Program-made: the position numbers and the translations under genes
Notes under the pieces: model-generated
The model's input: only the letters and a program-made list of their open reading frames with translations
The model's database searches: none
What the model was told of the DNA's origin: nothing
Source: a virus
Virus record (IMG/VR): IMGVR_UViG_3300032523_002073
Span: 1 to 46,327 of that record
Direction: 5' to 3' (one strand)
DNA length: 46,327 bases
In this document: piece by piece, positions 1 to 46,327 of the stretch
Numbering within the stretch: position 1 is the stretch's first letter
How the letters are laid out: every line of letters begins with the position of its first letter

Positions 1-2669
1 ACTTATATCTATACGTAAACCCAGAAAAGGTTCAGTCCATAGAGATAAGCGGAATAAACGCTACAGAGTTTATCGATGGTAAAGACCTCGGGCTCATAGG
101 ATTTAATAATCTCACGTCATTAGTTTTAAAAAGCACATCAATTAAAATACTTCCTGTATGGCTTAAAACTTTGAGCAGTAAACTGCAAGTGCTGGATGTT
201 CTTGATGACGGAGATACGTACAGAAATGGATTAATGGGGTACTTCGATTACAGACGCTCCGCAGAAACTCCAACTTCTGCTACTCCAATGTACACTGCTG
301 TTAGCTACTTAACAATTCCTAAGAAAGGCGCGATTATAAACGAGAACGCGAATGGTTGGAACGATACTAAATTTGAGAACTACATAAAATCCCAGGTTGC
401 TACGAATGCAGATGTGACTTATCCGGCACCGACCGGTAGAACTCCCACAACGGATTTTAGGCAATTTGCTGCTCTACGTAAACTGCGTATAGGAGATAGG
501 TTTTTAGGGCTTAACCCACGCCTAGATGATGTGTTTCCACAACTAAGATACTTAGAGTGGAGAGGTTTTCCTCGTGGGGGAGCAGTAGTGCCTATTACAG
601 GCACTCCGCCTAAGATAAATAATCATGGGGAGGTTATAGATTGCTACCTTATTCCTCTTTCTGGGGCGGTAGGTAATATCGTAGATATAGGAACATCTAC
701 TACAATCACGGCAAATACAGTAAATGGCGCGACTCATATCTCTAAGTATAAAATTGACGCTATTGATTTAAGTGGATATGAGCTTAGAAGGTCCGCGATA
801 TCCGGTGGCATCGCTACTGCAAGCTTCAGTGAATGGACAACATGGTTTGATCAGACAAAGTCTATCGATCTTTTATTTAGTGACGTTTCTATCGGGCTAC
901 AGCCAACAGGGTATGTATGGGCAGAGCTTCAGAGCCTAAATACGGCATTTTCTGGAGGAGTTGCTTTTACGGCGGCTACTGGCCAAGCTTCCCCACCTCT
1001 CAAAACTCCTAAGTTGAGAAGTTTAAACGTGTACGGTAGCCCATCAACAGGGCCTATTCCTTCTCTGGGGGGTGACGCAACTCAGCATACTTCGGTTCTT
1101 ACTGCGGTAGAGTTTGGTGGTAATAACTCTATGAGTACCGTTTCAGAAGGCGGGTACGCTTACCTTCTTCCTAATAACTTCGCCCCAGACCGCCCCTCTT
1201 CGCCGCATAAATTAGTCTCTTTCGGTATGAACGATACTGCAAGAGTTGGTAGGATGAGAGAGAATGACTTCCAGTACTTGTATGATCTGAGCGCAATTAG
1301 CTTAGTTAGATCATCTGGAGTTTGGGGAAAGTTTCCTATTTTCCCACAGAAGAAAGATCCAGAGAAGGAGGAAGCTAAGCGGATAAGTATAAGCATAGAG
1401 GAGGGATGTAGGTTCTATGATTTGAGTAATCTCAACATAACTGCTTCTAATAGATATACAGCAAGAGACTTGGTAAGCTTGGCAGCAGGGGGGCAAAATA
1501 GTGCCAATGGGGGGTGTAAGCTTCCCTCCCTAGAGGGCTTAGGTGGCTCTAGTCCCTCCAAAATCCAATACCTTGATTTGGGAAGTTGCTTAACTTCAAC
1601 ATACCCCACTAACTGGACGGGTACTAATGCAATCCCTGGAGGCTATATTTTTGACGGTGATCTTCCCTCATCCCTATCTTCTATAACCCCAGGAAGAGTT
1701 TTAAATACAGATGATAGCATCTACTTTATGACAGGAGCTAGCGATTTTAATAGAAAAGTTCTTGTAAATGACTCTGTGCGCTCTACGGCCACAGGGGCAG
1801 AACTGGCTAGGGTGGTTAGTGTTGAAGCTAGCATAATTTACCTAGATAGGGATATTTCGGGTTCTTCGCCAGCAACCTACGTCTTCACCAGAAATACTCA
1901 GCCAATTATCAACTGGTTCCAGAACGGGTTCGGTGACCTCACCACATTAAGAATGGGAAACTGCAGACTAAGTGGATCTATTGATATTAGAGCAGGGTTC
2001 TCTAAAGTTGTTGATGGAGCTTACGCGTGTGTTATTTTGTCTCAAAATTGCCTGACTGGGTACACAGCAGGATTCGACAAAATTTTCTCCGGTAATAATA
2101 GGAAAATTACACTTGATCTATCGAGTAATAACTTCTCGGCGGAAACTGTTAGAAGAATGCTTTCTGACCTTCTTAATATCGAGGCGGAAAGAAAGTTCAC
2201 CAACATAACTATCAGACTAAATACTACAAAGTTATCTTCTACCGCTCGGAGTTACGTAGAGTACACCCAAGAGGAACTGTTTCCCACTACAATTCAAGCA
2301 GCGGCGAATCAAACCGTGTCATTAACACGCATTGAAACAGTAAAAGTGTATAGAACAGTTACAACTTTTAACCAGCTGGGCGTCCCAAATCCACCAACTA
2401 AAATCCTAGTAGGAACCAAGAATATCACCGTGCCAGGTGCCCTTATCTCCTCAGAATACTTTAAAACGCAGACGAGCACTAGGCAACAAATTATCGAAAA
2501 CGAGCTGGGAGTTAAGTTAAAGAAAACGGGGGTCTGGAGCATAAACCTTGGCTTTACGTACCGATCACCTAGCACTTCACCAACAGTTACAGGTACTACA
2601 TACTCCAATTCAACAACACGGGAAGCTTCACTGCTAGAGTTAGGATATAGTTTATCCGATCTCGCCTGA
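1..2669 (+). CDS. Leucine-rich-repeat virion/fibre protein (5' end outside window)
   Basis: The reading frame is open from the first full codon (position 3) through a stop at 2667-2669, so the gene begins before the window; the TTG at 171 is not its real start. Irregular leucine-rich repeats are visible, for example LTSLVLKSTSIKILP near 111, QLRYLEW near 540, LRSLNVYG near 1014, IQYLDLGSC near 1563, LTTLRMGNCRLSG near 1938 and ITLDLSSNNF near 2104. No transmembrane segment or enzyme motif is seen. Leucine-rich repeats bind proteins or surface ligands, so a receptor-binding or fibre role is inferred from this fold and from the structural gene next door. The C-terminal part (about 2330-2669) lacks repeats and is Thr/Ser-rich. 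It could instead be a virion decoration protein. Confidence 0.7.
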   Translation, partial: LYLYVNPEKVQSIEISGINATEFIDGKDLGLIGFNNLTSLVLKSTSIKILPVWLKTLSSKLQVLDVLDDGDTYRNGLMGYFDYRRSAETPTSATPMYTAVSYLTIPKKGAIINENANGWNDTKFENYIKSQVATNADVTYPAPTGRTPTTDFRQFAALRKLRIGDRFLGLNPRLDDVFPQLRYLEWRGFPRGGAVVPITGTPPKINNHGEVIDCYLIPLSGAVGNIVDIGTSTTITANTVNGATHISKYKIDAIDLSGYELRRSAISGGIATASFSEWTTWFDQTKSIDLLFSDVSIGLQPTGYVWAELQSLNTAFSGGVAFTAATGQASPPLKTPKLRSLNVYGSPSTGPIPSLGGDATQHTSVLTAVEFGGNNSMSTVSEGGYAYLLPNNFAPDRPSSPHKLVSFGMNDTARVGRMRENDFQYLYDLSAISLVRSSGVWGKFPIFPQKKDPEKEEAKRISISIEEGCRFYDLSNLNITASNRYTARDLVSLAAGGQNSANGGCKLPSLEGLGGSSPSKIQYLDLGSCLTSTYPTNWTGTNAIPGGYIFDGDLPSSLSSITPGRVLNTDDSIYFMTGASDFNRKVLVNDSVRSTATGAELARVVSVEASIIYLDRDISGSSPATYVFTRNTQPIINWFQNGFGDLTTLRMGNCRLSGSIDIRAGFSKVVDGAYACVILSQNCLTGYTAGFDKIFSGNNRKITLDLSSNNFSAETVRRMLSDLLNIEAERKFTNITIRLNTTKLSSTARSYVEYTQEELFPTTIQAAANQTVSLTRIETVKVYRTVTTFNQLGVPNPPTKILVGTKNITVPGALISSEYFKTQTSTRQQIIENELGVKLKKTGVWSINLGFTYRSPSTSPTVTGTTYSNSTTREASLLELGYSLSDLA

Positions 2670-2701
2670 TTAAAGTTTATTTAGAATAGAAAAAAAGTAC
2701 T

Positions 2702-4465
2702 ATGGCCGGACTTTATAACAAAAAAAACCTAGGAGAGGTTCAATTAAACCTAAAAGATGCAGTTCAAAAGCTGTATAACCCAGGGATTGAAAAAGATCTC
2801 AGGTTATTTGCCTTCTCTAATTCTTTATATTCTGAAATTAGTTCGGCGGTGGTGCAGGCCGACGCTACGGAAGTTCTTAAGGAGATATATGGGTTGATAA
2901 ATGTGCCGTTTACAAAGGAAAACGGAGTAGTTGTCAACCGCACCAAGTTTGTAACTAATAAACTCACGTACTCGAGTAACAATAAAGTGTTTTTTAACAC
3001 CATATCCAGCTCTGGACTTACTTTTGACAAAAGAACGGATTTTACCGAAGGGGCCCCTGTGGTTGTCTCAAGAAACGGATCTTTGGTCAATGCGGAGGTT
3101 ATAGGAGCTGGGTCTCAGTACGAGATTATTACTCCACAAGATGCGGTTCTTACAGGAGCATCCAACGCAATCCGGGTGAATGTTAGAGGAAAAGAGTCCG
3201 GAGCCGAAAATGCAATCGCTGAGATTACAATCCTAGCTAATGGAACAGTATCAACCTTAACCCCACCGTCTATAATATTCGGGGGGTCTGGGTATCTTGA
3301 AGAAGAAGAACTGGCGATAATTACGCAGTGTAGGGTTAATAGATTCGGTCAGCAGGAAACCCCAGCGCTTCAAAAGTGCAAAAACTACCCAAGCACAGAA
3401 AACAGACTATTTCACAAATCTTTCAAGTACACAGTTCCTCAGCCAGGGCAAAATATCAATTATAATACAGCTACTCTGGGGTACGAGGCTGTGCTAGCTC
3501 AAAGTAAGTACCTGTACAAAACTGCGGACTGCGACGAGGGTGGGTTTTTTCTTTTTGATGAGAGAACTGCTAAGTGGTTGTATCTTGGAGATTTTTACAA
3601 TAATATATTTGTGGTACAAAGTAGTGTGTCTCCATTGATAACAATAAGAAGATACGATACTATTACATCACTAAATCTATTAAACTTGGAATCGCTTAAT
3701 GCTACATCTTATCTCTTTGACTACTATAGGGGGTTTAGTGTTGGGGAGGGGTTGGGTGCACAGATAAGATCACTGAGCCAGTCTGTAGAAACCGTAAAAG
3801 GTTCTTTTAAAGACTTGTTGCAAAATAACAAACGTCAAAGGCGTGTAACAGACGAGAAAAATACGCTAGGAACCTCATATAATATTTTCGATGGAAGAAA
3901 CTTTAACAGCAGTTTTAGGCTCATAATGAGAGACCCTGACGGTGTTATAGATAAAGATCAAGTTGCATTTACTGACATAAGATCTTTAGAACAACCTGAT
4001 CAGGTAGAGTTAACAATACCAAGTCTTAACGCTTCTTACCACATCCCTGGAATGTACATAAATGTCGGAGGTGTTTATAAAAGAGCCTTTAGCACCGACG
4101 ACAAACCGTTCTTAAGCTCCAGGGGAAACAACTTCATAAGCCCGTTAATAGACAAGCTTACCAACACAGCAGATCCCTACACCACAGGAGGTTTTGTTTC
4201 TAGGACCTCATCTGGAGAAAATAAGTACTCCATCTCAACCGCTTATTTAAGGCCCGGTGGTGAGGTAGTTGTTGGATTCGATACTAACATCGGTTCTTTA
4301 GTACAAAATCTGTCTTCCGTGGCAGGGAATGGGGGGTTTGTATATCGTAGAGTACTTATTACCCCAGATATTAACACATCTCAGAATGTAAAAGGTTGGC
4401 CGTTACTTGATTATGTTCATCTCGGCATTGTCCGCTCACCGGTGATATTAGCCTATTCCGGGTAA
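2702..4465 (+). CDS. Putative virion structural protein
   Basis: This 587-residue protein starts with MAGLYNKKNL, 32 nt after the leucine-rich-repeat gene, in the same transcription direction. I do not recognise a named family. The N-terminal third is helical in character and the middle holds two Gly-rich turns (GAGSQYEIITP near residue 136 and FGGSGYLEEEE near residue 196) of the 'GSGY' type common in beta-structured phage tail and virion proteins. The C-terminal half is Ser/Thr/Asn-rich with no membrane segment. Length, composition and neighbourhood point to a tail-associated structural role; this is inference. The gene ends by overlapping, tail to tail, the last 18 nt of the minus-strand structural gene, with both stop codons in or beside a perfect inverted repeat. 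Confidence 0.6.
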   Translation: MAGLYNKKNLGEVQLNLKDAVQKLYNPGIEKDLRLFAFSNSLYSEISSAVVQADATEVLKEIYGLINVPFTKENGVVVNRTKFVTNKLTYSSNNKVFFNTISSSGLTFDKRTDFTEGAPVVVSRNGSLVNAEVIGAGSQYEIITPQDAVLTGASNAIRVNVRGKESGAENAIAEITILANGTVSTLTPPSIIFGGSGYLEEEELAIITQCRVNRFGQQETPALQKCKNYPSTENRLFHKSFKYTVPQPGQNINYNTATLGYEAVLAQSKYLYKTADCDEGGFFLFDERTAKWLYLGDFYNNIFVVQSSVSPLITIRRYDTITSLNLLNLESLNATSYLFDYYRGFSVGEGLGAQIRSLSQSVETVKGSFKDLLQNNKRQRRVTDEKNTLGTSYNIFDGRNFNSSFRLIMRDPDGVIDKDQVAFTDIRSLEQPDQVELTIPSLNASYHIPGMYINVGGVYKRAFSTDDKPFLSSRGNNFISPLIDKLTNTADPYTTGGFVSRTSSGENKYSISTAYLRPGGEVVVGFDTNIGSLVQNLSSVAGNGGFVYRRVLITPDINTSQNVKGWPLLDYVHLGIVRSPVILAYSG

Positions 4466-7400
4466 TAGGCTGGAGGAGGGAGTGGTTGGCACGCTCCTTG
4501 CATTTACGAAGAGATAATAAGCGTCCTTTACCTTTTCTTGATTTCCTATATGTTCGTACACGTCCTCATCAAATGAACTCCCGTCGGTCTTGAAAATAGG
4601 CAATTCGACTTTGATTCTGTGCGTGTAGTCAGAGTCAACCAAAGTTTTAGAGGAGGTGGTGATAATACTTCCCGGACTATCCGTAACCGAGTAGGAGAAC
4701 TCTATCTTCTCCGCAATATTTAACCTATTACCACCTATATCCGACCGTGTATGATCTCCCCAAATAACATCATAGTTTCCCACTGGGGACGTTGTTGTAT
4801 TATAAAGGTTGGAGTCGGTGCGTGCAATGTCTTTTAGTAAGACATCAGAGATCGAGTAGGGTGGATAACAAATTCCGTTTGTGTACAAGGATGGGTTGTC
4901 ATAGCCAAACGGAGTTACTCTCTCAGAAGGCACCTTAGGTACTTCGCTGAGCGAGGAAACAAAACTGAATGTTAATCTAAACCCGGCCCCGAGATTAGTG
5001 GCTGCTTGGGTCCCGGAGGGTGCACTAAATACCATTCCTGAGATAACACCTACGCCTGGGTATGTTACAGTCACGGTTATTTGCCCGGTCCCGCTCACAA
5101 CGACCTGGAACTGTGGAGAAGTAGCAGGGGCCCCGGCGCCTCCAGAAACGTAAGTGCCAGTAAAAGTACTAGTTGTGCTATTTACTATTGATGTTGTACC
5201 GGACGTATTGTATACATATGTTATTTTTAGAACGTCTGAAAAACTAATAGATTCTCCTGTGTCTACGTTGGCAAATTGGAAGGCAATTTCCGACTCTGGG
5301 AAATATTTTACGTACTTACCGTCAAGTGAATCTGCTCCTGTTTGAGCCGGGGTGAAAGTTGTGTTAAATGCCAACAACCATATCTCATTAGTGCCTAAGG
5401 GGGAGTCATTATTTACCCCAAATAAGTCAGTAGAGGTGTTGTATTTAATTCTTTCTACACTAAAAACCAGTGGGGCTACGAATCCTTGGACACCGGTAGT
5501 AAATCCTAGGTTAGTAGCACTTGCCACGGCGTTTATAATGAGAGGTTTTGCCCAGTCGCTCTCACTTGAGAAAGCGGGAAAGCCGTACAAGGTGGGATCG
5601 TCCGATGCCGTAATAGAGGTAAAACTCGAGTACAGATAGAATCTGGATGTGAGAAGATTCCAGTTCATAAGAACTACTCTAGAGGATATCTTTGTCCCTG
5701 CTATAGTCTTATTGTTAGGCGAACCCCCCAGATCATTTGCGCCCAATGCATCCGTTGAGTCAAACTGCGCGTTGTTTATTGGAATCCCAGTAAACTTAAC
5801 TATACCGCCCTCTCCCAGAAGGTTGGGGTTGAGTCTCATACCAATATAGTTAGAGGAGTCTTCAGTCCCAGTGTACTTAGACTCTCCTAGAATCAGGTTG
5901 GCTCTAGTTGTGTATGTTCCTGCCCCGTCTCCGTACTTTCCAGCCCCTTCCGCCAGGGATTTTAGTGTGCCTTTAAAGGTATTATTTACAAACCCATCAA
6001 GAGGATCATTATTTTTTGCTATCGATTGGTCGAATAAGTACCTATTACCCTGGCTAACTTTCCACCACTGTGGACGCAGATCAAACTCTTTTTTGTAAAT
6101 GCTAGGCTCAAAAACTCCAGATGTTAGGTCGGAATAGCCATTGTACTCATCTTTGGGAGAGACTATCTTAGAGCTCCACAGCTCAGATCTGGAGTAGTTG
6201 CCATTATTAGGATTTATTCGAAGCACGTAATTGCCCGCTCCTTGTGTCGGTATTGCGGTAGCAGTGATAACGCTCCCAGTAGCGGATAAAGTAAGGGCTT
6301 GTGGAGTTGCTAGCGGGGTGATAAAAGATATGGTTTCCTGTATAACACTACCGTCGGGATTTACCCCAGTCACCCTCGTAATTGACTGCTGAAAAGAAAC
6401 TACGGAGTAAGTACATGAGGAGGTAGTGTCTGTAAGTATTGCTAGCAAGTCCACGCTGGAGTCAGTGGCGGGAGTTACAATTCCGCCACTCGATATAGCT
6501 ACGGCCACGTCTCCGGAGTAAAAAGCGTCTGTGGTGTTAGGCGCCGTGGTGGAAGTTCCAACTTTAATAAATAGATCTTGCTCTGGCGGAATCACAAGCC
6601 CCTCATCTGCTTTGTCTGGGCCACCATTCCACATTCTTATAGAGATAGGCACATACCTATACCCAGTAGTCCCCAACAAATCGGTTTTATGAACAAACTT
6701 ACTCGGTAGATTATCCAGATTAAAGCTGGATTTAGAAATATATCTATCTCCCTCGGCAATAAACTTAGCGCTACCCACTCGGTCAAAAGAGTTAAATACC
6801 TCAGTCCACTGCGGAACGGTATTTGTTCCCGCGTTCACTACATCTATTTTTATAGCTGTGTTAGTCTTTATCTCAAAAACAAACTTAGAATCTATGCCAT
6901 TATCATACAGTGTTAAATACCCATCCCATCTAACCCCCCAATTACTCTGATTGTCTATTAGTACCCTGGGTGGGGTAGAAAATCTCATATTAGAATCTTT
7001 GACTATATTCTTTTTTGCATACACTTCTCTATCAGCAGGGACAACCCGCGTTTCTACGTAAGTTCCGGTACTAAAATACTCTTTTTCCGAGTAGAGTTTA
7101 AATGATCCTTCTTTAAACGTAAGAACGCTCTGTGCTGTAAGCGGATTTGTATCATCCGCGCTGTACGCAATAGCATTACCAGAAGCCCCCGGAGATTCTA
7201 AAAACCATTTTGGTGGATTTAGCGCAGAGTACTCTCTTGAGAACGTAAATACAGTTTGCGCAAAGTTTGTTGCCCCAACTATGTTCTTAAGTGCATTCAA
7301 TTTTGCTAGGGAATTACTATCCGCAGTTTGAAACTGCCTAGCATATACTACTTGACCACCTACGACGGAAGAACCAGTTACTATACCTCTAATAGCTATT

Positions 7401-8083
7401 CCCGTTCCCACAAGGGATACTCTTTGCCCCGTAGAGATGTTAGTATAAGACTTTAATGTCCACACTAGGGTATTAGGGGTGGCAATCTGGCTATTATATG
7501 AGCTTAACTGGGCCGCGTTAACAACAATATCCGCGGAATTAATAACCACGATGCCGGTAGTTTGATTAAAAGAGTTAAATTTTAATGTTCCAAACTCCTG
7601 ATCTATACCCGGTCTAGTACCGTAAAAAATAGCAGTGGGGCCCGCGTGAATTCCATCGAAGCTTCCCTTCCCCGTAAACGAGTCGATCTGATTAATACGA
7701 TCCTCCACCCTAACCCGCGGAGTTGTAGACACAGTGGCTCCGGCCACTCCTCCAGAAATACTAACGTCCTTGAGCGGAGTTAAGAAATCTGGTGTGATTT
7801 CATTATTAACAAACTCGCGTGTAATTTCAAAATCCTCAGCCTTATAAGTCCCGTAGATTCGGATCTCGCCCGCGTCTTCAATTTTAGTAATGTACTCTAG
7901 AACATTTGTTAAGGCCTCTCCTGGATTCTCTATGTCGCTTAAAGCATTGCTTCTAAGTAGTCCGACATAGTTAGTATCGTTGAGTTTCCTACCGGCCCTA
8001 CGTAAAAGGTAAGATTGCAGAGCCGGATAGTCATTCGAGATATTTAGATCCTGAGAGACCTTTTTATCTATTCTAGTTGCCAT
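4448..8083 (-). CDS. Large virion structural protein (1211 aa)
   Basis: The protein starts MATRIDKKVSQDL with no signal peptide or membrane helix. The first 120 residues look helical (paired Leu/Arg, RRAGRKL); the rest is a long Ser/Thr/Gly/Asn-rich beta-type sequence with repeated aromatic-Asn-Gly turns. A Gly/Thr/Val-rich stretch near residues 975-1040 resembles an immunoglobulin-like or beta-sandwich adhesion segment. No catalytic motif is seen. Proteins of this size and composition are typical of cyanophage baseplate-peripheral or fibre proteins, which is the basis for the call. It is the first large gene downstream of phoH on the minus strand, 50 nt after the phoH stop, with a palindrome in its short leader. 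The exact role is unknown. Confidence 0.6.
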   Translation of the reverse strand: MATRIDKKVSQDLNISNDYPALQSYLLRRAGRKLNDTNYVGLLRSNALSDIENPGEALTNVLEYITKIEDAGEIRIYGTYKAEDFEITREFVNNEITPDFLTPLKDVSISGGVAGATVSTTPRVRVEDRINQIDSFTGKGSFDGIHAGPTAIFYGTRPGIDQEFGTLKFNSFNQTTGIVVINSADIVVNAAQLSSYNSQIATPNTLVWTLKSYTNISTGQRVSLVGTGIAIRGIVTGSSVVGGQVVYARQFQTADSNSLAKLNALKNIVGATNFAQTVFTFSREYSALNPPKWFLESPGASGNAIAYSADDTNPLTAQSVLTFKEGSFKLYSEKEYFSTGTYVETRVVPADREVYAKKNIVKDSNMRFSTPPRVLIDNQSNWGVRWDGYLTLYDNGIDSKFVFEIKTNTAIKIDVVNAGTNTVPQWTEVFNSFDRVGSAKFIAEGDRYISKSSFNLDNLPSKFVHKTDLLGTTGYRYVPISIRMWNGGPDKADEGLVIPPEQDLFIKVGTSTTAPNTTDAFYSGDVAVAISSGGIVTPATDSSVDLLAILTDTTSSCTYSVVSFQQSITRVTGVNPDGSVIQETISFITPLATPQALTLSATGSVITATAIPTQGAGNYVLRINPNNGNYSRSELWSSKIVSPKDEYNGYSDLTSGVFEPSIYKKEFDLRPQWWKVSQGNRYLFDQSIAKNNDPLDGFVNNTFKGTLKSLAEGAGKYGDGAGTYTTRANLILGESKYTGTEDSSNYIGMRLNPNLLGEGGIVKFTGIPINNAQFDSTDALGANDLGGSPNNKTIAGTKISSRVVLMNWNLLTSRFYLYSSFTSITASDDPTLYGFPAFSSESDWAKPLIINAVASATNLGFTTGVQGFVAPLVFSVERIKYNTSTDLFGVNNDSPLGTNEIWLLAFNTTFTPAQTGADSLDGKYVKYFPESEIAFQFANVDTGESISFSDVLKITYVYNTSGTTSIVNSTTSTFTGTYVSGGAGAPATSPQFQVVVSGTGQITVTVTYPGVGVISGMVFSAPSGTQAATNLGAGFRLTFSFVSSLSEVPKVPSERVTPFGYDNPSLYTNGICYPPYSISDVLLKDIARTDSNLYNTTTSPVGNYDVIWGDHTRSDIGGNRLNIAEKIEFSYSVTDSPGSIITTSSKTLVDSDYTHRIKVELPIFKTDGSSFDEDVYEHIGNQEKVKDAYYLFVNARSVPTTPSSSLLPGIG
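4450..4471. terminator. Inverted repeat at convergent gene ends, possible bidirectional terminator
   Basis: Eight-base arms AGCCTATT (4450-4457) and AATAGGCT (4464-4471) are perfect complements around a 6-nt loop. The repeat contains the plus-strand stop codon (4463-4465) and abuts the minus-strand stop (4448-4450). There is no T-tract on either side, so intrinsic termination is plausible but not certain; it may simply protect 3' ends. Confidence 0.45.
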
Positions 8084-8099
8084 AACGGGGCATTACATT

Positions 8100-8115
8100 G
8101 TATCTATACAGATAC
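8100..8115. promoter_or_regulatory. Perfect palindrome in leader of the 1211-residue structural gene
   Basis: GTATCT (8100-8105) and AGATAC (8110-8115) are perfectly complementary around ATAC. The element sits 17-32 nt upstream of the start codon at 8083 on the minus strand, in the only gap between this gene and phoH. It could be a leader hairpin or an operator half-site pair. A CTAAATA box (minus strand, 8141-8135) that overlaps the phoH stop lies just upstream and vaguely resembles a T4-type late promoter. Confidence 0.35.
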
Positions 8116-8133
8116 CTTAAACCTTCCTTAGAG

Positions 8134-8871
8134 CTATTTAGGAGAGTAAAGATCGGCATAGGCCCTAATCACTGACTGAACAAATTCTGATCTTGCAATA
8201 TCATCGAACCCGAACTCCACATGGCCGACATTAGGAAGAGGCCCAAGCCTCCTAATCGCATCAGATAGCCCATCGCCCCCGAACCTAAACGCCAGGTCTC
8301 TTTGCACCACGTCTCCCAACACTGCTATAGTCGACCCGTCTCCAAGCCGAGTGAGAATTGTCATAAGAGAGTGGGTGGTGGCATTTTGCATCTCGTCAGC
8401 GATTACAGCACAGCGGTGTAACGATCGGCCTCTAAGGTGCTCGATGGGCATAAACTCAATATGTTTCTTTGAAAGAAGGTACTCAGCCTTACCTTTTGGC
8501 ATAAATACCTCCAGGGCGTCGCGTACGGGGCTAACATGCGGAGCGATCTTTTCATCGAGGTTACCGGGCAGAAAGCCTAGCCCTTGCTCTCCAGGCACGC
8601 TCACCACCGGCTTAACGTAATAGATCTTATCAATGTCTCTCTTATGAAGTTTTTCACAGGCAATATATACCGCCAGAAGGGTTTTGGCTGTGCCTGGTGG
8701 CCCTGAGAGTAAAGTAAGAGTTTGTGTACGGAGGTATCGCATCGCATCGACTTGGTTGGGATTGCGAGGGACGATGGGCCTGTGCTCATCAAACTTAGCT
8801 AAAGGTGCTGATTGTTCCAAGGTTAAGTGCTCATCGGGTTGCTGGTGTTGCTTGCGAGACTTTCTAGCCAT
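8134..8871 (-). CDS. phoH: PhoH-like ATPase
   Basis: This 245-residue protein is a PhoH-family P-loop ATPase. The Walker A motif GPPGTAKT is at residues 57-64, the Walker B AVIADEMQN is at about 155-163, and the family signatures YYVKPVVSVPGEQGLGFLPG (residues 84-103) and LGDVVQRD are present. The N-terminal 30 residues are basic and polar. Length matches phage PhoH proteins, which lack the extra PIN domain of PhoH2. PhoH is an RNA-associated ATPase of uncertain function, common in marine phages and part of the Pho regulon in some bacteria; its benefit to the phage is not established. The gene lies between a terminator upstream and the large structural gene downstream. There is no clear Shine-Dalgarno sequence. 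Confidence 0.95.
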   Translation of the reverse strand: MARKSRKQHQQPDEHLTLEQSAPLAKFDEHRPIVPRNPNQVDAMRYLRTQTLTLLSGPPGTAKTLLAVYIACEKLHKRDIDKIYYVKPVVSVPGEQGLGFLPGNLDEKIAPHVSPVRDALEVFMPKGKAEYLLSKKHIEFMPIEHLRGRSLHRCAVIADEMQNATTHSLMTILTRLGDGSTIAVLGDVVQRDLAFRFGGDGLSDAIRRLGPLPNVGHVEFGFDDIARSEFVQSVIRAYADLYSPK

Positions 8872-8902
8872 GGGAGATTTACAGTTTTATCTTTTAGATA
8901 CG

Positions 8903-8940
8903 AAAAAAGACCCGGAAGTGCTAAGGCTCCTCGGGTCTTA
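8903..8940 (-). terminator. Rho-independent terminator after the 113-aa gene
   Basis: On the minus strand AAGACCCG (8939-8932) pairs with CGGGTCTT (8914-8907) and is followed by a run of T residues to 8903. It lies downstream of the minus-strand gene at 9002-9343 and upstream of phoH, so phoH is probably transcribed from its own start or by read-through. Confidence 0.8.
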
Positions 8941-9001
8941 AAGTGGTAAGGCGCGATGCCGGATAGGGACATGCGATGATATTTTCGTATCCTGATGTTC
9001 T

Positions 9002-9343
9002 TTAAACCACTCTGATTTTTAATGCAGAGCCGGTACGATATATTCCTCCCACTGCTACTGGGGGAGTGGCTGCGCTCGCGGCTGCATCGTCAGCAAAATT
9101 CCTCACTCCAGTAAAACTAATTCTGGAGAAAGGCACAGAGGCCCGATCACCAAACCTCCTTGTAACCCCACCTCCATCGACATAATACAGTTCATCGAGC
9201 ACCTCGTTGAGAAAAACTTCCCCTCTATATGCAAAAGCTGGATCGTTTGTATGAGCTGTGGTTAGGTAGGCGAGGTCATGTGTAGAGTCAGCTGTGAACC
9301 TGACTCCCCAACGATGGTAAGGAGGCGTGGGAGTTGAGGGCAT
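9002..9343 (-). CDS. Small protein of unknown function, probably virion-associated
   Basis: The 113-residue protein starts MPSTPTPPYH. I do not recognise its family. It has a DELYYVDGGGVTRRFGD segment and a C-terminal VGGIYRTGSALKIRVV tail; this type of Gly-Ile-Tyr-Arg-Thr-Gly ending is seen in small phage proteins of unknown role, as far as I recall. No signal peptide or membrane helix is present. The gene is monocistronic: an AT-rich late-like box lies about 55 nt upstream and an intrinsic terminator follows within 65 nt. That arrangement suggests strong independent expression, perhaps late in infection. It is divergent from the dNMP kinase gene. Confidence 0.65.
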   Translation of the reverse strand: MPSTPTPPYHRWGVRFTADSTHDLAYLTTAHTNDPAFAYRGEVFLNEVLDELYYVDGGGVTRRFGDRASVPFSRISFTGVRNFADDAAASAATPPVAVGGIYRTGSALKIRVV

Positions 9344-9397
9344 AGTCCTGCTCTAGTTGCAATCAATTTCTATACGACTTTAAACTCTATAGTTATT

Positions 9398-9405
9398 TAT
9401 TTATT
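9398..9405 (-). promoter_or_regulatory. Late-promoter-like box (AATAAATA)
   Basis: Read on the minus strand, 9405-9398 is AATAAATA, matching seven of eight bases of the T4 late promoter TATAAATA. It is 55 nt upstream of the start codon at 9343, a normal leader length. The region is generally AT-rich, so chance is possible. Confidence 0.4.
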
Positions 9406-9418
9406 CCGTTAGTTAAAA

Positions 9419-9450
9419 GTAACAGTAGAATAGTTACTGTTCACTGTTAC
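9419..9450. repeat. Interrupted inverted repeat with tandem ACTGTT copies
   Basis: GTAACAGT (9419-9426) is the exact reverse complement of ACTGTTAC (9443-9450). ACTGTT is also present as a direct repeat at 9436-9441 and 9443-9448. The element lies in the centre of a divergent control region between the late-like box on the minus side and the sigma70 promoter on the plus side, as expected for a regulator binding site. No regulator is identified. Confidence 0.45.
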
Positions 9451-9455
9451 TGCTG

Positions 9456-9485
9456 CTCCGCCCGCGCGCTCGCGCGCTCGCGGAG
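9456..9485. promoter_or_regulatory. GC-rich imperfect hairpin abutting the -35 box
   Basis: Outer arms CTCCGC (9456-9461) and GCGGAG (9480-9485) and inner arms GCGCGC (9464-9469) and GCGCGC (9472-9477) form a nearly continuous stem with 2-nt internal mismatches. It ends exactly one base before TTGACA. It contains the tandem octamer GCGCGCTC twice and is far more GC-rich than its surroundings. It may insulate or regulate the promoter. Confidence 0.5.
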
Positions 9486-9514
9486 TTGACACCGAGCAGT
9501 TTCTGTGGTAGAAT
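9486..9514 (+). promoter_or_regulatory. Sigma70-type promoter of the dNMP kinase gene
   Basis: TTGACA (9486-9491), a 17-nt spacer and TAGAAT (9509-9514) make a near-consensus promoter. Transcription would begin near 9521, about 19 nt before the ATG at 9540. This rules out the longer open frame starting with the TTG inside the -35 box. Confidence 0.85.
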
Positions 9515-9539
9515 AGCAGTATTACAATGCCCTCTCCAT

Positions 9540-10112
9540 ATGCCTTGTTCTCCTAAAGCGGTTGTTTTGCTGGGAGCCGACCGAGTAGGAAAGTCTACTC
9601 TAGCCAAAAACACTGCATACTCTCTTACCCAAAATAACTTCACCGCCACCCTTCTTCACTTTTCTGGCCCCAAGCCCCACCACTCCTCCCCTATCGAGCA
9701 GTATATAGAGCCTTTTGACGAGGCTCTAGAAACCCACCCTGAGTTTATTATCTGCGACAGAGGATTTTCTGAAGTTTGTTTTTATGAGAAGTTTCGGCGG
9801 CAAGTAGATTTAAGTGAGGAGTGGGCCAATGCTGCAGAATCTTATTTTTTAAAAAAAACCACTGTATCTCTGTTTCTCATTGAGAGGGAGTGGGAGCTGT
9901 GCAAAGACCACCATACTGAAGAAATTGTCTTACTCAACCCGGATTCCTCCGCGTGGTGGATTAGGAATCAACTTCTTGCAAGAGAAGCAGAGCATCACGC
10001 CTACTACACTTACATGCATAACTACCTTAAAACCCGCTCACTCGTACCATACACCAAACTCCTCAATCTTCCAGTAGACTTTGCCCTACTCGATTTAATT
10101 CCTGGTGTTTAA
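9540..10112 (+). CDS. Deoxynucleoside monophosphate kinase (thymidylate-kinase-like)
   Basis: From the ATG at 9540 the 190-residue protein starts MPCSPKAVVLLGADRVGKST, with a P-loop at residues 12-20 ending in GKST. IICDRGFSEVCFYEKF (about 70-86) corresponds to the 'DR' segment of thymidylate kinases, and LFLIEREWE near residue 110 gives a lid-like region with basic and acidic residues. It would phosphorylate a dNMP to the dNDP using ATP in the cytoplasm; which base is not clear. The start was chosen because the promoter -10 lies just upstream. The gene is early by promoter type and fits the nrd, MazG and thioredoxin genes elsewhere in the window. It is followed by a structural gene 36 nt downstream. 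Confidence 0.75.
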   Translation: MPCSPKAVVLLGADRVGKSTLAKNTAYSLTQNNFTATLLHFSGPKPHHSSPIEQYIEPFDEALETHPEFIICDRGFSEVCFYEKFRRQVDLSEEWANAAESYFLKKTTVSLFLIEREWELCKDHHTEEIVLLNPDSSAWWIRNQLLAREAEHHAYYTYMHNYLKTRSLVPYTKLLNLPVDFALLDLIPGV

Positions 10113-10148
10113 AGATAATCAAAGAGTTTTTAGAAGTATTACTTCATC

Positions 10149-10880
10149 ATGGCAAGCATCCTTAACCTAGGCCTTCACCGCACTCTCGGTATCCAGTTTG
10201 AATATAAAATTAAACTTCAAGAGTTTCTAAACGAGGCCTATACTGACAGCCTTATCTCTGGCTATAGTGTAGCTCCTAACACCTCGGCAAATCGCATTGC
10301 TCTTTACGATAGTTTTGTAAAAGCCGGCCCAACTATGGGCTTTGAGGCTAAGAAAGCCGCCTATGGCCTTCTAGAGTATATTTGTGAAGCGCTTAATGCA
10401 AACGCGGATGTCCCCGCAGCGGACAAAACTGCGATAAATAATCTGCTTGTTAACGTCACTAGGTACACAGGCCTAACCGGCGAAGAAGACTTTCACTTCA
10501 TGGTTGCTACTTTCAACCTCGCTGAAGTAATCTCTGCAATTACCGCCGAAGTAGTTCCTGCTCCACAATCCCCAGTAGGTGGCCTGGTTACTCTAACCCT
10601 GCAACGTCAAGGCAGCGGTTACACAACCAATGGCACTACGACTTCTGGCACAGTATCCATAAAAATTGAATCTACAGAAACAACTAATCCCTCGGGTTAT
10701 GCGTTTGGAGTGGCAACGGCTACTCTAACAACCGGCAAGATTACAGCGGTGGGAGCAATTACAACTGCCGGAGTAGGGTTTAAAGTTGGGCAGATTGTTG
10801 CGCTTAACGTAAATACAGCGGCGAGTGCCGGAGCTACACAAAAAACCGCCGCATTGGCCCAAGTCGTAACAGTTTCCTGA
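10149..10880 (+). CDS. Putative tail/virion structural protein with GSGYT repeat
   Basis: The 243-residue protein has two parts. Residues 1-135 are mostly helical and start MASILNLGLHRTLG. From about residue 140 the sequence is a Thr/Gly/Ala-rich beta region with the turns RQGSGYTTNG and GVGFKVGQIVAL, the repeat type seen in beta-helical or beta-prism tail proteins of cyanophages. No catalytic or membrane motifs are present. It lies directly upstream of the baseplate hub gene with a 12-nt gap, so a tail or baseplate role is likely. The family name is not known to me. Confidence 0.6.
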   Translation: MASILNLGLHRTLGIQFEYKIKLQEFLNEAYTDSLISGYSVAPNTSANRIALYDSFVKAGPTMGFEAKKAAYGLLEYICEALNANADVPAADKTAINNLLVNVTRYTGLTGEEDFHFMVATFNLAEVISAITAEVVPAPQSPVGGLVTLTLQRQGSGYTTNGTTTSGTVSIKIESTETTNPSGYAFGVATATLTTGKITAVGAITTAGVGFKVGQIVALNVNTAASAGATQKTAALAQVVTVS

Positions 10881-10892
10881 GAAAGGTAAGAT

Positions 10893-13800
10893 GTGTCGAG
10901 TCTTTATCGCTGTAAAGCGCGCGTAGGTTATCGCCCAGTAAAGTCTCAAAAGCTCATAGTTTTTGAACAGAGACAGATACAGGAGTTGTCGATAAAGTTA
11001 AAATGGCAACCTAATCAGGGCTCTGCTAATGCGGGTAAATCCACTCAAGCCACGGCTTTTACGGCAGGTTTGGACCAATCAACCTGCTCGGTTACAATCT
11101 CTGATCCTTATCTAACTGGGTTGGCATGGCCCGCACTTTTTGACGCAGCAGCACTCTATACTCAGTCAAATATCTCTGATGCTAATAACATCCTTCTTCC
11201 TTCTTGCGAAAAAGGCCAAGATCCTATAGTTGATAAGTGTGCTAAATACGTTGATGCTGAGGTGGATAGTACGGTAGATCAGGGTGGCATATACCCCTTC
11301 CTCCTACTCTCGCTGTGGTACGATGTCAAAGGAGCTTCATTTGGCACCGACTTCTACTTCAGAGTAAACGGATTCTCTGTATCTCACGGATCAAGATATC
11401 CTTCGGTAACTATACGAGGAGTGGGAGCCCGCTCGGTAATATTTAACCAGTCCTTAATCAATATGTCCTTAGAGGAAGGAGAGGATATTGACAAAGCGCT
11501 CAAAAACCTGGTTGAGAAGATGGGGTATAACGCCTCTTTCTGCTCTAATACAAATTCTGACCCTAGCAAAAAGCGTATTCTTCCACGTGCTGTACGATAC
11601 ACTGGAATAACCACGGACGAAGCTATAAAAAAAGTACTGGCTTCTGTAAATGGCAATTCGCTTTCGATGCCCACCCGAGAGTACGCAAATCAAATCTCTC
11701 TGTGCTCGAGAGGAGAAGTAGACCAGGGGTGCTCGGTGTTTTACCTCGGTAAGGGGTTGTATGAAGGCTATGAGATTAGCGGCCAGCCAGAGATTACCGC
11801 AATAGGTCTAAATTCTGAGCTGGGAGGGGTGGAGAATAATGCCGATCCGTACGTCTCCGAGGCGTTTAAAGCATCGACTTACACTGTTGGGAATGTTGTG
11901 CCGATAAAACGTAAAAAAGCGATGGAGAAGGTTAAAAAATTAGAATTTCCCTCTCTGTTTAAGCCGGTGCCGAAGCACATCAAGGGTGCGGCTGGGACTG
12001 TGGGTGTGTACGTTTGGCAGGACGTGGGCCCAGTTGTTATCAATGAGGAGGCCTCTAAAGTCTCTAAGAGTGGCCTGAGTCTTTTTGGTGTTGCTCCAAA
12101 CGGCACTACTGCAATCTCTTTTCTGAGCGGGGTCGTAGATGAAGCCGATGAGAAGCAAGGCCGAGTAAAAATAAAAACAAAATTTTCTTTGCAGATTTGC
12201 GAAAAAGAAGGCAGTAAAAAATGCTTCTTTAGGCAGATTTTTCAAGAATCAACTTCGCTATCATCAGTGAAGGTAAAAGCTAAAGACAAAGTGGCTATTA
12301 GCCAAGAAATCGGCACTTCTACAGATAAAGATCCTGAGAGTGTGAGATTTTTTATCCTGGGACACGCCGGCGCTCAAACCACTTTAAATCCGAAGCTTGT
12401 GTGGGACTGGGCCTTTCCCGAAGAAGACATACCCAAGACTCAAACTCCAGCGATCGTAGGTCCTCAAGCCGATAAAGTAGTCCCACCTGCTCCTAAAAAA
12501 CAGCTTCAGGACTGGAAACCTACCACCACTGCAAAGCCAAAAAAAGTTTTGCTTATGGCAGGGCATTTTGATGCCCGGAATACCGGCGCGCCTAACGAAT
12601 GGGAGTTAAATGCAGAGTTGGTGAAATGGGCGCAAAGGAACGCTGGGGGGTATGGAGTCTCGGACTTCATCGAGGTATATTTTCCTCCTGGGGAGGTTGC
12701 TGCCTCGAGCGCTCAGAGCCAGTACAGCAAAACCGCTGCGGCTACAGCAGCAGGCAATCAAGTAATAGAAATCCACCTGGACGGGGCACAAGGCTCGAGT
12801 GGAGTAATACCACCAAGAAAGGGCGGGATTGGGCAAATTAATGGGGCATTAGCATCATCCTACGGGGCTTTTTCCAAAGACCACCGAGATGGCCTAGGAG
12901 TTCCCAACCGAGGAGGAACTATTTTGGAGGTAGGGAGGATGGACGGAGCTACTACACAAACATTTCTCCGTGGCTCTTCGGCTCAGAAGGAGGCCCTATA
13001 CAAACAACTTATGGACCCGGTGATGCGCTCCATTGCCTCCGAAAAAACTAGAGGAGGGGGAGAGAGTGCTGCTGCGGCTAGTGACGCACCTTCAGCCACC
13101 TCCGGTGGAAGTAGTGAGGTGGCGGTGGGCCGAATTGGCAATACTGGTAGCTCTAGAGGAGCTCATTTGCATGCTCAATGGGAAGATGGAAGGGCAATAA
13201 GTGAGGCCGAAGTACGTAAGTATGTTAAGTTTGGGAGTGCAGTAGTTGTTACCTCTCCGTACAGAAGCAGCGCTCGACCTGATCATAAGGGCATAGATTT
13301 AGCTGCTAGTGGAGACTCCACTGGGGTCCCTTTGTCTATCCAAGGAGGAGCGGGGGTTGTAAATGCACAAAGAGGATGTAAGGTCGGGGACAAGGGGTGC
13401 GGCGGAGGGTTCGGTAATAATGTGCTAATAAGCACGCCGGAAGGTAACATGATTCTGGCGCACCTACAAGAAGACTCCATCCCACCAAACATCGCGGGCC
13501 TCACAACCTCTTCCGGTGGGGGTAAAGTCAAGCCGACTATCCAAGGCTCCCCAGTTGCCCAAGGGCTTAGCATAGAAACCGGGTTTAAGGGCGTGCCTAG
13601 AACCCTGCGTATCATCCCCGGCCGCACGGTGATTTCGTTTGTCACTGGGTATGATGAGTGGGTGGATAGTGGAAGGGATGTTGGTATTGATCCTGGGGTT
13701 TGGATCACGTCAAGGTTTAAGAATTGGTTTGTGACTGAGTGCGATTATAAATGGAGGGATGGGGACTTACGCCTTGGGGTGACAGGAGTGAGTGCCTGGG

Positions 13801-14513
13801 GAAATACTTCTATCCAAGTTCCTACATTTGAAAACTATATCAAAGCTCTCAAAAAGAGCGGGGAAATAAAAATTAGCAACTCATACTACGATTATATTAG
13901 GTCGTTGGGAGGGTTGAGTTGGAAGATGGATGATGGCAAAGACTCCACCGAAGTGTTATGCCCAGAGGCCCAGGCGCTCAGCTCGAGTCAGTCCGAAGGC
14001 CCAGACACCACCTCCCCCACAAACACCCAAGGGAGCTTTCCTTCAGCTAACTGCAAGACGGGCGACGCAACAAAAGATGCGATTATAAATGCTTTTTACT
14101 CTGCCGGGTTAAAAACTCCTAACGCTTTTGCTGGGGCACTTGGCAATCTTCAAGAGGAAAGCGGATTTGATCCTAATGTACATAATACTCCAATCCAGGG
14201 AGTTACCTGCGTTACAGACTCTGGAGTACCCGAGAAATGCTATGGACTAGTACAGTGGGGAGGCTCACGTAAAACTAAGGCCGTAGCAAAATGTGGACAA
14301 ACAAGCACTTTGCAATGCCAGCTTGAATTTGTGGTACAAGAAATAAAACAGCGAGGGGGCGGATTGGTAGAGGGTATGAATTCGGCAAAATCGGCATCAG
14401 CCGCGGCCGAGATCTGGAGGAATAAATATGAGGTAGCTAGTGGTGGTATAGCCAAAAGGCAACAATTTGCAGAACAAATTGTAAAGCAGATTAAGTGCGC
14501 TAAGCCACTATGA
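10893..14513 (+). CDS. Baseplate hub protein with amidase, M23 peptidase and lysozyme domains
   Basis: This 1206-residue protein starts at a GTG (10893) behind the ribosome site AAAGG. Residues 1-340 look like a tail hub domain of the gp27/late-control-D kind, with a spike-like beta segment near 410-510. Residues 550-715 are an Amidase_3 domain with zinc ligands H558 (MAGHFD), E571 and H628 (IEIHLD) and catalytic E679 (ILEVG). Residues 745-860 carry LytM/M23 motifs, with HLH at 758-760, HKGID at 798-802 and AHL at 856-858, in permuted order. Residues 900-970 return to hub-like sequence (FVTECDYKWRDGDLRLGV). Residues 1053-1200 match phage tail lysozyme (FAGALGNLQEESGF and CYGLVQWGGSRK). It should cut both cell-wall glycan and peptides during DNA injection. 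It overlaps the next gene by 4 nt. Confidence 0.85.
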   Translation: MSSLYRCKARVGYRPVKSQKLIVFEQRQIQELSIKLKWQPNQGSANAGKSTQATAFTAGLDQSTCSVTISDPYLTGLAWPALFDAAALYTQSNISDANNILLPSCEKGQDPIVDKCAKYVDAEVDSTVDQGGIYPFLLLSLWYDVKGASFGTDFYFRVNGFSVSHGSRYPSVTIRGVGARSVIFNQSLINMSLEEGEDIDKALKNLVEKMGYNASFCSNTNSDPSKKRILPRAVRYTGITTDEAIKKVLASVNGNSLSMPTREYANQISLCSRGEVDQGCSVFYLGKGLYEGYEISGQPEITAIGLNSELGGVENNADPYVSEAFKASTYTVGNVVPIKRKKAMEKVKKLEFPSLFKPVPKHIKGAAGTVGVYVWQDVGPVVINEEASKVSKSGLSLFGVAPNGTTAISFLSGVVDEADEKQGRVKIKTKFSLQICEKEGSKKCFFRQIFQESTSLSSVKVKAKDKVAISQEIGTSTDKDPESVRFFILGHAGAQTTLNPKLVWDWAFPEEDIPKTQTPAIVGPQADKVVPPAPKKQLQDWKPTTTAKPKKVLLMAGHFDARNTGAPNEWELNAELVKWAQRNAGGYGVSDFIEVYFPPGEVAASSAQSQYSKTAAATAAGNQVIEIHLDGAQGSSGVIPPRKGGIGQINGALASSYGAFSKDHRDGLGVPNRGGTILEVGRMDGATTQTFLRGSSAQKEALYKQLMDPVMRSIASEKTRGGGESAAAASDAPSATSGGSSEVAVGRIGNTGSSRGAHLHAQWEDGRAISEAEVRKYVKFGSAVVVTSPYRSSARPDHKGIDLAASGDSTGVPLSIQGGAGVVNAQRGCKVGDKGCGGGFGNNVLISTPEGNMILAHLQEDSIPPNIAGLTTSSGGGKVKPTIQGSPVAQGLSIETGFKGVPRTLRIIPGRTVISFVTGYDEWVDSGRDVGIDPGVWITSRFKNWFVTECDYKWRDGDLRLGVTGVSAWGNTSIQVPTFENYIKALKKSGEIKISNSYYDYIRSLGGLSWKMDDGKDSTEVLCPEAQALSSSQSEGPDTTSPTNTQGSFPSANCKTGDATKDAIINAFYSAGLKTPNAFAGALGNLQEESGFDPNVHNTPIQGVTCVTDSGVPEKCYGLVQWGGSRKTKAVAKCGQTSTLQCQLEFVVQEIKQRGGGLVEGMNSAKSASAAAEIWRNKYEVASGGIAKRQQFAEQIVKQIKCAKPL

Positions 14514-15205
14514 TTTATAAAGCCCTAGCTGCTGCGGTGATGGGCGCCGTACTATCCTCCTCAAAAAAAGAAGTTTTAGAAATTGCTAAAGGGCAGATTA
14601 TGCAGGCCCAGATGGAGGGTGTGCGTAAGGCCATGCTCTCCCACGTAGTAGAAAAATACACAGAAGAAGTAGAGTTTAATTATTCTCAATATATCAGGGC
14701 ATTAGGCCAGGCCTCCGTCTCTGTGGAGTATGTGGGAAAGCCTGGCGCTGCCCTCATCTCCAGAGCAGAATGGGCCGTAGAAGAGTTATCTGGGTGGGTG
14801 GAAGCTCAAAACCCTGACGGCGCGGTAATTCAGTTTTTAAAACAGAGATATAATGAAGAAGGAATACGAATAATCTCCGGAAGGTTATATGCCGGACACT
14901 ACATCAACCGCAAGTCTCAGGGGGTTTATGAGGTGCTCAACCGTATGGGCTACGCTGCTAATGTTGATAAAAGAAAGCCGTGGTTAAGCTCACCCAAAAC
15001 CTCCGAAGGGATAGAAAGTATGATCGCAGACGCTGCACTTGAGATATTTGAGGTGTTATTTGATGATATAGATTTGAGCTCTGATATCGCCACCCTCAAC
15101 TTCTCTGGGATGGGAGAGGAGATTGCTGCAAAACAGCTATCTGGTAGTAGCAGCGGGAAAGGATTTGCTTCTAAGCCAAAAGCCCCTAGGAAGAAAAAAC
15201 GTTAG
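14510..15205 (+). CDS. Protein of unknown function downstream of the hub gene
   Basis: The 231-residue protein begins MIYKALAAAVMG at an ATG that overlaps the TGA of the hub gene, so translation is coupled. It is largely helical with a conserved-looking middle (EELSGWVEAQNPDG, GRLYAGHYINRKSQGVYEVLNRMGY) and a very basic C-terminal tail (KAPRKKKR). The N-terminal 18 residues are hydrophobic but short of Lys/Arg signals, so a signal peptide is doubtful. Coupling to the hub suggests a tail assembly or virion role. I do not recognise a family. It ends in a 4-nt convergent overlap with the minus-strand nuclease gene. Confidence 0.6.
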   Translation: MIYKALAAAVMGAVLSSSKKEVLEIAKGQIMQAQMEGVRKAMLSHVVEKYTEEVEFNYSQYIRALGQASVSVEYVGKPGAALISRAEWAVEELSGWVEAQNPDGAVIQFLKQRYNEEGIRIISGRLYAGHYINRKSQGVYEVLNRMGYAANVDKRKPWLSSPKTSEGIESMIADAALEIFEVLFDDIDLSSDIATLNFSGMGEEIAAKQLSGSSSGKGFASKPKAPRKKKR

Positions 15206-15900
15206 CCAAAATACTTCGCCCCTTTTTTTAAATTAGCTTCAATGCTGAGGACCTGAAGCTGAGCGTTTATGGCGTGGTAGTCAAACCACCTCTCGGCTAG
15301 ATCTGTATCTTTAAAATAGCATTTGGTTCCTCGACAATACACATCTATCCTCTCTAAATCTACCTTCTCCTCCCTGCACCACTCTTCGACCAAATTCTTA
15401 AATGGATAGCGATGGTCAATATGAAACTCTCCGGCCTCAATAAAACTTCCAGTGTCTGGGCATTGCATCGGCCTCTTCTTCATCTGTCTATTTACACTTA
15501 TTCTAAACGTCTTAATTTGTGGCTCAATGATTTGCCTCATTGCAACCAACGCATCTTTTCTATTTTGTTTATATTCTGGAACTTCTTTTGCTCTAGGAAA
15601 AAGTGCATCAACAACCTTTCCTTTCCCCAGCCAAATCTCCCTCTTTGACCGAGCCGTGATCATTACGATTCCTCTCACGGCCTTTGCCTGAAATTTTTTA
15701 TTGCGAATCTTATACCTCACTGCCCCCCTATCCTTAATTGCCTTCCAAGTCGGCACAAGGTCAACTACACAATTAACAAACTCTTCATCCTCCCCACGAA
15801 CAAAATAATTGCACTCCGTCGCAGCAGTTAACTCACTCCACTTTTTTTCGAAGTTGCTTTTATTGTAAATGGTTTCTTTAATGGTAACGGTCCGTCGCAT
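15202..15900 (-). CDS. HNH-type nuclease, DUF3223-like
   Basis: The 232-residue protein holds CPDTGSFIEAGEFHIDHRYPF around residues 143-163, an HNH-like core with a Cys before a His-Asp-His, followed by the helical segment LVEEWCREEKVDLERIDVYC. Upstream, RYKIRNKKFQAKAVRG and KDALVAMRQIIEPQIKTFRISVNRQ match the look of DUF3223/HNH proteins of phages and plants. It probably cuts or nicks DNA; whether it is a homing endonuclease or a replication or packaging nuclease is open. Its proposed ATG at 15900 lies 73 nt inside the sigma factor gene, an unusually long overlap; no better in-frame start is seen before residue 79. A recent insertion behind the sigma gene would explain it. Confidence 0.6.
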   Translation of the reverse strand: MRRTVTIKETIYNKSNFEKKWSELTAATECNYFVRGEDEEFVNCVVDLVPTWKAIKDRGAVRYKIRNKKFQAKAVRGIVMITARSKREIWLGKGKVVDALFPRAKEVPEYKQNRKDALVAMRQIIEPQIKTFRISVNRQMKKRPMQCPDTGSFIEAGEFHIDHRYPFKNLVEEWCREEKVDLERIDVYCRGTKCYFKDTDLAERWFDYHAINAQLQVLSIEANLKKGAKYFG

Positions 15901-16580
15901 AAGATAAACTCAATTAGTTGTTCGGAATATTTCCTAATGTCTTCTGCGTTACGAAGATGCGGATTTTTACGGAGAAGAGTAGATACACTTCTCTTTTTTA
16001 CAAGGTGGTCGGTAAGAAACGCTTCGTCATCCGGCTCAAGATCTGTTACTTTAAGCAACATGTCTTTATGCGATGTCATCAGATCCCCGACCGAGATCTC
16101 CGCTTCGTAATTAGGTTCGGTTACGTTTGAGTACTCGGTGATTTGCGAAAAGCTCATTGCAAAAGCCTGGCGCACCGCTCTGATTTTCTTAATAGCAACC
16201 TGGGTTTTATTTGCTATTTCGTCATCGGTGACATTAGGATCGGCAATGATGTACTTGCGAATCTTCAAATACAAGTCGGAGTAGGAACGAGGAATTTTAA
16301 CCAGCCTAGAGTTATCTCTGAGATAGTTAAGCATGTGAAACTGTAAACACCTATTCACCCAAGTTGAAAAATTAGCACCTTTTCCTTGGTCCCACGAGTC
16401 ATAGATGCGCACAATGTACTCTAAAGCCGCGTCTCTAAGCTCTTCGTAAGGCAACCCAGTAAAACTTGAGATTTTTCTCGCAACTTGATTAGCTTTCCAC
16501 ATCTGCGAGACAATTTGCTTATCTCGCTCACTTTCTCTTTTAGACCCACGGCGTGGCGTTGTAATAAGATTAACGTTCAT
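15828..16580 (-). CDS. Sigma70-family RNA polymerase sigma factor
   Basis: The 250-residue protein matches sigma70 region 2: LPYEELRDAALEYIVRIYDSW (residues 43-63, split as core-binding helix) and GKGANFSTWVNRCLQFHML at about 67-85, then LRDNSRLVKIPRSYSDL leading into region 3 (about 87-103). The HTH-like segment VTDDEIANKTQVAIKKIRAV at 117-136 resembles region 3. A clear region 4.2 is not visible; the C-terminal part may be a degenerate version. It should direct host RNA polymerase to phage promoters, most likely late ones as T4 gp55 does, but it is longer than typical gp55. Its ATG directly follows the thioredoxin stop codon, so the two are cotranscribed. Confidence 0.8.
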   Translation of the reverse strand: MNVNLITTPRRGSKRESERDKQIVSQMWKANQVARKISSFTGLPYEELRDAALEYIVRIYDSWDQGKGANFSTWVNRCLQFHMLNYLRDNSRLVKIPRSYSDLYLKIRKYIIADPNVTDDEIANKTQVAIKKIRAVRQAFAMSFSQITEYSNVTEPNYEAEISVGDLMTSHKDMLLKVTDLEPDDEAFLTDHLVKKRSVSTLLRKNPHLRNAEDIRKYSEQLIEFILCDGPLPLKKPFTIKATSKKSGVS

Positions 16581-16898
16581 TTAATTAGATTTTTCAATCG
16601 AGCTGATGATAAAGTCTTTGAGTTGAGTCTTAGCTAAAATCCCGTCAATGTTCAGCCCTAAAAGCTCGCAGTCTTCGTCAAATACAGCGAAGTTAGGAGT
16701 CCCGTCGCATTCAATCTGATCGCAAAACACCCAATCGTCCGAAGTCACGTCCCACTCACCGAAACCTATGGCATAGTGCGGATAGTCTTCTGTAAGTTCG
16801 TTAGCTGCTTCGGCCCATACCGGTTTCATTGTGTTGCAAGCAACACACCCAGGCTGGTGAAAAAATACCACCCTGTGTTTAAATTCCTTCTCTGTCAT
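16581..16898 (-). CDS. Thioredoxin
   Basis: From the ATG at 16898 the protein has 105 residues. The active site is CVAC within QPGCVACNTMKPVW, and the cis-proline loop GTPNFAVF is present, giving a compact thioredoxin fold of normal length. The start is supported by AAGGA 8 nt upstream; an earlier in-frame codon at 16946 lies upstream of the -10 box. It would reduce disulfides in the cytoplasm, most obviously as electron donor for ribonucleotide reductase, though NrdA here also carries its own glutaredoxin. It leads a short operon with the sigma factor. The CVAC motif differs from the usual CGPC, which would shift its redox potential. Confidence 0.85.
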   Translation of the reverse strand: MTEKEFKHRVVFFHQPGCVACNTMKPVWAEAANELTEDYPHYAIGFGEWDVTSDDWVFCDQIECDGTPNFAVFDEDCELLGLNIDGILAKTQLKDFIISSIEKSN

Positions 16899-16924
16899 AA
16901 TTTGTATCCTTGCAAGTAATACAC

Positions 16925-16937
16925 TGGTATTATACCA
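16925..16937. promoter_or_regulatory. Promoter -10 box inside a palindrome, upstream of thioredoxin/sigma operon
   Basis: TGGTAT-T-ATACCA is a perfect 13-nt palindrome. Read on the minus strand it contains TATAAT (16934-16929), a consensus -10 placed 31 nt upstream of the thioredoxin ATG. No good -35 is seen at 17 nt, so an activator or extended -10 may be needed. The palindrome is well placed for an operator. Confidence 0.55.
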
Positions 16938-16949
16938 TATAAACAAAGT

Positions 16950-18563
16950 CTATAGGTACTGTGTTGTTGAGGACGGAGGCTTATGCCTCGCGCCTATCAT
17001 CCCAATACTGCTCGATATTCTGCGGCTACTACGCTCATAGGATGGATCATACACCAACCTGGGCAATCTTCCTCTATTCCCTCCATGCACTGCTTTTCCT
17101 CCCATAATCTCATCTCTGTACACTGTCACTCCGTACACAAACGCATCTATGAAGTCATCGTTTTTAATAAAAGGAAAAGATGTGAGCTCAGCGAGTCTAT
17201 CCGCTAGGTTTGGTAGGTTTTCGTAAAGGCTCACCAGCCCATCTTCTACGAGTGGGGCAATTGCATTAGCCCTAAGCACTTTGTCTTTATTCGGAATAAG
17301 TTCTTTAATGGTGATATTAACTGTCCGCTTAAGAGTCTGAATGAGCGGGACTCCTTGCGCCCGGCCTTCAATATAAATGCATCTAATCTTCCACTGCTTA
17401 ATCAGAGCAGGAAAAATCTTTTCAAGGTCGGGAAACTCTAACCTCTCCAATACATAATGCATAAGATGGAGTTTAGATTGGGTCTTATCATACCCCCAGA
17501 TACAAATAGCAGTATAATCGTGCATTCTCTCCGCCTTATACGCGGTGTCAATCGTCGCGTAGATATACGAATACTTCCCAAGGTTTTTTGGATGGTATTG
17601 GAACCAAGGCCCTTTAAAAATCGCTCCCTGCTCACCAGCGGGCCTCCCCTGATACAATGAGTTAAAATCCCTATCCCCAATAGACTTACGAATAGCCTCT
17701 AGGTTTTTTACGGGAAAAAACTCGGGCCAATGAGACTCTCCCAGTTTCCTCTTAAGAATATCATTTTCCTCATCTACACACAACGCGGGAACATTAAGCT
17801 CCCTCCAGCCCTCAGGGTCGGCCTTAAGCAACCTGCCGATCACATCATCGACATGGAACCTAGTACCCATCGAAATAATCGCGTGGTTAGGCAGGCCTCG
17901 GGTAAGAAACTGGGCCTGAGTCCAGGCAAAAGTTGTCTCCATTACCGTAGAGGAGTTGCCATCTGCCAGAAGGTCATCAAGAATACCTACTCCAGGCAAC
18001 TCTTCGTCACTAATTACTCCAAAACCAAAACCAGTTACGTTGCCTCCAGCCGACGCAATCTTAATCAACCCGCCATTGTTATTACGAATTGCACTTAAGT
18101 TACACTTGTCCCGATCAATCTGGCACTCAGGAAAAATCCATTTAAACTGCTCGTGAGAGATATATTCAATAACCGACCTAGAGTTCTCGTTAGTGAGCTG
18201 GAGCGCGTACGAGCTCATAATAAACTGAGCGGTAGGACTTCGGCCCATCTGCCAAGCCGGAAAAATCTTGGAGATAAGTAAAGACTTTCCTGTTCTTGGT
18301 GGAAGGGAAATGGCACTTTGCTTGTGCCCTTCTTCCCCGTCCCCAATCCTCTGAAGAAAGTCCCCGATGATATTATGAACTTTGAACGGAGTAAACTTTC
18401 CAGCGATTGGCACTTCGCTCGTAATATACCTCGCAAAAGTAAGAAAATTTGTACGGCATTTTAACCTAAGTAGCTCTTGTTTATCAGAGGCGGAGAGAGA
18501 CTTAACTCTCTTCTCCATCTCCTTAACAGTAATTTTTTCTTTTAAGCAATCCGCTTTATTCAT
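16950..18563 (-). CDS. terL: Terminase large subunit
   Basis: With the ATG at 18563 the protein has 537 residues. The ATPase part has Walker A PPRTGKS (residues 88-94), a Walker-B-like GILDDLLADG (193-202) and the coupling motif SMGTRFHVDD (231-240). The nuclease part shows ATIDTAYKAERMHDYTAI (acidic residues near 339 and 349) and a C-terminal DDFIDAFVYG. This is the psiM2/TIGR01630-like terminase type rather than the T4 gp17 type. It pumps DNA into the procapsid and cuts the concatemer. The start is set by GGGAG 8 nt upstream and a 4-nt ATGA overlap with the homing endonuclease stop; an earlier ATG at 18578 lacks spacing for a ribosome site. No small terminase subunit is visible nearby. Confidence 0.9.
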   Translation of the reverse strand: MNKADCLKEKITVKEMEKRVKSLSASDKQELLRLKCRTNFLTFARYITSEVPIAGKFTPFKVHNIIGDFLQRIGDGEEGHKQSAISLPPRTGKSLLISKIFPAWQMGRSPTAQFIMSSYALQLTNENSRSVIEYISHEQFKWIFPECQIDRDKCNLSAIRNNNGGLIKIASAGGNVTGFGFGVISDEELPGVGILDDLLADGNSSTVMETTFAWTQAQFLTRGLPNHAIISMGTRFHVDDVIGRLLKADPEGWRELNVPALCVDEENDILKRKLGESHWPEFFPVKNLEAIRKSIGDRDFNSLYQGRPAGEQGAIFKGPWFQYHPKNLGKYSYIYATIDTAYKAERMHDYTAICIWGYDKTQSKLHLMHYVLERLEFPDLEKIFPALIKQWKIRCIYIEGRAQGVPLIQTLKRTVNITIKELIPNKDKVLRANAIAPLVEDGLVSLYENLPNLADRLAELTSFPFIKNDDFIDAFVYGVTVYRDEIMGGKAVHGGNRGRLPRLVYDPSYERSSRRISSSIGMIGARHKPPSSTTQYL

Positions 18564-19411
18564 GGGGATAACTCCCATCCTTTATGGGACTTTAGTTTCT
18601 TACTCTTAACACTAGATAAATGTGCTCTATTTAAACTCAATTCTGGATATTTTCTCCAAAGTTCGGTTGTTGTTGCAGAAACTTCCCCGTAAGAACCATG
18701 TTTCCATAAAATCCTATTAAGTGGCCGATTAACGTAGTCAATTCTTTTCCATCCTCTATGGTGATTTCTACTTCCTTTAGAGACTGCATATAAATAATTT
18801 TCTCTTAGATTTTGTTCTTTGTATTTTAGTTTCATGTTGGATATACTACCTCTGTATATGCCGAAATCTTCATGTATGAACTCATATATTTTTTTATTTT
18901 TATGCTCAGAAAAAGCTACTTTTTTTGATAATTCATAACTAATGGTCCATCCCTTGTGGTGAATTCTATGGCCATTAAAAACCATGTAAAGACTGGGAAA
19001 ATTTAAGTCTGTGTAAGTTTGCACTAGCTCTTTTATGGTTCCAATAAATTTTCCATGCTGCCAATGATAGAAAATTCTATCTTTTTTCCTTTTTGCTGTT
19101 ATACATGCAGAGTACTCTGTTCTTAGAGTTTCATACACTGAACTTTTTTTAATGTTTAACCTATTAGACATGAAGAAAAAAGCCCTAAGTGCTTTTTGTG
19201 TTCTAGTACTACTCTTTCCGTACCTTTTTAAGCAAAACTTATAAATTAGTGCATGGCATAAAAAGTGTTCTCTAAGAGTTAAAATAACAGTAAAATTGTT
19301 TTTTATGAAACTTTTAGGAACTACGTGGTGTTTTTCACAAATTTGCACTGGACACTTTTTGCGTTGTTTCGCTCTTCTTATTATGTTGAAGTAAATTTTT
19401 TCATATTTCAT
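18560..19411 (-). CDS. HNH homing endonuclease with three DNA-binding repeats
   Basis: Residues 25-60 carry EKHHVVPKSF and LTLREHFLCHALIYKF, the H-H/REH-CH pattern of phage free-standing HNH homing endonucleases. The rest is three imperfect repeats of about 45 residues (113-156, 175-223, 234-281), each ending in HHKGW, HHRGW or SHKGW, likely DNA-recognition modules. Base composition is more AT-rich than the neighbours, with many Lys/Asn/Ile codons, which is a sign of recent arrival. It sits immediately upstream of terL, overlapping it by 4 nt, a common target position for homing elements. A ribosome site is not obvious. It would nick or cut an intronless or uninserted allele to spread. Confidence 0.85.
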   Translation of the reverse strand: MKYEKIYFNIIRRAKQRKKCPVQICEKHHVVPKSFIKNNFTVILTLREHFLCHALIYKFCLKRYGKSSTRTQKALRAFFFMSNRLNIKKSSVYETLRTEYSACITAKRKKDRIFYHWQHGKFIGTIKELVQTYTDLNFPSLYMVFNGHRIHHKGWTISYELSKKVAFSEHKNKKIYEFIHEDFGIYRGSISNMKLKYKEQNLRENYLYAVSKGSRNHHRGWKRIDYVNRPLNRILWKHGSYGEVSATTTELWRKYPELSLNRAHLSSVKSKKLKSHKGWELSP

Positions 19412-19456
19412 ATACTATATTTAAACTATTTTTTCTCTATCAAAGCTCTATTATAT

Positions 19457-22381
19457 TCAACATAAGGCTTCTCCGCTTTGACTTCTACCTTGTTCATATG
19501 TAATTTTATCAAGTAGGGAGGAGAGAGATGGATCTTCAACCACCGAAGGTGGAAGTTGAGAAAAGAGTAAAGACTCCGGTAAAGGAGGGAGGGGAGAGTT
19601 AATTTTTGATAATAAAGAATCTTCTAGGGCTTTGTTTTTATCGCGCTTAGTGAGACATTTTTCAAATACCGCAGGGACGTCTATTGGCAAAAGCCCAAGA
19701 ACAAAACTAGTTATATCAACTACTCCTCCCCCGGGCTCTAGCGCTTTCCACTCCTTATCCGCAGGTTTTAAGAACCCCTGGGTAATGTAATTAGCCTCTT
19801 TTTTTGATAGGCTATTTAATGAGGCCATGCGGAGGATGTTTTCAAATACCCCAGCTAGGCTATCTGTCACTCCCACACCCGCCCCTCCTCCCATCTTCAC
19901 TGCATCAAGCCTAGCCACATACGCATAGACGTCCTTAATAGCTTTAGATGTAGTAACAATACTCAAAAGAGTTTTGGATATGATCGAGCCGTTGCCCACC
20001 ATGAGCTGGTTTACGAGCCTATACTGAGCATCAATCAATTTTCTCTCTATCGACTCTACCTTAGTAATATTATTATCTGCTTGTTTGAAAGCTTTTTCTA
20101 TAGTCTCAAAAGTGTACATCATCTCGGTCCAGAGCTCCGGCCAATCGGCATTCTTAGCACTATCGAGCCGATCTGCCATCTCCCCCAGCCTCTTTGTATT
20201 TTGTATCAGTTGAGTTAGATCCAACTCGTTGGGAATACAAAGCTTTTCTCCGAGCTTAGTAGGAATAAGGTCAAGGACTTTTGCTACAATATTCTCATTG
20301 TTTTTTGTTGGGTCACCATCCGGAGAATACGAGCTGGCGCTGTTGGCAATTACATTGCCACATTTCTCCAGCAAAGAGTTCCCATCTGAGTCCTCAAAGT
20401 GCTTTGTTTTCCGGCATTTAGGGTCGCAAGGGCACTCTCCACCTCCTATACCTCCGCCTCCAAAAAGCCCCTTTGTTAGCCCAGATAGCAGCCCAGTGAC
20501 TGGGTTTGAGCCGAGTAATTCCCCCAAAGAATCTAACCCGATCCCCCCCTCAAATGCTTTGATGAATTGCTCTCCGGCCCCCAAGGCCTGGAGTGCTGTA
20601 GAGGCTATTTGAGGTATATTGCCTCCTCCAGAAAACTTAGCCAGCGAGGGTAGGTTAGAGAACGAGGAAAGTGTCGAGGCTATTTCTCCCAACCCCCCGG
20701 ATTTTAAAACGGACTGTATTCCTTCGGCTACTTGTGCAGTGACCGGAACTATCTTTTCTAACGATGCTATTGTTTCGTTAAGAGGAGGGACTCCTTTCTC
20801 CCCCACCGAGCTCTTTACAACCTTCTCTACTGCTTTTGGCTGCGCACGGACTATTGCTGAGCCTACTGCCAGGGCGGGTTTAATAATATCTGCGAGTTCT
20901 TTGGGTATCTGAGGTAGCTTTAGTGCAGAGGCTGTGTCGAGCGCCCCCGCAATCCCCCCGGCCATATACCCAAAGTACACGGAGGAAAGCTCGGGGGATA
21001 GAGTGCGGATACTTTGATTGAGGGCCTTCTGCCCTATTGTTTTTAATGTGGAGTTAACCGTGTTATTTTTTGCTCCTCGGAGTAGTTGGTCGCCCACCTC
21101 TCCTAGAGTATTAAGAACTCCTTGAGTTGCTGGGTCGATGACTTTTGCATTACTCAGAGCGGTAGAAACCTGGGACACGATGCTATCCACCGGCACCGTA
21201 CCGTTATTAACTATTACGACTTTAGCAATATCTGTGAGCAATTTAGCCCCATCAAAAGCCCCAGAAAGTGCGTTAGTAGCCTTAAGAGCTACGCCGAGAG
21301 GAGTGGTGGGTAGGGCTGCAGGAATTGCTTTTGCGGCCATTGATATTACTTCTGAAACAGAATTGCCTACGAAGTCTCCTTTCCCCATTCCTCCAGGAAC
21401 TGCTGCTGCCAGCGCTTTCATAGGAGTTTTGGAGTCTAAAAAGTCTTGTTTTGAGATGGGGGCGTCTTGGCGGTGGAACTGAACCGGCTCGCGTTTACCA
21501 GGATTTATCCACTTCATCCCCCCTTGGTATCTTAGGCAAACAATCTTTTGAGAATTTAATCCTTCGTCAAGTACCGCCTCCATCCCATGCATTTTCTCTG
21601 TGCAGTCGGGCAGCGTAGTTTTAGTAAAAATTGGAGTGGCTCCTGCCGGCTTCCAATTAAAATCGCCATTTTCATCCTTGTTGCATTTAATCTGCAGTGT
21701 TCTAAATTTTCTGTCTTCGGAGAAGTCCCTGAGGTCTCCTTCTGTAGCCCCATTGCACTCAGGTATTCCCTTCTTCTCAGAGAGGCTCGCCTTTACTCCG
21801 GAGTTTTTAGGAGCACCTGGATCAAGTCCTTTCTCGATCCATTTGCCTCCAGTCAACGACTTCCAATTCCAGATCTCCTCACCTTCTTCCTGCGGATTAT
21901 TTCTTCTTATGCAAACAACCAAATCGTGGTTCATTTCATTCTGAAGAATATAAGCCCTCCCTGCATTTCCTTTATTGCATTTCATACCAAGATCGCCCGG
22001 TGAAGCAGGAGATGGATATGCTGCAAGCTGCTCGTCAAGGAGCGGGAACTGGAGCGGAGCCCCTCCCGACATAGCATTAGGGTTCTTATTAAAAAACCCT
22101 AGTATAAATGCATCGCCGGAGTTCCCGTGAGCCTTTCCAATTAAGCAATTAGAGCCGATCAACTGGGCGCTTAAAAGCCCCTTCCCCCCACCAAGAACAT
22201 ATGCCCAGTCACTCGAGGTACCGTCTTGGTACTCTACTTTTACCCTCCCTAGTTTTTTAGGATCAGATACCGACACCACCACCGCTATTTCATTAAAGGG
22301 GTCTGAAAAAACTCCGCCCATCGCCTCTGAGTTACGGGAGCTGAGCTCTTTTACCTGCTGGAGTTCATTAAAAAATCCCAT
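19457..22381 (-). CDS. Baseplate spike/hub protein with N-terminal gp5-type OB fold
   Basis: The 974-residue protein begins MGFFNELQQV. Residues 32-98 form a gpV/gp5-type OB fold: VVVSVSDPKKLGRVKVEYQDG, then WAYVLGG and an AFILGFF end strand. Residues 130-310 are Cys-rich with a repeated unit ending VVCIRRN or IVCLRYQ around paired Trp residues, similar to Cys/Trp repeats in fibre proteins. The centre (about 340-650) is a long helical Ala/Leu/Gly region, ending in a GGGIGGGECPCDPKC linker. The C-terminal 300 residues are helical. It probably sits at the baseplate centre or forms the connection between spike and wedge. It lies 5 nt after the gpI-like gene, with GAGGAG as ribosome site. Confidence 0.75.
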   Translation of the reverse strand: MGFFNELQQVKELSSRNSEAMGGVFSDPFNEIAVVVSVSDPKKLGRVKVEYQDGTSSDWAYVLGGGKGLLSAQLIGSNCLIGKAHGNSGDAFILGFFNKNPNAMSGGAPLQFPLLDEQLAAYPSPASPGDLGMKCNKGNAGRAYILQNEMNHDLVVCIRRNNPQEEGEEIWNWKSLTGGKWIEKGLDPGAPKNSGVKASLSEKKGIPECNGATEGDLRDFSEDRKFRTLQIKCNKDENGDFNWKPAGATPIFTKTTLPDCTEKMHGMEAVLDEGLNSQKIVCLRYQGGMKWINPGKREPVQFHRQDAPISKQDFLDSKTPMKALAAAVPGGMGKGDFVGNSVSEVISMAAKAIPAALPTTPLGVALKATNALSGAFDGAKLLTDIAKVVIVNNGTVPVDSIVSQVSTALSNAKVIDPATQGVLNTLGEVGDQLLRGAKNNTVNSTLKTIGQKALNQSIRTLSPELSSVYFGYMAGGIAGALDTASALKLPQIPKELADIIKPALAVGSAIVRAQPKAVEKVVKSSVGEKGVPPLNETIASLEKIVPVTAQVAEGIQSVLKSGGLGEIASTLSSFSNLPSLAKFSGGGNIPQIASTALQALGAGEQFIKAFEGGIGLDSLGELLGSNPVTGLLSGLTKGLFGGGGIGGGECPCDPKCRKTKHFEDSDGNSLLEKCGNVIANSASSYSPDGDPTKNNENIVAKVLDLIPTKLGEKLCIPNELDLTQLIQNTKRLGEMADRLDSAKNADWPELWTEMMYTFETIEKAFKQADNNITKVESIERKLIDAQYRLVNQLMVGNGSIISKTLLSIVTTSKAIKDVYAYVARLDAVKMGGGAGVGVTDSLAGVFENILRMASLNSLSKKEANYITQGFLKPADKEWKALEPGGGVVDITSFVLGLLPIDVPAVFEKCLTKRDKNKALEDSLLSKINSPLPPLPESLLFSQLPPSVVEDPSLSSLLDKITYEQGRSQSGEALC

Positions 22382-22386
22382 TATAT

Positions 22387-24552
22387 CTACTGCTCCTCAA
22401 CCACTGGTTCAAAAAATGCGTCCCCTACCGACCACAAATTAGCCGAGAGGTACGGGTACTGAACTCTTACATTTAAGTTAGAAGGCATCCAGTTTTTAGC
22501 AATATACCCGACCCTATCCCAAGACTTACCATCTCTATTGTAGTAGTAAGGTACTCTGAAAAACACGTTTCTGCTATCCTCTACAGTACTTACTCTACTC
22601 ACCCCAGCTATTAACTGGTTGGCATAATTACCCACACTTGCGTCTGCTAACCCACCGACCTGAAGTACCTCACTCTTATACGGGAGGAGAAGTGGGGCAA
22701 GAATTTCAGCGCTTCTCAGCCCAGTTCTCGGCCTAAAAACTTTTTTGTCCAAGTCTACAACCTCTAACTCTGAGGAGGTATGCGCTTTTAACCCAAAAAT
22801 TGAACTTAAAAACACGACGCCTAATAAACTACCTTTAGCCTCTATTAAGCCATTCCAGAGAGTTTTATTTGCTCTTGCCTGATTTACTGAAAATAGCGTC
22901 ACCTTCTGAGTAGTTTCTGAATAAGTTTTAGCCTTGAATACTAAAGGAGTGGCCGAACTTAACTCCACCGACCCAATCTCATCTAGTTTTAATTTGAGAA
23001 GGTTGTCATAGTTCCCGGACCAACTTACAAAATCCCCCCAGCCCAAGTCCCCCACTCCCCAGGCATCGTTTGTCGGAGCATCAGCCCACTCATCCTGGGT
23101 AAAAGGAAACTGGCTAAGAGCAATGCCTTTCGCCGTAAGAACATCTTCCGAGCCAGGGATTGAGATGGTTTCGTCTCTATCCCACCACCCAAACGCGTTT
23201 TTTATCATCGCCCGTTTGATCACCACGCCCCACTGCGGGTTCCACAAATCCCCAGCTAGGCCCACATGCTGAGCTAGCCAATCAAGCAGCGCTGGGTTGC
23301 AAGTGTCAGGATCTAGATAATCCGAGTAAAAAGAAGCAACTGAGTCTTTTTTCTTAGAGAGAAACTCATCAATTCCGCTTGTCAACCACTGAGCAGGTGT
23401 TTCCTCTGTGGAGAAAGCTGGGTCTGATCTATATGCTTCGGCAAGGCCAGGAAGCCGAGAGTATACGGGCCTAGATACAGTGGCTTTATTATAAGAAAGC
23501 TTCGGCTCAGCAAATGAGCTCCCGGTGACTTGAACTATGCTCTCAAAAAGGTCTTTTATTCTCTCATATACTGCACAAATAAAATTGAGGCCCGTATGTA
23601 CTCTTGCGAATCTATACAAAAACTCCTCATTAATTATCTCATTTATTCTTTCTACCCACTCATTGTCAAGAGTCTCAAATCCCTTAACCAAAACATCTTT
23701 GATTTCTTTTTCCGCCGTAGTGTATAACCTATCATTCAGGTATCCTTCAGAGGTCCCAGGATATGAAGAAATAATTATACTTTGTACAAACCTCGATTTC
23801 CTGTTCTCCACGCCAATAATATCAATTAGTGGCTTTCTAGCAACACTTCTCAACCTCTCGTCAGTTTTTATAATTGCAGTTTCTATAAAATCTTCAGAGT
23901 AGTAAAATACTGGGGGGAGGTGGATTATAGATGCGGTACTTGCCGGCCGTGTAATCGCAACTGAGTAAGCCGAGCCAGTACTCGAGTAGGTTACATATGT
24001 CCCTCTTAAAATTGTTTTTAGTATAACACGCTCAGTAGCAGGTAGGTAATATACAACTGGCCGAGCTGGGCTCCCATACACATTTTTTGAAGTATACTTC
24101 CACTTGTTTTTATTGACCCGCTCAATAGTCCCAATTATGCACTTCCCAGGGTTGCATAACGTGTTAGTTCCTTGCCCAGACTTGCACTCTAGCCCCACTC
24201 TTGAGCAGTTTTCCATGCCCCCATGTTCAACTCCTCCCATCGAAGGGCCGTGGGCATAGACTGGGTACCTATACTCATCTCCTAGGGGTTTTGGAGATAC
24301 AACGTCGGGGGAGTGAACATGCCCTACATTTTTAAACTTGAAACCATTAAGATCCAAGTTGCCAATTTCCTTATCTATAACAATCTGCCGAGCAGCATTA
24401 ATGTTCTTTGTTGCTGAGAAGTCTACCTCTCCGAGCTTGTGAGAGAAGATCTTTTGCTGCTTTGTTCTATCAAACTCTACAATGAGATGGCCTGGAGAGA
24501 ACGCAGGAGGAAGCTTTTTGCCTTTTAGACTATTCCACGCGGAGGTATTCAT
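22387..24552 (-). CDS. Baseplate/tail protein with gpI-like domain
   Basis: The 721-residue protein contains, near residues 370-470, LPGLAEAYRSDP, a helix, FYSDYLDPDTCNPALLDWLAQ and IKRAMIKNAFG, the layout of P2 gpI-like tail proteins (short helices, then Cys-Pro and Leu-Asp-Trp-Leu-Ala). The N-terminal part has a Cys cluster (GMENCSRVGLEC, TLCNPGKC) between residues 117 and 142 that may bind a metal or form disulfides. The C-terminal part is beta-rich. gpI-like proteins bridge the wedge (gpJ) and fibre, so this gene, located after the gpJ-like gene with an ATGA overlap, is part of the same wedge. Function is inferred from this similarity and context. Confidence 0.7.
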   Translation of the reverse strand: MNTSAWNSLKGKKLPPAFSPGHLIVEFDRTKQQKIFSHKLGEVDFSATKNINAARQIVIDKEIGNLDLNGFKFKNVGHVHSPDVVSPKPLGDEYRYPVYAHGPSMGGVEHGGMENCSRVGLECKSGQGTNTLCNPGKCIIGTIERVNKNKWKYTSKNVYGSPARPVVYYLPATERVILKTILRGTYVTYSSTGSAYSVAITRPASTASIIHLPPVFYYSEDFIETAIIKTDERLRSVARKPLIDIIGVENRKSRFVQSIIISSYPGTSEGYLNDRLYTTAEKEIKDVLVKGFETLDNEWVERINEIINEEFLYRFARVHTGLNFICAVYERIKDLFESIVQVTGSSFAEPKLSYNKATVSRPVYSRLPGLAEAYRSDPAFSTEETPAQWLTSGIDEFLSKKKDSVASFYSDYLDPDTCNPALLDWLAQHVGLAGDLWNPQWGVVIKRAMIKNAFGWWDRDETISIPGSEDVLTAKGIALSQFPFTQDEWADAPTNDAWGVGDLGWGDFVSWSGNYDNLLKLKLDEIGSVELSSATPLVFKAKTYSETTQKVTLFSVNQARANKTLWNGLIEAKGSLLGVVFLSSIFGLKAHTSSELEVVDLDKKVFRPRTGLRSAEILAPLLLPYKSEVLQVGGLADASVGNYANQLIAGVSRVSTVEDSRNVFFRVPYYYNRDGKSWDRVGYIAKNWMPSNLNVRVQYPYLSANLWSVGDAFFEPVVEEQ

Positions 24553-25838
24553 GTGGTATATAGGTTATCGTAGTAGAAAGTTAGTGGGGAGAAGTCATTA
24601 ATCGATGTAAAACCAATCTCTACTCTATAGAGCTTATAAGAAGCAATTGGCGAGAAAGAATCCTGTACTTGGTTATCTACATCCACCACTCCGATATAAT
24701 CGTAGTCACACACACCGGCCTCCTCATCCTCATCTCCAGCAAACCCAGCACAAAGCCCTTCGATAGACGAGGAGTCTTTTAGCATACTCCGGACAGTTAG
24801 GTTATTTACTGATTTTACGAAGTCGAAGTCGTACACAAGCCGAAGAATCTCCTCGTACTCGAGCGGAGCGCCAAGAGCTATGCTGCTCGGATCGATGTAT
24901 TGTTGAAGTATAGCGAGCATCTGCGCCGCCAGAAAATCAACCCCTCCTCCCAGAGATGTAGGGTCATAAAGCACTTCTATGACAAGATCAATCGGTATTA
25001 TTTCTGGGCCTATGAACGATATATTTGTTCCCAAAGTAACTCTTGGACGCATAGATTCTATCAAATATAGAATATTAGAATCACTCAACCCACCGCCATC
25101 TTTATCCCCCACACAAATTACCACATTTCCTGAAAGTAACTTGGTTAGGTTATTTTTTTCTTCGTAGGTAAGTACTTTTACTATACTTGTCTCTGGCACA
25201 AGAGCTCTCACCTCATTCTCAAAGTCTACGGCTGTGGTTAGGTTTCTTCTGGTAAGAACGTCAAAGGCCCGGCGTTTCATCCCTACCACAGACTCGGTAT
25301 CTGTACCTCCTCCTGCAGCTTCTTCATTTCTTAGGAACTCAAGCCCTGCAAAATTCTTCTCGATTTTGTTGATCTCTCCCTCGCCTACATTGTATGAGCT
25401 TCCCCACCGTTCAGATTGGCAAGATACCATCTTTGAAAACTCAGACTGGCCGATTCGGACCTCGGAGAGAGTAACAAAAACTTGGCTACCGTTGGCTATA
25501 AGTTTTGTTCCTTGGGGGATTATTAGAACCCGCTGGTAGCCCGGTACTTTGTAAAAAGTTACATCGGCAAGTGCCCGGCTTCCAATTTTTCTTTGCACTC
25601 CGAGCTGCCTAAGCCATTGAAGACTAAAAGCTTCGGGAAGATTGTTCAGATAGTAGAGGAGTTCTGCTTGGGCAAAGGCCTGGCCTTCCACAATTGCAGA
25701 AAGGGGCGAAGCTGGAGTAAAGTCATTCAACTCCCCACCCGACTCTAAAAATATCCTAGTTTGCAGTGCCTTAACTAAAGCCTCAGTATTGCGGCTGTCT
25801 AGCTGCAGAGGTAATATCGGGCCGTAAATGTTAGCCAT
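24549..25838 (-). CDS. Baseplate wedge protein, gpJ/gp47-like
   Basis: The 429-residue protein has the family's layout: a helical N-terminus (NDFTPASPLSAIVEGQAFAQAELLYYLN) of the 'sP.s.l...la...a' type, a beta part with VLIIPQGTKLIANG, the loop RNEEAAGGGTDTESV followed by KRRAFDVLTRRNLTTAVDFE (residues about 186-205) and a C-terminal alpha/beta domain with IPIDLVIEVLYDP. This is the Baseplate_J/P2 gpJ-type wedge. It starts by overlapping the stop codon of the upstream gene by one nucleotide (TAATG) and its own stop overlaps the gpI-like gene by 4 nt, so the three are translationally coupled. Wedge proteins form the ring around the hub. Confidence 0.85.
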   Translation of the reverse strand: MANIYGPILPLQLDSRNTEALVKALQTRIFLESGGELNDFTPASPLSAIVEGQAFAQAELLYYLNNLPEAFSLQWLRQLGVQRKIGSRALADVTFYKVPGYQRVLIIPQGTKLIANGSQVFVTLSEVRIGQSEFSKMVSCQSERWGSSYNVGEGEINKIEKNFAGLEFLRNEEAAGGGTDTESVVGMKRRAFDVLTRRNLTTAVDFENEVRALVPETSIVKVLTYEEKNNLTKLLSGNVVICVGDKDGGGLSDSNILYLIESMRPRVTLGTNISFIGPEIIPIDLVIEVLYDPTSLGGGVDFLAAQMLAILQQYIDPSSIALGAPLEYEEILRLVYDFDFVKSVNNLTVRSMLKDSSSIEGLCAGFAGDEDEEAGVCDYDYIGVVDVDNQVQDSFSPIASYKLYRVEIGFTSINDFSPLTFYYDNLYTT

Positions 25839-26875
25839 TAGAAAGCGGGGGTAAAGTCACGAGCAGTTGAGTTAAGACCTCCTTGTGGGTCTGCATTGTC
25901 TTCTTCAAATGTAGGGACTAAAGACGTGTCCAACAAGTCCCCATTTGACATAGTTTTTGGATCGAATGTAGTGTATCCGTTGAGTACCTCTCCCATTAAC
26001 GAGATGGCATAGAGCTCTTTGTCCCCTCCAAGGTTTTCTGGGAACTGACTCAGTATAGAAGTGATAGGAAGGCCACTAGCCCCTACTCCAATACTATCAA
26101 GAATCGAAGCAGCACCGGCTGGATTATACAATGCTTCAAGCGGAGAGGAGGAAAGATAACCTACCAACCCACTCTTAATAGAGTCTTTTAGCCCTAGCGG
26201 AATTTCTGTTGATGTAAGACCAGAGAAGGCAACGTTTTTCCAGTATTTTTGCGGAGAGATATACCCTTCGGCAACTGGCACTCCGCGATAGTCTAGTCCT
26301 AAATCCACAGAGTTATCTAAATCCACTCTTGAGTTAGGAGGAGGAATGGAGACTTTTGCCTGGGGGTTATTAGCAACTGCGCGGGTAATTAGACTAACAT
26401 CGGGGCCTAGTTTAGGCTCTTTTTGTATGCTTTCTGAAATCTCCCTAGAGAGAGTCTCTATCCCCCCCTGAATAGAGTAGGTAGGAAGAATTCTTGTAAC
26501 TACCCGGCCAATATACTCCGATAAAGTAACTCCATAACCCTCAACCGAATCGAGCTCTTCAAAGAAACTACTTTTAAACTCAGAGACCAGCCGAGGCTTC
26601 CAGTCCGCACCGTATTCTATGTCTATAAAATCAGAAAACTCTGCGGTAGAAGAATACTGGGCCTCTAAACCCCGAAGTATAGCGGCCATAAAGAGTTCTT
26701 TTGTTCCATAAAAACTTTCAAATATATCAGACGGGCGCTGAGTATTTAAAAACTTAGTAGGGGACTGGGCATATACCTGATTTTGTACTTCTCTAAAGTA
26801 CTCTGGGTCGCCATAAGCAACCGCAGCTAACCCACCTAGAGTGCTAAAATCATTAGTAACGTATCCTGTTTTCAA
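25838..26875 (-). CDS. Structural protein of unknown function at head of baseplate operon
   Basis: The 345-residue protein starts MKTGYVTNDFSTLGG. I do not recognise a family. It has no membrane segment; residues 1-165 are helical with many aromatic residues, then a proline-rich linker (VSIPPPNSRVDLDN) precedes a Gly/Ser-rich C-terminal half. It is the first gene of the minus-strand baseplate operon and is joined by TAATG to the gpJ-like gene, so a wedge or connector role is likely. The promoter must lie in the 79-nt AT-rich divergent gap (26876-26954), which contains a symmetrical TATATATA core, but no convincing hexamer pair can be assigned. Confidence 0.6.
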   Translation of the reverse strand: MKTGYVTNDFSTLGGLAAVAYGDPEYFREVQNQVYAQSPTKFLNTQRPSDIFESFYGTKELFMAAILRGLEAQYSSTAEFSDFIDIEYGADWKPRLVSEFKSSFFEELDSVEGYGVTLSEYIGRVVTRILPTYSIQGGIETLSREISESIQKEPKLGPDVSLITRAVANNPQAKVSIPPPNSRVDLDNSVDLGLDYRGVPVAEGYISPQKYWKNVAFSGLTSTEIPLGLKDSIKSGLVGYLSSSPLEALYNPAGAASILDSIGVGASGLPITSILSQFPENLGGDKELYAISLMGEVLNGYTTFDPKTMSNGDLLDTSLVPTFEEDNADPQGGLNSTARDFTPAF

Positions 26876-26954
26876 GGAGTGAATGCTTTATTCTATATAT
26901 AATTTAAACCCCTAAAGGTAGGTTAAAGGATATCAGACACACTATTCGTTGTTA

Positions 26955-27512
26955 ATGGCCGAAGCAACGCACCAACAAATCACCACCTCGTTGCCGGGAG
27001 AAGAGCCTTTTATCGGTGATCTTTCTGAAGGAGAGATTTGTATCAATGTTGCGGATGGTAGGATATGGTCCGGGGACGGAATCGGCACCCCAATAGAACT
27101 TGGAGGAGCTGTGAAAAGCTCGCCAATGGGACAGTTACTCACCTCCAACTATTTGGACGTGGACGTAACTTCAGCCGATAACCTTCCTATCGCCAATACC
27201 AACTCCCTAGATATCCCTCCAGGGTTTTATAGAGAACAGCGCATTTTCCTCCGGTTTACTCAGACTCCACTACAAAACTTTCAAACTTACTTTGACTACC
27301 CAATTAATTGGGGAGTTGACGCTAGCTGGAAGTTTGGAACGTCAGTGATTACTTGGGGAGGGGATATAGACCAGCTTAATTTCGGAGCTGATAATCCCAT
27401 AGATTTCTACAGAGCCCAAGGAAGAAAAATCCTTGTAGAACTAAGCTCTTTCGGCCCCTCTGCAGAGTGGATCGGAAGGCTTCTTTGGGTTAGTTCAATA
27501 CCTGGGACATAG
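26955..27512 (+). CDS. Tail-fibre adaptor-like protein
   Basis: From the ATG at 26955 (the frame opens with an implausible TTG six bases earlier) the protein has 185 residues. The N-terminal part carries LPGEEPFIGDLSEGEICIN followed by VADGRIWSGDGIGTPIELGG, a very common fibre-start pattern of P-x-x-x-L-x-x-G-E with a beta-hairpin and a GG end. The C-terminal 110 residues are beta-rich with two Trp-Gly motifs. It probably connects the giant fibre downstream to the baseplate or forms a short fibre. It is separated from that fibre by 11 nt and is divergent from the baseplate operon. No ribosome site is obvious. Confidence 0.65.
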   Translation: MAEATHQQITTSLPGEEPFIGDLSEGEICINVADGRIWSGDGIGTPIELGGAVKSSPMGQLLTSNYLDVDVTSADNLPIANTNSLDIPPGFYREQRIFLRFTQTPLQNFQTYFDYPINWGVDASWKFGTSVITWGGDIDQLNFGADNPIDFYRAQGRKILVELSSFGPSAEWIGRLLWVSSIPGT

Positions 27513-27523
27513 AATTTTTTACC

Positions 27524-30500
27524 ATGTTAGATAAGATTCAGTTTCAAAACGGAACAATTGTAAACAAAGAATATCTTAATGAGACGCAGAAAGGCTCAAG
27601 TTTTTCTGCTGGAGCTCGTGAAGCATATTATGCCGAACCCACAGACTCTGAGCAGGCTGGGTGGAAAATTGGCCAACGAGATAGCCTAAAAGACTGGGAA
27701 ATTGCCGATCCTCGTGAAGATAACGAGTCGGCGGTGGGCCGTCTTGCCCACGATGGCATTGTTCTAAACTCCTACAACCCAACCACTGGGGTGAAAGTAT
27801 GGGGCCCTCCGGCGCTTGCTGAGACAAGCCAAGGAAGCGGGGTGTATGGAGTATGGGTAGAGGCAGGAAGTATTGTATTAAGTGATGGCCTTCCTATCTC
27901 GTGGGGGGTTCAACTTATACAGCTATTAAGCGGCGCGGAGGTAAACTATATTTTCCTTGATGAGCAGAGTGCTAAGGATGATGTCGCTGGTAACTCAGCA
28001 GTAGGACTCTCTATCGGATCCTCGCTGCCTTCAGTATCGCAGCCTCACATCCCTCTCGCTAAAATCACTCTGAATGCAGACGGGAGCTCACTAGATACAG
28101 ACGAGGACGGGAGCGTAGTTGGAGCGGGGTATATAGACCTAAGACCTGGGCTCTATATTGGCAATTTAAACACGTACCCCCGGACTCTTCGTAACACTCA
28201 GATTAAAAATGACTCGTATGGAGCAAAGAGCTGGGAAAGAGTAATTGCCGACACATCCAATGGTTCTTTAATTGTCTCTCTTCCATCAGTCCCTACGGAC
28301 TCGGATCGCATTGCTGTTGTTGATATTTCTGGGAGTTTTGATCGTTATCCTATCATTGTCCGCCCAGGTGGAGATACAAAAATCAATGGGTCCGTGGATG
28401 ACTGGATTATTAATATCAAAGATGCCCATCTTGAACTTTTTTATCATGGGGCAACTTCTCAATGGAAGTTTGAAGAGACTCCAGGAGGCGATTGCTCTCC
28501 CGTCCATGGTACTTTCTTAAGCTGCGGGGGCAGAGAGTTCATCGGCCAAAGACTCGCTACAGAGTGCCCTGACGGAACAACTATCCCCGCCACCTACCCC
28601 GACCCTCCTGAGGGCTCATATCGTTACGAGGCTTCTACCTCTAAATGCTATAAAGAGTTTTATCCTACAGTTGCTGTTTATGCAGACGGACAAGGAGGGC
28701 TGATTAAGGTCCAAAATGCACCGAGATGTGACCGACTTGGAGCGTCTATAGCTCCCGATGTTAAAAATATAATCTATGTAGACCCCGCCACCGGCGACGA
28801 TTCAATCTCAAATAATGGGTTTAATACTGTTGTTCCTTTTCGGTCTATTGAACGGGCGTTAATCGAGGCGGTACGTGAGAGCCGTAGAGCTGGTCAGTAC
28901 AATGATCGATACGACCGGATGGTGATTGAGCTCGCCCCAGGTGATTATTATGTAGACAATTCTCCAGGAGGCGGAAGTACTCCAGGGCTTACAGCGAGTA
29001 CTGGGCTTGTTCAAAGAGTCGAAACTGGGTTCAAGATTCTTACTAGGGAGCAAGCTGATAGGGCTCTTGTAATTCAAATAGATTCTCTTAACCCCACGTC
29101 TCCTCAACCTCCCAGAGCTTTTAATCTAGGGCGGATAATTTATTCTCAGAGTGGAGGAGTGGGGAATATCGTAAGAGTAGAGAAGGATAGCCTTACCTCC
29201 TCGATATGGAAAATTACTCTCGAGTACGTGAGAGGAGGTTTTGCGGTAAATGACAAGCTTTTTTATGATAGTTTGTCTCTTATCAATCCCGTCGGAGGAG
29301 GACTAGTAGTCCCCAGGGGTATTTCAATAAACGGAGTGGATTTGAGAAAAGTAAGAGTGAGGCCAATGTATGTACCTCAACTTAATCCTATCCAAGAAGA
29401 AGTACAAAGAGAAAAAAGTAGCATATTCAAAGTAACGGGCGGTAGTTATATTTCTCTAATTACATTTACTGATAATCCTCAAGTGGCCCGGAGTCATAAC
29501 ACTCTAAGCTGTGTAGGGTTCGCGTCTCAATCCGAGATAAACGGCGGGGACGTAGAAACCTCTTACTATGCAAAAATCAATGGGTTGTTTGGTCAGTATG
29601 ATAACTGGGGAGCTGAAGGGCTCGAGGCAATTAGCGCTGAGACTACAATTGTTGCTCCAGTATATGACTCTAAGAGCCTCCGAGCTACTGATGCTGAAGA
29701 GAACCAAACTGGAATTCCTCTAAGTGACTCTCGCGCATCGTCCTCAGTAGTCTACCCAGGAGCCACCAAAATCCGCAACAGAATTTCTGGGGACCAAAGA
29801 GCATTCGATTTACCGGATATTAACTCTACAAGATCCTCATCTCCTTACGTATTTAACTGCTCCGTTAGATCAATTTTTGGTCTTAGCGGGTTACACGCTG
29901 ATGGAGCCTTAGTTGCTGGGTTCAAGTCAATGGTAACAGCCAACTTCACCCAAGTATCACTTCAAACAGACCCCACTTGTTTTACTGATGGAGCTTACTA
30001 TCTAGACCCCCCTGTTAACAAAAATGCTGGTGATGGAAAGCAATACCGCCCATGCCCTCCCGACCCATTCAAATACCGCCACTTTGGTTTCAAAGGTAGC
30101 AATAATGCTACAATTCAAATCGTTAGTTGCTTTGTTATTGGTAACGCAGACCATTTTATCTCAGAAAGTGGCGGGGATCTATCAATCACAAACTCCTGCT
30201 CTGATTTTGGAGATGTTTCTCTTCATTCAGTGGGGTATAAGACTAGGTCTTTCAGCCAAGACGAAGGAGTACCGACAGATTTATACGGTGGCACTAAGAT
30301 CCTAGAAGTTATTCCACCAAAACCCCTCTCATATATCTCCCCTGGAGCCGGAATTAGTCCAACTCTGATAGATACAGAAATTAACACTGGGTTGGTATTA
30401 GAGTATACTAAAACAAAAGACTGGTATGTGGCCAATTCGCCAAATGCTATACCACCGAACCTTATAAGAATATACTTTACAGGCTCTAGCTCAACCACTC

Positions 30501-32689
30501 CGTTAACGGCAACCACCAATGTTCCCTCATCGGCTAAGATGGGGTTCGGTCAGTTTTCGTTCACAAAGAAAAAAGCCGATGGCTCCTACGAGCTATCCGG
30601 AGGGAATGTAAAAGTAAACAGAAAGAGAATCTTTGTTAAAGGGTTTAATGAAGACGGTGACTCTATTCTTTATACTGGGGATATTCAATTAGCTACTTCG
30701 TCAACCTCCCCCGGATTTGAGTATTTAGACGATGAGTCTAAAATCTTTGTGTGGGATGCTCAGCAATCATGCTGGTATTTAAACGTAAAAACCTCACAAA
30801 TAACCGAAGAGAGTACTGATACTGACTCTGATGGGTATCTTCTTAAGAAATTTGATTATGCCTTCCGTTACAAAATTATATCTACTCCAGTTGGAAGCCA
30901 AGTATTTTACAGGACGTTGGACTTTATGTTCCAGCGAGCAGCTCTAACAACCATCCGTGGAATAGATAGAAGAAAATCGGATGATAGGGTGTATAGAATC
31001 GTATTCCAAGGCTTTGAAAAAGCTTTTGGAATGAGAAGACCACAGAATTTTTATATCTTAGAAAAGCAACTTGGAGTGACTGGATACCCTCTCAATGGAA
31101 GTTCAGCACTTCAAGAAGACCCTCTTACAATTTCACAAATCCGAGACTACGACGAGGTCTTCGATCCAGCCTCTTACAAGAAAAGACTGGAGGAAAAGCG
31201 GGCATCTGACGGTAAGTTTGTAGCGTATCTTACACAGGGCTCCCAGGCCCGCAAAGTAGCAGCTGGAGAACTCTACCCCGCCATTGATTCTGATGAGCCG
31301 GAAACTACTGCAGACCCAACCAACTCTATTACTAGAGAAGCGCTTGTTGAGATGGCGGCTCGTCCTGGAGTCCATTTGAGCCGAGCTATCGAACCCGCAC
31401 TCGACCCAATTTCGCTTAAGGTCCGTTCTACATCTACATCTTCGGGGATCTTAATCGGTCTACGTAGGCCCTCTATTATCCGCGCGTCGGGCCACACTTG
31501 GGAATGGACAGGGTACCTTAACTATGACACTGCTTTCCCAACCTTCCAAGGCGAGCCGCTAGAACAAGATTTTGCCCTGGGTAAGATTATTGTTGAGACT
31601 AAGGGGGGTAAGGTATATGCAACTGGCATGAATGAAGAAGGTAGTTTCTACATTGGAACCACAGTCTTCGATCTGAGAACAGGAGAGCAGTTTGCTATCC
31701 CACTCGAGGCAGATAATGAACCAGGTTCTGTAACCAACCAAGTTTTTAATAGTGTTGTTATTAAATCTAGTTTGGCTCTGAATGACGGAGCGGGGATGTA
31801 TTTTGGAAATGATACTAATATATATTTTGATTCTACAACATCTTTTAATACTACTACCGGGCCGATTACGGCTGGGCAAAGTCCATTACCTGACGTGTAT
31901 GCTACTACGGCTAGAGCTGGTCTGGTTCAACTGGCGGACGATACAGTAATTAGAGGGGCGGGAGGAAATGGGAATAAAGGTATTGCAGATAACGCTGTTG
32001 TTACTGCATCATCCCTATCAAAAGAACTTAATGTTAGATTTGATAATAGTCTTGCTGCTGGAACCGGCGTTTATGTAACTGAGTCCTCAGTTGAGTTACC
32101 CGGGGGCGATCCGTCTGACATAGCAGATAATGTTCTTCAGTTTAGAGTGGGTATTGGGCTACCTAATAACTCGGATAGCGTTGCATTTAATGGTATTAGG
32201 ATCGGTAGTGAAGACGGTCAATTGATAAGATCTATCGTCAACAGCACTACCGGAGTAAATTTTGGCACAGCTTCTTCGGACGAAAAGTTAGTTACCGAAA
32301 AAGCTCTTGTAAGTTATTTAAAGACCCGCCCACTTATTCTTGTGATGCCCGTAGGACCTAATGGTGGGGGGTTTAATGGTGATGTGCATATAGCTGATAG
32401 GATTGTCAATAATGTAGCTTCGGGGGCTTTGTATCCTGTGGGGCAAGTTCTTAGATTGGTTAGAAGATCGTCGGTGTTCACCGGAGTTGCTCCTAGTTTA
32501 AGTACGACAACAAGGACATATATTAGTATAGGTAATTACGTATCAGCAGTTAATTTTTCCGCAGGAAGTTCTTCTACGGAGTTCAATAGTTCTACCGATG
32601 ATGTGGTTTGGACATACATAAATAACGGTACAAGGTTTGAAATACAACTGCCGAGATTAGGTACTACTGCAGGACCATTCGTGCCCTAG
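27524..32689 (+). CDS. Giant tail fibre protein (1721 aa)
   Basis: The N-terminal part begins MLDKIQFQNGTI and resembles a fibre anchor. Around residues 415-485 it has the cyanophage fibre signature YVDPATGDDS, then VPFRSIERALIEAVRESRR and VIELAPGDYYVDN, suggesting a beta-helical pectin-lyase-like shaft. A Cys-rich segment (residues about 325-385: CSPVHGTFLSCGGREF, CPDGTT, SKCYKEF) resembles the Cys units in the spike protein. Near residue 1459, ARAGLVQLADDTVIRG and later AVVTASSLSKEL are phage tail-fibre repeats. It is a receptor-binding or baseplate-attached fibre. Neighbouring genes encode the adaptor upstream and the oxygenase-like protein downstream. Confidence 0.85.
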   Translation: MLDKIQFQNGTIVNKEYLNETQKGSSFSAGAREAYYAEPTDSEQAGWKIGQRDSLKDWEIADPREDNESAVGRLAHDGIVLNSYNPTTGVKVWGPPALAETSQGSGVYGVWVEAGSIVLSDGLPISWGVQLIQLLSGAEVNYIFLDEQSAKDDVAGNSAVGLSIGSSLPSVSQPHIPLAKITLNADGSSLDTDEDGSVVGAGYIDLRPGLYIGNLNTYPRTLRNTQIKNDSYGAKSWERVIADTSNGSLIVSLPSVPTDSDRIAVVDISGSFDRYPIIVRPGGDTKINGSVDDWIINIKDAHLELFYHGATSQWKFEETPGGDCSPVHGTFLSCGGREFIGQRLATECPDGTTIPATYPDPPEGSYRYEASTSKCYKEFYPTVAVYADGQGGLIKVQNAPRCDRLGASIAPDVKNIIYVDPATGDDSISNNGFNTVVPFRSIERALIEAVRESRRAGQYNDRYDRMVIELAPGDYYVDNSPGGGSTPGLTASTGLVQRVETGFKILTREQADRALVIQIDSLNPTSPQPPRAFNLGRIIYSQSGGVGNIVRVEKDSLTSSIWKITLEYVRGGFAVNDKLFYDSLSLINPVGGGLVVPRGISINGVDLRKVRVRPMYVPQLNPIQEEVQREKSSIFKVTGGSYISLITFTDNPQVARSHNTLSCVGFASQSEINGGDVETSYYAKINGLFGQYDNWGAEGLEAISAETTIVAPVYDSKSLRATDAEENQTGIPLSDSRASSSVVYPGATKIRNRISGDQRAFDLPDINSTRSSSPYVFNCSVRSIFGLSGLHADGALVAGFKSMVTANFTQVSLQTDPTCFTDGAYYLDPPVNKNAGDGKQYRPCPPDPFKYRHFGFKGSNNATIQIVSCFVIGNADHFISESGGDLSITNSCSDFGDVSLHSVGYKTRSFSQDEGVPTDLYGGTKILEVIPPKPLSYISPGAGISPTLIDTEINTGLVLEYTKTKDWYVANSPNAIPPNLIRIYFTGSSSTTPLTATTNVPSSAKMGFGQFSFTKKKADGSYELSGGNVKVNRKRIFVKGFNEDGDSILYTGDIQLATSSTSPGFEYLDDESKIFVWDAQQSCWYLNVKTSQITEESTDTDSDGYLLKKFDYAFRYKIISTPVGSQVFYRTLDFMFQRAALTTIRGIDRRKSDDRVYRIVFQGFEKAFGMRRPQNFYILEKQLGVTGYPLNGSSALQEDPLTISQIRDYDEVFDPASYKKRLEEKRASDGKFVAYLTQGSQARKVAAGELYPAIDSDEPETTADPTNSITREALVEMAARPGVHLSRAIEPALDPISLKVRSTSTSSGILIGLRRPSIIRASGHTWEWTGYLNYDTAFPTFQGEPLEQDFALGKIIVETKGGKVYATGMNEEGSFYIGTTVFDLRTGEQFAIPLEADNEPGSVTNQVFNSVVIKSSLALNDGAGMYFGNDTNIYFDSTTSFNTTTGPITAGQSPLPDVYATTARAGLVQLADDTVIRGAGGNGNKGIADNAVVTASSLSKELNVRFDNSLAAGTGVYVTESSVELPGGDPSDIADNVLQFRVGIGLPNNSDSVAFNGIRIGSEDGQLIRSIVNSTTGVNFGTASSDEKLVTEKALVSYLKTRPLILVMPVGPNGGGFNGDVHIADRIVNNVASGALYPVGQVLRLVRRSSVFTGVAPSLSTTTRTYISIGNYVSAVNFSAGSSSTEFNSSTDDVVWTYINNGTRFEIQLPRLGTTAGPFVP

Positions 32690-32691
32690 CT

Positions 32692-33207
32692 ATGAGTAAA
32701 AAGTTGTTTTATAGAGTAAAAATTATAGACAATTACGTAACTAACGTAAAAGAAATATTAAATGAAATATTTAATCATCCTCCCGAAGCGTTTAAACATA
32801 GGTTTGATGGGCTAGAGATATATAAGTTCAATACCTTATGTGGTAAAGGAGCAACAATGTGCACTATGATGTACAATTCATTCTCCGATAAACTTAAAAC
32901 CCTTTGCCTTAAAACCGTAGACTTTGGGAGCTTTCCAAAACCCACCGAAATAGCAATAAATAAGTACCCTCCCGGCTCTTATTTAGGAAAACACAAAGAC
33001 GGTACTGGGGGGTACTGGAAATTTCAGCTTATATTTCTTAAATCTGCATCATCTCACTTCGTATGGTATGATGAGAATGACAATCCGAATCAAATAGAAG
33101 AAATTCCTGGAAGAATGGTAGAGATGCCAGTTAATATCACCCATGAAAGTACACCGCTATCTCCCGGTGAGGAAGATAAGTACAGCATGGTTTTTATTTG
33201 GAAATAA
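32692..33207 (+). CDS. 2-oxoglutarate/Fe(II) oxygenase-like protein
   Basis: The 171-residue protein has a likely iron triad H101-x-D103 (GKHKDGTGG) and H151 (ITHEST), with strands EIAINKYPPGSYL before and YSMVFIW after, the layout of prolyl-hydroxylase-like double-stranded beta helix proteins. The usual distal Arg for 2-oxoglutarate is not clear; Lys163 may substitute. It would hydroxylate an amino acid or base, or act without catalysis. It starts 2 nt after the giant fibre stop. This position suggests that a fibre residue is a possible substrate, but that is inference only. DNA alkylation repair or Lys/Pro hydroxylation remain alternatives. Confidence 0.6.
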   Translation: MSKKLFYRVKIIDNYVTNVKEILNEIFNHPPEAFKHRFDGLEIYKFNTLCGKGATMCTMMYNSFSDKLKTLCLKTVDFGSFPKPTEIAINKYPPGSYLGKHKDGTGGYWKFQLIFLKSASSHFVWYDENDNPNQIEEIPGRMVEMPVNITHESTPLSPGEEDKYSMVFIWK

Positions 33208-33225
33208 CAGAGTTGAAAGACTCAC

Positions 33226-33708
33226 ATGAAATCAATTAAAATGAAAAAAATCATCTTATTTAATGCAAAGTCAGGCGAATTACTCGGATCTTTTGAATCT
33301 GAAAATTTTGATGTAAATGGCATCGATAAAACCGTAATTTCTTATAAAGAAGTTGAGATGTCAGAAACAGAATTTTGGCAGGGAAATTACACTACCGGAA
33401 AAATATACAATAGTTCAGAAATAAAAATTGTCACTCAACAAACCCTGCGTGATAACGCAATTGAAAAAATTTATTCAAAGTATTTCTACATAGACCAAAT
33501 AAAAATCATCGTCGAGCAACTAAAGTCCTCGGTAGCTCGCGAAAATCAAACAGAAAACTTTAAAAATATGACAGAATTTATAGATGAAGTAAGAAAAGAA
33601 TACCATTTAAAAAAAGAGGCGTACTCTTCAAACCCTGAAGCCTTTATCTGGGTGTCTGACGAAGAAGCCCAAGAATCTATAAAAAATCGCTATGAAGGAC
33701 TCATTTAA
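33226..33708 (+). CDS. Small unknown protein downstream of the fibre cluster
   Basis: The 160-residue product could start at 33226 or at the second ATG at 33241 (MKKIILF); neither has a clear ribosome site. Residues 1-65 are beta-type with the start KIILFNAKSGELLGSFESEN, and the rest is a long charged helix (about 75-140) with LRDNAIEKIYSKYFYIDQIK. This layout, beta head and helical tail, resembles tail fibre assembly chaperones, and the gene sits close behind the fibre, so a chaperone role is a fair guess. The gene is AT-rich and lysine-rich compared with the fibre gene, a possible sign of transfer. Confidence 0.5.
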   Translation: MKSIKMKKIILFNAKSGELLGSFESENFDVNGIDKTVISYKEVEMSETEFWQGNYTTGKIYNSSEIKIVTQQTLRDNAIEKIYSKYFYIDQIKIIVEQLKSSVARENQTENFKNMTEFIDEVRKEYHLKKEAYSSNPEAFIWVSDEEAQESIKNRYEGLI

Positions 33709-33711
33709 TCA

Positions 33712-34017
33712 ATGCAAGTTAGGTTCTCTAAGTCTCCTTTAGGTAAACGAGCTCGGGCCCCTCGATGGTGGGGAAGATTCGCCGAACTTCTTCCCTCTTT
33801 CCCAGCTCCATGGCTCGAACCTCGCTCCTGGACTGTGGCCCTTGCCGAGCAGTGGATAAACTCAGTTCCTTCTAAATGCCCTTTCGAGCGGCAAATTTGG
33901 TTTGGCGAGCGCCTCGTTCTTTACATCCCGCCACTCTGCCCACTCAACCCCTTCTCCTCTCAGCTCTACAAAATCCGCCTTCGGGCCCAAACCTACCTCG
34001 CTTCAATAAAAGATTAA
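33712..34017 (+). CDS. Conserved-looking small protein of unknown function
   Basis: The 101-residue protein begins MQVRFSKSPLGKRARAPRWWG. It is Trp/Pro/Arg-rich with a core ALAEQWINSVPSKCPFERQIWFG followed by LVLYIPPLCPLNP and a terminal helix of the YKIRLRAQTYL kind. I have the impression that similar short proteins with 'CPFERQ' and 'PPLCPLNP' blocks occur in cyanophages, but no function is known to me. Two cysteines in conserved-looking positions could bind metal. It starts 3 nt after the previous stop. Codon use differs sharply from that AT-rich neighbour. Confidence 0.55.
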   Translation: MQVRFSKSPLGKRARAPRWWGRFAELLPSFPAPWLEPRSWTVALAEQWINSVPSKCPFERQIWFGERLVLYIPPLCPLNPFSSQLYKIRLRAQTYLASIKD

Positions 34018-34033
34018 AGATTGTTACTGGGGG

Positions 34034-34062
34034 TTGACAAAGCCCAACCTCCATGGTAGAAT
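34034..34062 (+). promoter_or_regulatory. Sigma70-type promoter upstream of the 312-aa gene
   Basis: TTGACA (34034-34039), a 17-nt spacer and TAGAAT (34057-34062). It has the same hexamers and spacing as those at 9486 and 41238, and the same 'TAGAATA' extension. Start of transcription is expected near 34069, leaving a leader of about 78 nt before the ATG at 34147. Confidence 0.85.
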
Positions 34063-34078
34063 AGTATCAAGTGAGCAA

Positions 34079-34107
34079 GCCGAGGAGGACCAAAAGTCCT
34101 CCGAGGC
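34079..34107 (+). promoter_or_regulatory. Structured 5' leader hairpin with tandem GA mismatch
   Basis: GGAGGAC (34084-34090) pairs with GTCCTCC (34096-34102) around CAAAA. The flanks GCC (34079-34081) and GGC (34105-34107) also pair, leaving a GA/GA internal mismatch of the sheared type. The hairpin is at the start of the transcript and could stabilise it or bind a regulator, including the gene product. Confidence 0.6.
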
Positions 34108-34146
34108 ACTTACCTAAGAGACCCTTACACAAGAGCACCAAACCAA

Positions 34147-35085
34147 ATGTCCGTAGCTACATTCTCTGTTACAACGATCGATCTGAGCACAAACTCTCCT
34201 CAGCTCGCTCCACTCGCAGGTCGTGAATACACCTCTGAGTATACTTCTTTGCCTAACGTCAACCTCCCCAAGGCGCTTCGTAAAGACCTCGATGTGATGT
34301 TCCAGTTCTTAACCGATGAAGAACTGCCACTCGATGAAAACACATTTTTAATCAAGTCTCGCGACGGAGTGTACTCTAGGCTCTTCGGCCCAGTACTCAA
34401 AGCCGGAGCAGAAGGCGTAGAGGGAACTGTTGATAATCAACTCTATATTCAGTGGGGCCCACGCTACCTTCACATCAACATGGTGAAAGGTGGGTTTACT
34501 ACCGTCTCTGGAAAAGAACTTGAGGCCGAGTTTGGCTCTTATAACTTCTCCGGGCGCGGAGAGGACCCCGCGTTGTTCATTAGCGTGGATACTGATGCCG
34601 GCCAACTCGTCCTTCCAGTGGCAGTACGTTTTACCGACTGGGAGAATCCTGTAGAGCCTAAAGCACTAAACGCTTTGCTCAAAAAGAAACCACAGGAAGT
34701 GCTAAGTCTGGTCCAGCAGATAACCCCCAAGGGTTCTGGTGGCGGCGGAAATCGCATCGAGGCTGATAGTGAAGTTGACTTTCGTGAGCTTGATGTTCAA
34801 GTCCCCTACGAAGTAATCAACTACTATCCATGTAAGACTTCTTACGGGCTTACGTACCGCATCTTGATTAACAACTTCCCAGAAGAAGGTAAAGTTGCAG
34901 GGGCTTGGGCACACAGCTCCATCCGCCCTCTCCTCTCCACCAAGCCGGAAATCACCCGGGAAAAGCCCGCTACTCTAACCTTGCGGTCTAAAGAGGAGCT
35001 TGACGGTGGCAAGATCCGTATCCGCTCTACTCTGCTCCTTTCACGCCAGGAAACTTCCGAGGAAGCGCTCAATCTAGATTTTTAA
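34147..35085 (+). CDS. Abundantly expressed unknown protein, possible ssDNA-binding protein
   Basis: The 312-residue protein starts MSVATFSVTTIDLS. I cannot assign a family. The N-terminal two thirds form an alpha/beta region with LYIQWGPRYLHINMVKGGFTT and a Lys/Pro-rich turn; a flexible GSGGGGNRIEADSE linker (near residues 197-210) separates a C-terminal beta domain (YRILINNFPEEGKV to KIRIRSTLLL) that could be an OB fold. The last residues are acidic (EEALNLDF), as in single-strand-binding proteins. A dedicated promoter, leader hairpin and terminator argue for strong, isolated, early expression, as expected for a binding protein. This function is a hypothesis. Confidence 0.6.
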   Translation: MSVATFSVTTIDLSTNSPQLAPLAGREYTSEYTSLPNVNLPKALRKDLDVMFQFLTDEELPLDENTFLIKSRDGVYSRLFGPVLKAGAEGVEGTVDNQLYIQWGPRYLHINMVKGGFTTVSGKELEAEFGSYNFSGRGEDPALFISVDTDAGQLVLPVAVRFTDWENPVEPKALNALLKKKPQEVLSLVQQITPKGSGGGGNRIEADSEVDFRELDVQVPYEVINYYPCKTSYGLTYRILINNFPEEGKVAGAWAHSSIRPLLSTKPEITREKPATLTLRSKEELDGGKIRIRSTLLLSRQETSEEALNLDF

Positions 35086-35113
35086 TTTAACCACAAAATC
35101 TTAATTACCTAAG

Positions 35114-35139
35114 GCTCCTCCCCGAGGAGCTTTTTTTTT
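35114..35139 (+). terminator. Rho-independent terminator
   Basis: GCTCCTC (35114-35120) pairs with GAGGAGC (35124-35130) around CCC and is followed by nine T residues (35131-35139). It lies 28 nt downstream of the stop codon at 35085 and closes the single-gene unit. Confidence 0.9.
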
Positions 35140-35176
35140 GAAGGTTTAAAGGAAGTATACATAGCGCATATTTCAT

Positions 35177-35683
35177 ATGGAGAATCAGTTACAAATCCCA
35201 GAAGGCTGGGGGGTAGGGGATTATGCTGAGTTGGGCAAAACTAAAAAAAACCTTGAGTTAGTCCAGCCGGGCCCTCAATCCGGTGAGGACGACTACCACT
35301 CAAAATATGTTGATCCGGAGGGGGAGTTTGGTGCGGCCAAAACACCTCCCCCCGAGCAGGTTTCTCATGCCAAATACTCTACTCCTGAAGGAGAGCCCGG
35401 GTATGATGTTGGCCAATTGCATATAGAACCTGGCGAGGTTATTGTGGAGCAGGGGGTTCAGCATCGCCGGCCGTATTACCTTGTCACCCACCCAGACAAT
35501 GAGTACTTCTACTCTGTCATTCCTAAGACAAAAAGTTCAACAAAGGAGTATAAAAGTCCGCATAAACGCACCCGATCTGAGGCTTTAGAACTGGCCTACA
35601 AAGTTCTCAATGCTACGTTGCCTTCTTCTATATCAGACCAGATGCACTACGTTTATCCAGAGGCGGAGATACCCATCCGTTAA
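35177..35683 (+). CDS. Unknown protein with PEGW motif and internal repeat
   Basis: The 168-residue protein starts MENQLQIPEGWGVGDYAELG, with a PEGW motif at residues 8-11. Residues 40-80 hold two copies of a unit, HSKYVDPEGEFG and HAKYSTPEGEPG, in a Pro/Glu/Gly-rich, probably disordered region. The C-terminal part is folded-looking with RRPYYLVTHPDNEYFYSVIP and a helix SEALELAYKVLNATLP. No catalytic motif is seen. It follows the terminator by 38 nt. PEGW also occurs near the N-terminus of the HNH gene at 37802 and the cytidylyltransferase-like gene at 44955. Function is unknown. Confidence 0.6.
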   Translation: MENQLQIPEGWGVGDYAELGKTKKNLELVQPGPQSGEDDYHSKYVDPEGEFGAAKTPPPEQVSHAKYSTPEGEPGYDVGQLHIEPGEVIVEQGVQHRRPYYLVTHPDNEYFYSVIPKTKSSTKEYKSPHKRTRSEALELAYKVLNATLPSSISDQMHYVYPEAEIPIR

Positions 35684-35693
35684 TAAAAGTGGC

Positions 35694-35709
35694 CACGGCC
35701 AGGGCCGTG
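35694..35709. repeat. GC-rich palindrome before the phosphoesterase gene
   Basis: CACGGCC (35694-35700) and GGCCGTG (35703-35709) are perfect complements with a 2-nt centre (AG). A TAGAAT box follows at 35725-35730, so this palindrome covers the place where a -35 would be (35702-35707 does not match TTGACA). An operator or activator site is possible. Confidence 0.5.
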
Positions 35710-35724
35710 TAAACCTGCTCATGA

Positions 35725-35730
35725 TAGAAT
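35725..35730 (+). promoter_or_regulatory. -10 box without a -35, upstream of the phosphoesterase gene
   Basis: ATGATAGAATAG repeats the 'TGATAGAATA' of the promoter at 41261, giving a TAGAAT -10. No -35 hexamer is present at 17 nt; the palindrome described above lies there. Transcription would start near 35737, about 22 nt before the GTG start. Confidence 0.5.
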
Positions 35731-35758
35731 AGAGAAAAGCAACCTCCCACCCCCCCCC

Positions 35759-36496
35759 GTGCAAAATGTCCTTCTTGTGTCCGATATTCATTCCAGAGAC
35801 GATGCTTTAGATCGGCTCATTGGCCGGCTTTCTCGGCAAATAAACTCCGGCGCCCATATTGTATTTCTAGGAGACTTATCTGACTGCCGAGATAAACTAT
35901 ACAGGCCAGTTTGTTCTTTTCTTAAGGTATATAAGCTGGTTCGCCAGTTGTGTAACGAAGGCTATGCCACTCTTCTCCATTCTAATCATGGCCAGAATCT
36001 AACGGACTTATATTTAAATCGCCGTGATGTTCGTAAAAGTATCGTGGGGTTCAAAGACACTCTGAAGGAGTTAGATGGGATGGATAAGCTCGCTCAAAAT
36101 GACTTAATTACCTGGCTGGATTCTAGGCCCCCGACTTTTACTTACGAGTCGGAAAACAGTAAAACTTACAAAATTGCTCACGCATTTTACCAAACGGATA
36201 TCGAGGCAAAGTACAATAAAGGTACTTTACTACCTGAAGAATTAGATTTTACGATCCGTGGCCGTAAGTCTACTTGGATGTGGCAAGAGAAGAAGATTAC
36301 TAAGCGCACAGGGTTTTGGCGCAACCCTACACGCTGGGGAGCAACAGGGAATAATGTTTTGTGCTCTGGGCACTGGGCCAGAGTGCTCGTCGAAGACAAC
36401 TGTGTAGTTAATGATCCAGGAGGTGATTCTACCGACGGGACATTAGGCGTATTTAATTGCAACACACATCAACTCACTATCCACGAAAACAAATGA
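35759..36496 (+). CDS. Metallophosphoesterase
   Basis: The 245-residue protein has the calcineurin-like pattern: SDIHS (residues 8-12), FLGDLSD (about 40-46) and HSNHGQN (about 78-84, in place of the usual GNHD/E), then AHAFYQ and CSGHWAR. The substrate is unknown; phage members act on RNA 2',3'-cyclic ends or nucleotides. The start is a GTG directly after a run of nine C residues (35750-35758), with no ribosome site; the frame and the DxH motif at residue 9 make this start the only good choice. Its TGA overlaps the nrdB ATG by 4 nt, so it is translationally coupled to nrdB. Confidence 0.75.
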   Translation: MQNVLLVSDIHSRDDALDRLIGRLSRQINSGAHIVFLGDLSDCRDKLYRPVCSFLKVYKLVRQLCNEGYATLLHSNHGQNLTDLYLNRRDVRKSIVGFKDTLKELDGMDKLAQNDLITWLDSRPPTFTYESENSKTYKIAHAFYQTDIEAKYNKGTLLPEELDFTIRGRKSTWMWQEKKITKRTGFWRNPTRWGATGNNVLCSGHWARVLVEDNCVVNDPGGDSTDGTLGVFNCNTHQLTIHENK

Positions 36497-37500
36497 GTAG
36501 CATTCTTGAGCATAATAAAATGGTCTTTAAAACCGACAACGGCTTTGATTTTCCAGAGTTTTATGACTACTATGAACGCACCGTAGCCAGCGTTTGGAGG
36601 CACCAAGAAGTGGCTATGGAGGGAGATCTGCGAGATTGGCAATTTAACTCAACACCTGACGAAAGGGCTGTTATAGCCGGGATTCTAAAGGGGTTTGTAA
36701 GCGCCGAATTAGGTATAGGATGTTACTGGGCAAACGAAGTTTGTAAGATTTTTCCTAAGCCAGAGATTCAGGCTATGGCCCGGGCCTTCTCTTTTTTTGA
36801 GACCATTCATGCCGCAGCTTATTCCTACCTCAATGATGTTCTAGGGCTCAAGGACTACGAGGAGTTTATTAATGATCCTATTGCTTGTTCAAAAATAGAT
36901 ACTTTCTTCCAGAACTACTCTAGCAAAGTAGCTTTAGCGGTTTTCTCTGGAGCCGGTGAAGGAGTCTCTCTTTTTAGCTCATTTGCTGTGCTTCTAAGCT
37001 TTAATAAAGACGGAAGGTACAAAGGCCTGGCTCAAATCATCTCCTGGTCCGCTATCGACGAAGCAACTCACTCTGAAGCGGGATGCTTGCTCTTTCGCCG
37101 CCTAGTAGAAGAAACTGGGTTAAGTGATGACGAGCAAAAAGCCATCTATGACGGCTTCCAACTCGTTATTGAGAAGGAGTTTGCGTTTATAGACCATATT
37201 TTTAACTCATCTGAAATCAGCTCGATTGATGCGGAGTCGTTGAAAGCGTATATAACCAACCGCGCCAATGAGCGTTTAATTACGCTAGGGCTGGAGCAGG
37301 GATTTTCTCTCTCCACTGAAGAGCTCTCTAGAGCAAAATTACTTGCGGCATGGTTTGATCCGATGATAAAAGGAGCGAGCAGCTCTGACTTTTTTGCGCA
37401 AAGTAAATCCGGTGATAACTACGTGGCTAAACCAGCTCAGGATTATATGAGTGTAAATCTAGATAAACTAGACTTAGACTCCTGCCTATCTTATACTTAA
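36493..37500 (+). CDS. nrdB: Ribonucleotide reductase class I, small (radical) subunit
   Basis: The 335-residue protein starts at MSSILEHNK, the ATG overlapping the upstream TGA. Iron ligands are visible as E103 and H106 (SFFETIHAAAY), E156 (GAGEG), E190 and H193 (IDEATHSE), with an Asp at 45 or 48 in GDLRDW. The tyrosyl radical residue fits Y110. It pairs with NrdA to reduce ribonucleotides to deoxyribonucleotides. The C-terminal DLDSCLSYT is a plausible NrdA-docking tail. The Tyr at the radical position argues against the Mn-Fe Phe-type family. Confidence 0.93.
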   Translation: MSSILEHNKMVFKTDNGFDFPEFYDYYERTVASVWRHQEVAMEGDLRDWQFNSTPDERAVIAGILKGFVSAELGIGCYWANEVCKIFPKPEIQAMARAFSFFETIHAAAYSYLNDVLGLKDYEEFINDPIACSKIDTFFQNYSSKVALAVFSGAGEGVSLFSSFAVLLSFNKDGRYKGLAQIISWSAIDEATHSEAGCLLFRRLVEETGLSDDEQKAIYDGFQLVIEKEFAFIDHIFNSSEISSIDAESLKAYITNRANERLITLGLEQGFSLSTEELSRAKLLAAWFDPMIKGASSSDFFAQSKSGDNYVAKPAQDYMSVNLDKLDLDSCLSYT

Positions 37501-37504
37501 TGTT

Positions 37505-37666
37505 ATGGGCATCACAGAACCGGTCTCTCAGCGTAATGGAACCTGGACAGTACAGACTTCCGACGGTATAAAAATATTCTCTGACGGAGAATCTGCTCAC
37601 GACTTCTATCTCATTAACAAACATCGCGAGGAACAAGAAACTAATGGCAATTCACCCAATCCCTGA
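37505..37666 (+). CDS. Small unknown protein in nrd operon (53 aa)
   Basis: ATG at 37505, 5 nt after the nrdB stop, opens a 53-residue frame starting MGITEPVSQRNGTWTVQ and ending REEQETNGNSPNP. A beta-hairpin-like WTVQTSDGIKIFSDG is followed by a helix. It overlaps the next gene by 23 nt. It is assigned mainly because it fills the space between coupled genes; coding status is moderately supported. Confidence 0.45.
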   Translation: MGITEPVSQRNGTWTVQTSDGIKIFSDGESAHDFYLINKHREEQETNGNSPNP

Positions 37667-37814
37667 CCACGACTCCGCGTATATGCGGGAAAACCACGGC
37701 ACTAGTTGTCTTATCACCGACCCTCGCTCTGACAAGTTTCTGGCTCAAGCGCATAGAGAATCTCTTGCAAAGCTCAAGTCCAATAAAATTATCTCTGACG
37801 CATGGACCATATAA
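37644..37814 (+). CDS. Small unknown protein in nrd operon (56 aa)
   Basis: ATG at 37644 with a GAGGA ribosome site nine bases upstream opens a 56-residue frame, MAIHPIPDHDSAYMREN to LKSNKIISDAWTI. It ends 13 nt inside the following HNH gene. Overlaps with both neighbours suggest translational coupling. No family is recognised; the middle has one Cys and the tail is a short helix. Confidence 0.45.
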   Translation: MAIHPIPDHDSAYMRENHGTSCLITDPRSDKFLAQAHRESLAKLKSNKIISDAWTI

Positions 37815-38221
37815 CAACGAATACTCCTGAAGGCTGGAGTGTTAAAGGCCGGGATCAGGGAGGGAGAGATTTTGCTGATTCGAGTGAGTCTTGGAAGAAG
37901 TGGAAGTCCTCGCCATATGAAATTAGTAATAAAGGCCGGGTGAGACGCAAGCAAGAAGACGGAGTATATAATATGCGTAAGCCACGAGACGATGACCGCA
38001 AACACCTCCGAGTTAATCTTACTTGGGACGGGCGCCGTGAAGAACCCTTGCTCCACCAATGCGTCATGGAGCTTTTTGGCCCTCCTAAGCCCTCTGGAAA
38101 GCACATTGTAATTCTCCATAAAGATAATAATGGAACTAACAACTCCATCTCTAATTTAAAGTGGGGAACTAGATCGGAAAATGTGCAACAATCTTGGGAT
38201 GACGGGTTGATTAAAAAATAG
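37802..38221 (+). CDS. HNH homing endonuclease with NUMOD4-like part
   Basis: The 139-residue protein has WKKWKSSPYEISNKGRVRR (residues 32-50), a NUMOD4-like DNA-contact motif, then the HNH core with HQCVMELFGPP and ILHKDNNGTNNSISNLKWGT around residues 85-122, ending SENVQQSWDDGL. This is the standard NUMOD4 plus HNH_3 layout of phage intron or free-standing homing endonucleases. The N-terminal extension starts MDHITTNTPEGWSV and carries a PEGW motif also seen in other proteins here. The gene lies between nrdB and nrdA, the usual target zone of such elements. It would cut the endonuclease-less allele. Confidence 0.85.
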   Translation: MDHITTNTPEGWSVKGRDQGGRDFADSSESWKKWKSSPYEISNKGRVRRKQEDGVYNMRKPRDDDRKHLRVNLTWDGRREEPLLHQCVMELFGPPKPSGKHIVILHKDNNGTNNSISNLKWGTRSENVQQSWDDGLIKK

Positions 38222-38292
38222 ATTAACAATCTACTAAATTACCACTAAAATTTGTTTTTTCCTCTTATAATATAACATCGAGAAGTCTAATT

Positions 38293-41241
38293 ATGTCCCA
38301 AGCTCAAGTACCCTCCTGGATGACCCAGGAGGCAATAGACACCCTTTCTCGTGGGTATCTTAGAGCCGGAGAAACTCCAAGAGGAATGTTTGAGCGGGTA
38401 GCAAAAACCGCAACAAAATACCTAGGGCATCCACCAGGCATCGGTGACGATATTTTTGAAATTCTCTGGAATGGGTACGTTGGAGGAGCATCTCCGGTCC
38501 TTAGTAACTTTGGAGCGAGTTCGGGTCTTCCAATTAGTTGTTATTCTAACCACATTTCAGATTCTGTTCCTTCCATCTACTCTCACTTAAAAGAATCAGC
38601 GGCGCTCTCTCAACACGGAGGAGGAGTAGGTACTTATTTTGGTGATATACGCCCATCCGGTGCCCCAATCAGCTCTGGCGGCAAAAGCACAGGAGTCGTG
38701 CCTTGGATGCGGCAGTTTGACCAATGTGCCTCCGTGGTTAGTCAAGGAGGCGTGAGAAGAGGAAGCTTTGCTCTTTACCTCCCAATAGACCACCCGGACC
38801 TTTCTGAAGTGCTCCGTACAAAAGACCACTCACAAGGCGACCCAAGGGACTTTGTTGATAGCAACCTCGCGGTTACTATATCAGATGAGTGGGTGGAGAG
38901 TCTGCTTGCAGGAGACCGCGATAAGCAGAAGTTGTTTGGAGAGGTGCTTAAGGCCAGGTTAGTGTCAGGGTCTCCTTACATAGTTTTTATTGACAATGCT
39001 AACCGCTCCAACCCCGAGTGCTATAAGCAGCGCGGCCTGAGTGTTAAACTTAGTAATCTATGCTTTACTGGGGATACTCTTGTAGCAGTTGCTGATGGAA
39101 GAAATGCTGTTCCTATTTCAGAACTTGTAGATACATACTTTGATGTATATTCCGCCCGCAAAAGAAAGTCTAATGGTGGAGGCTTTATTAACAAGTGGAC
39201 AACGGAAATTAAACCAGCTACTGCATTTAAAACTGGCACAAAAGAAATCATTGAAGTTGAACTTGAAGACGGAAGCACATTTCGATGTACTCCAGACCAC
39301 CTTCTGGCCCGCAGAGACTGCAGTTGGGTAGAAGCAAAAGATTCTGTTGGAGAGATTCTAGAACCCTTCTCATCTTTTGAAAATAGTTGCGGCCATAAAA
39401 TGATTAACACTGTTTCTAATGGTGCGGCTAGACAAAGCCGAATGATCTGGGAAAATAAAAATGGTGCTGTTTCTCCAGGCTATCACGTTGATCATATTAT
39501 CTCACGTGCGGGAGATAACATTGAAAATCTTCAGTTACTCTCGAAAGCTAGCCATTTAGCCAAAACGGCACAGGAAAGAATTGGAAAAAACAATCCTATT
39601 CACAAAGTTGATTCAAAGTTTCATTCTGAATATATATCAGCAGCGATGACAGGGAAGAAAAATCCTTTATTTAGTGGAATTGATAACTATGAGTTAATTG
39701 AGCTCGGTAAACAAATCTACCGAGAAACTGAATCTTTTACGAAGAAAGATTATCTTGTCTTGCGAGAAATGGGCCATAATGTTCCTCAATCTTTTTCAAA
39801 TTATAGGTTTGAAGGGTCTTTTAAAGAGTATCGCTCTTATGTTATTGGCGAAAAAATTTATAACGGAGAATACGAAACTTCTCCCTCGGCCCCAGTAAAT
39901 CAAAGAAAGTTAAAAAATCAACTTATAGAGCAGGAAATTGCTTTACTTAAAAGCACCGGGCTTAAAGTTGTGAGTGTAAGACCGGTGGGTATTGAGGACG
40001 TCTATGACCTTAGAGTAGAAGACAATCATAACTTCTATATTGTTACTAACGAGAAACAAAATAGTATTCTTTCTGGGGTATTAGTACACAACTGTAGTGA
40101 AATTTTCCTTCATACGGACGAAAATCATACCTTTGTGTGTGTGCTATCCTCAATCAACCTGGCCAAGTGGGAAGAATGGAAAGAGTGGAAAGGCCCAAAA
40201 ACTGGGCTCACCGTCCCTGAGTTAACTGTGTATCTTCTTGATGCAGTGGTTGAAGAATTTTGTTACAAGGCGGACCGTATCACTTCGATGGGCCGGGCAG
40301 TAAGATTCGCTCGTAAGTCTAGGGCGTTGGGGCTCGGGACTATGGGACTCCATGCGCTCTATCAGTCGAAAGGGCTCGCCTTTTCCTCTCCTGAAGCCCG
40401 GGACCTTAATGTTAAAGTACATAAGTTTATTAAACAGAAGGCTCTAAAGGCCTCTAGGGAGATGGCAGGGATTTATGGTGAGCCGGAATGGTGCCTTGGC
40501 ACGGGGCTTAGGCACACTCACCTTATGGCAATCGCTCCAACCAAGTCCAACTCAGTGATTTGTGGAGCTGGGAGTGAAGGCATTGAACCTATTGATGCTA
40601 ATTATTATGTTGCTAAGCAGGCCAAGGGAACATTTGTTAGAAAAAACAGATACCTGGAGCTCCACTTAGAAAAAATAGATAAGAACACTGACGAGGTATG
40701 GGAGTCAATTATGGAGTTTAGGGGCTCTGTACAGCACCTGGAGTTTTTAGGCAGCCACACAAAAGAAATATTTAAAACTGCCCGAGAGATTGATCAATTT
40801 GAGCTAATTAGGCAGGCGGCAGATAGGCAAAAATACATCTGCCAGGGCCAATCCCTCAACTTGTTTGTAGATCCTGAAGAGTCCCCAGAGCGGCTCTTTA
40901 TGCTCCACTTGAGTGCTTGGAAAGCTGGGCTTAAATCACTTTATTACTTAAAAAGCAGCTCGATGCTTGTTAAGAAAAAACAACCAAGCCAGACTAAAGT
41001 AGCAAAAATAGTTACCAAGTCGGACTGCCCATACTGCTCCATGGCTAAATCTCTTCTTAAAAGTCAAGGATGGATTGTAGATGAAACTGATCGTTCGGAC
41101 TTCCCAGACTCCGAATGGATATGGAAAACCGTGCCTCAAATCTGGCTTAATGGCCAGCACATCGGAGGGTACAACCGACTCACAGAAAGAATGGGGCAAG
41201 GAGAAAAATCGTATGGAGAATGCGTTTCTTGCGAAGGTTGA
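38293..41241 (+). CDS. nrdA: Ribonucleotide reductase large subunit with intein and fused glutaredoxin
   Basis: The 982-residue precursor has an intein at residues 257-600, leaving a 638-residue mature protein. Extein features include C83 (ISCYSN) and C616 (FVCVLSS), the redox pair, and the thiyl-radical Cys, which is the intein's +1 residue C601 in NLC/SEI. Y884-Y885 are the radical-transfer pair. There is no N-terminal ATP cone, so dATP control is probably absent. Residues 902-966 are a glutaredoxin with CPYC at 912-915 and a TVPQI cis-Pro loop at 946-950. The last residues, ECVSCEG, are the usual NrdA redox tail. The start is set by GAGAAG and the ATG at 38293. It makes dNDPs with NrdB and reduces itself through the fused domain. 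Confidence 0.93.
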   Translation: MSQAQVPSWMTQEAIDTLSRGYLRAGETPRGMFERVAKTATKYLGHPPGIGDDIFEILWNGYVGGASPVLSNFGASSGLPISCYSNHISDSVPSIYSHLKESAALSQHGGGVGTYFGDIRPSGAPISSGGKSTGVVPWMRQFDQCASVVSQGGVRRGSFALYLPIDHPDLSEVLRTKDHSQGDPRDFVDSNLAVTISDEWVESLLAGDRDKQKLFGEVLKARLVSGSPYIVFIDNANRSNPECYKQRGLSVKLSNLCFTGDTLVAVADGRNAVPISELVDTYFDVYSARKRKSNGGGFINKWTTEIKPATAFKTGTKEIIEVELEDGSTFRCTPDHLLARRDCSWVEAKDSVGEILEPFSSFENSCGHKMINTVSNGAARQSRMIWENKNGAVSPGYHVDHIISRAGDNIENLQLLSKASHLAKTAQERIGKNNPIHKVDSKFHSEYISAAMTGKKNPLFSGIDNYELIELGKQIYRETESFTKKDYLVLREMGHNVPQSFSNYRFEGSFKEYRSYVIGEKIYNGEYETSPSAPVNQRKLKNQLIEQEIALLKSTGLKVVSVRPVGIEDVYDLRVEDNHNFYIVTNEKQNSILSGVLVHNCSEIFLHTDENHTFVCVLSSINLAKWEEWKEWKGPKTGLTVPELTVYLLDAVVEEFCYKADRITSMGRAVRFARKSRALGLGTMGLHALYQSKGLAFSSPEARDLNVKVHKFIKQKALKASREMAGIYGEPEWCLGTGLRHTHLMAIAPTKSNSVICGAGSEGIEPIDANYYVAKQAKGTFVRKNRYLELHLEKIDKNTDEVWESIMEFRGSVQHLEFLGSHTKEIFKTAREIDQFELIRQAADRQKYICQGQSLNLFVDPEESPERLFMLHLSAWKAGLKSLYYLKSSSMLVKKKQPSQTKVAKIVTKSDCPYCSMAKSLLKSQGWIVDETDRSDFPDSEWIWKTVPQIWLNGQHIGGYNRLTERMGQGEKSYGECVSCEG
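39061..40092 (+). mobile_element. HNH-containing intein within nrdA
   Basis: The intein of 344 residues starts with C257 (CFTGDTLVAVADG) and ends VLVHN600, followed by C601. Splicing blocks include TPDH (residues 333-336) of block B and VYDLRVEDNHNFYI (570-583) of block F. The homing domain has GYHVDHIISRAGDNIENLQLLS at 396-417, an HNH type. The insertion point is the conserved NLC/SEI active-site motif. Confidence 0.95.
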
Positions 41242-41266
41242 CATTCAAACCCATCTATGATAGAAT
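41238..41266 (+). promoter_or_regulatory. Sigma70-type promoter of the MazG-like gene
   Basis: TTGACA (41238-41243), 17 nt, TAGAAT (41261-41266). The -35 starts in the last codon of nrdA. A start of transcription near 41273 places the ATG at 41296 correctly; an upstream ATG at 41257 would be outside the transcript. Confidence 0.85.
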
Positions 41267-41295
41267 ACTCTTCTTCCTCCTTTCATCCTCTCTCC

Positions 41296-41754
41296 ATGCC
41301 CTCTACCTTTGACTACGTTAAGTTCATCAATGAAGGGTTTGACGCTCAACAAAAATACGCCTCTAAGGTAAATCAACCAGGTCCTCTAGACGATCTTTCT
41401 AGAGAGACTCGGCATGCTAAAGTCATTGAGCATATGTCTCATCTTATTGAAGAAATTGTTGAAGCGCGCGTGTTTGTCCCTCGTCGGAGCTGGAAGCGAG
41501 ATGAACCTTCTTTCTTGGATAATGAGAAGCTTCGGAAGGAATTTATTGCTGAGATGTTTGATCAACTCCTTTTCCATCGAGCGATTCTTGCATATGCTGG
41601 AGTAACTGGCAAAGAATTTGCAGAAATTGCTGCTAAAAAAATGGAGTATAATAAAGTACGTCCCGATCATGTAACCAACGGAAATGTAAAGGCCGAAACT
41701 AATCCCTTGGCCGAATTACATGGATTTTGCCCGTCTTCTAACTTTGATGGATAA
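41296..41754 (+). CDS. MazG/dimeric dUTPase-like all-alpha NTP pyrophosphatase
   Basis: From the ATG at 41296 the protein has 152 residues. Two helical blocks, HLIEEIVEARVF and RKEFIAEMFDQLLFHRAIL, show the E-E-x-x-E and E-x-x-x-D arrangement of MazG/dUTPase-type all-alpha pyrophosphatases, followed by AKKMEYNKVRPDH, close to the family's K-x-x-x-N-x-x-R end. It would hydrolyse dUTP or another (d)NTP to the monophosphate. MazG-like enzymes are a common cyanophage gene. The early promoter fits a role in nucleotide pools together with nrd and the dNMP kinase. The stop overlaps the GIY-YIG start by 8 nt. Confidence 0.75.
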   Translation: MPSTFDYVKFINEGFDAQQKYASKVNQPGPLDDLSRETRHAKVIEHMSHLIEEIVEARVFVPRRSWKRDEPSFLDNEKLRKEFIAEMFDQLLFHRAILAYAGVTGKEFAEIAAKKMEYNKVRPDHVTNGNVKAETNPLAELHGFCPSSNFDG

Positions 41755-42184
41755 TTTTTACACCTATGCTTATTTAAGAAAAGATAAAACTCCTTACTAT
41801 ATTGGTAAGGGGCGCAAAAGAAGGGCTTATGCCCCGCATGGAAAAATACAAGTTCCTCCAAAAGATAGAATTTTATTATTAAAAATAAACCTTTCAGAGG
41901 TTAAAGCGTTTAAACATGAAAAATATATGATTGCTGTTTTTGGAAGAAAAAATTTAGGAACAGGAATTCTTTTAAACTTAACGGATGGAGGCGAAGGTCA
42001 TTCCGGATTTCTTCAAACAAAAGAAAGCATAGAAAAAAGAGTTAAAAAACTCAAGGGGGTTAAAAGACCAGAATACATCGGTAAAAAAATCTCTATAGCA
42101 AAGACTGGTACACCATTAAGTGAAGAACATAAAAAAAAGTGTTTCAAACACTTTAAAAGGACAGGTTCAATCGCAAGAAACTAG
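41747..42184 (+). CDS. GIY-YIG homing endonuclease, N-terminal part (frameshifted gene)
   Basis: From the ATG at 41747 this frame has 145 residues. The GIY-YIG module is clear: FYTYAYLRKDKTPYYIGKGRKRRAY (about residues 4-28, split by a loop), KINLSEVKAFKHEKYMI with the conserved Glu, and LLNLTDGGEGHSG. NUMOD3-like helices follow (ESIEKRVKKLKG, KKISIAKTG). The frame then leaves its family sequence at a run of eight A residues (42131-42138), reading KHFKRTGSIARN before a stop. The homologous continuation is in the +1 frame. The start overlaps the MazG-like stop by 8 nt, so the element was inserted behind that gene. Activity is uncertain because the C-terminus is lost. Confidence 0.8.
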   Translation: MDNFYTYAYLRKDKTPYYIGKGRKRRAYAPHGKIQVPPKDRILLLKINLSEVKAFKHEKYMIAVFGRKNLGTGILLNLTDGGEGHSGFLQTKESIEKRVKKLKGVKRPEYIGKKISIAKTGTPLSEEHKKKCFKHFKRTGSIARN

Positions 42185-42362
42185 GGACAAAAGAAACGCT
42201 TCTTTAAGGGGAAAACAACGCTCTTTAGAAGTTAGAAAAATTATGTCTAAAATGGCAAAAGAAAGACCCTCTAAAATTTGTCCACATTGTCAAATTCTTT
42301 GCCTCCAGCCAGTAAATTTTAATCGTTGGCATGGAGACAATTGTAAAAATAGATCTAAATAG
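42120..42362 (+). pseudogene. C-terminal fragment of the GIY-YIG gene, other frame
   Basis: In the frame one base on from the GIY-YIG gene, the sequence SVSNTLKGQ, ETRDKRNASLRGKQRS and RKIMSKMAKE (repeated NUMOD3-type helices) is followed by CPHCQ and FNRWHGDNCK, a likely Cys/His zinc-binding end seen in many homing endonucleases. Removing one A from the A8 run joins the two frames into a normal-length protein. Therefore this is a broken or frameshift-expressed end. A separate start at 42120 is possible but unlikely to be used. Confidence 0.7.
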
Positions 42363-42381
42363 ACATTCTATTCAAATTTAA

Positions 42382-42585
42382 ATGAGCATTTTTCCTCGCC
42401 AAAGACTCATCCTCAACCTTGACAAAAGCTCCTGTAGCAACTGCGCGGGAAGAGGGTTTCTCATCATTCAGCACACGTCCCCTGACGGATACGTCGAACC
42501 AAACGAAGTTCAAGAGTGTGGTATTTGTAATGGTACAGGAGAATATCAATCAGATCCGGCCGGAAACCCGGATCTTAGTTCTTAA
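42382..42585 (+). CDS. Small DnaJ-type zinc-finger protein (67 aa)
   Basis: The 67-residue protein has two CxxCxGxG motifs, C18-SNC21-AGRG and C46-GIC49-NGTG, the layout of the DnaJ central zinc-binding domain. One zinc per pair of motifs is expected. There is no J domain, so it is a stand-alone module that may bind protein or nucleic acid. It starts with MSIFPRQRLILNLDK at 42382, 19 nt after the GIY-YIG remnant, and overlaps the next HNH gene by 56 nt. The role is unknown. Confidence 0.65.
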   Translation: MSIFPRQRLILNLDKSSCSNCAGRGFLIIQHTSPDGYVEPNEVQECGICNGTGEYQSDPAGNPDLSS

Positions 42586-43015
42586 TGCTTCCTACGAACC
42601 GCTTCATATAACAGGCTGGAGGAGAGCAATTGTTTTATTGCTTAAGGAAAAAGCTGTTTTTATATCAGCAAAAGTAATCAGGTTAGTAGAGTTTGTTCGT
42701 ATTCCGTTCTCTAAAGTAAGTAAAATGCGGCCGGGGAGGGGGCTTATATACAAGCGCGATAGGCATAAGTGCCAATATTGTGGAGCTACACGAAAATTAA
42801 CTATTGACCATGTAATTCCTCGGTGTAAAGGCGGGGACGATAGCTGGGAAAATCTTGTTGTAGCCTGCTCTTCTTGCAATACTAAAAAAGGAGATAAGTT
42901 ACTCAGCCAGTTGGGAATTAGTTTGGCTCGAAGGCCTTGTGCTCCTTCTAACAAGTTTATTTTTGAGCTGTGGGACTCTTCTGACGAGGAGTGGCAACAA
43001 TACAATTTTGTTTAA
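42530..43015 (+). CDS. HNH endonuclease (cyanobacterial/phage type)
   Basis: The protein is taken to start at the ATG at 42530 (MVQENINQIRPETRILVLNASYEPLHITGWRR is the family's usual opening; shown here only in part: VLNASYEPLH). The core is HKCQYCGATRKLTIDHVIPR, then NLVVACSSCNTKKG, with two CxxC pairs and the DH of an HNH fold. It has 161 residues. This family is widespread and chromosomal in cyanobacteria as well as in phages; it may act in DNA processing or homing. The start is uncertain: it overlaps the zinc-finger gene by 56 nt and no ribosome site is clear. Confidence 0.75.
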   Translation: MVQENINQIRPETRILVLNASYEPLHITGWRRAIVLLLKEKAVFISAKVIRLVEFVRIPFSKVSKMRPGRGLIYKRDRHKCQYCGATRKLTIDHVIPRCKGGDDSWENLVVACSSCNTKKGDKLLSQLGISLARRPCAPSNKFIFELWDSSDEEWQQYNFV

Positions 43016-43080
43016 AGTGCGAGTGATGGGAACTATTATCCTGGCCCGTAAACTGTTTCTAAATACCGCAGGATTTATTA

Positions 43081-43650
43081 ATGGCACAGTTTTATTTTAG
43101 TTTCGGAAAAAAACCAGAGACAGAAAAACAAACAATTATCCAAGCCGCTATTCTTTGGAGTACTTTAGAACCTTTAATTGGCTGGGTACTACAACTCTTC
43201 AATACCAAGATCTTACCTGAAGTAAAACCTGAGACTCTAAAAATTATTTTTGACGAGTTGGATATATTTTGGCTGAGAAATGCTACCTTTAAGCACTATG
43301 AAGATAACCAGGTAAGAATTATTATTGCGATGATGGTTCGGGCCGCTGAAAACAAAGAGTTTACTCGGCAAGAACTTCTATCCATAGTGGATTACATTCA
43401 GCGTAAGTGGGTGCCACAAGAAGCTCTTAAGAAAATATTTACTCAGACCGATGAGGTTATAGAGGCGAGAGTTGTAGCTACAATAGACGAAGCTATTGAG
43501 CTATATGAAAAAAAGTATGAAGAGCAGCCTCTCACCCCGGAAGAATTTGTGGCCAGTACTGCTCAGATTATTTATCACAAGCCGGATGGAAGTATGGCGC
43601 AAGACCTGCTAGGTGGTGAACTTCAAATCAAGAATAAACTATTTTATTAG
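43081..43650 (+). CDS. Protein of unknown function, helical
   Basis: The 189-residue protein starts MAQFYFSFGKKPETEK, behind a GCAGGA ribosome site 7 nt upstream. It is predicted to be nearly all helical, with a hydrophobic helix (AAILWSTLEPLIGWVLQLF) near residues 22-40 and repeated Glu-rich helices. No family is recognised and there is no signal peptide. Tail-to-tail overlap of 4 nt with the methyltransferase gene closes the plus-strand operon. A weak CTAAATA lies just upstream of the ribosome site, too close to be a normal promoter. Confidence 0.55.
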   Translation: MAQFYFSFGKKPETEKQTIIQAAILWSTLEPLIGWVLQLFNTKILPEVKPETLKIIFDELDIFWLRNATFKHYEDNQVRIIIAMMVRAAENKEFTRQELLSIVDYIQRKWVPQEALKKIFTQTDEVIEARVVATIDEAIELYEKKYEEQPLTPEEFVASTAQIIYHKPDGSMAQDLLGGELQIKNKLFY

Positions 43651-44861
43651 AGTGACCAAATAGGCTTCATGCAGTCTTTAGTAACAATATTATTTTGCCG
43701 AAGAATCTTATAGGATCCGTCGGGTTTGACTTCTGGGTCTATCCAGGTTCTATTGCCATCTAGGGCCTGGGCGATCTCCTCGACCCAATCCCCAGCTGTG
43801 CACGCAGGGACATTTTGGCATATTACGTTGCTGTTTTTGGTGGGGATATGAACCTTTTCTGCATAGTCGGCAGGAAATCCCATGAGTGCTAAGCCTTCGG
43901 CCACTGTTAGCCACCTATCCTCGTAGGGATGTTGGAGCATTGGCAAACTTTTCCACATCAGCGCCTGAGTTTTTACCCAAGCAAGTTTCATACTCCCGTC
44001 CATAATATTCAGCCCTCTACGTTTTTTATCTAAAGTGTAGTTGAGCCAGCGATTAACCTTCTCTTCTTTGATAACACGGGCAGCCTCTTCAAGCCATCCA
44101 GAGTCATAGATAACATTCCAAACACTAACCATGCGGGTAGAAGCTACTGCCTTCAGAATGTCTTGCTTAGTAGAGCCCCGGTACTTTTCTTGAATAAACT
44201 GCCACAGGGGGTCAGTGGAAGGCGCCGGTTTGTTGCTAACGGGATCAGATGGGGCAAACTCTCCGTCCCTTAAGAGCTGGTGAAATGGCACGTGGGGCCT
44301 TTTAATAGGCTCGAGGACAGGGACTTTATCACCCTTCCACAGGAAGAAAAATGAACGAGTTCGTTCTTGGGGGATTCCATGGTTTAGCGATGTGGTCTTT
44401 ACCAGGCTCATCGTATACCCATGGCGCTGGGCCAAGTCGTTGATTCGCTCGGCGAACACTTCGCCCATCTTTGAGTACAGGGCCGGTGCGTTCTCCACCA
44501 TCATGGCTTTAGGCTTGATTTTCGTCATAGCGAACTCGGACCCGTTAAGCATGTGCATATTGCTTGGTGCACTGCATCCACGCGGGTTGTTTACTTTGTC
44601 CCCAGATGTAGTATTTCCCATACTCAAACCCGCACATGGAGGAAGACATGTCATAATATCCACATACTGAGAAGGATACTTGCCCTCATCCAGCTCAAAG
44701 TAGGGGATATCAGAAAAATACTTCAAACAGTATTGATCGTTAGCACCAAAAGCACTCCCCCATGACGCTATCCATTCTGGAGGCTTGCCCAGCGCCTTAG
44801 TCGTTCCTAAAACGCTCCCACCAACAAGAGGAATAACATGACCGTGGGTATAGCTAGGCAT
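43647..44861 (-). CDS. DNA (cytosine-5) methyltransferase
   Basis: The 404-residue protein has the C5-MTase motifs: motif IV with catalytic C76 in CLPPCAGLS, motif VI VENAP (residues 122-126), motif VIII PQERTRS (164-170) and motif X-like QNVPACTAG near the C-terminus. Motif I is unusual (PLVGGSVLGT instead of a clear FxGxG), though the Trp-Ser/Ala-Phe-Glu region that follows may replace it. It probably methylates cytosine at a specific site to protect phage DNA from host restriction. No partner restriction gene is present. It is on its own strand and divergent from the cytidylyltransferase gene. Confidence 0.85.
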   Translation of the reverse strand: MPSYTHGHVIPLVGGSVLGTTKALGKPPEWIASWGSAFGANDQYCLKYFSDIPYFELDEGKYPSQYVDIMTCLPPCAGLSMGNTTSGDKVNNPRGCSAPSNMHMLNGSEFAMTKIKPKAMMVENAPALYSKMGEVFAERINDLAQRHGYTMSLVKTTSLNHGIPQERTRSFFFLWKGDKVPVLEPIKRPHVPFHQLLRDGEFAPSDPVSNKPAPSTDPLWQFIQEKYRGSTKQDILKAVASTRMVSVWNVIYDSGWLEEAARVIKEEKVNRWLNYTLDKKRRGLNIMDGSMKLAWVKTQALMWKSLPMLQHPYEDRWLTVAEGLALMGFPADYAEKVHIPTKNSNVICQNVPACTAGDWVEEIAQALDGNRTWIDPEVKPDGSYKILRQNNIVTKDCMKPIWSL

Positions 44862-44954
44862 ACTGTTAAGATTTTTATTATCTACAGAAGCTTTAGACCA
44901 AAACCATTCAGTTTAGAGTAAAATAATGGAACCATTACCTACCAAGGAGGCTCT

Positions 44955-45818
44955 TTGCCAGAAGTAAACTCCCCCACCGTATCTTGGGCAGAAGCTCCGG
45001 AGGGTTGGAGCATTGCTCCTGAGTCTTTCTGGGTAGATTTTTCTGAGTCGGAATCGTTCTCCTCAGAACTAGTTCCTGAAGCCATCAAGGCCACGGCTAA
45101 GCCGGGCACTACATACCGCAACCCAACCACTGGAGTCACGCTCCAGAAGCAACCTTCAGGCCGGTGGAAGAAGATTGGTTCGGAGGTAAAAGATCCTCCC
45201 CCTAGAGATCCTAAAGCCCCACCCACCTCCTATCCTGAACGCAAGTCTGACTCCATAACTATTGGCTTTGGTCGCTTCAATCCGCCGACCATAGGCCACC
45301 AAAAGCTTATCGAGCACATCGCCAAAGTATCCAAGGAAGGTGGCTCTGACTATAACATATTTGGCTCTCACTCCCAAGACCCTAAGAAAAACCCGCTCAC
45401 CTCTGGGTCTAAGGCATCTTACCTCAAGGAGATGTTTCCAGATCACTCAGATAACGTCATTTACGATGATAAAGTTAGAACGGTTCTTGACGCGTTAGAA
45501 GGGGCGCATAAACGTGGGTATAAGAACGCTAATATCGTGGTAGGATCTGATAGGCTAGAGGAGTTTACAAAAATTGCAAACAAATACAATGGCGAGGGAC
45601 AAAAGTACAACTTTGACAAGATCAATGTGATCTCTGCTGGGGACCGAGACGAGGACAGCGGGGACGAGGTAAGTGGAATGTCCGCATCAAAGTTACGTAA
45701 ACTGGCAACTGATGGGGACTTTGATACTTTCTCTGGGGGGATTCCTGATACGCTTTCTACCGAGCGCAAAAAATCACTCTATGATGAACTTCGCACCCAA
45801 ATGGGGTTTAAAGATTAG
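44955..45818 (+). CDS. Cytidylyltransferase/NMN-adenylyltransferase-like protein with N-terminal extension
   Basis: The 287-residue protein begins at TTG 44955 with AAGGAGG four bases upstream. Residues 95-287 are a HIGH-family nucleotidyltransferase: ITIGFGRFNPPTIGHQKL (the GHxK-type HIGH motif), SHSQDPKKNPL, VVGSDRLEEF and GMSASKLRKL. This family is common in cyanophages and other T4-like phages. It would use CTP or ATP, but the acceptor is unknown. Residues 1-95 form a Pro/Ser/Glu-rich extension with APEGWSIAPESFW at 14-26, likely disordered or a targeting tag. The next gene begins 17 nt downstream. Confidence 0.8.
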   Translation: MPEVNSPTVSWAEAPEGWSIAPESFWVDFSESESFSSELVPEAIKATAKPGTTYRNPTTGVTLQKQPSGRWKKIGSEVKDPPPRDPKAPPTSYPERKSDSITIGFGRFNPPTIGHQKLIEHIAKVSKEGGSDYNIFGSHSQDPKKNPLTSGSKASYLKEMFPDHSDNVIYDDKVRTVLDALEGAHKRGYKNANIVVGSDRLEEFTKIANKYNGEGQKYNFDKINVISAGDRDEDSGDEVSGMSASKLRKLATDGDFDTFSGGIPDTLSTERKKSLYDELRTQMGFKD

Positions 45819-45834
45819 TACATACCAGTATAAC

Positions 45835-46327
45835 ATGTTTGATATTGAATCCCCTGAGGATTGGGATATAGCCGATAGAGATGAGTGGGTGGCGGACAGG
45901 CCTTTCGATGGCGAGGGGGTAATGCCCGCGCTCGAGGGTTATGATGTGGTGGGGTTTAGTGAGAGTGTAGACTTTGCTGTTAAACTTGCTCCTGGTAAGC
46001 CCCCTGGAGTTAAGCAGTGGAAAGATATTAAGAACCGCCCAGTAGAACTGGATTCTGGCTCTAGTACATGGAGATTGAGTCAGGCAAAAACTCAGTCTCA
46101 GCCTTCGGCCCAAGAGAGGATGGCAAAGGCTTTTGATAAAGAAAAAGCAGAGGGAAACATTCCACAAAAAGCGCTAGATTCATCCAGACAAGAAGAGATT
46201 AGTTCCGATAGCGTAAAACAACAGGCTAAAGACCTCACACAGCGCAAACAAGAAAAACTTACGCCAGAACAGGAGCAACGAGAATTTAACAAGAAGGAGT
46301 ATCTTAAGACCATGGTTGGGGCTATCT
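45835..46327 (+). CDS. Truncated gene, acidic protein with PEDW motif (3' end outside window)
   Basis: An ATG at 45835 opens a frame that runs to the end of the window (164 codons). It begins MFDIESPEDWDIADRDEW, similar in position and form to the PEGW starts of other genes here. Residues up to 70 are acidic; a PGKPPGVKQWKDI segment resembles the Pro/Gly-rich linker of the preceding protein, and from about 85 a long charged helix with many Gln/Glu/Lys residues begins. It is 17 nt after the cytidylyltransferase gene and probably cotranscribed. Function is unknown. Confidence 0.65.
   Translation, partial: MFDIESPEDWDIADRDEWVADRPFDGEGVMPALEGYDVVGFSESVDFAVKLAPGKPPGVKQWKDIKNRPVELDSGSSTWRLSQAKTQSQPSAQERMAKAFDKEKAEGNIPQKALDSSRQEEISSDSVKQQAKDLTQRKQEKLTPEQEQREFNKKEYLKTMVGAI

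Follow-up and report, generated by a model that had tools for sequence, protein, structure and literature searches.

What is the function of a phage tail protein in which a baseplate hub and several hydrolase-type domains appear to share one polypeptide? The question is raised by a gene of an IMG/VR virus record of 46327 bases, the whole of which is called the window here. The gene (10893-14513, plus strand) is one reading frame of 1206 amino acids, starts with GTG, stays open throughout and has a ribosome-binding-site-like GAGAAAGG upstream of its start. In a tblastn search of 50,697 phage records, full-length relatives were found only in the Aurunvirus group (S-TIM5, S-TIM54, S-TIM61 and S-TIM66), with identities of about 29-31% over the best pieces, and scans of IMG/VR added further full-length relatives. 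The four named phages are cyanophages infecting marine Synechococcus, three of them cultured (S-TIM5, S-TIM54 and S-TIM66), and their hub homologues carry the annotation 'virion structural protein'. The window and S-TIM5 also have gene order and strands in common: PhoH, two short genes, the hub, a sigma factor and TerL. The window virus is a member of the cyanophage S-TIM5 group, probably with a contractile tail.

From the N- to the C-terminus, the predicted protein consists of a hub region (aa 1-385), a degenerate M23-like domain (aa 395-520), an Amidase_3-like domain (aa 535-722), a permuted M23 domain (aa 740-872), a second hub segment (aa 893-1040) and a PF18013 lysozyme (aa 1061-1198). 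We modelled residues 2-1200 with AF2; the overall pLDDT was modest (65), moderate in the N-terminal hub region and 75-90 in the hydrolase domains. Foldseek comparison of this model with the PDB placed the N-terminal hub region (10893-12047, plus strand) with 7aef_q (Afp8-type), the VgrG structures 8gra and 9jg9, E217 8eon_E and T4 1k28_D, at E-values of 1e-5 to 1e-2 that have to be read with the modest confidence of the model, and the full model also matched Amidase_3 enzymes, M23 enzymes and phi29 gp13. The modelled fold is that of a contractile-tail baseplate hub of the gp27/VgrG type. The C-terminal hub segment (13569-14012, plus strand) is kept in all complete relatives, is among the most conserved regions in two family alignments, and is 97-100% identical in pairs of hubs whose flanking hydrolase cassettes differ. 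A LAGLIDADG_2 match within it (aa 937-1020, E=0.0017, below the cut-off) was set aside as chance, as one of 24 relatives shares it though the region is conserved.

The assignment of the predicted lysozyme (aa 1061-1198; 14073-14486, plus strand) is certain. Its match to PF18013 (Phage_lysozyme2) reaches E=1.8e-21 and 77.2 bits against a cut-off of 28.2, the same profile matches 23 of 24 relatives, and the predicted catalytic glutamate, E1089 in the window, is invariant across 36 homologues; the nearest structures are phi29 gp13 and NF5 Gp16. The Amidase_3-like domain (aa 535-722; 12495-13058, plus strand) was recognized by other means. The Pfam Amidase_3 profile (PF01520) gave no match in the window protein, and the best of eight relatives scored E=0.051, below threshold. 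Residues 534-713 match PHROG 30576, a Ma-LMM01-type baseplate family, with E=3.7e-15, and Foldseek against the PDB returned PlyPSA (1xov, E=2.6e-4) as well as CwlV (1jwq) and Rv3717 (4m6h), the latter two with probability 1.00 and E of about 4e-3 to 8e-3. Together these comparisons moderately support an Amidase_3 fold. The domain is 29% identical to the C-terminus of Ma-LMM01 gp94 and 39% identical, over 115 aa, to an RB11-B tail protein. A profile of the domain met only chance matches, to reaction-centre proteins, among PDB sequences, and a Lipase_GDSL_2 match (E about 0.09) was rejected. Four residues, H558, E569 and H628 as predicted zinc ligands and E679 as the predicted catalytic glutamate, are invariant in the eight relatives and in all 11 amidase-bearing homologues. 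Three of them had already been named in the original prediction, together with E571; this last position holds E, K or A in relatives, and the invariant glutamate is E569.

Canonical M23 enzymes have the half with the HxxGxD motif first and the half with the HxH motif second. In the window protein both halves can be recognized between aa 740 and 872 (13110-13508, plus strand), in the reverse order. The HxH half (aa 740-783; 13110-13241, plus strand) corresponds to PF01551 positions 69-91 and to residues 307-337 of the M23 structure 3slu; it contains VGRIGNTGSSRGAHLH (aa 745-760), with H758 and H760. The part that is N-terminal in canonical enzymes comes next, with TSPYRSSARPDHKGIDL...ILAHL (aa 786-872; 13248-13508, plus strand); it carries H798, D802 and H857 and corresponds to 3slu 244-299 and, in relatives, to PF01551 positions 2-56. 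The sequence homology covers both halves, and the HxxxD motif, the HxH motif and the active-site histidine are all present. A profile of 21 family members matched 3slu with E=1.3e-16 in two stretches, query 62-118 on chain residues 244-299 and query 4-34 on 307-337; the alignments with 6muk and 9m7n are reversed likewise, and most of the stronger M23 hits in the PDB were listed with two stretches. Half-profiles were found in the order B then A in the window, which contributes to the profile and so has E-values that are not independent; five M23 proteins of canonical type from phages gave A followed by B. The halves are reversed in all 36 distinct homologues, with no family member in canonical order, and almost every one of these homologues has H758, H798, D802 and H857 or equivalent residues. 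On these alignments, aa 740-872 is a circularly permuted relative of M23. This permutation explains why Pfam M23 matches the window protein so poorly, with a fragment at profile positions 68-88 below the cut-off. The relatives L007 (query 66-128 on profile 2-56) and S-TIM54 (query 54-109 on profile 2-54) do pass the Pfam cut-off.

Structural modelling was also performed for the isolated piece, aa 735-876, which was predicted as one compact unit (pLDDT 92, pTM 0.86). Foldseek of the isolated domain against the PDB returned zero significant matches, a solved M23 structure not being among the results; the search is sequential, and this null result fits a permuted connectivity while being no positive proof of an M23 fold. 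Against viral predicted structures exactly four significant matches were obtained, including the S-TIM5 hub, a tape measure fragment and P60 gp33. On the whole, the original prediction of a hub combined with three different peptidoglycan-hydrolase-type domains was borne out by Pfam, PHROG 30576, PDB profile and Foldseek matches. Of the three family profiles it had invoked, PF18013 scored above its cut-off, M23 was found in the window only as the sub-threshold fragment, and Pfam Amidase_3 gave none.

We also assessed how widely the permuted order occurs. M23 loci were retrieved with one M23 motif, and 40 of 80 viral loci were permuted, a fraction that is enriched by design, as the query was the permuted domain, and that comprises loci which are not independent, many being contigs of the same hub family and some having been retrieved twice. 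The useful number is the prokaryotic one: none of 80 loci was permuted, and 64 were canonical by the same criterion. Besides the S-TIM5-type hubs, proteins with the permuted order comprise tape measures of Acinetobacter and Moraxella, a freshwater tail protein (L067), a small protein of S-EIVl and related contigs, and P60 gp33, a podophage internal virion protein whose sequence ends with a PF18013-like lysozyme (below the cut-off) and then a permuted M23. Three further candidates, Gordonia lysin A, a protein of Mastigocladus phage CHP58 and a human-gut contig, had looked collinear or nearly so in tblastn and were discarded, as their sequences proved to be canonical M23 when read. The control cyanophage tail M23 proteins, from S-PM2, ACG-2014f, RB11-B, Ma-LMM01 and A-1(L), are canonical. 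A circularly permuted M23/LytM domain was described nowhere in the open-access literature that we searched, where absence is no proof, and is mentioned in none of the annotations examined; a 2022 review of M23/LytM makes no mention of permutation (PMC9662197). It appears fairly probable that phages carry an undescribed, circularly permuted M23 branch in five or more unrelated contexts among virion or phage proteins (S-TIM5-type hubs, P60 gp33, the tape measures of Acinetobacter and Moraxella, the freshwater tail protein and the small S-EIVl-type protein), that it is absent from the sampled prokaryotic genomes, and that in S-TIM5-type hubs it sits in a slot for wall-cutting cassettes with fast turnover, as if in an arms race over entry through peptidoglycan.

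Do these domains cut the wall, or do they mainly bind it or serve a structural purpose, leaving the lysozyme as the one active enzyme? Degenerate M23/LytM domains are common, and variants deficient in zinc ligands occur within the hub family, with Y in place of H798 in L004 and L025 and D in place of H760 in L034 and L041; these copies may be inactive or binding-only. In the S-EIVl, P60 and Acinetobacter proteins the motif reads HLD, with Asp for the second His of HxH, so that several permuted M23 domains outside hubs may be inactive too. The window copy, however, retains H758, H760, H798, D802 and H857, as well as H558, E569, H628 and E679 of the amidase, and in the analogous hub of Anabaena phage A-1(L) two domains, an endoglucanase and an M23-type peptidase, caused lysis of Anabaena cells (PMC10966104). 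A purely binding or structural role of the window domains is thus rather unlikely, and we prefer to regard them as predicted enzymes.

Directly upstream of the amidase lies another, M23-like stretch (aa 395-520; 12075-12452, plus strand). It matches PF01551 positions 10-76 with a sub-threshold E=0.019, the best PDB match of its family profile is SpoIIQ (E=0.008), and no histidine is conserved in 17 relatives, which weakly to moderately suggests an M23-like domain lacking catalytic residues. This domain had not been mentioned in the original prediction, nor had the permutation of M23 or the swapping of hydrolase domains.

The swapping became apparent when related hubs were compared by windowed DNA identity and by protein identity module by module, after removal of mutually identical sequences. 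Seven pairs are 97% identical or more in the N-terminal hub region; six of these diverge in one, two or three hydrolase modules, which are 33-65% identical. S-TIM5 and S-TIM66 are 99% identical in the hub, 47% in M23 and 100% in the lysozyme. The M23 domains are 52% identical between L024 and L025 and 42% between L030 and L041; the lysozymes are 41% identical between L002 and L006 and 53% between L007 and L008; and in L050 and L062 the amidase (65%), M23 (39%) and lysozyme (33%) all differ around an intervening hub segment that is 100% identical. Of 36 homologues, 11 have the amidase; it is missing from near relatives (L004 versus L024/L025, about 80% identical), which indicates that it is easily gained or lost. 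Most of the swap pairs are metagenomic contigs and could be chimeric assemblies; S-TIM5 and S-TIM66, however, were isolated and have complete genomes, which argues against an assembly artefact for that pair. The comparisons show that the predicted hydrolase domains are exchangeable cassettes in otherwise near-unchanged hubs.

These exchanges also bear on whether the two M23 halves belong together. Given the M23-like domain directly upstream, tandem remnants are conceivable: the HxH half might belong to that domain, with the amidase inserted into it, and the HxxGxD half might be a truncated second M23. However, the upstream domain is complete by itself, and in amidase-less relatives a linker follows its end. 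Moreover, both halves are replaced jointly while the upstream domain is unchanged (98-99% identical in S-TIM5/S-TIM66 and L024/L025), so that the halves behave as one module. The reversed halves also occur together in proteins devoid of the upstream domain (the Acinetobacter/Moraxella tape measures, P60 gp33, S-EIVl and L067), and the pair alone folds confidently in silico. Such a division into two domains is therefore very improbable. That the protein is an ordinary tail lysin, an unremarkable fusion of three canonically ordered domains comparable to the known combinations of hub, PF18013 and M23 in NF5 Gp16, phi29 gp13 and enterococcal DA3 (PMC10194240), is refuted by the reversed M23 order throughout the hub family as against the canonical controls and is hardly credible.

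Thus, with a probability of roughly 80%, we propose that the window protein is an S-TIM5-like contractile cyanophage tail-tip hub which doubles as a multi-enzyme peptidoglycan cutter, with a permuted M23 domain and exchangeable cassettes. We infer its enzyme activities and the entry mechanism as follows. The hub fold would hold the tail tip, the region between the two hub segments would offer room for an optional amidase and the permuted M23 endopeptidase, and the PF18013 lysozyme would form the C-terminus. By analogy with A-1(L), the hub would be pushed through the outer membrane on infection; the lysozyme would then cut glycan, the amidase the MurNAc-peptide amide that joins glycan and peptide, and M23 the cross-link, and these cuts would breach the peptidoglycan locally so that the tube can pass. 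It is plausible that three enzymes would be needed for a thick cyanobacterial wall; the lack of an amidase in S-TIM5, S-TIM54 and S-TIM66 indicates that three hydrolases are not obligatory in this phage group.

As to the reason for the permutation, we infer that tandem M23 domains which were duplicated and then partly deleted, the usual way in which permutations originate, are the most likely source of the reversed order; the M23-like domain directly upstream makes this route plausible. The permutation would relocate the two chain ends, away from the substrate groove, to the HL...GQxIG hairpin, and the enzyme could therefore be inserted between hub segments with no chain crossing the groove. 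Recombination would replace the hydrolase units at a much higher rate than the hub, and the selection behind this swapping may be an arms race over entry through peptidoglycan.

M23/LytM is among the most studied families of wall peptidases. A natural permuted branch explains sub-threshold scores with standard profiles, and such domains are likely under-annotated in phage tails. The exact exchange of wall-cutter modules in near-identical hubs suggests that fast evolution in cyanophage entry extends beyond receptor binding to the penetration of peptidoglycan. As S-TIM5 and S-TIM66 are cultured and their hub genes differ almost only in the M23 unit, the penetration idea is testable.

How does this hub compare with known systems? 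The presence of three hydrolase domains in one tail protein had been put forward as a surprise. It has precedents in A-1(L) gp15, a hub with lysozyme, endoglucanase and peptidase domains (PMC10966104), and in enterococcal DA4-type tail proteins, which combine an endopeptidase, a PF18013 lysozyme and an amidase (PMC10194240), and in view of both reports a hub with three hydrolases can no longer count as unprecedented. Like the window protein, A-1(L) gp15 adds three hydrolase-type domains, an M23-type peptidase among them, to a cyanophage hub; unlike it, gp15 has a DPBB endoglucanase, an M23 in canonical order and no amidase, and its domains occupy other positions in the hub. In Microcystis phage Ma-LMM01, the baseplate protein gp94 ends with an amidase of the window's type, and gp95 has M23 and, by annotation in sister phages, a lysozyme part, as in the window; here, however, the functions are split over two genes and M23 is canonical. 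The T4-like cyanophage RB11-B has the window-type amidase in one tail protein and M23 in the next, again unlike the window in using separate proteins and a canonical M23. The set of amidase, M23 and lysozyme is already known on separate proteins in Ma-LMM01 and T4-like cyanophages. NF5 Gp16 (9m7n) and phi29 gp13 (3csq) resemble the window protein in joining a PF18013-type lysozyme and M23 in one tail protein, but their M23 is canonical and the amidase is absent. For permutation of a catalytic domain related to wall peptidases, circularly permuted NlpC/P60 domains (YaeF/LRAT-like; cited in PMC6403190) provide a precedent, although theirs is an unrelated cysteine-enzyme fold and not M23. The closest counterparts are S-TIM5 gp111 (YP_007006114) and the hubs of S-TIM54, S-TIM61 and S-TIM66, which share the permuted M23, the lysozyme and the gene neighbourhood but, unlike the window protein, are without the amidase domain and are annotated as virion structural proteins only. 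It can be concluded that a tail protein with three hydrolase domains is of a known kind, and that the permuted M23 is the more unusual part.

The window also carries a C5 cytosine DNA methylase gene (43647-44861, minus strand; PF00145, E=5.9e-16) and a homing/HNH endonuclease gene (18560-19411, minus strand), the latter directly adjoining the gene for the terminase large subunit. Both subunits of ribonucleotide reductase are encoded as well, the small one at 36457-37500 and the large one at 38293-41241 on the plus strand. An intein-like insert, containing an HNH endonuclease region at about residues 386-456, seems to split the large subunit, whose C-terminus is a thioredoxin/glutaredoxin-like domain (residues 895-965).

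The hub homologue at locus L009 (6001-8154) has no amidase; its reading frame ends at residue 717, yet the match runs on to the end of the gene, and this early stop could reflect a sequencing error, a frameshift or a broken gene. In the hub homologues at loci L004 and L025, tyrosine stands at the position equivalent to H798, the first zinc-ligand histidine of the permuted M23 domain. The M23 cassettes of these two are alike (71% identity) and sit in hubs that have different amidase and lysozyme parts.

Permuted M23-like domains were also found in proteins of other kinds. One is a tail-type protein of a freshwater phage (L067:2960-4621; likewise L068-L070), which apart from this domain is a different protein. 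Synechococcus phage S-EIVl and related contigs encode small stand-alone versions (L209:3052-3798; L112:3980-4627). The domain is likewise present in tape measure proteins of Acinetobacter and Moraxella phages (L018:958-5268; L044:664-5052), where HLD replaces HLH. The HLD motif is also seen in the internal virion protein gp33 of the T7-like cyanophage P60 (L207:2778-5780); the C-terminal end of gp33 consists of a PF18013-like lysozyme, scoring below the cut-off, followed by the permuted M23-like domain.
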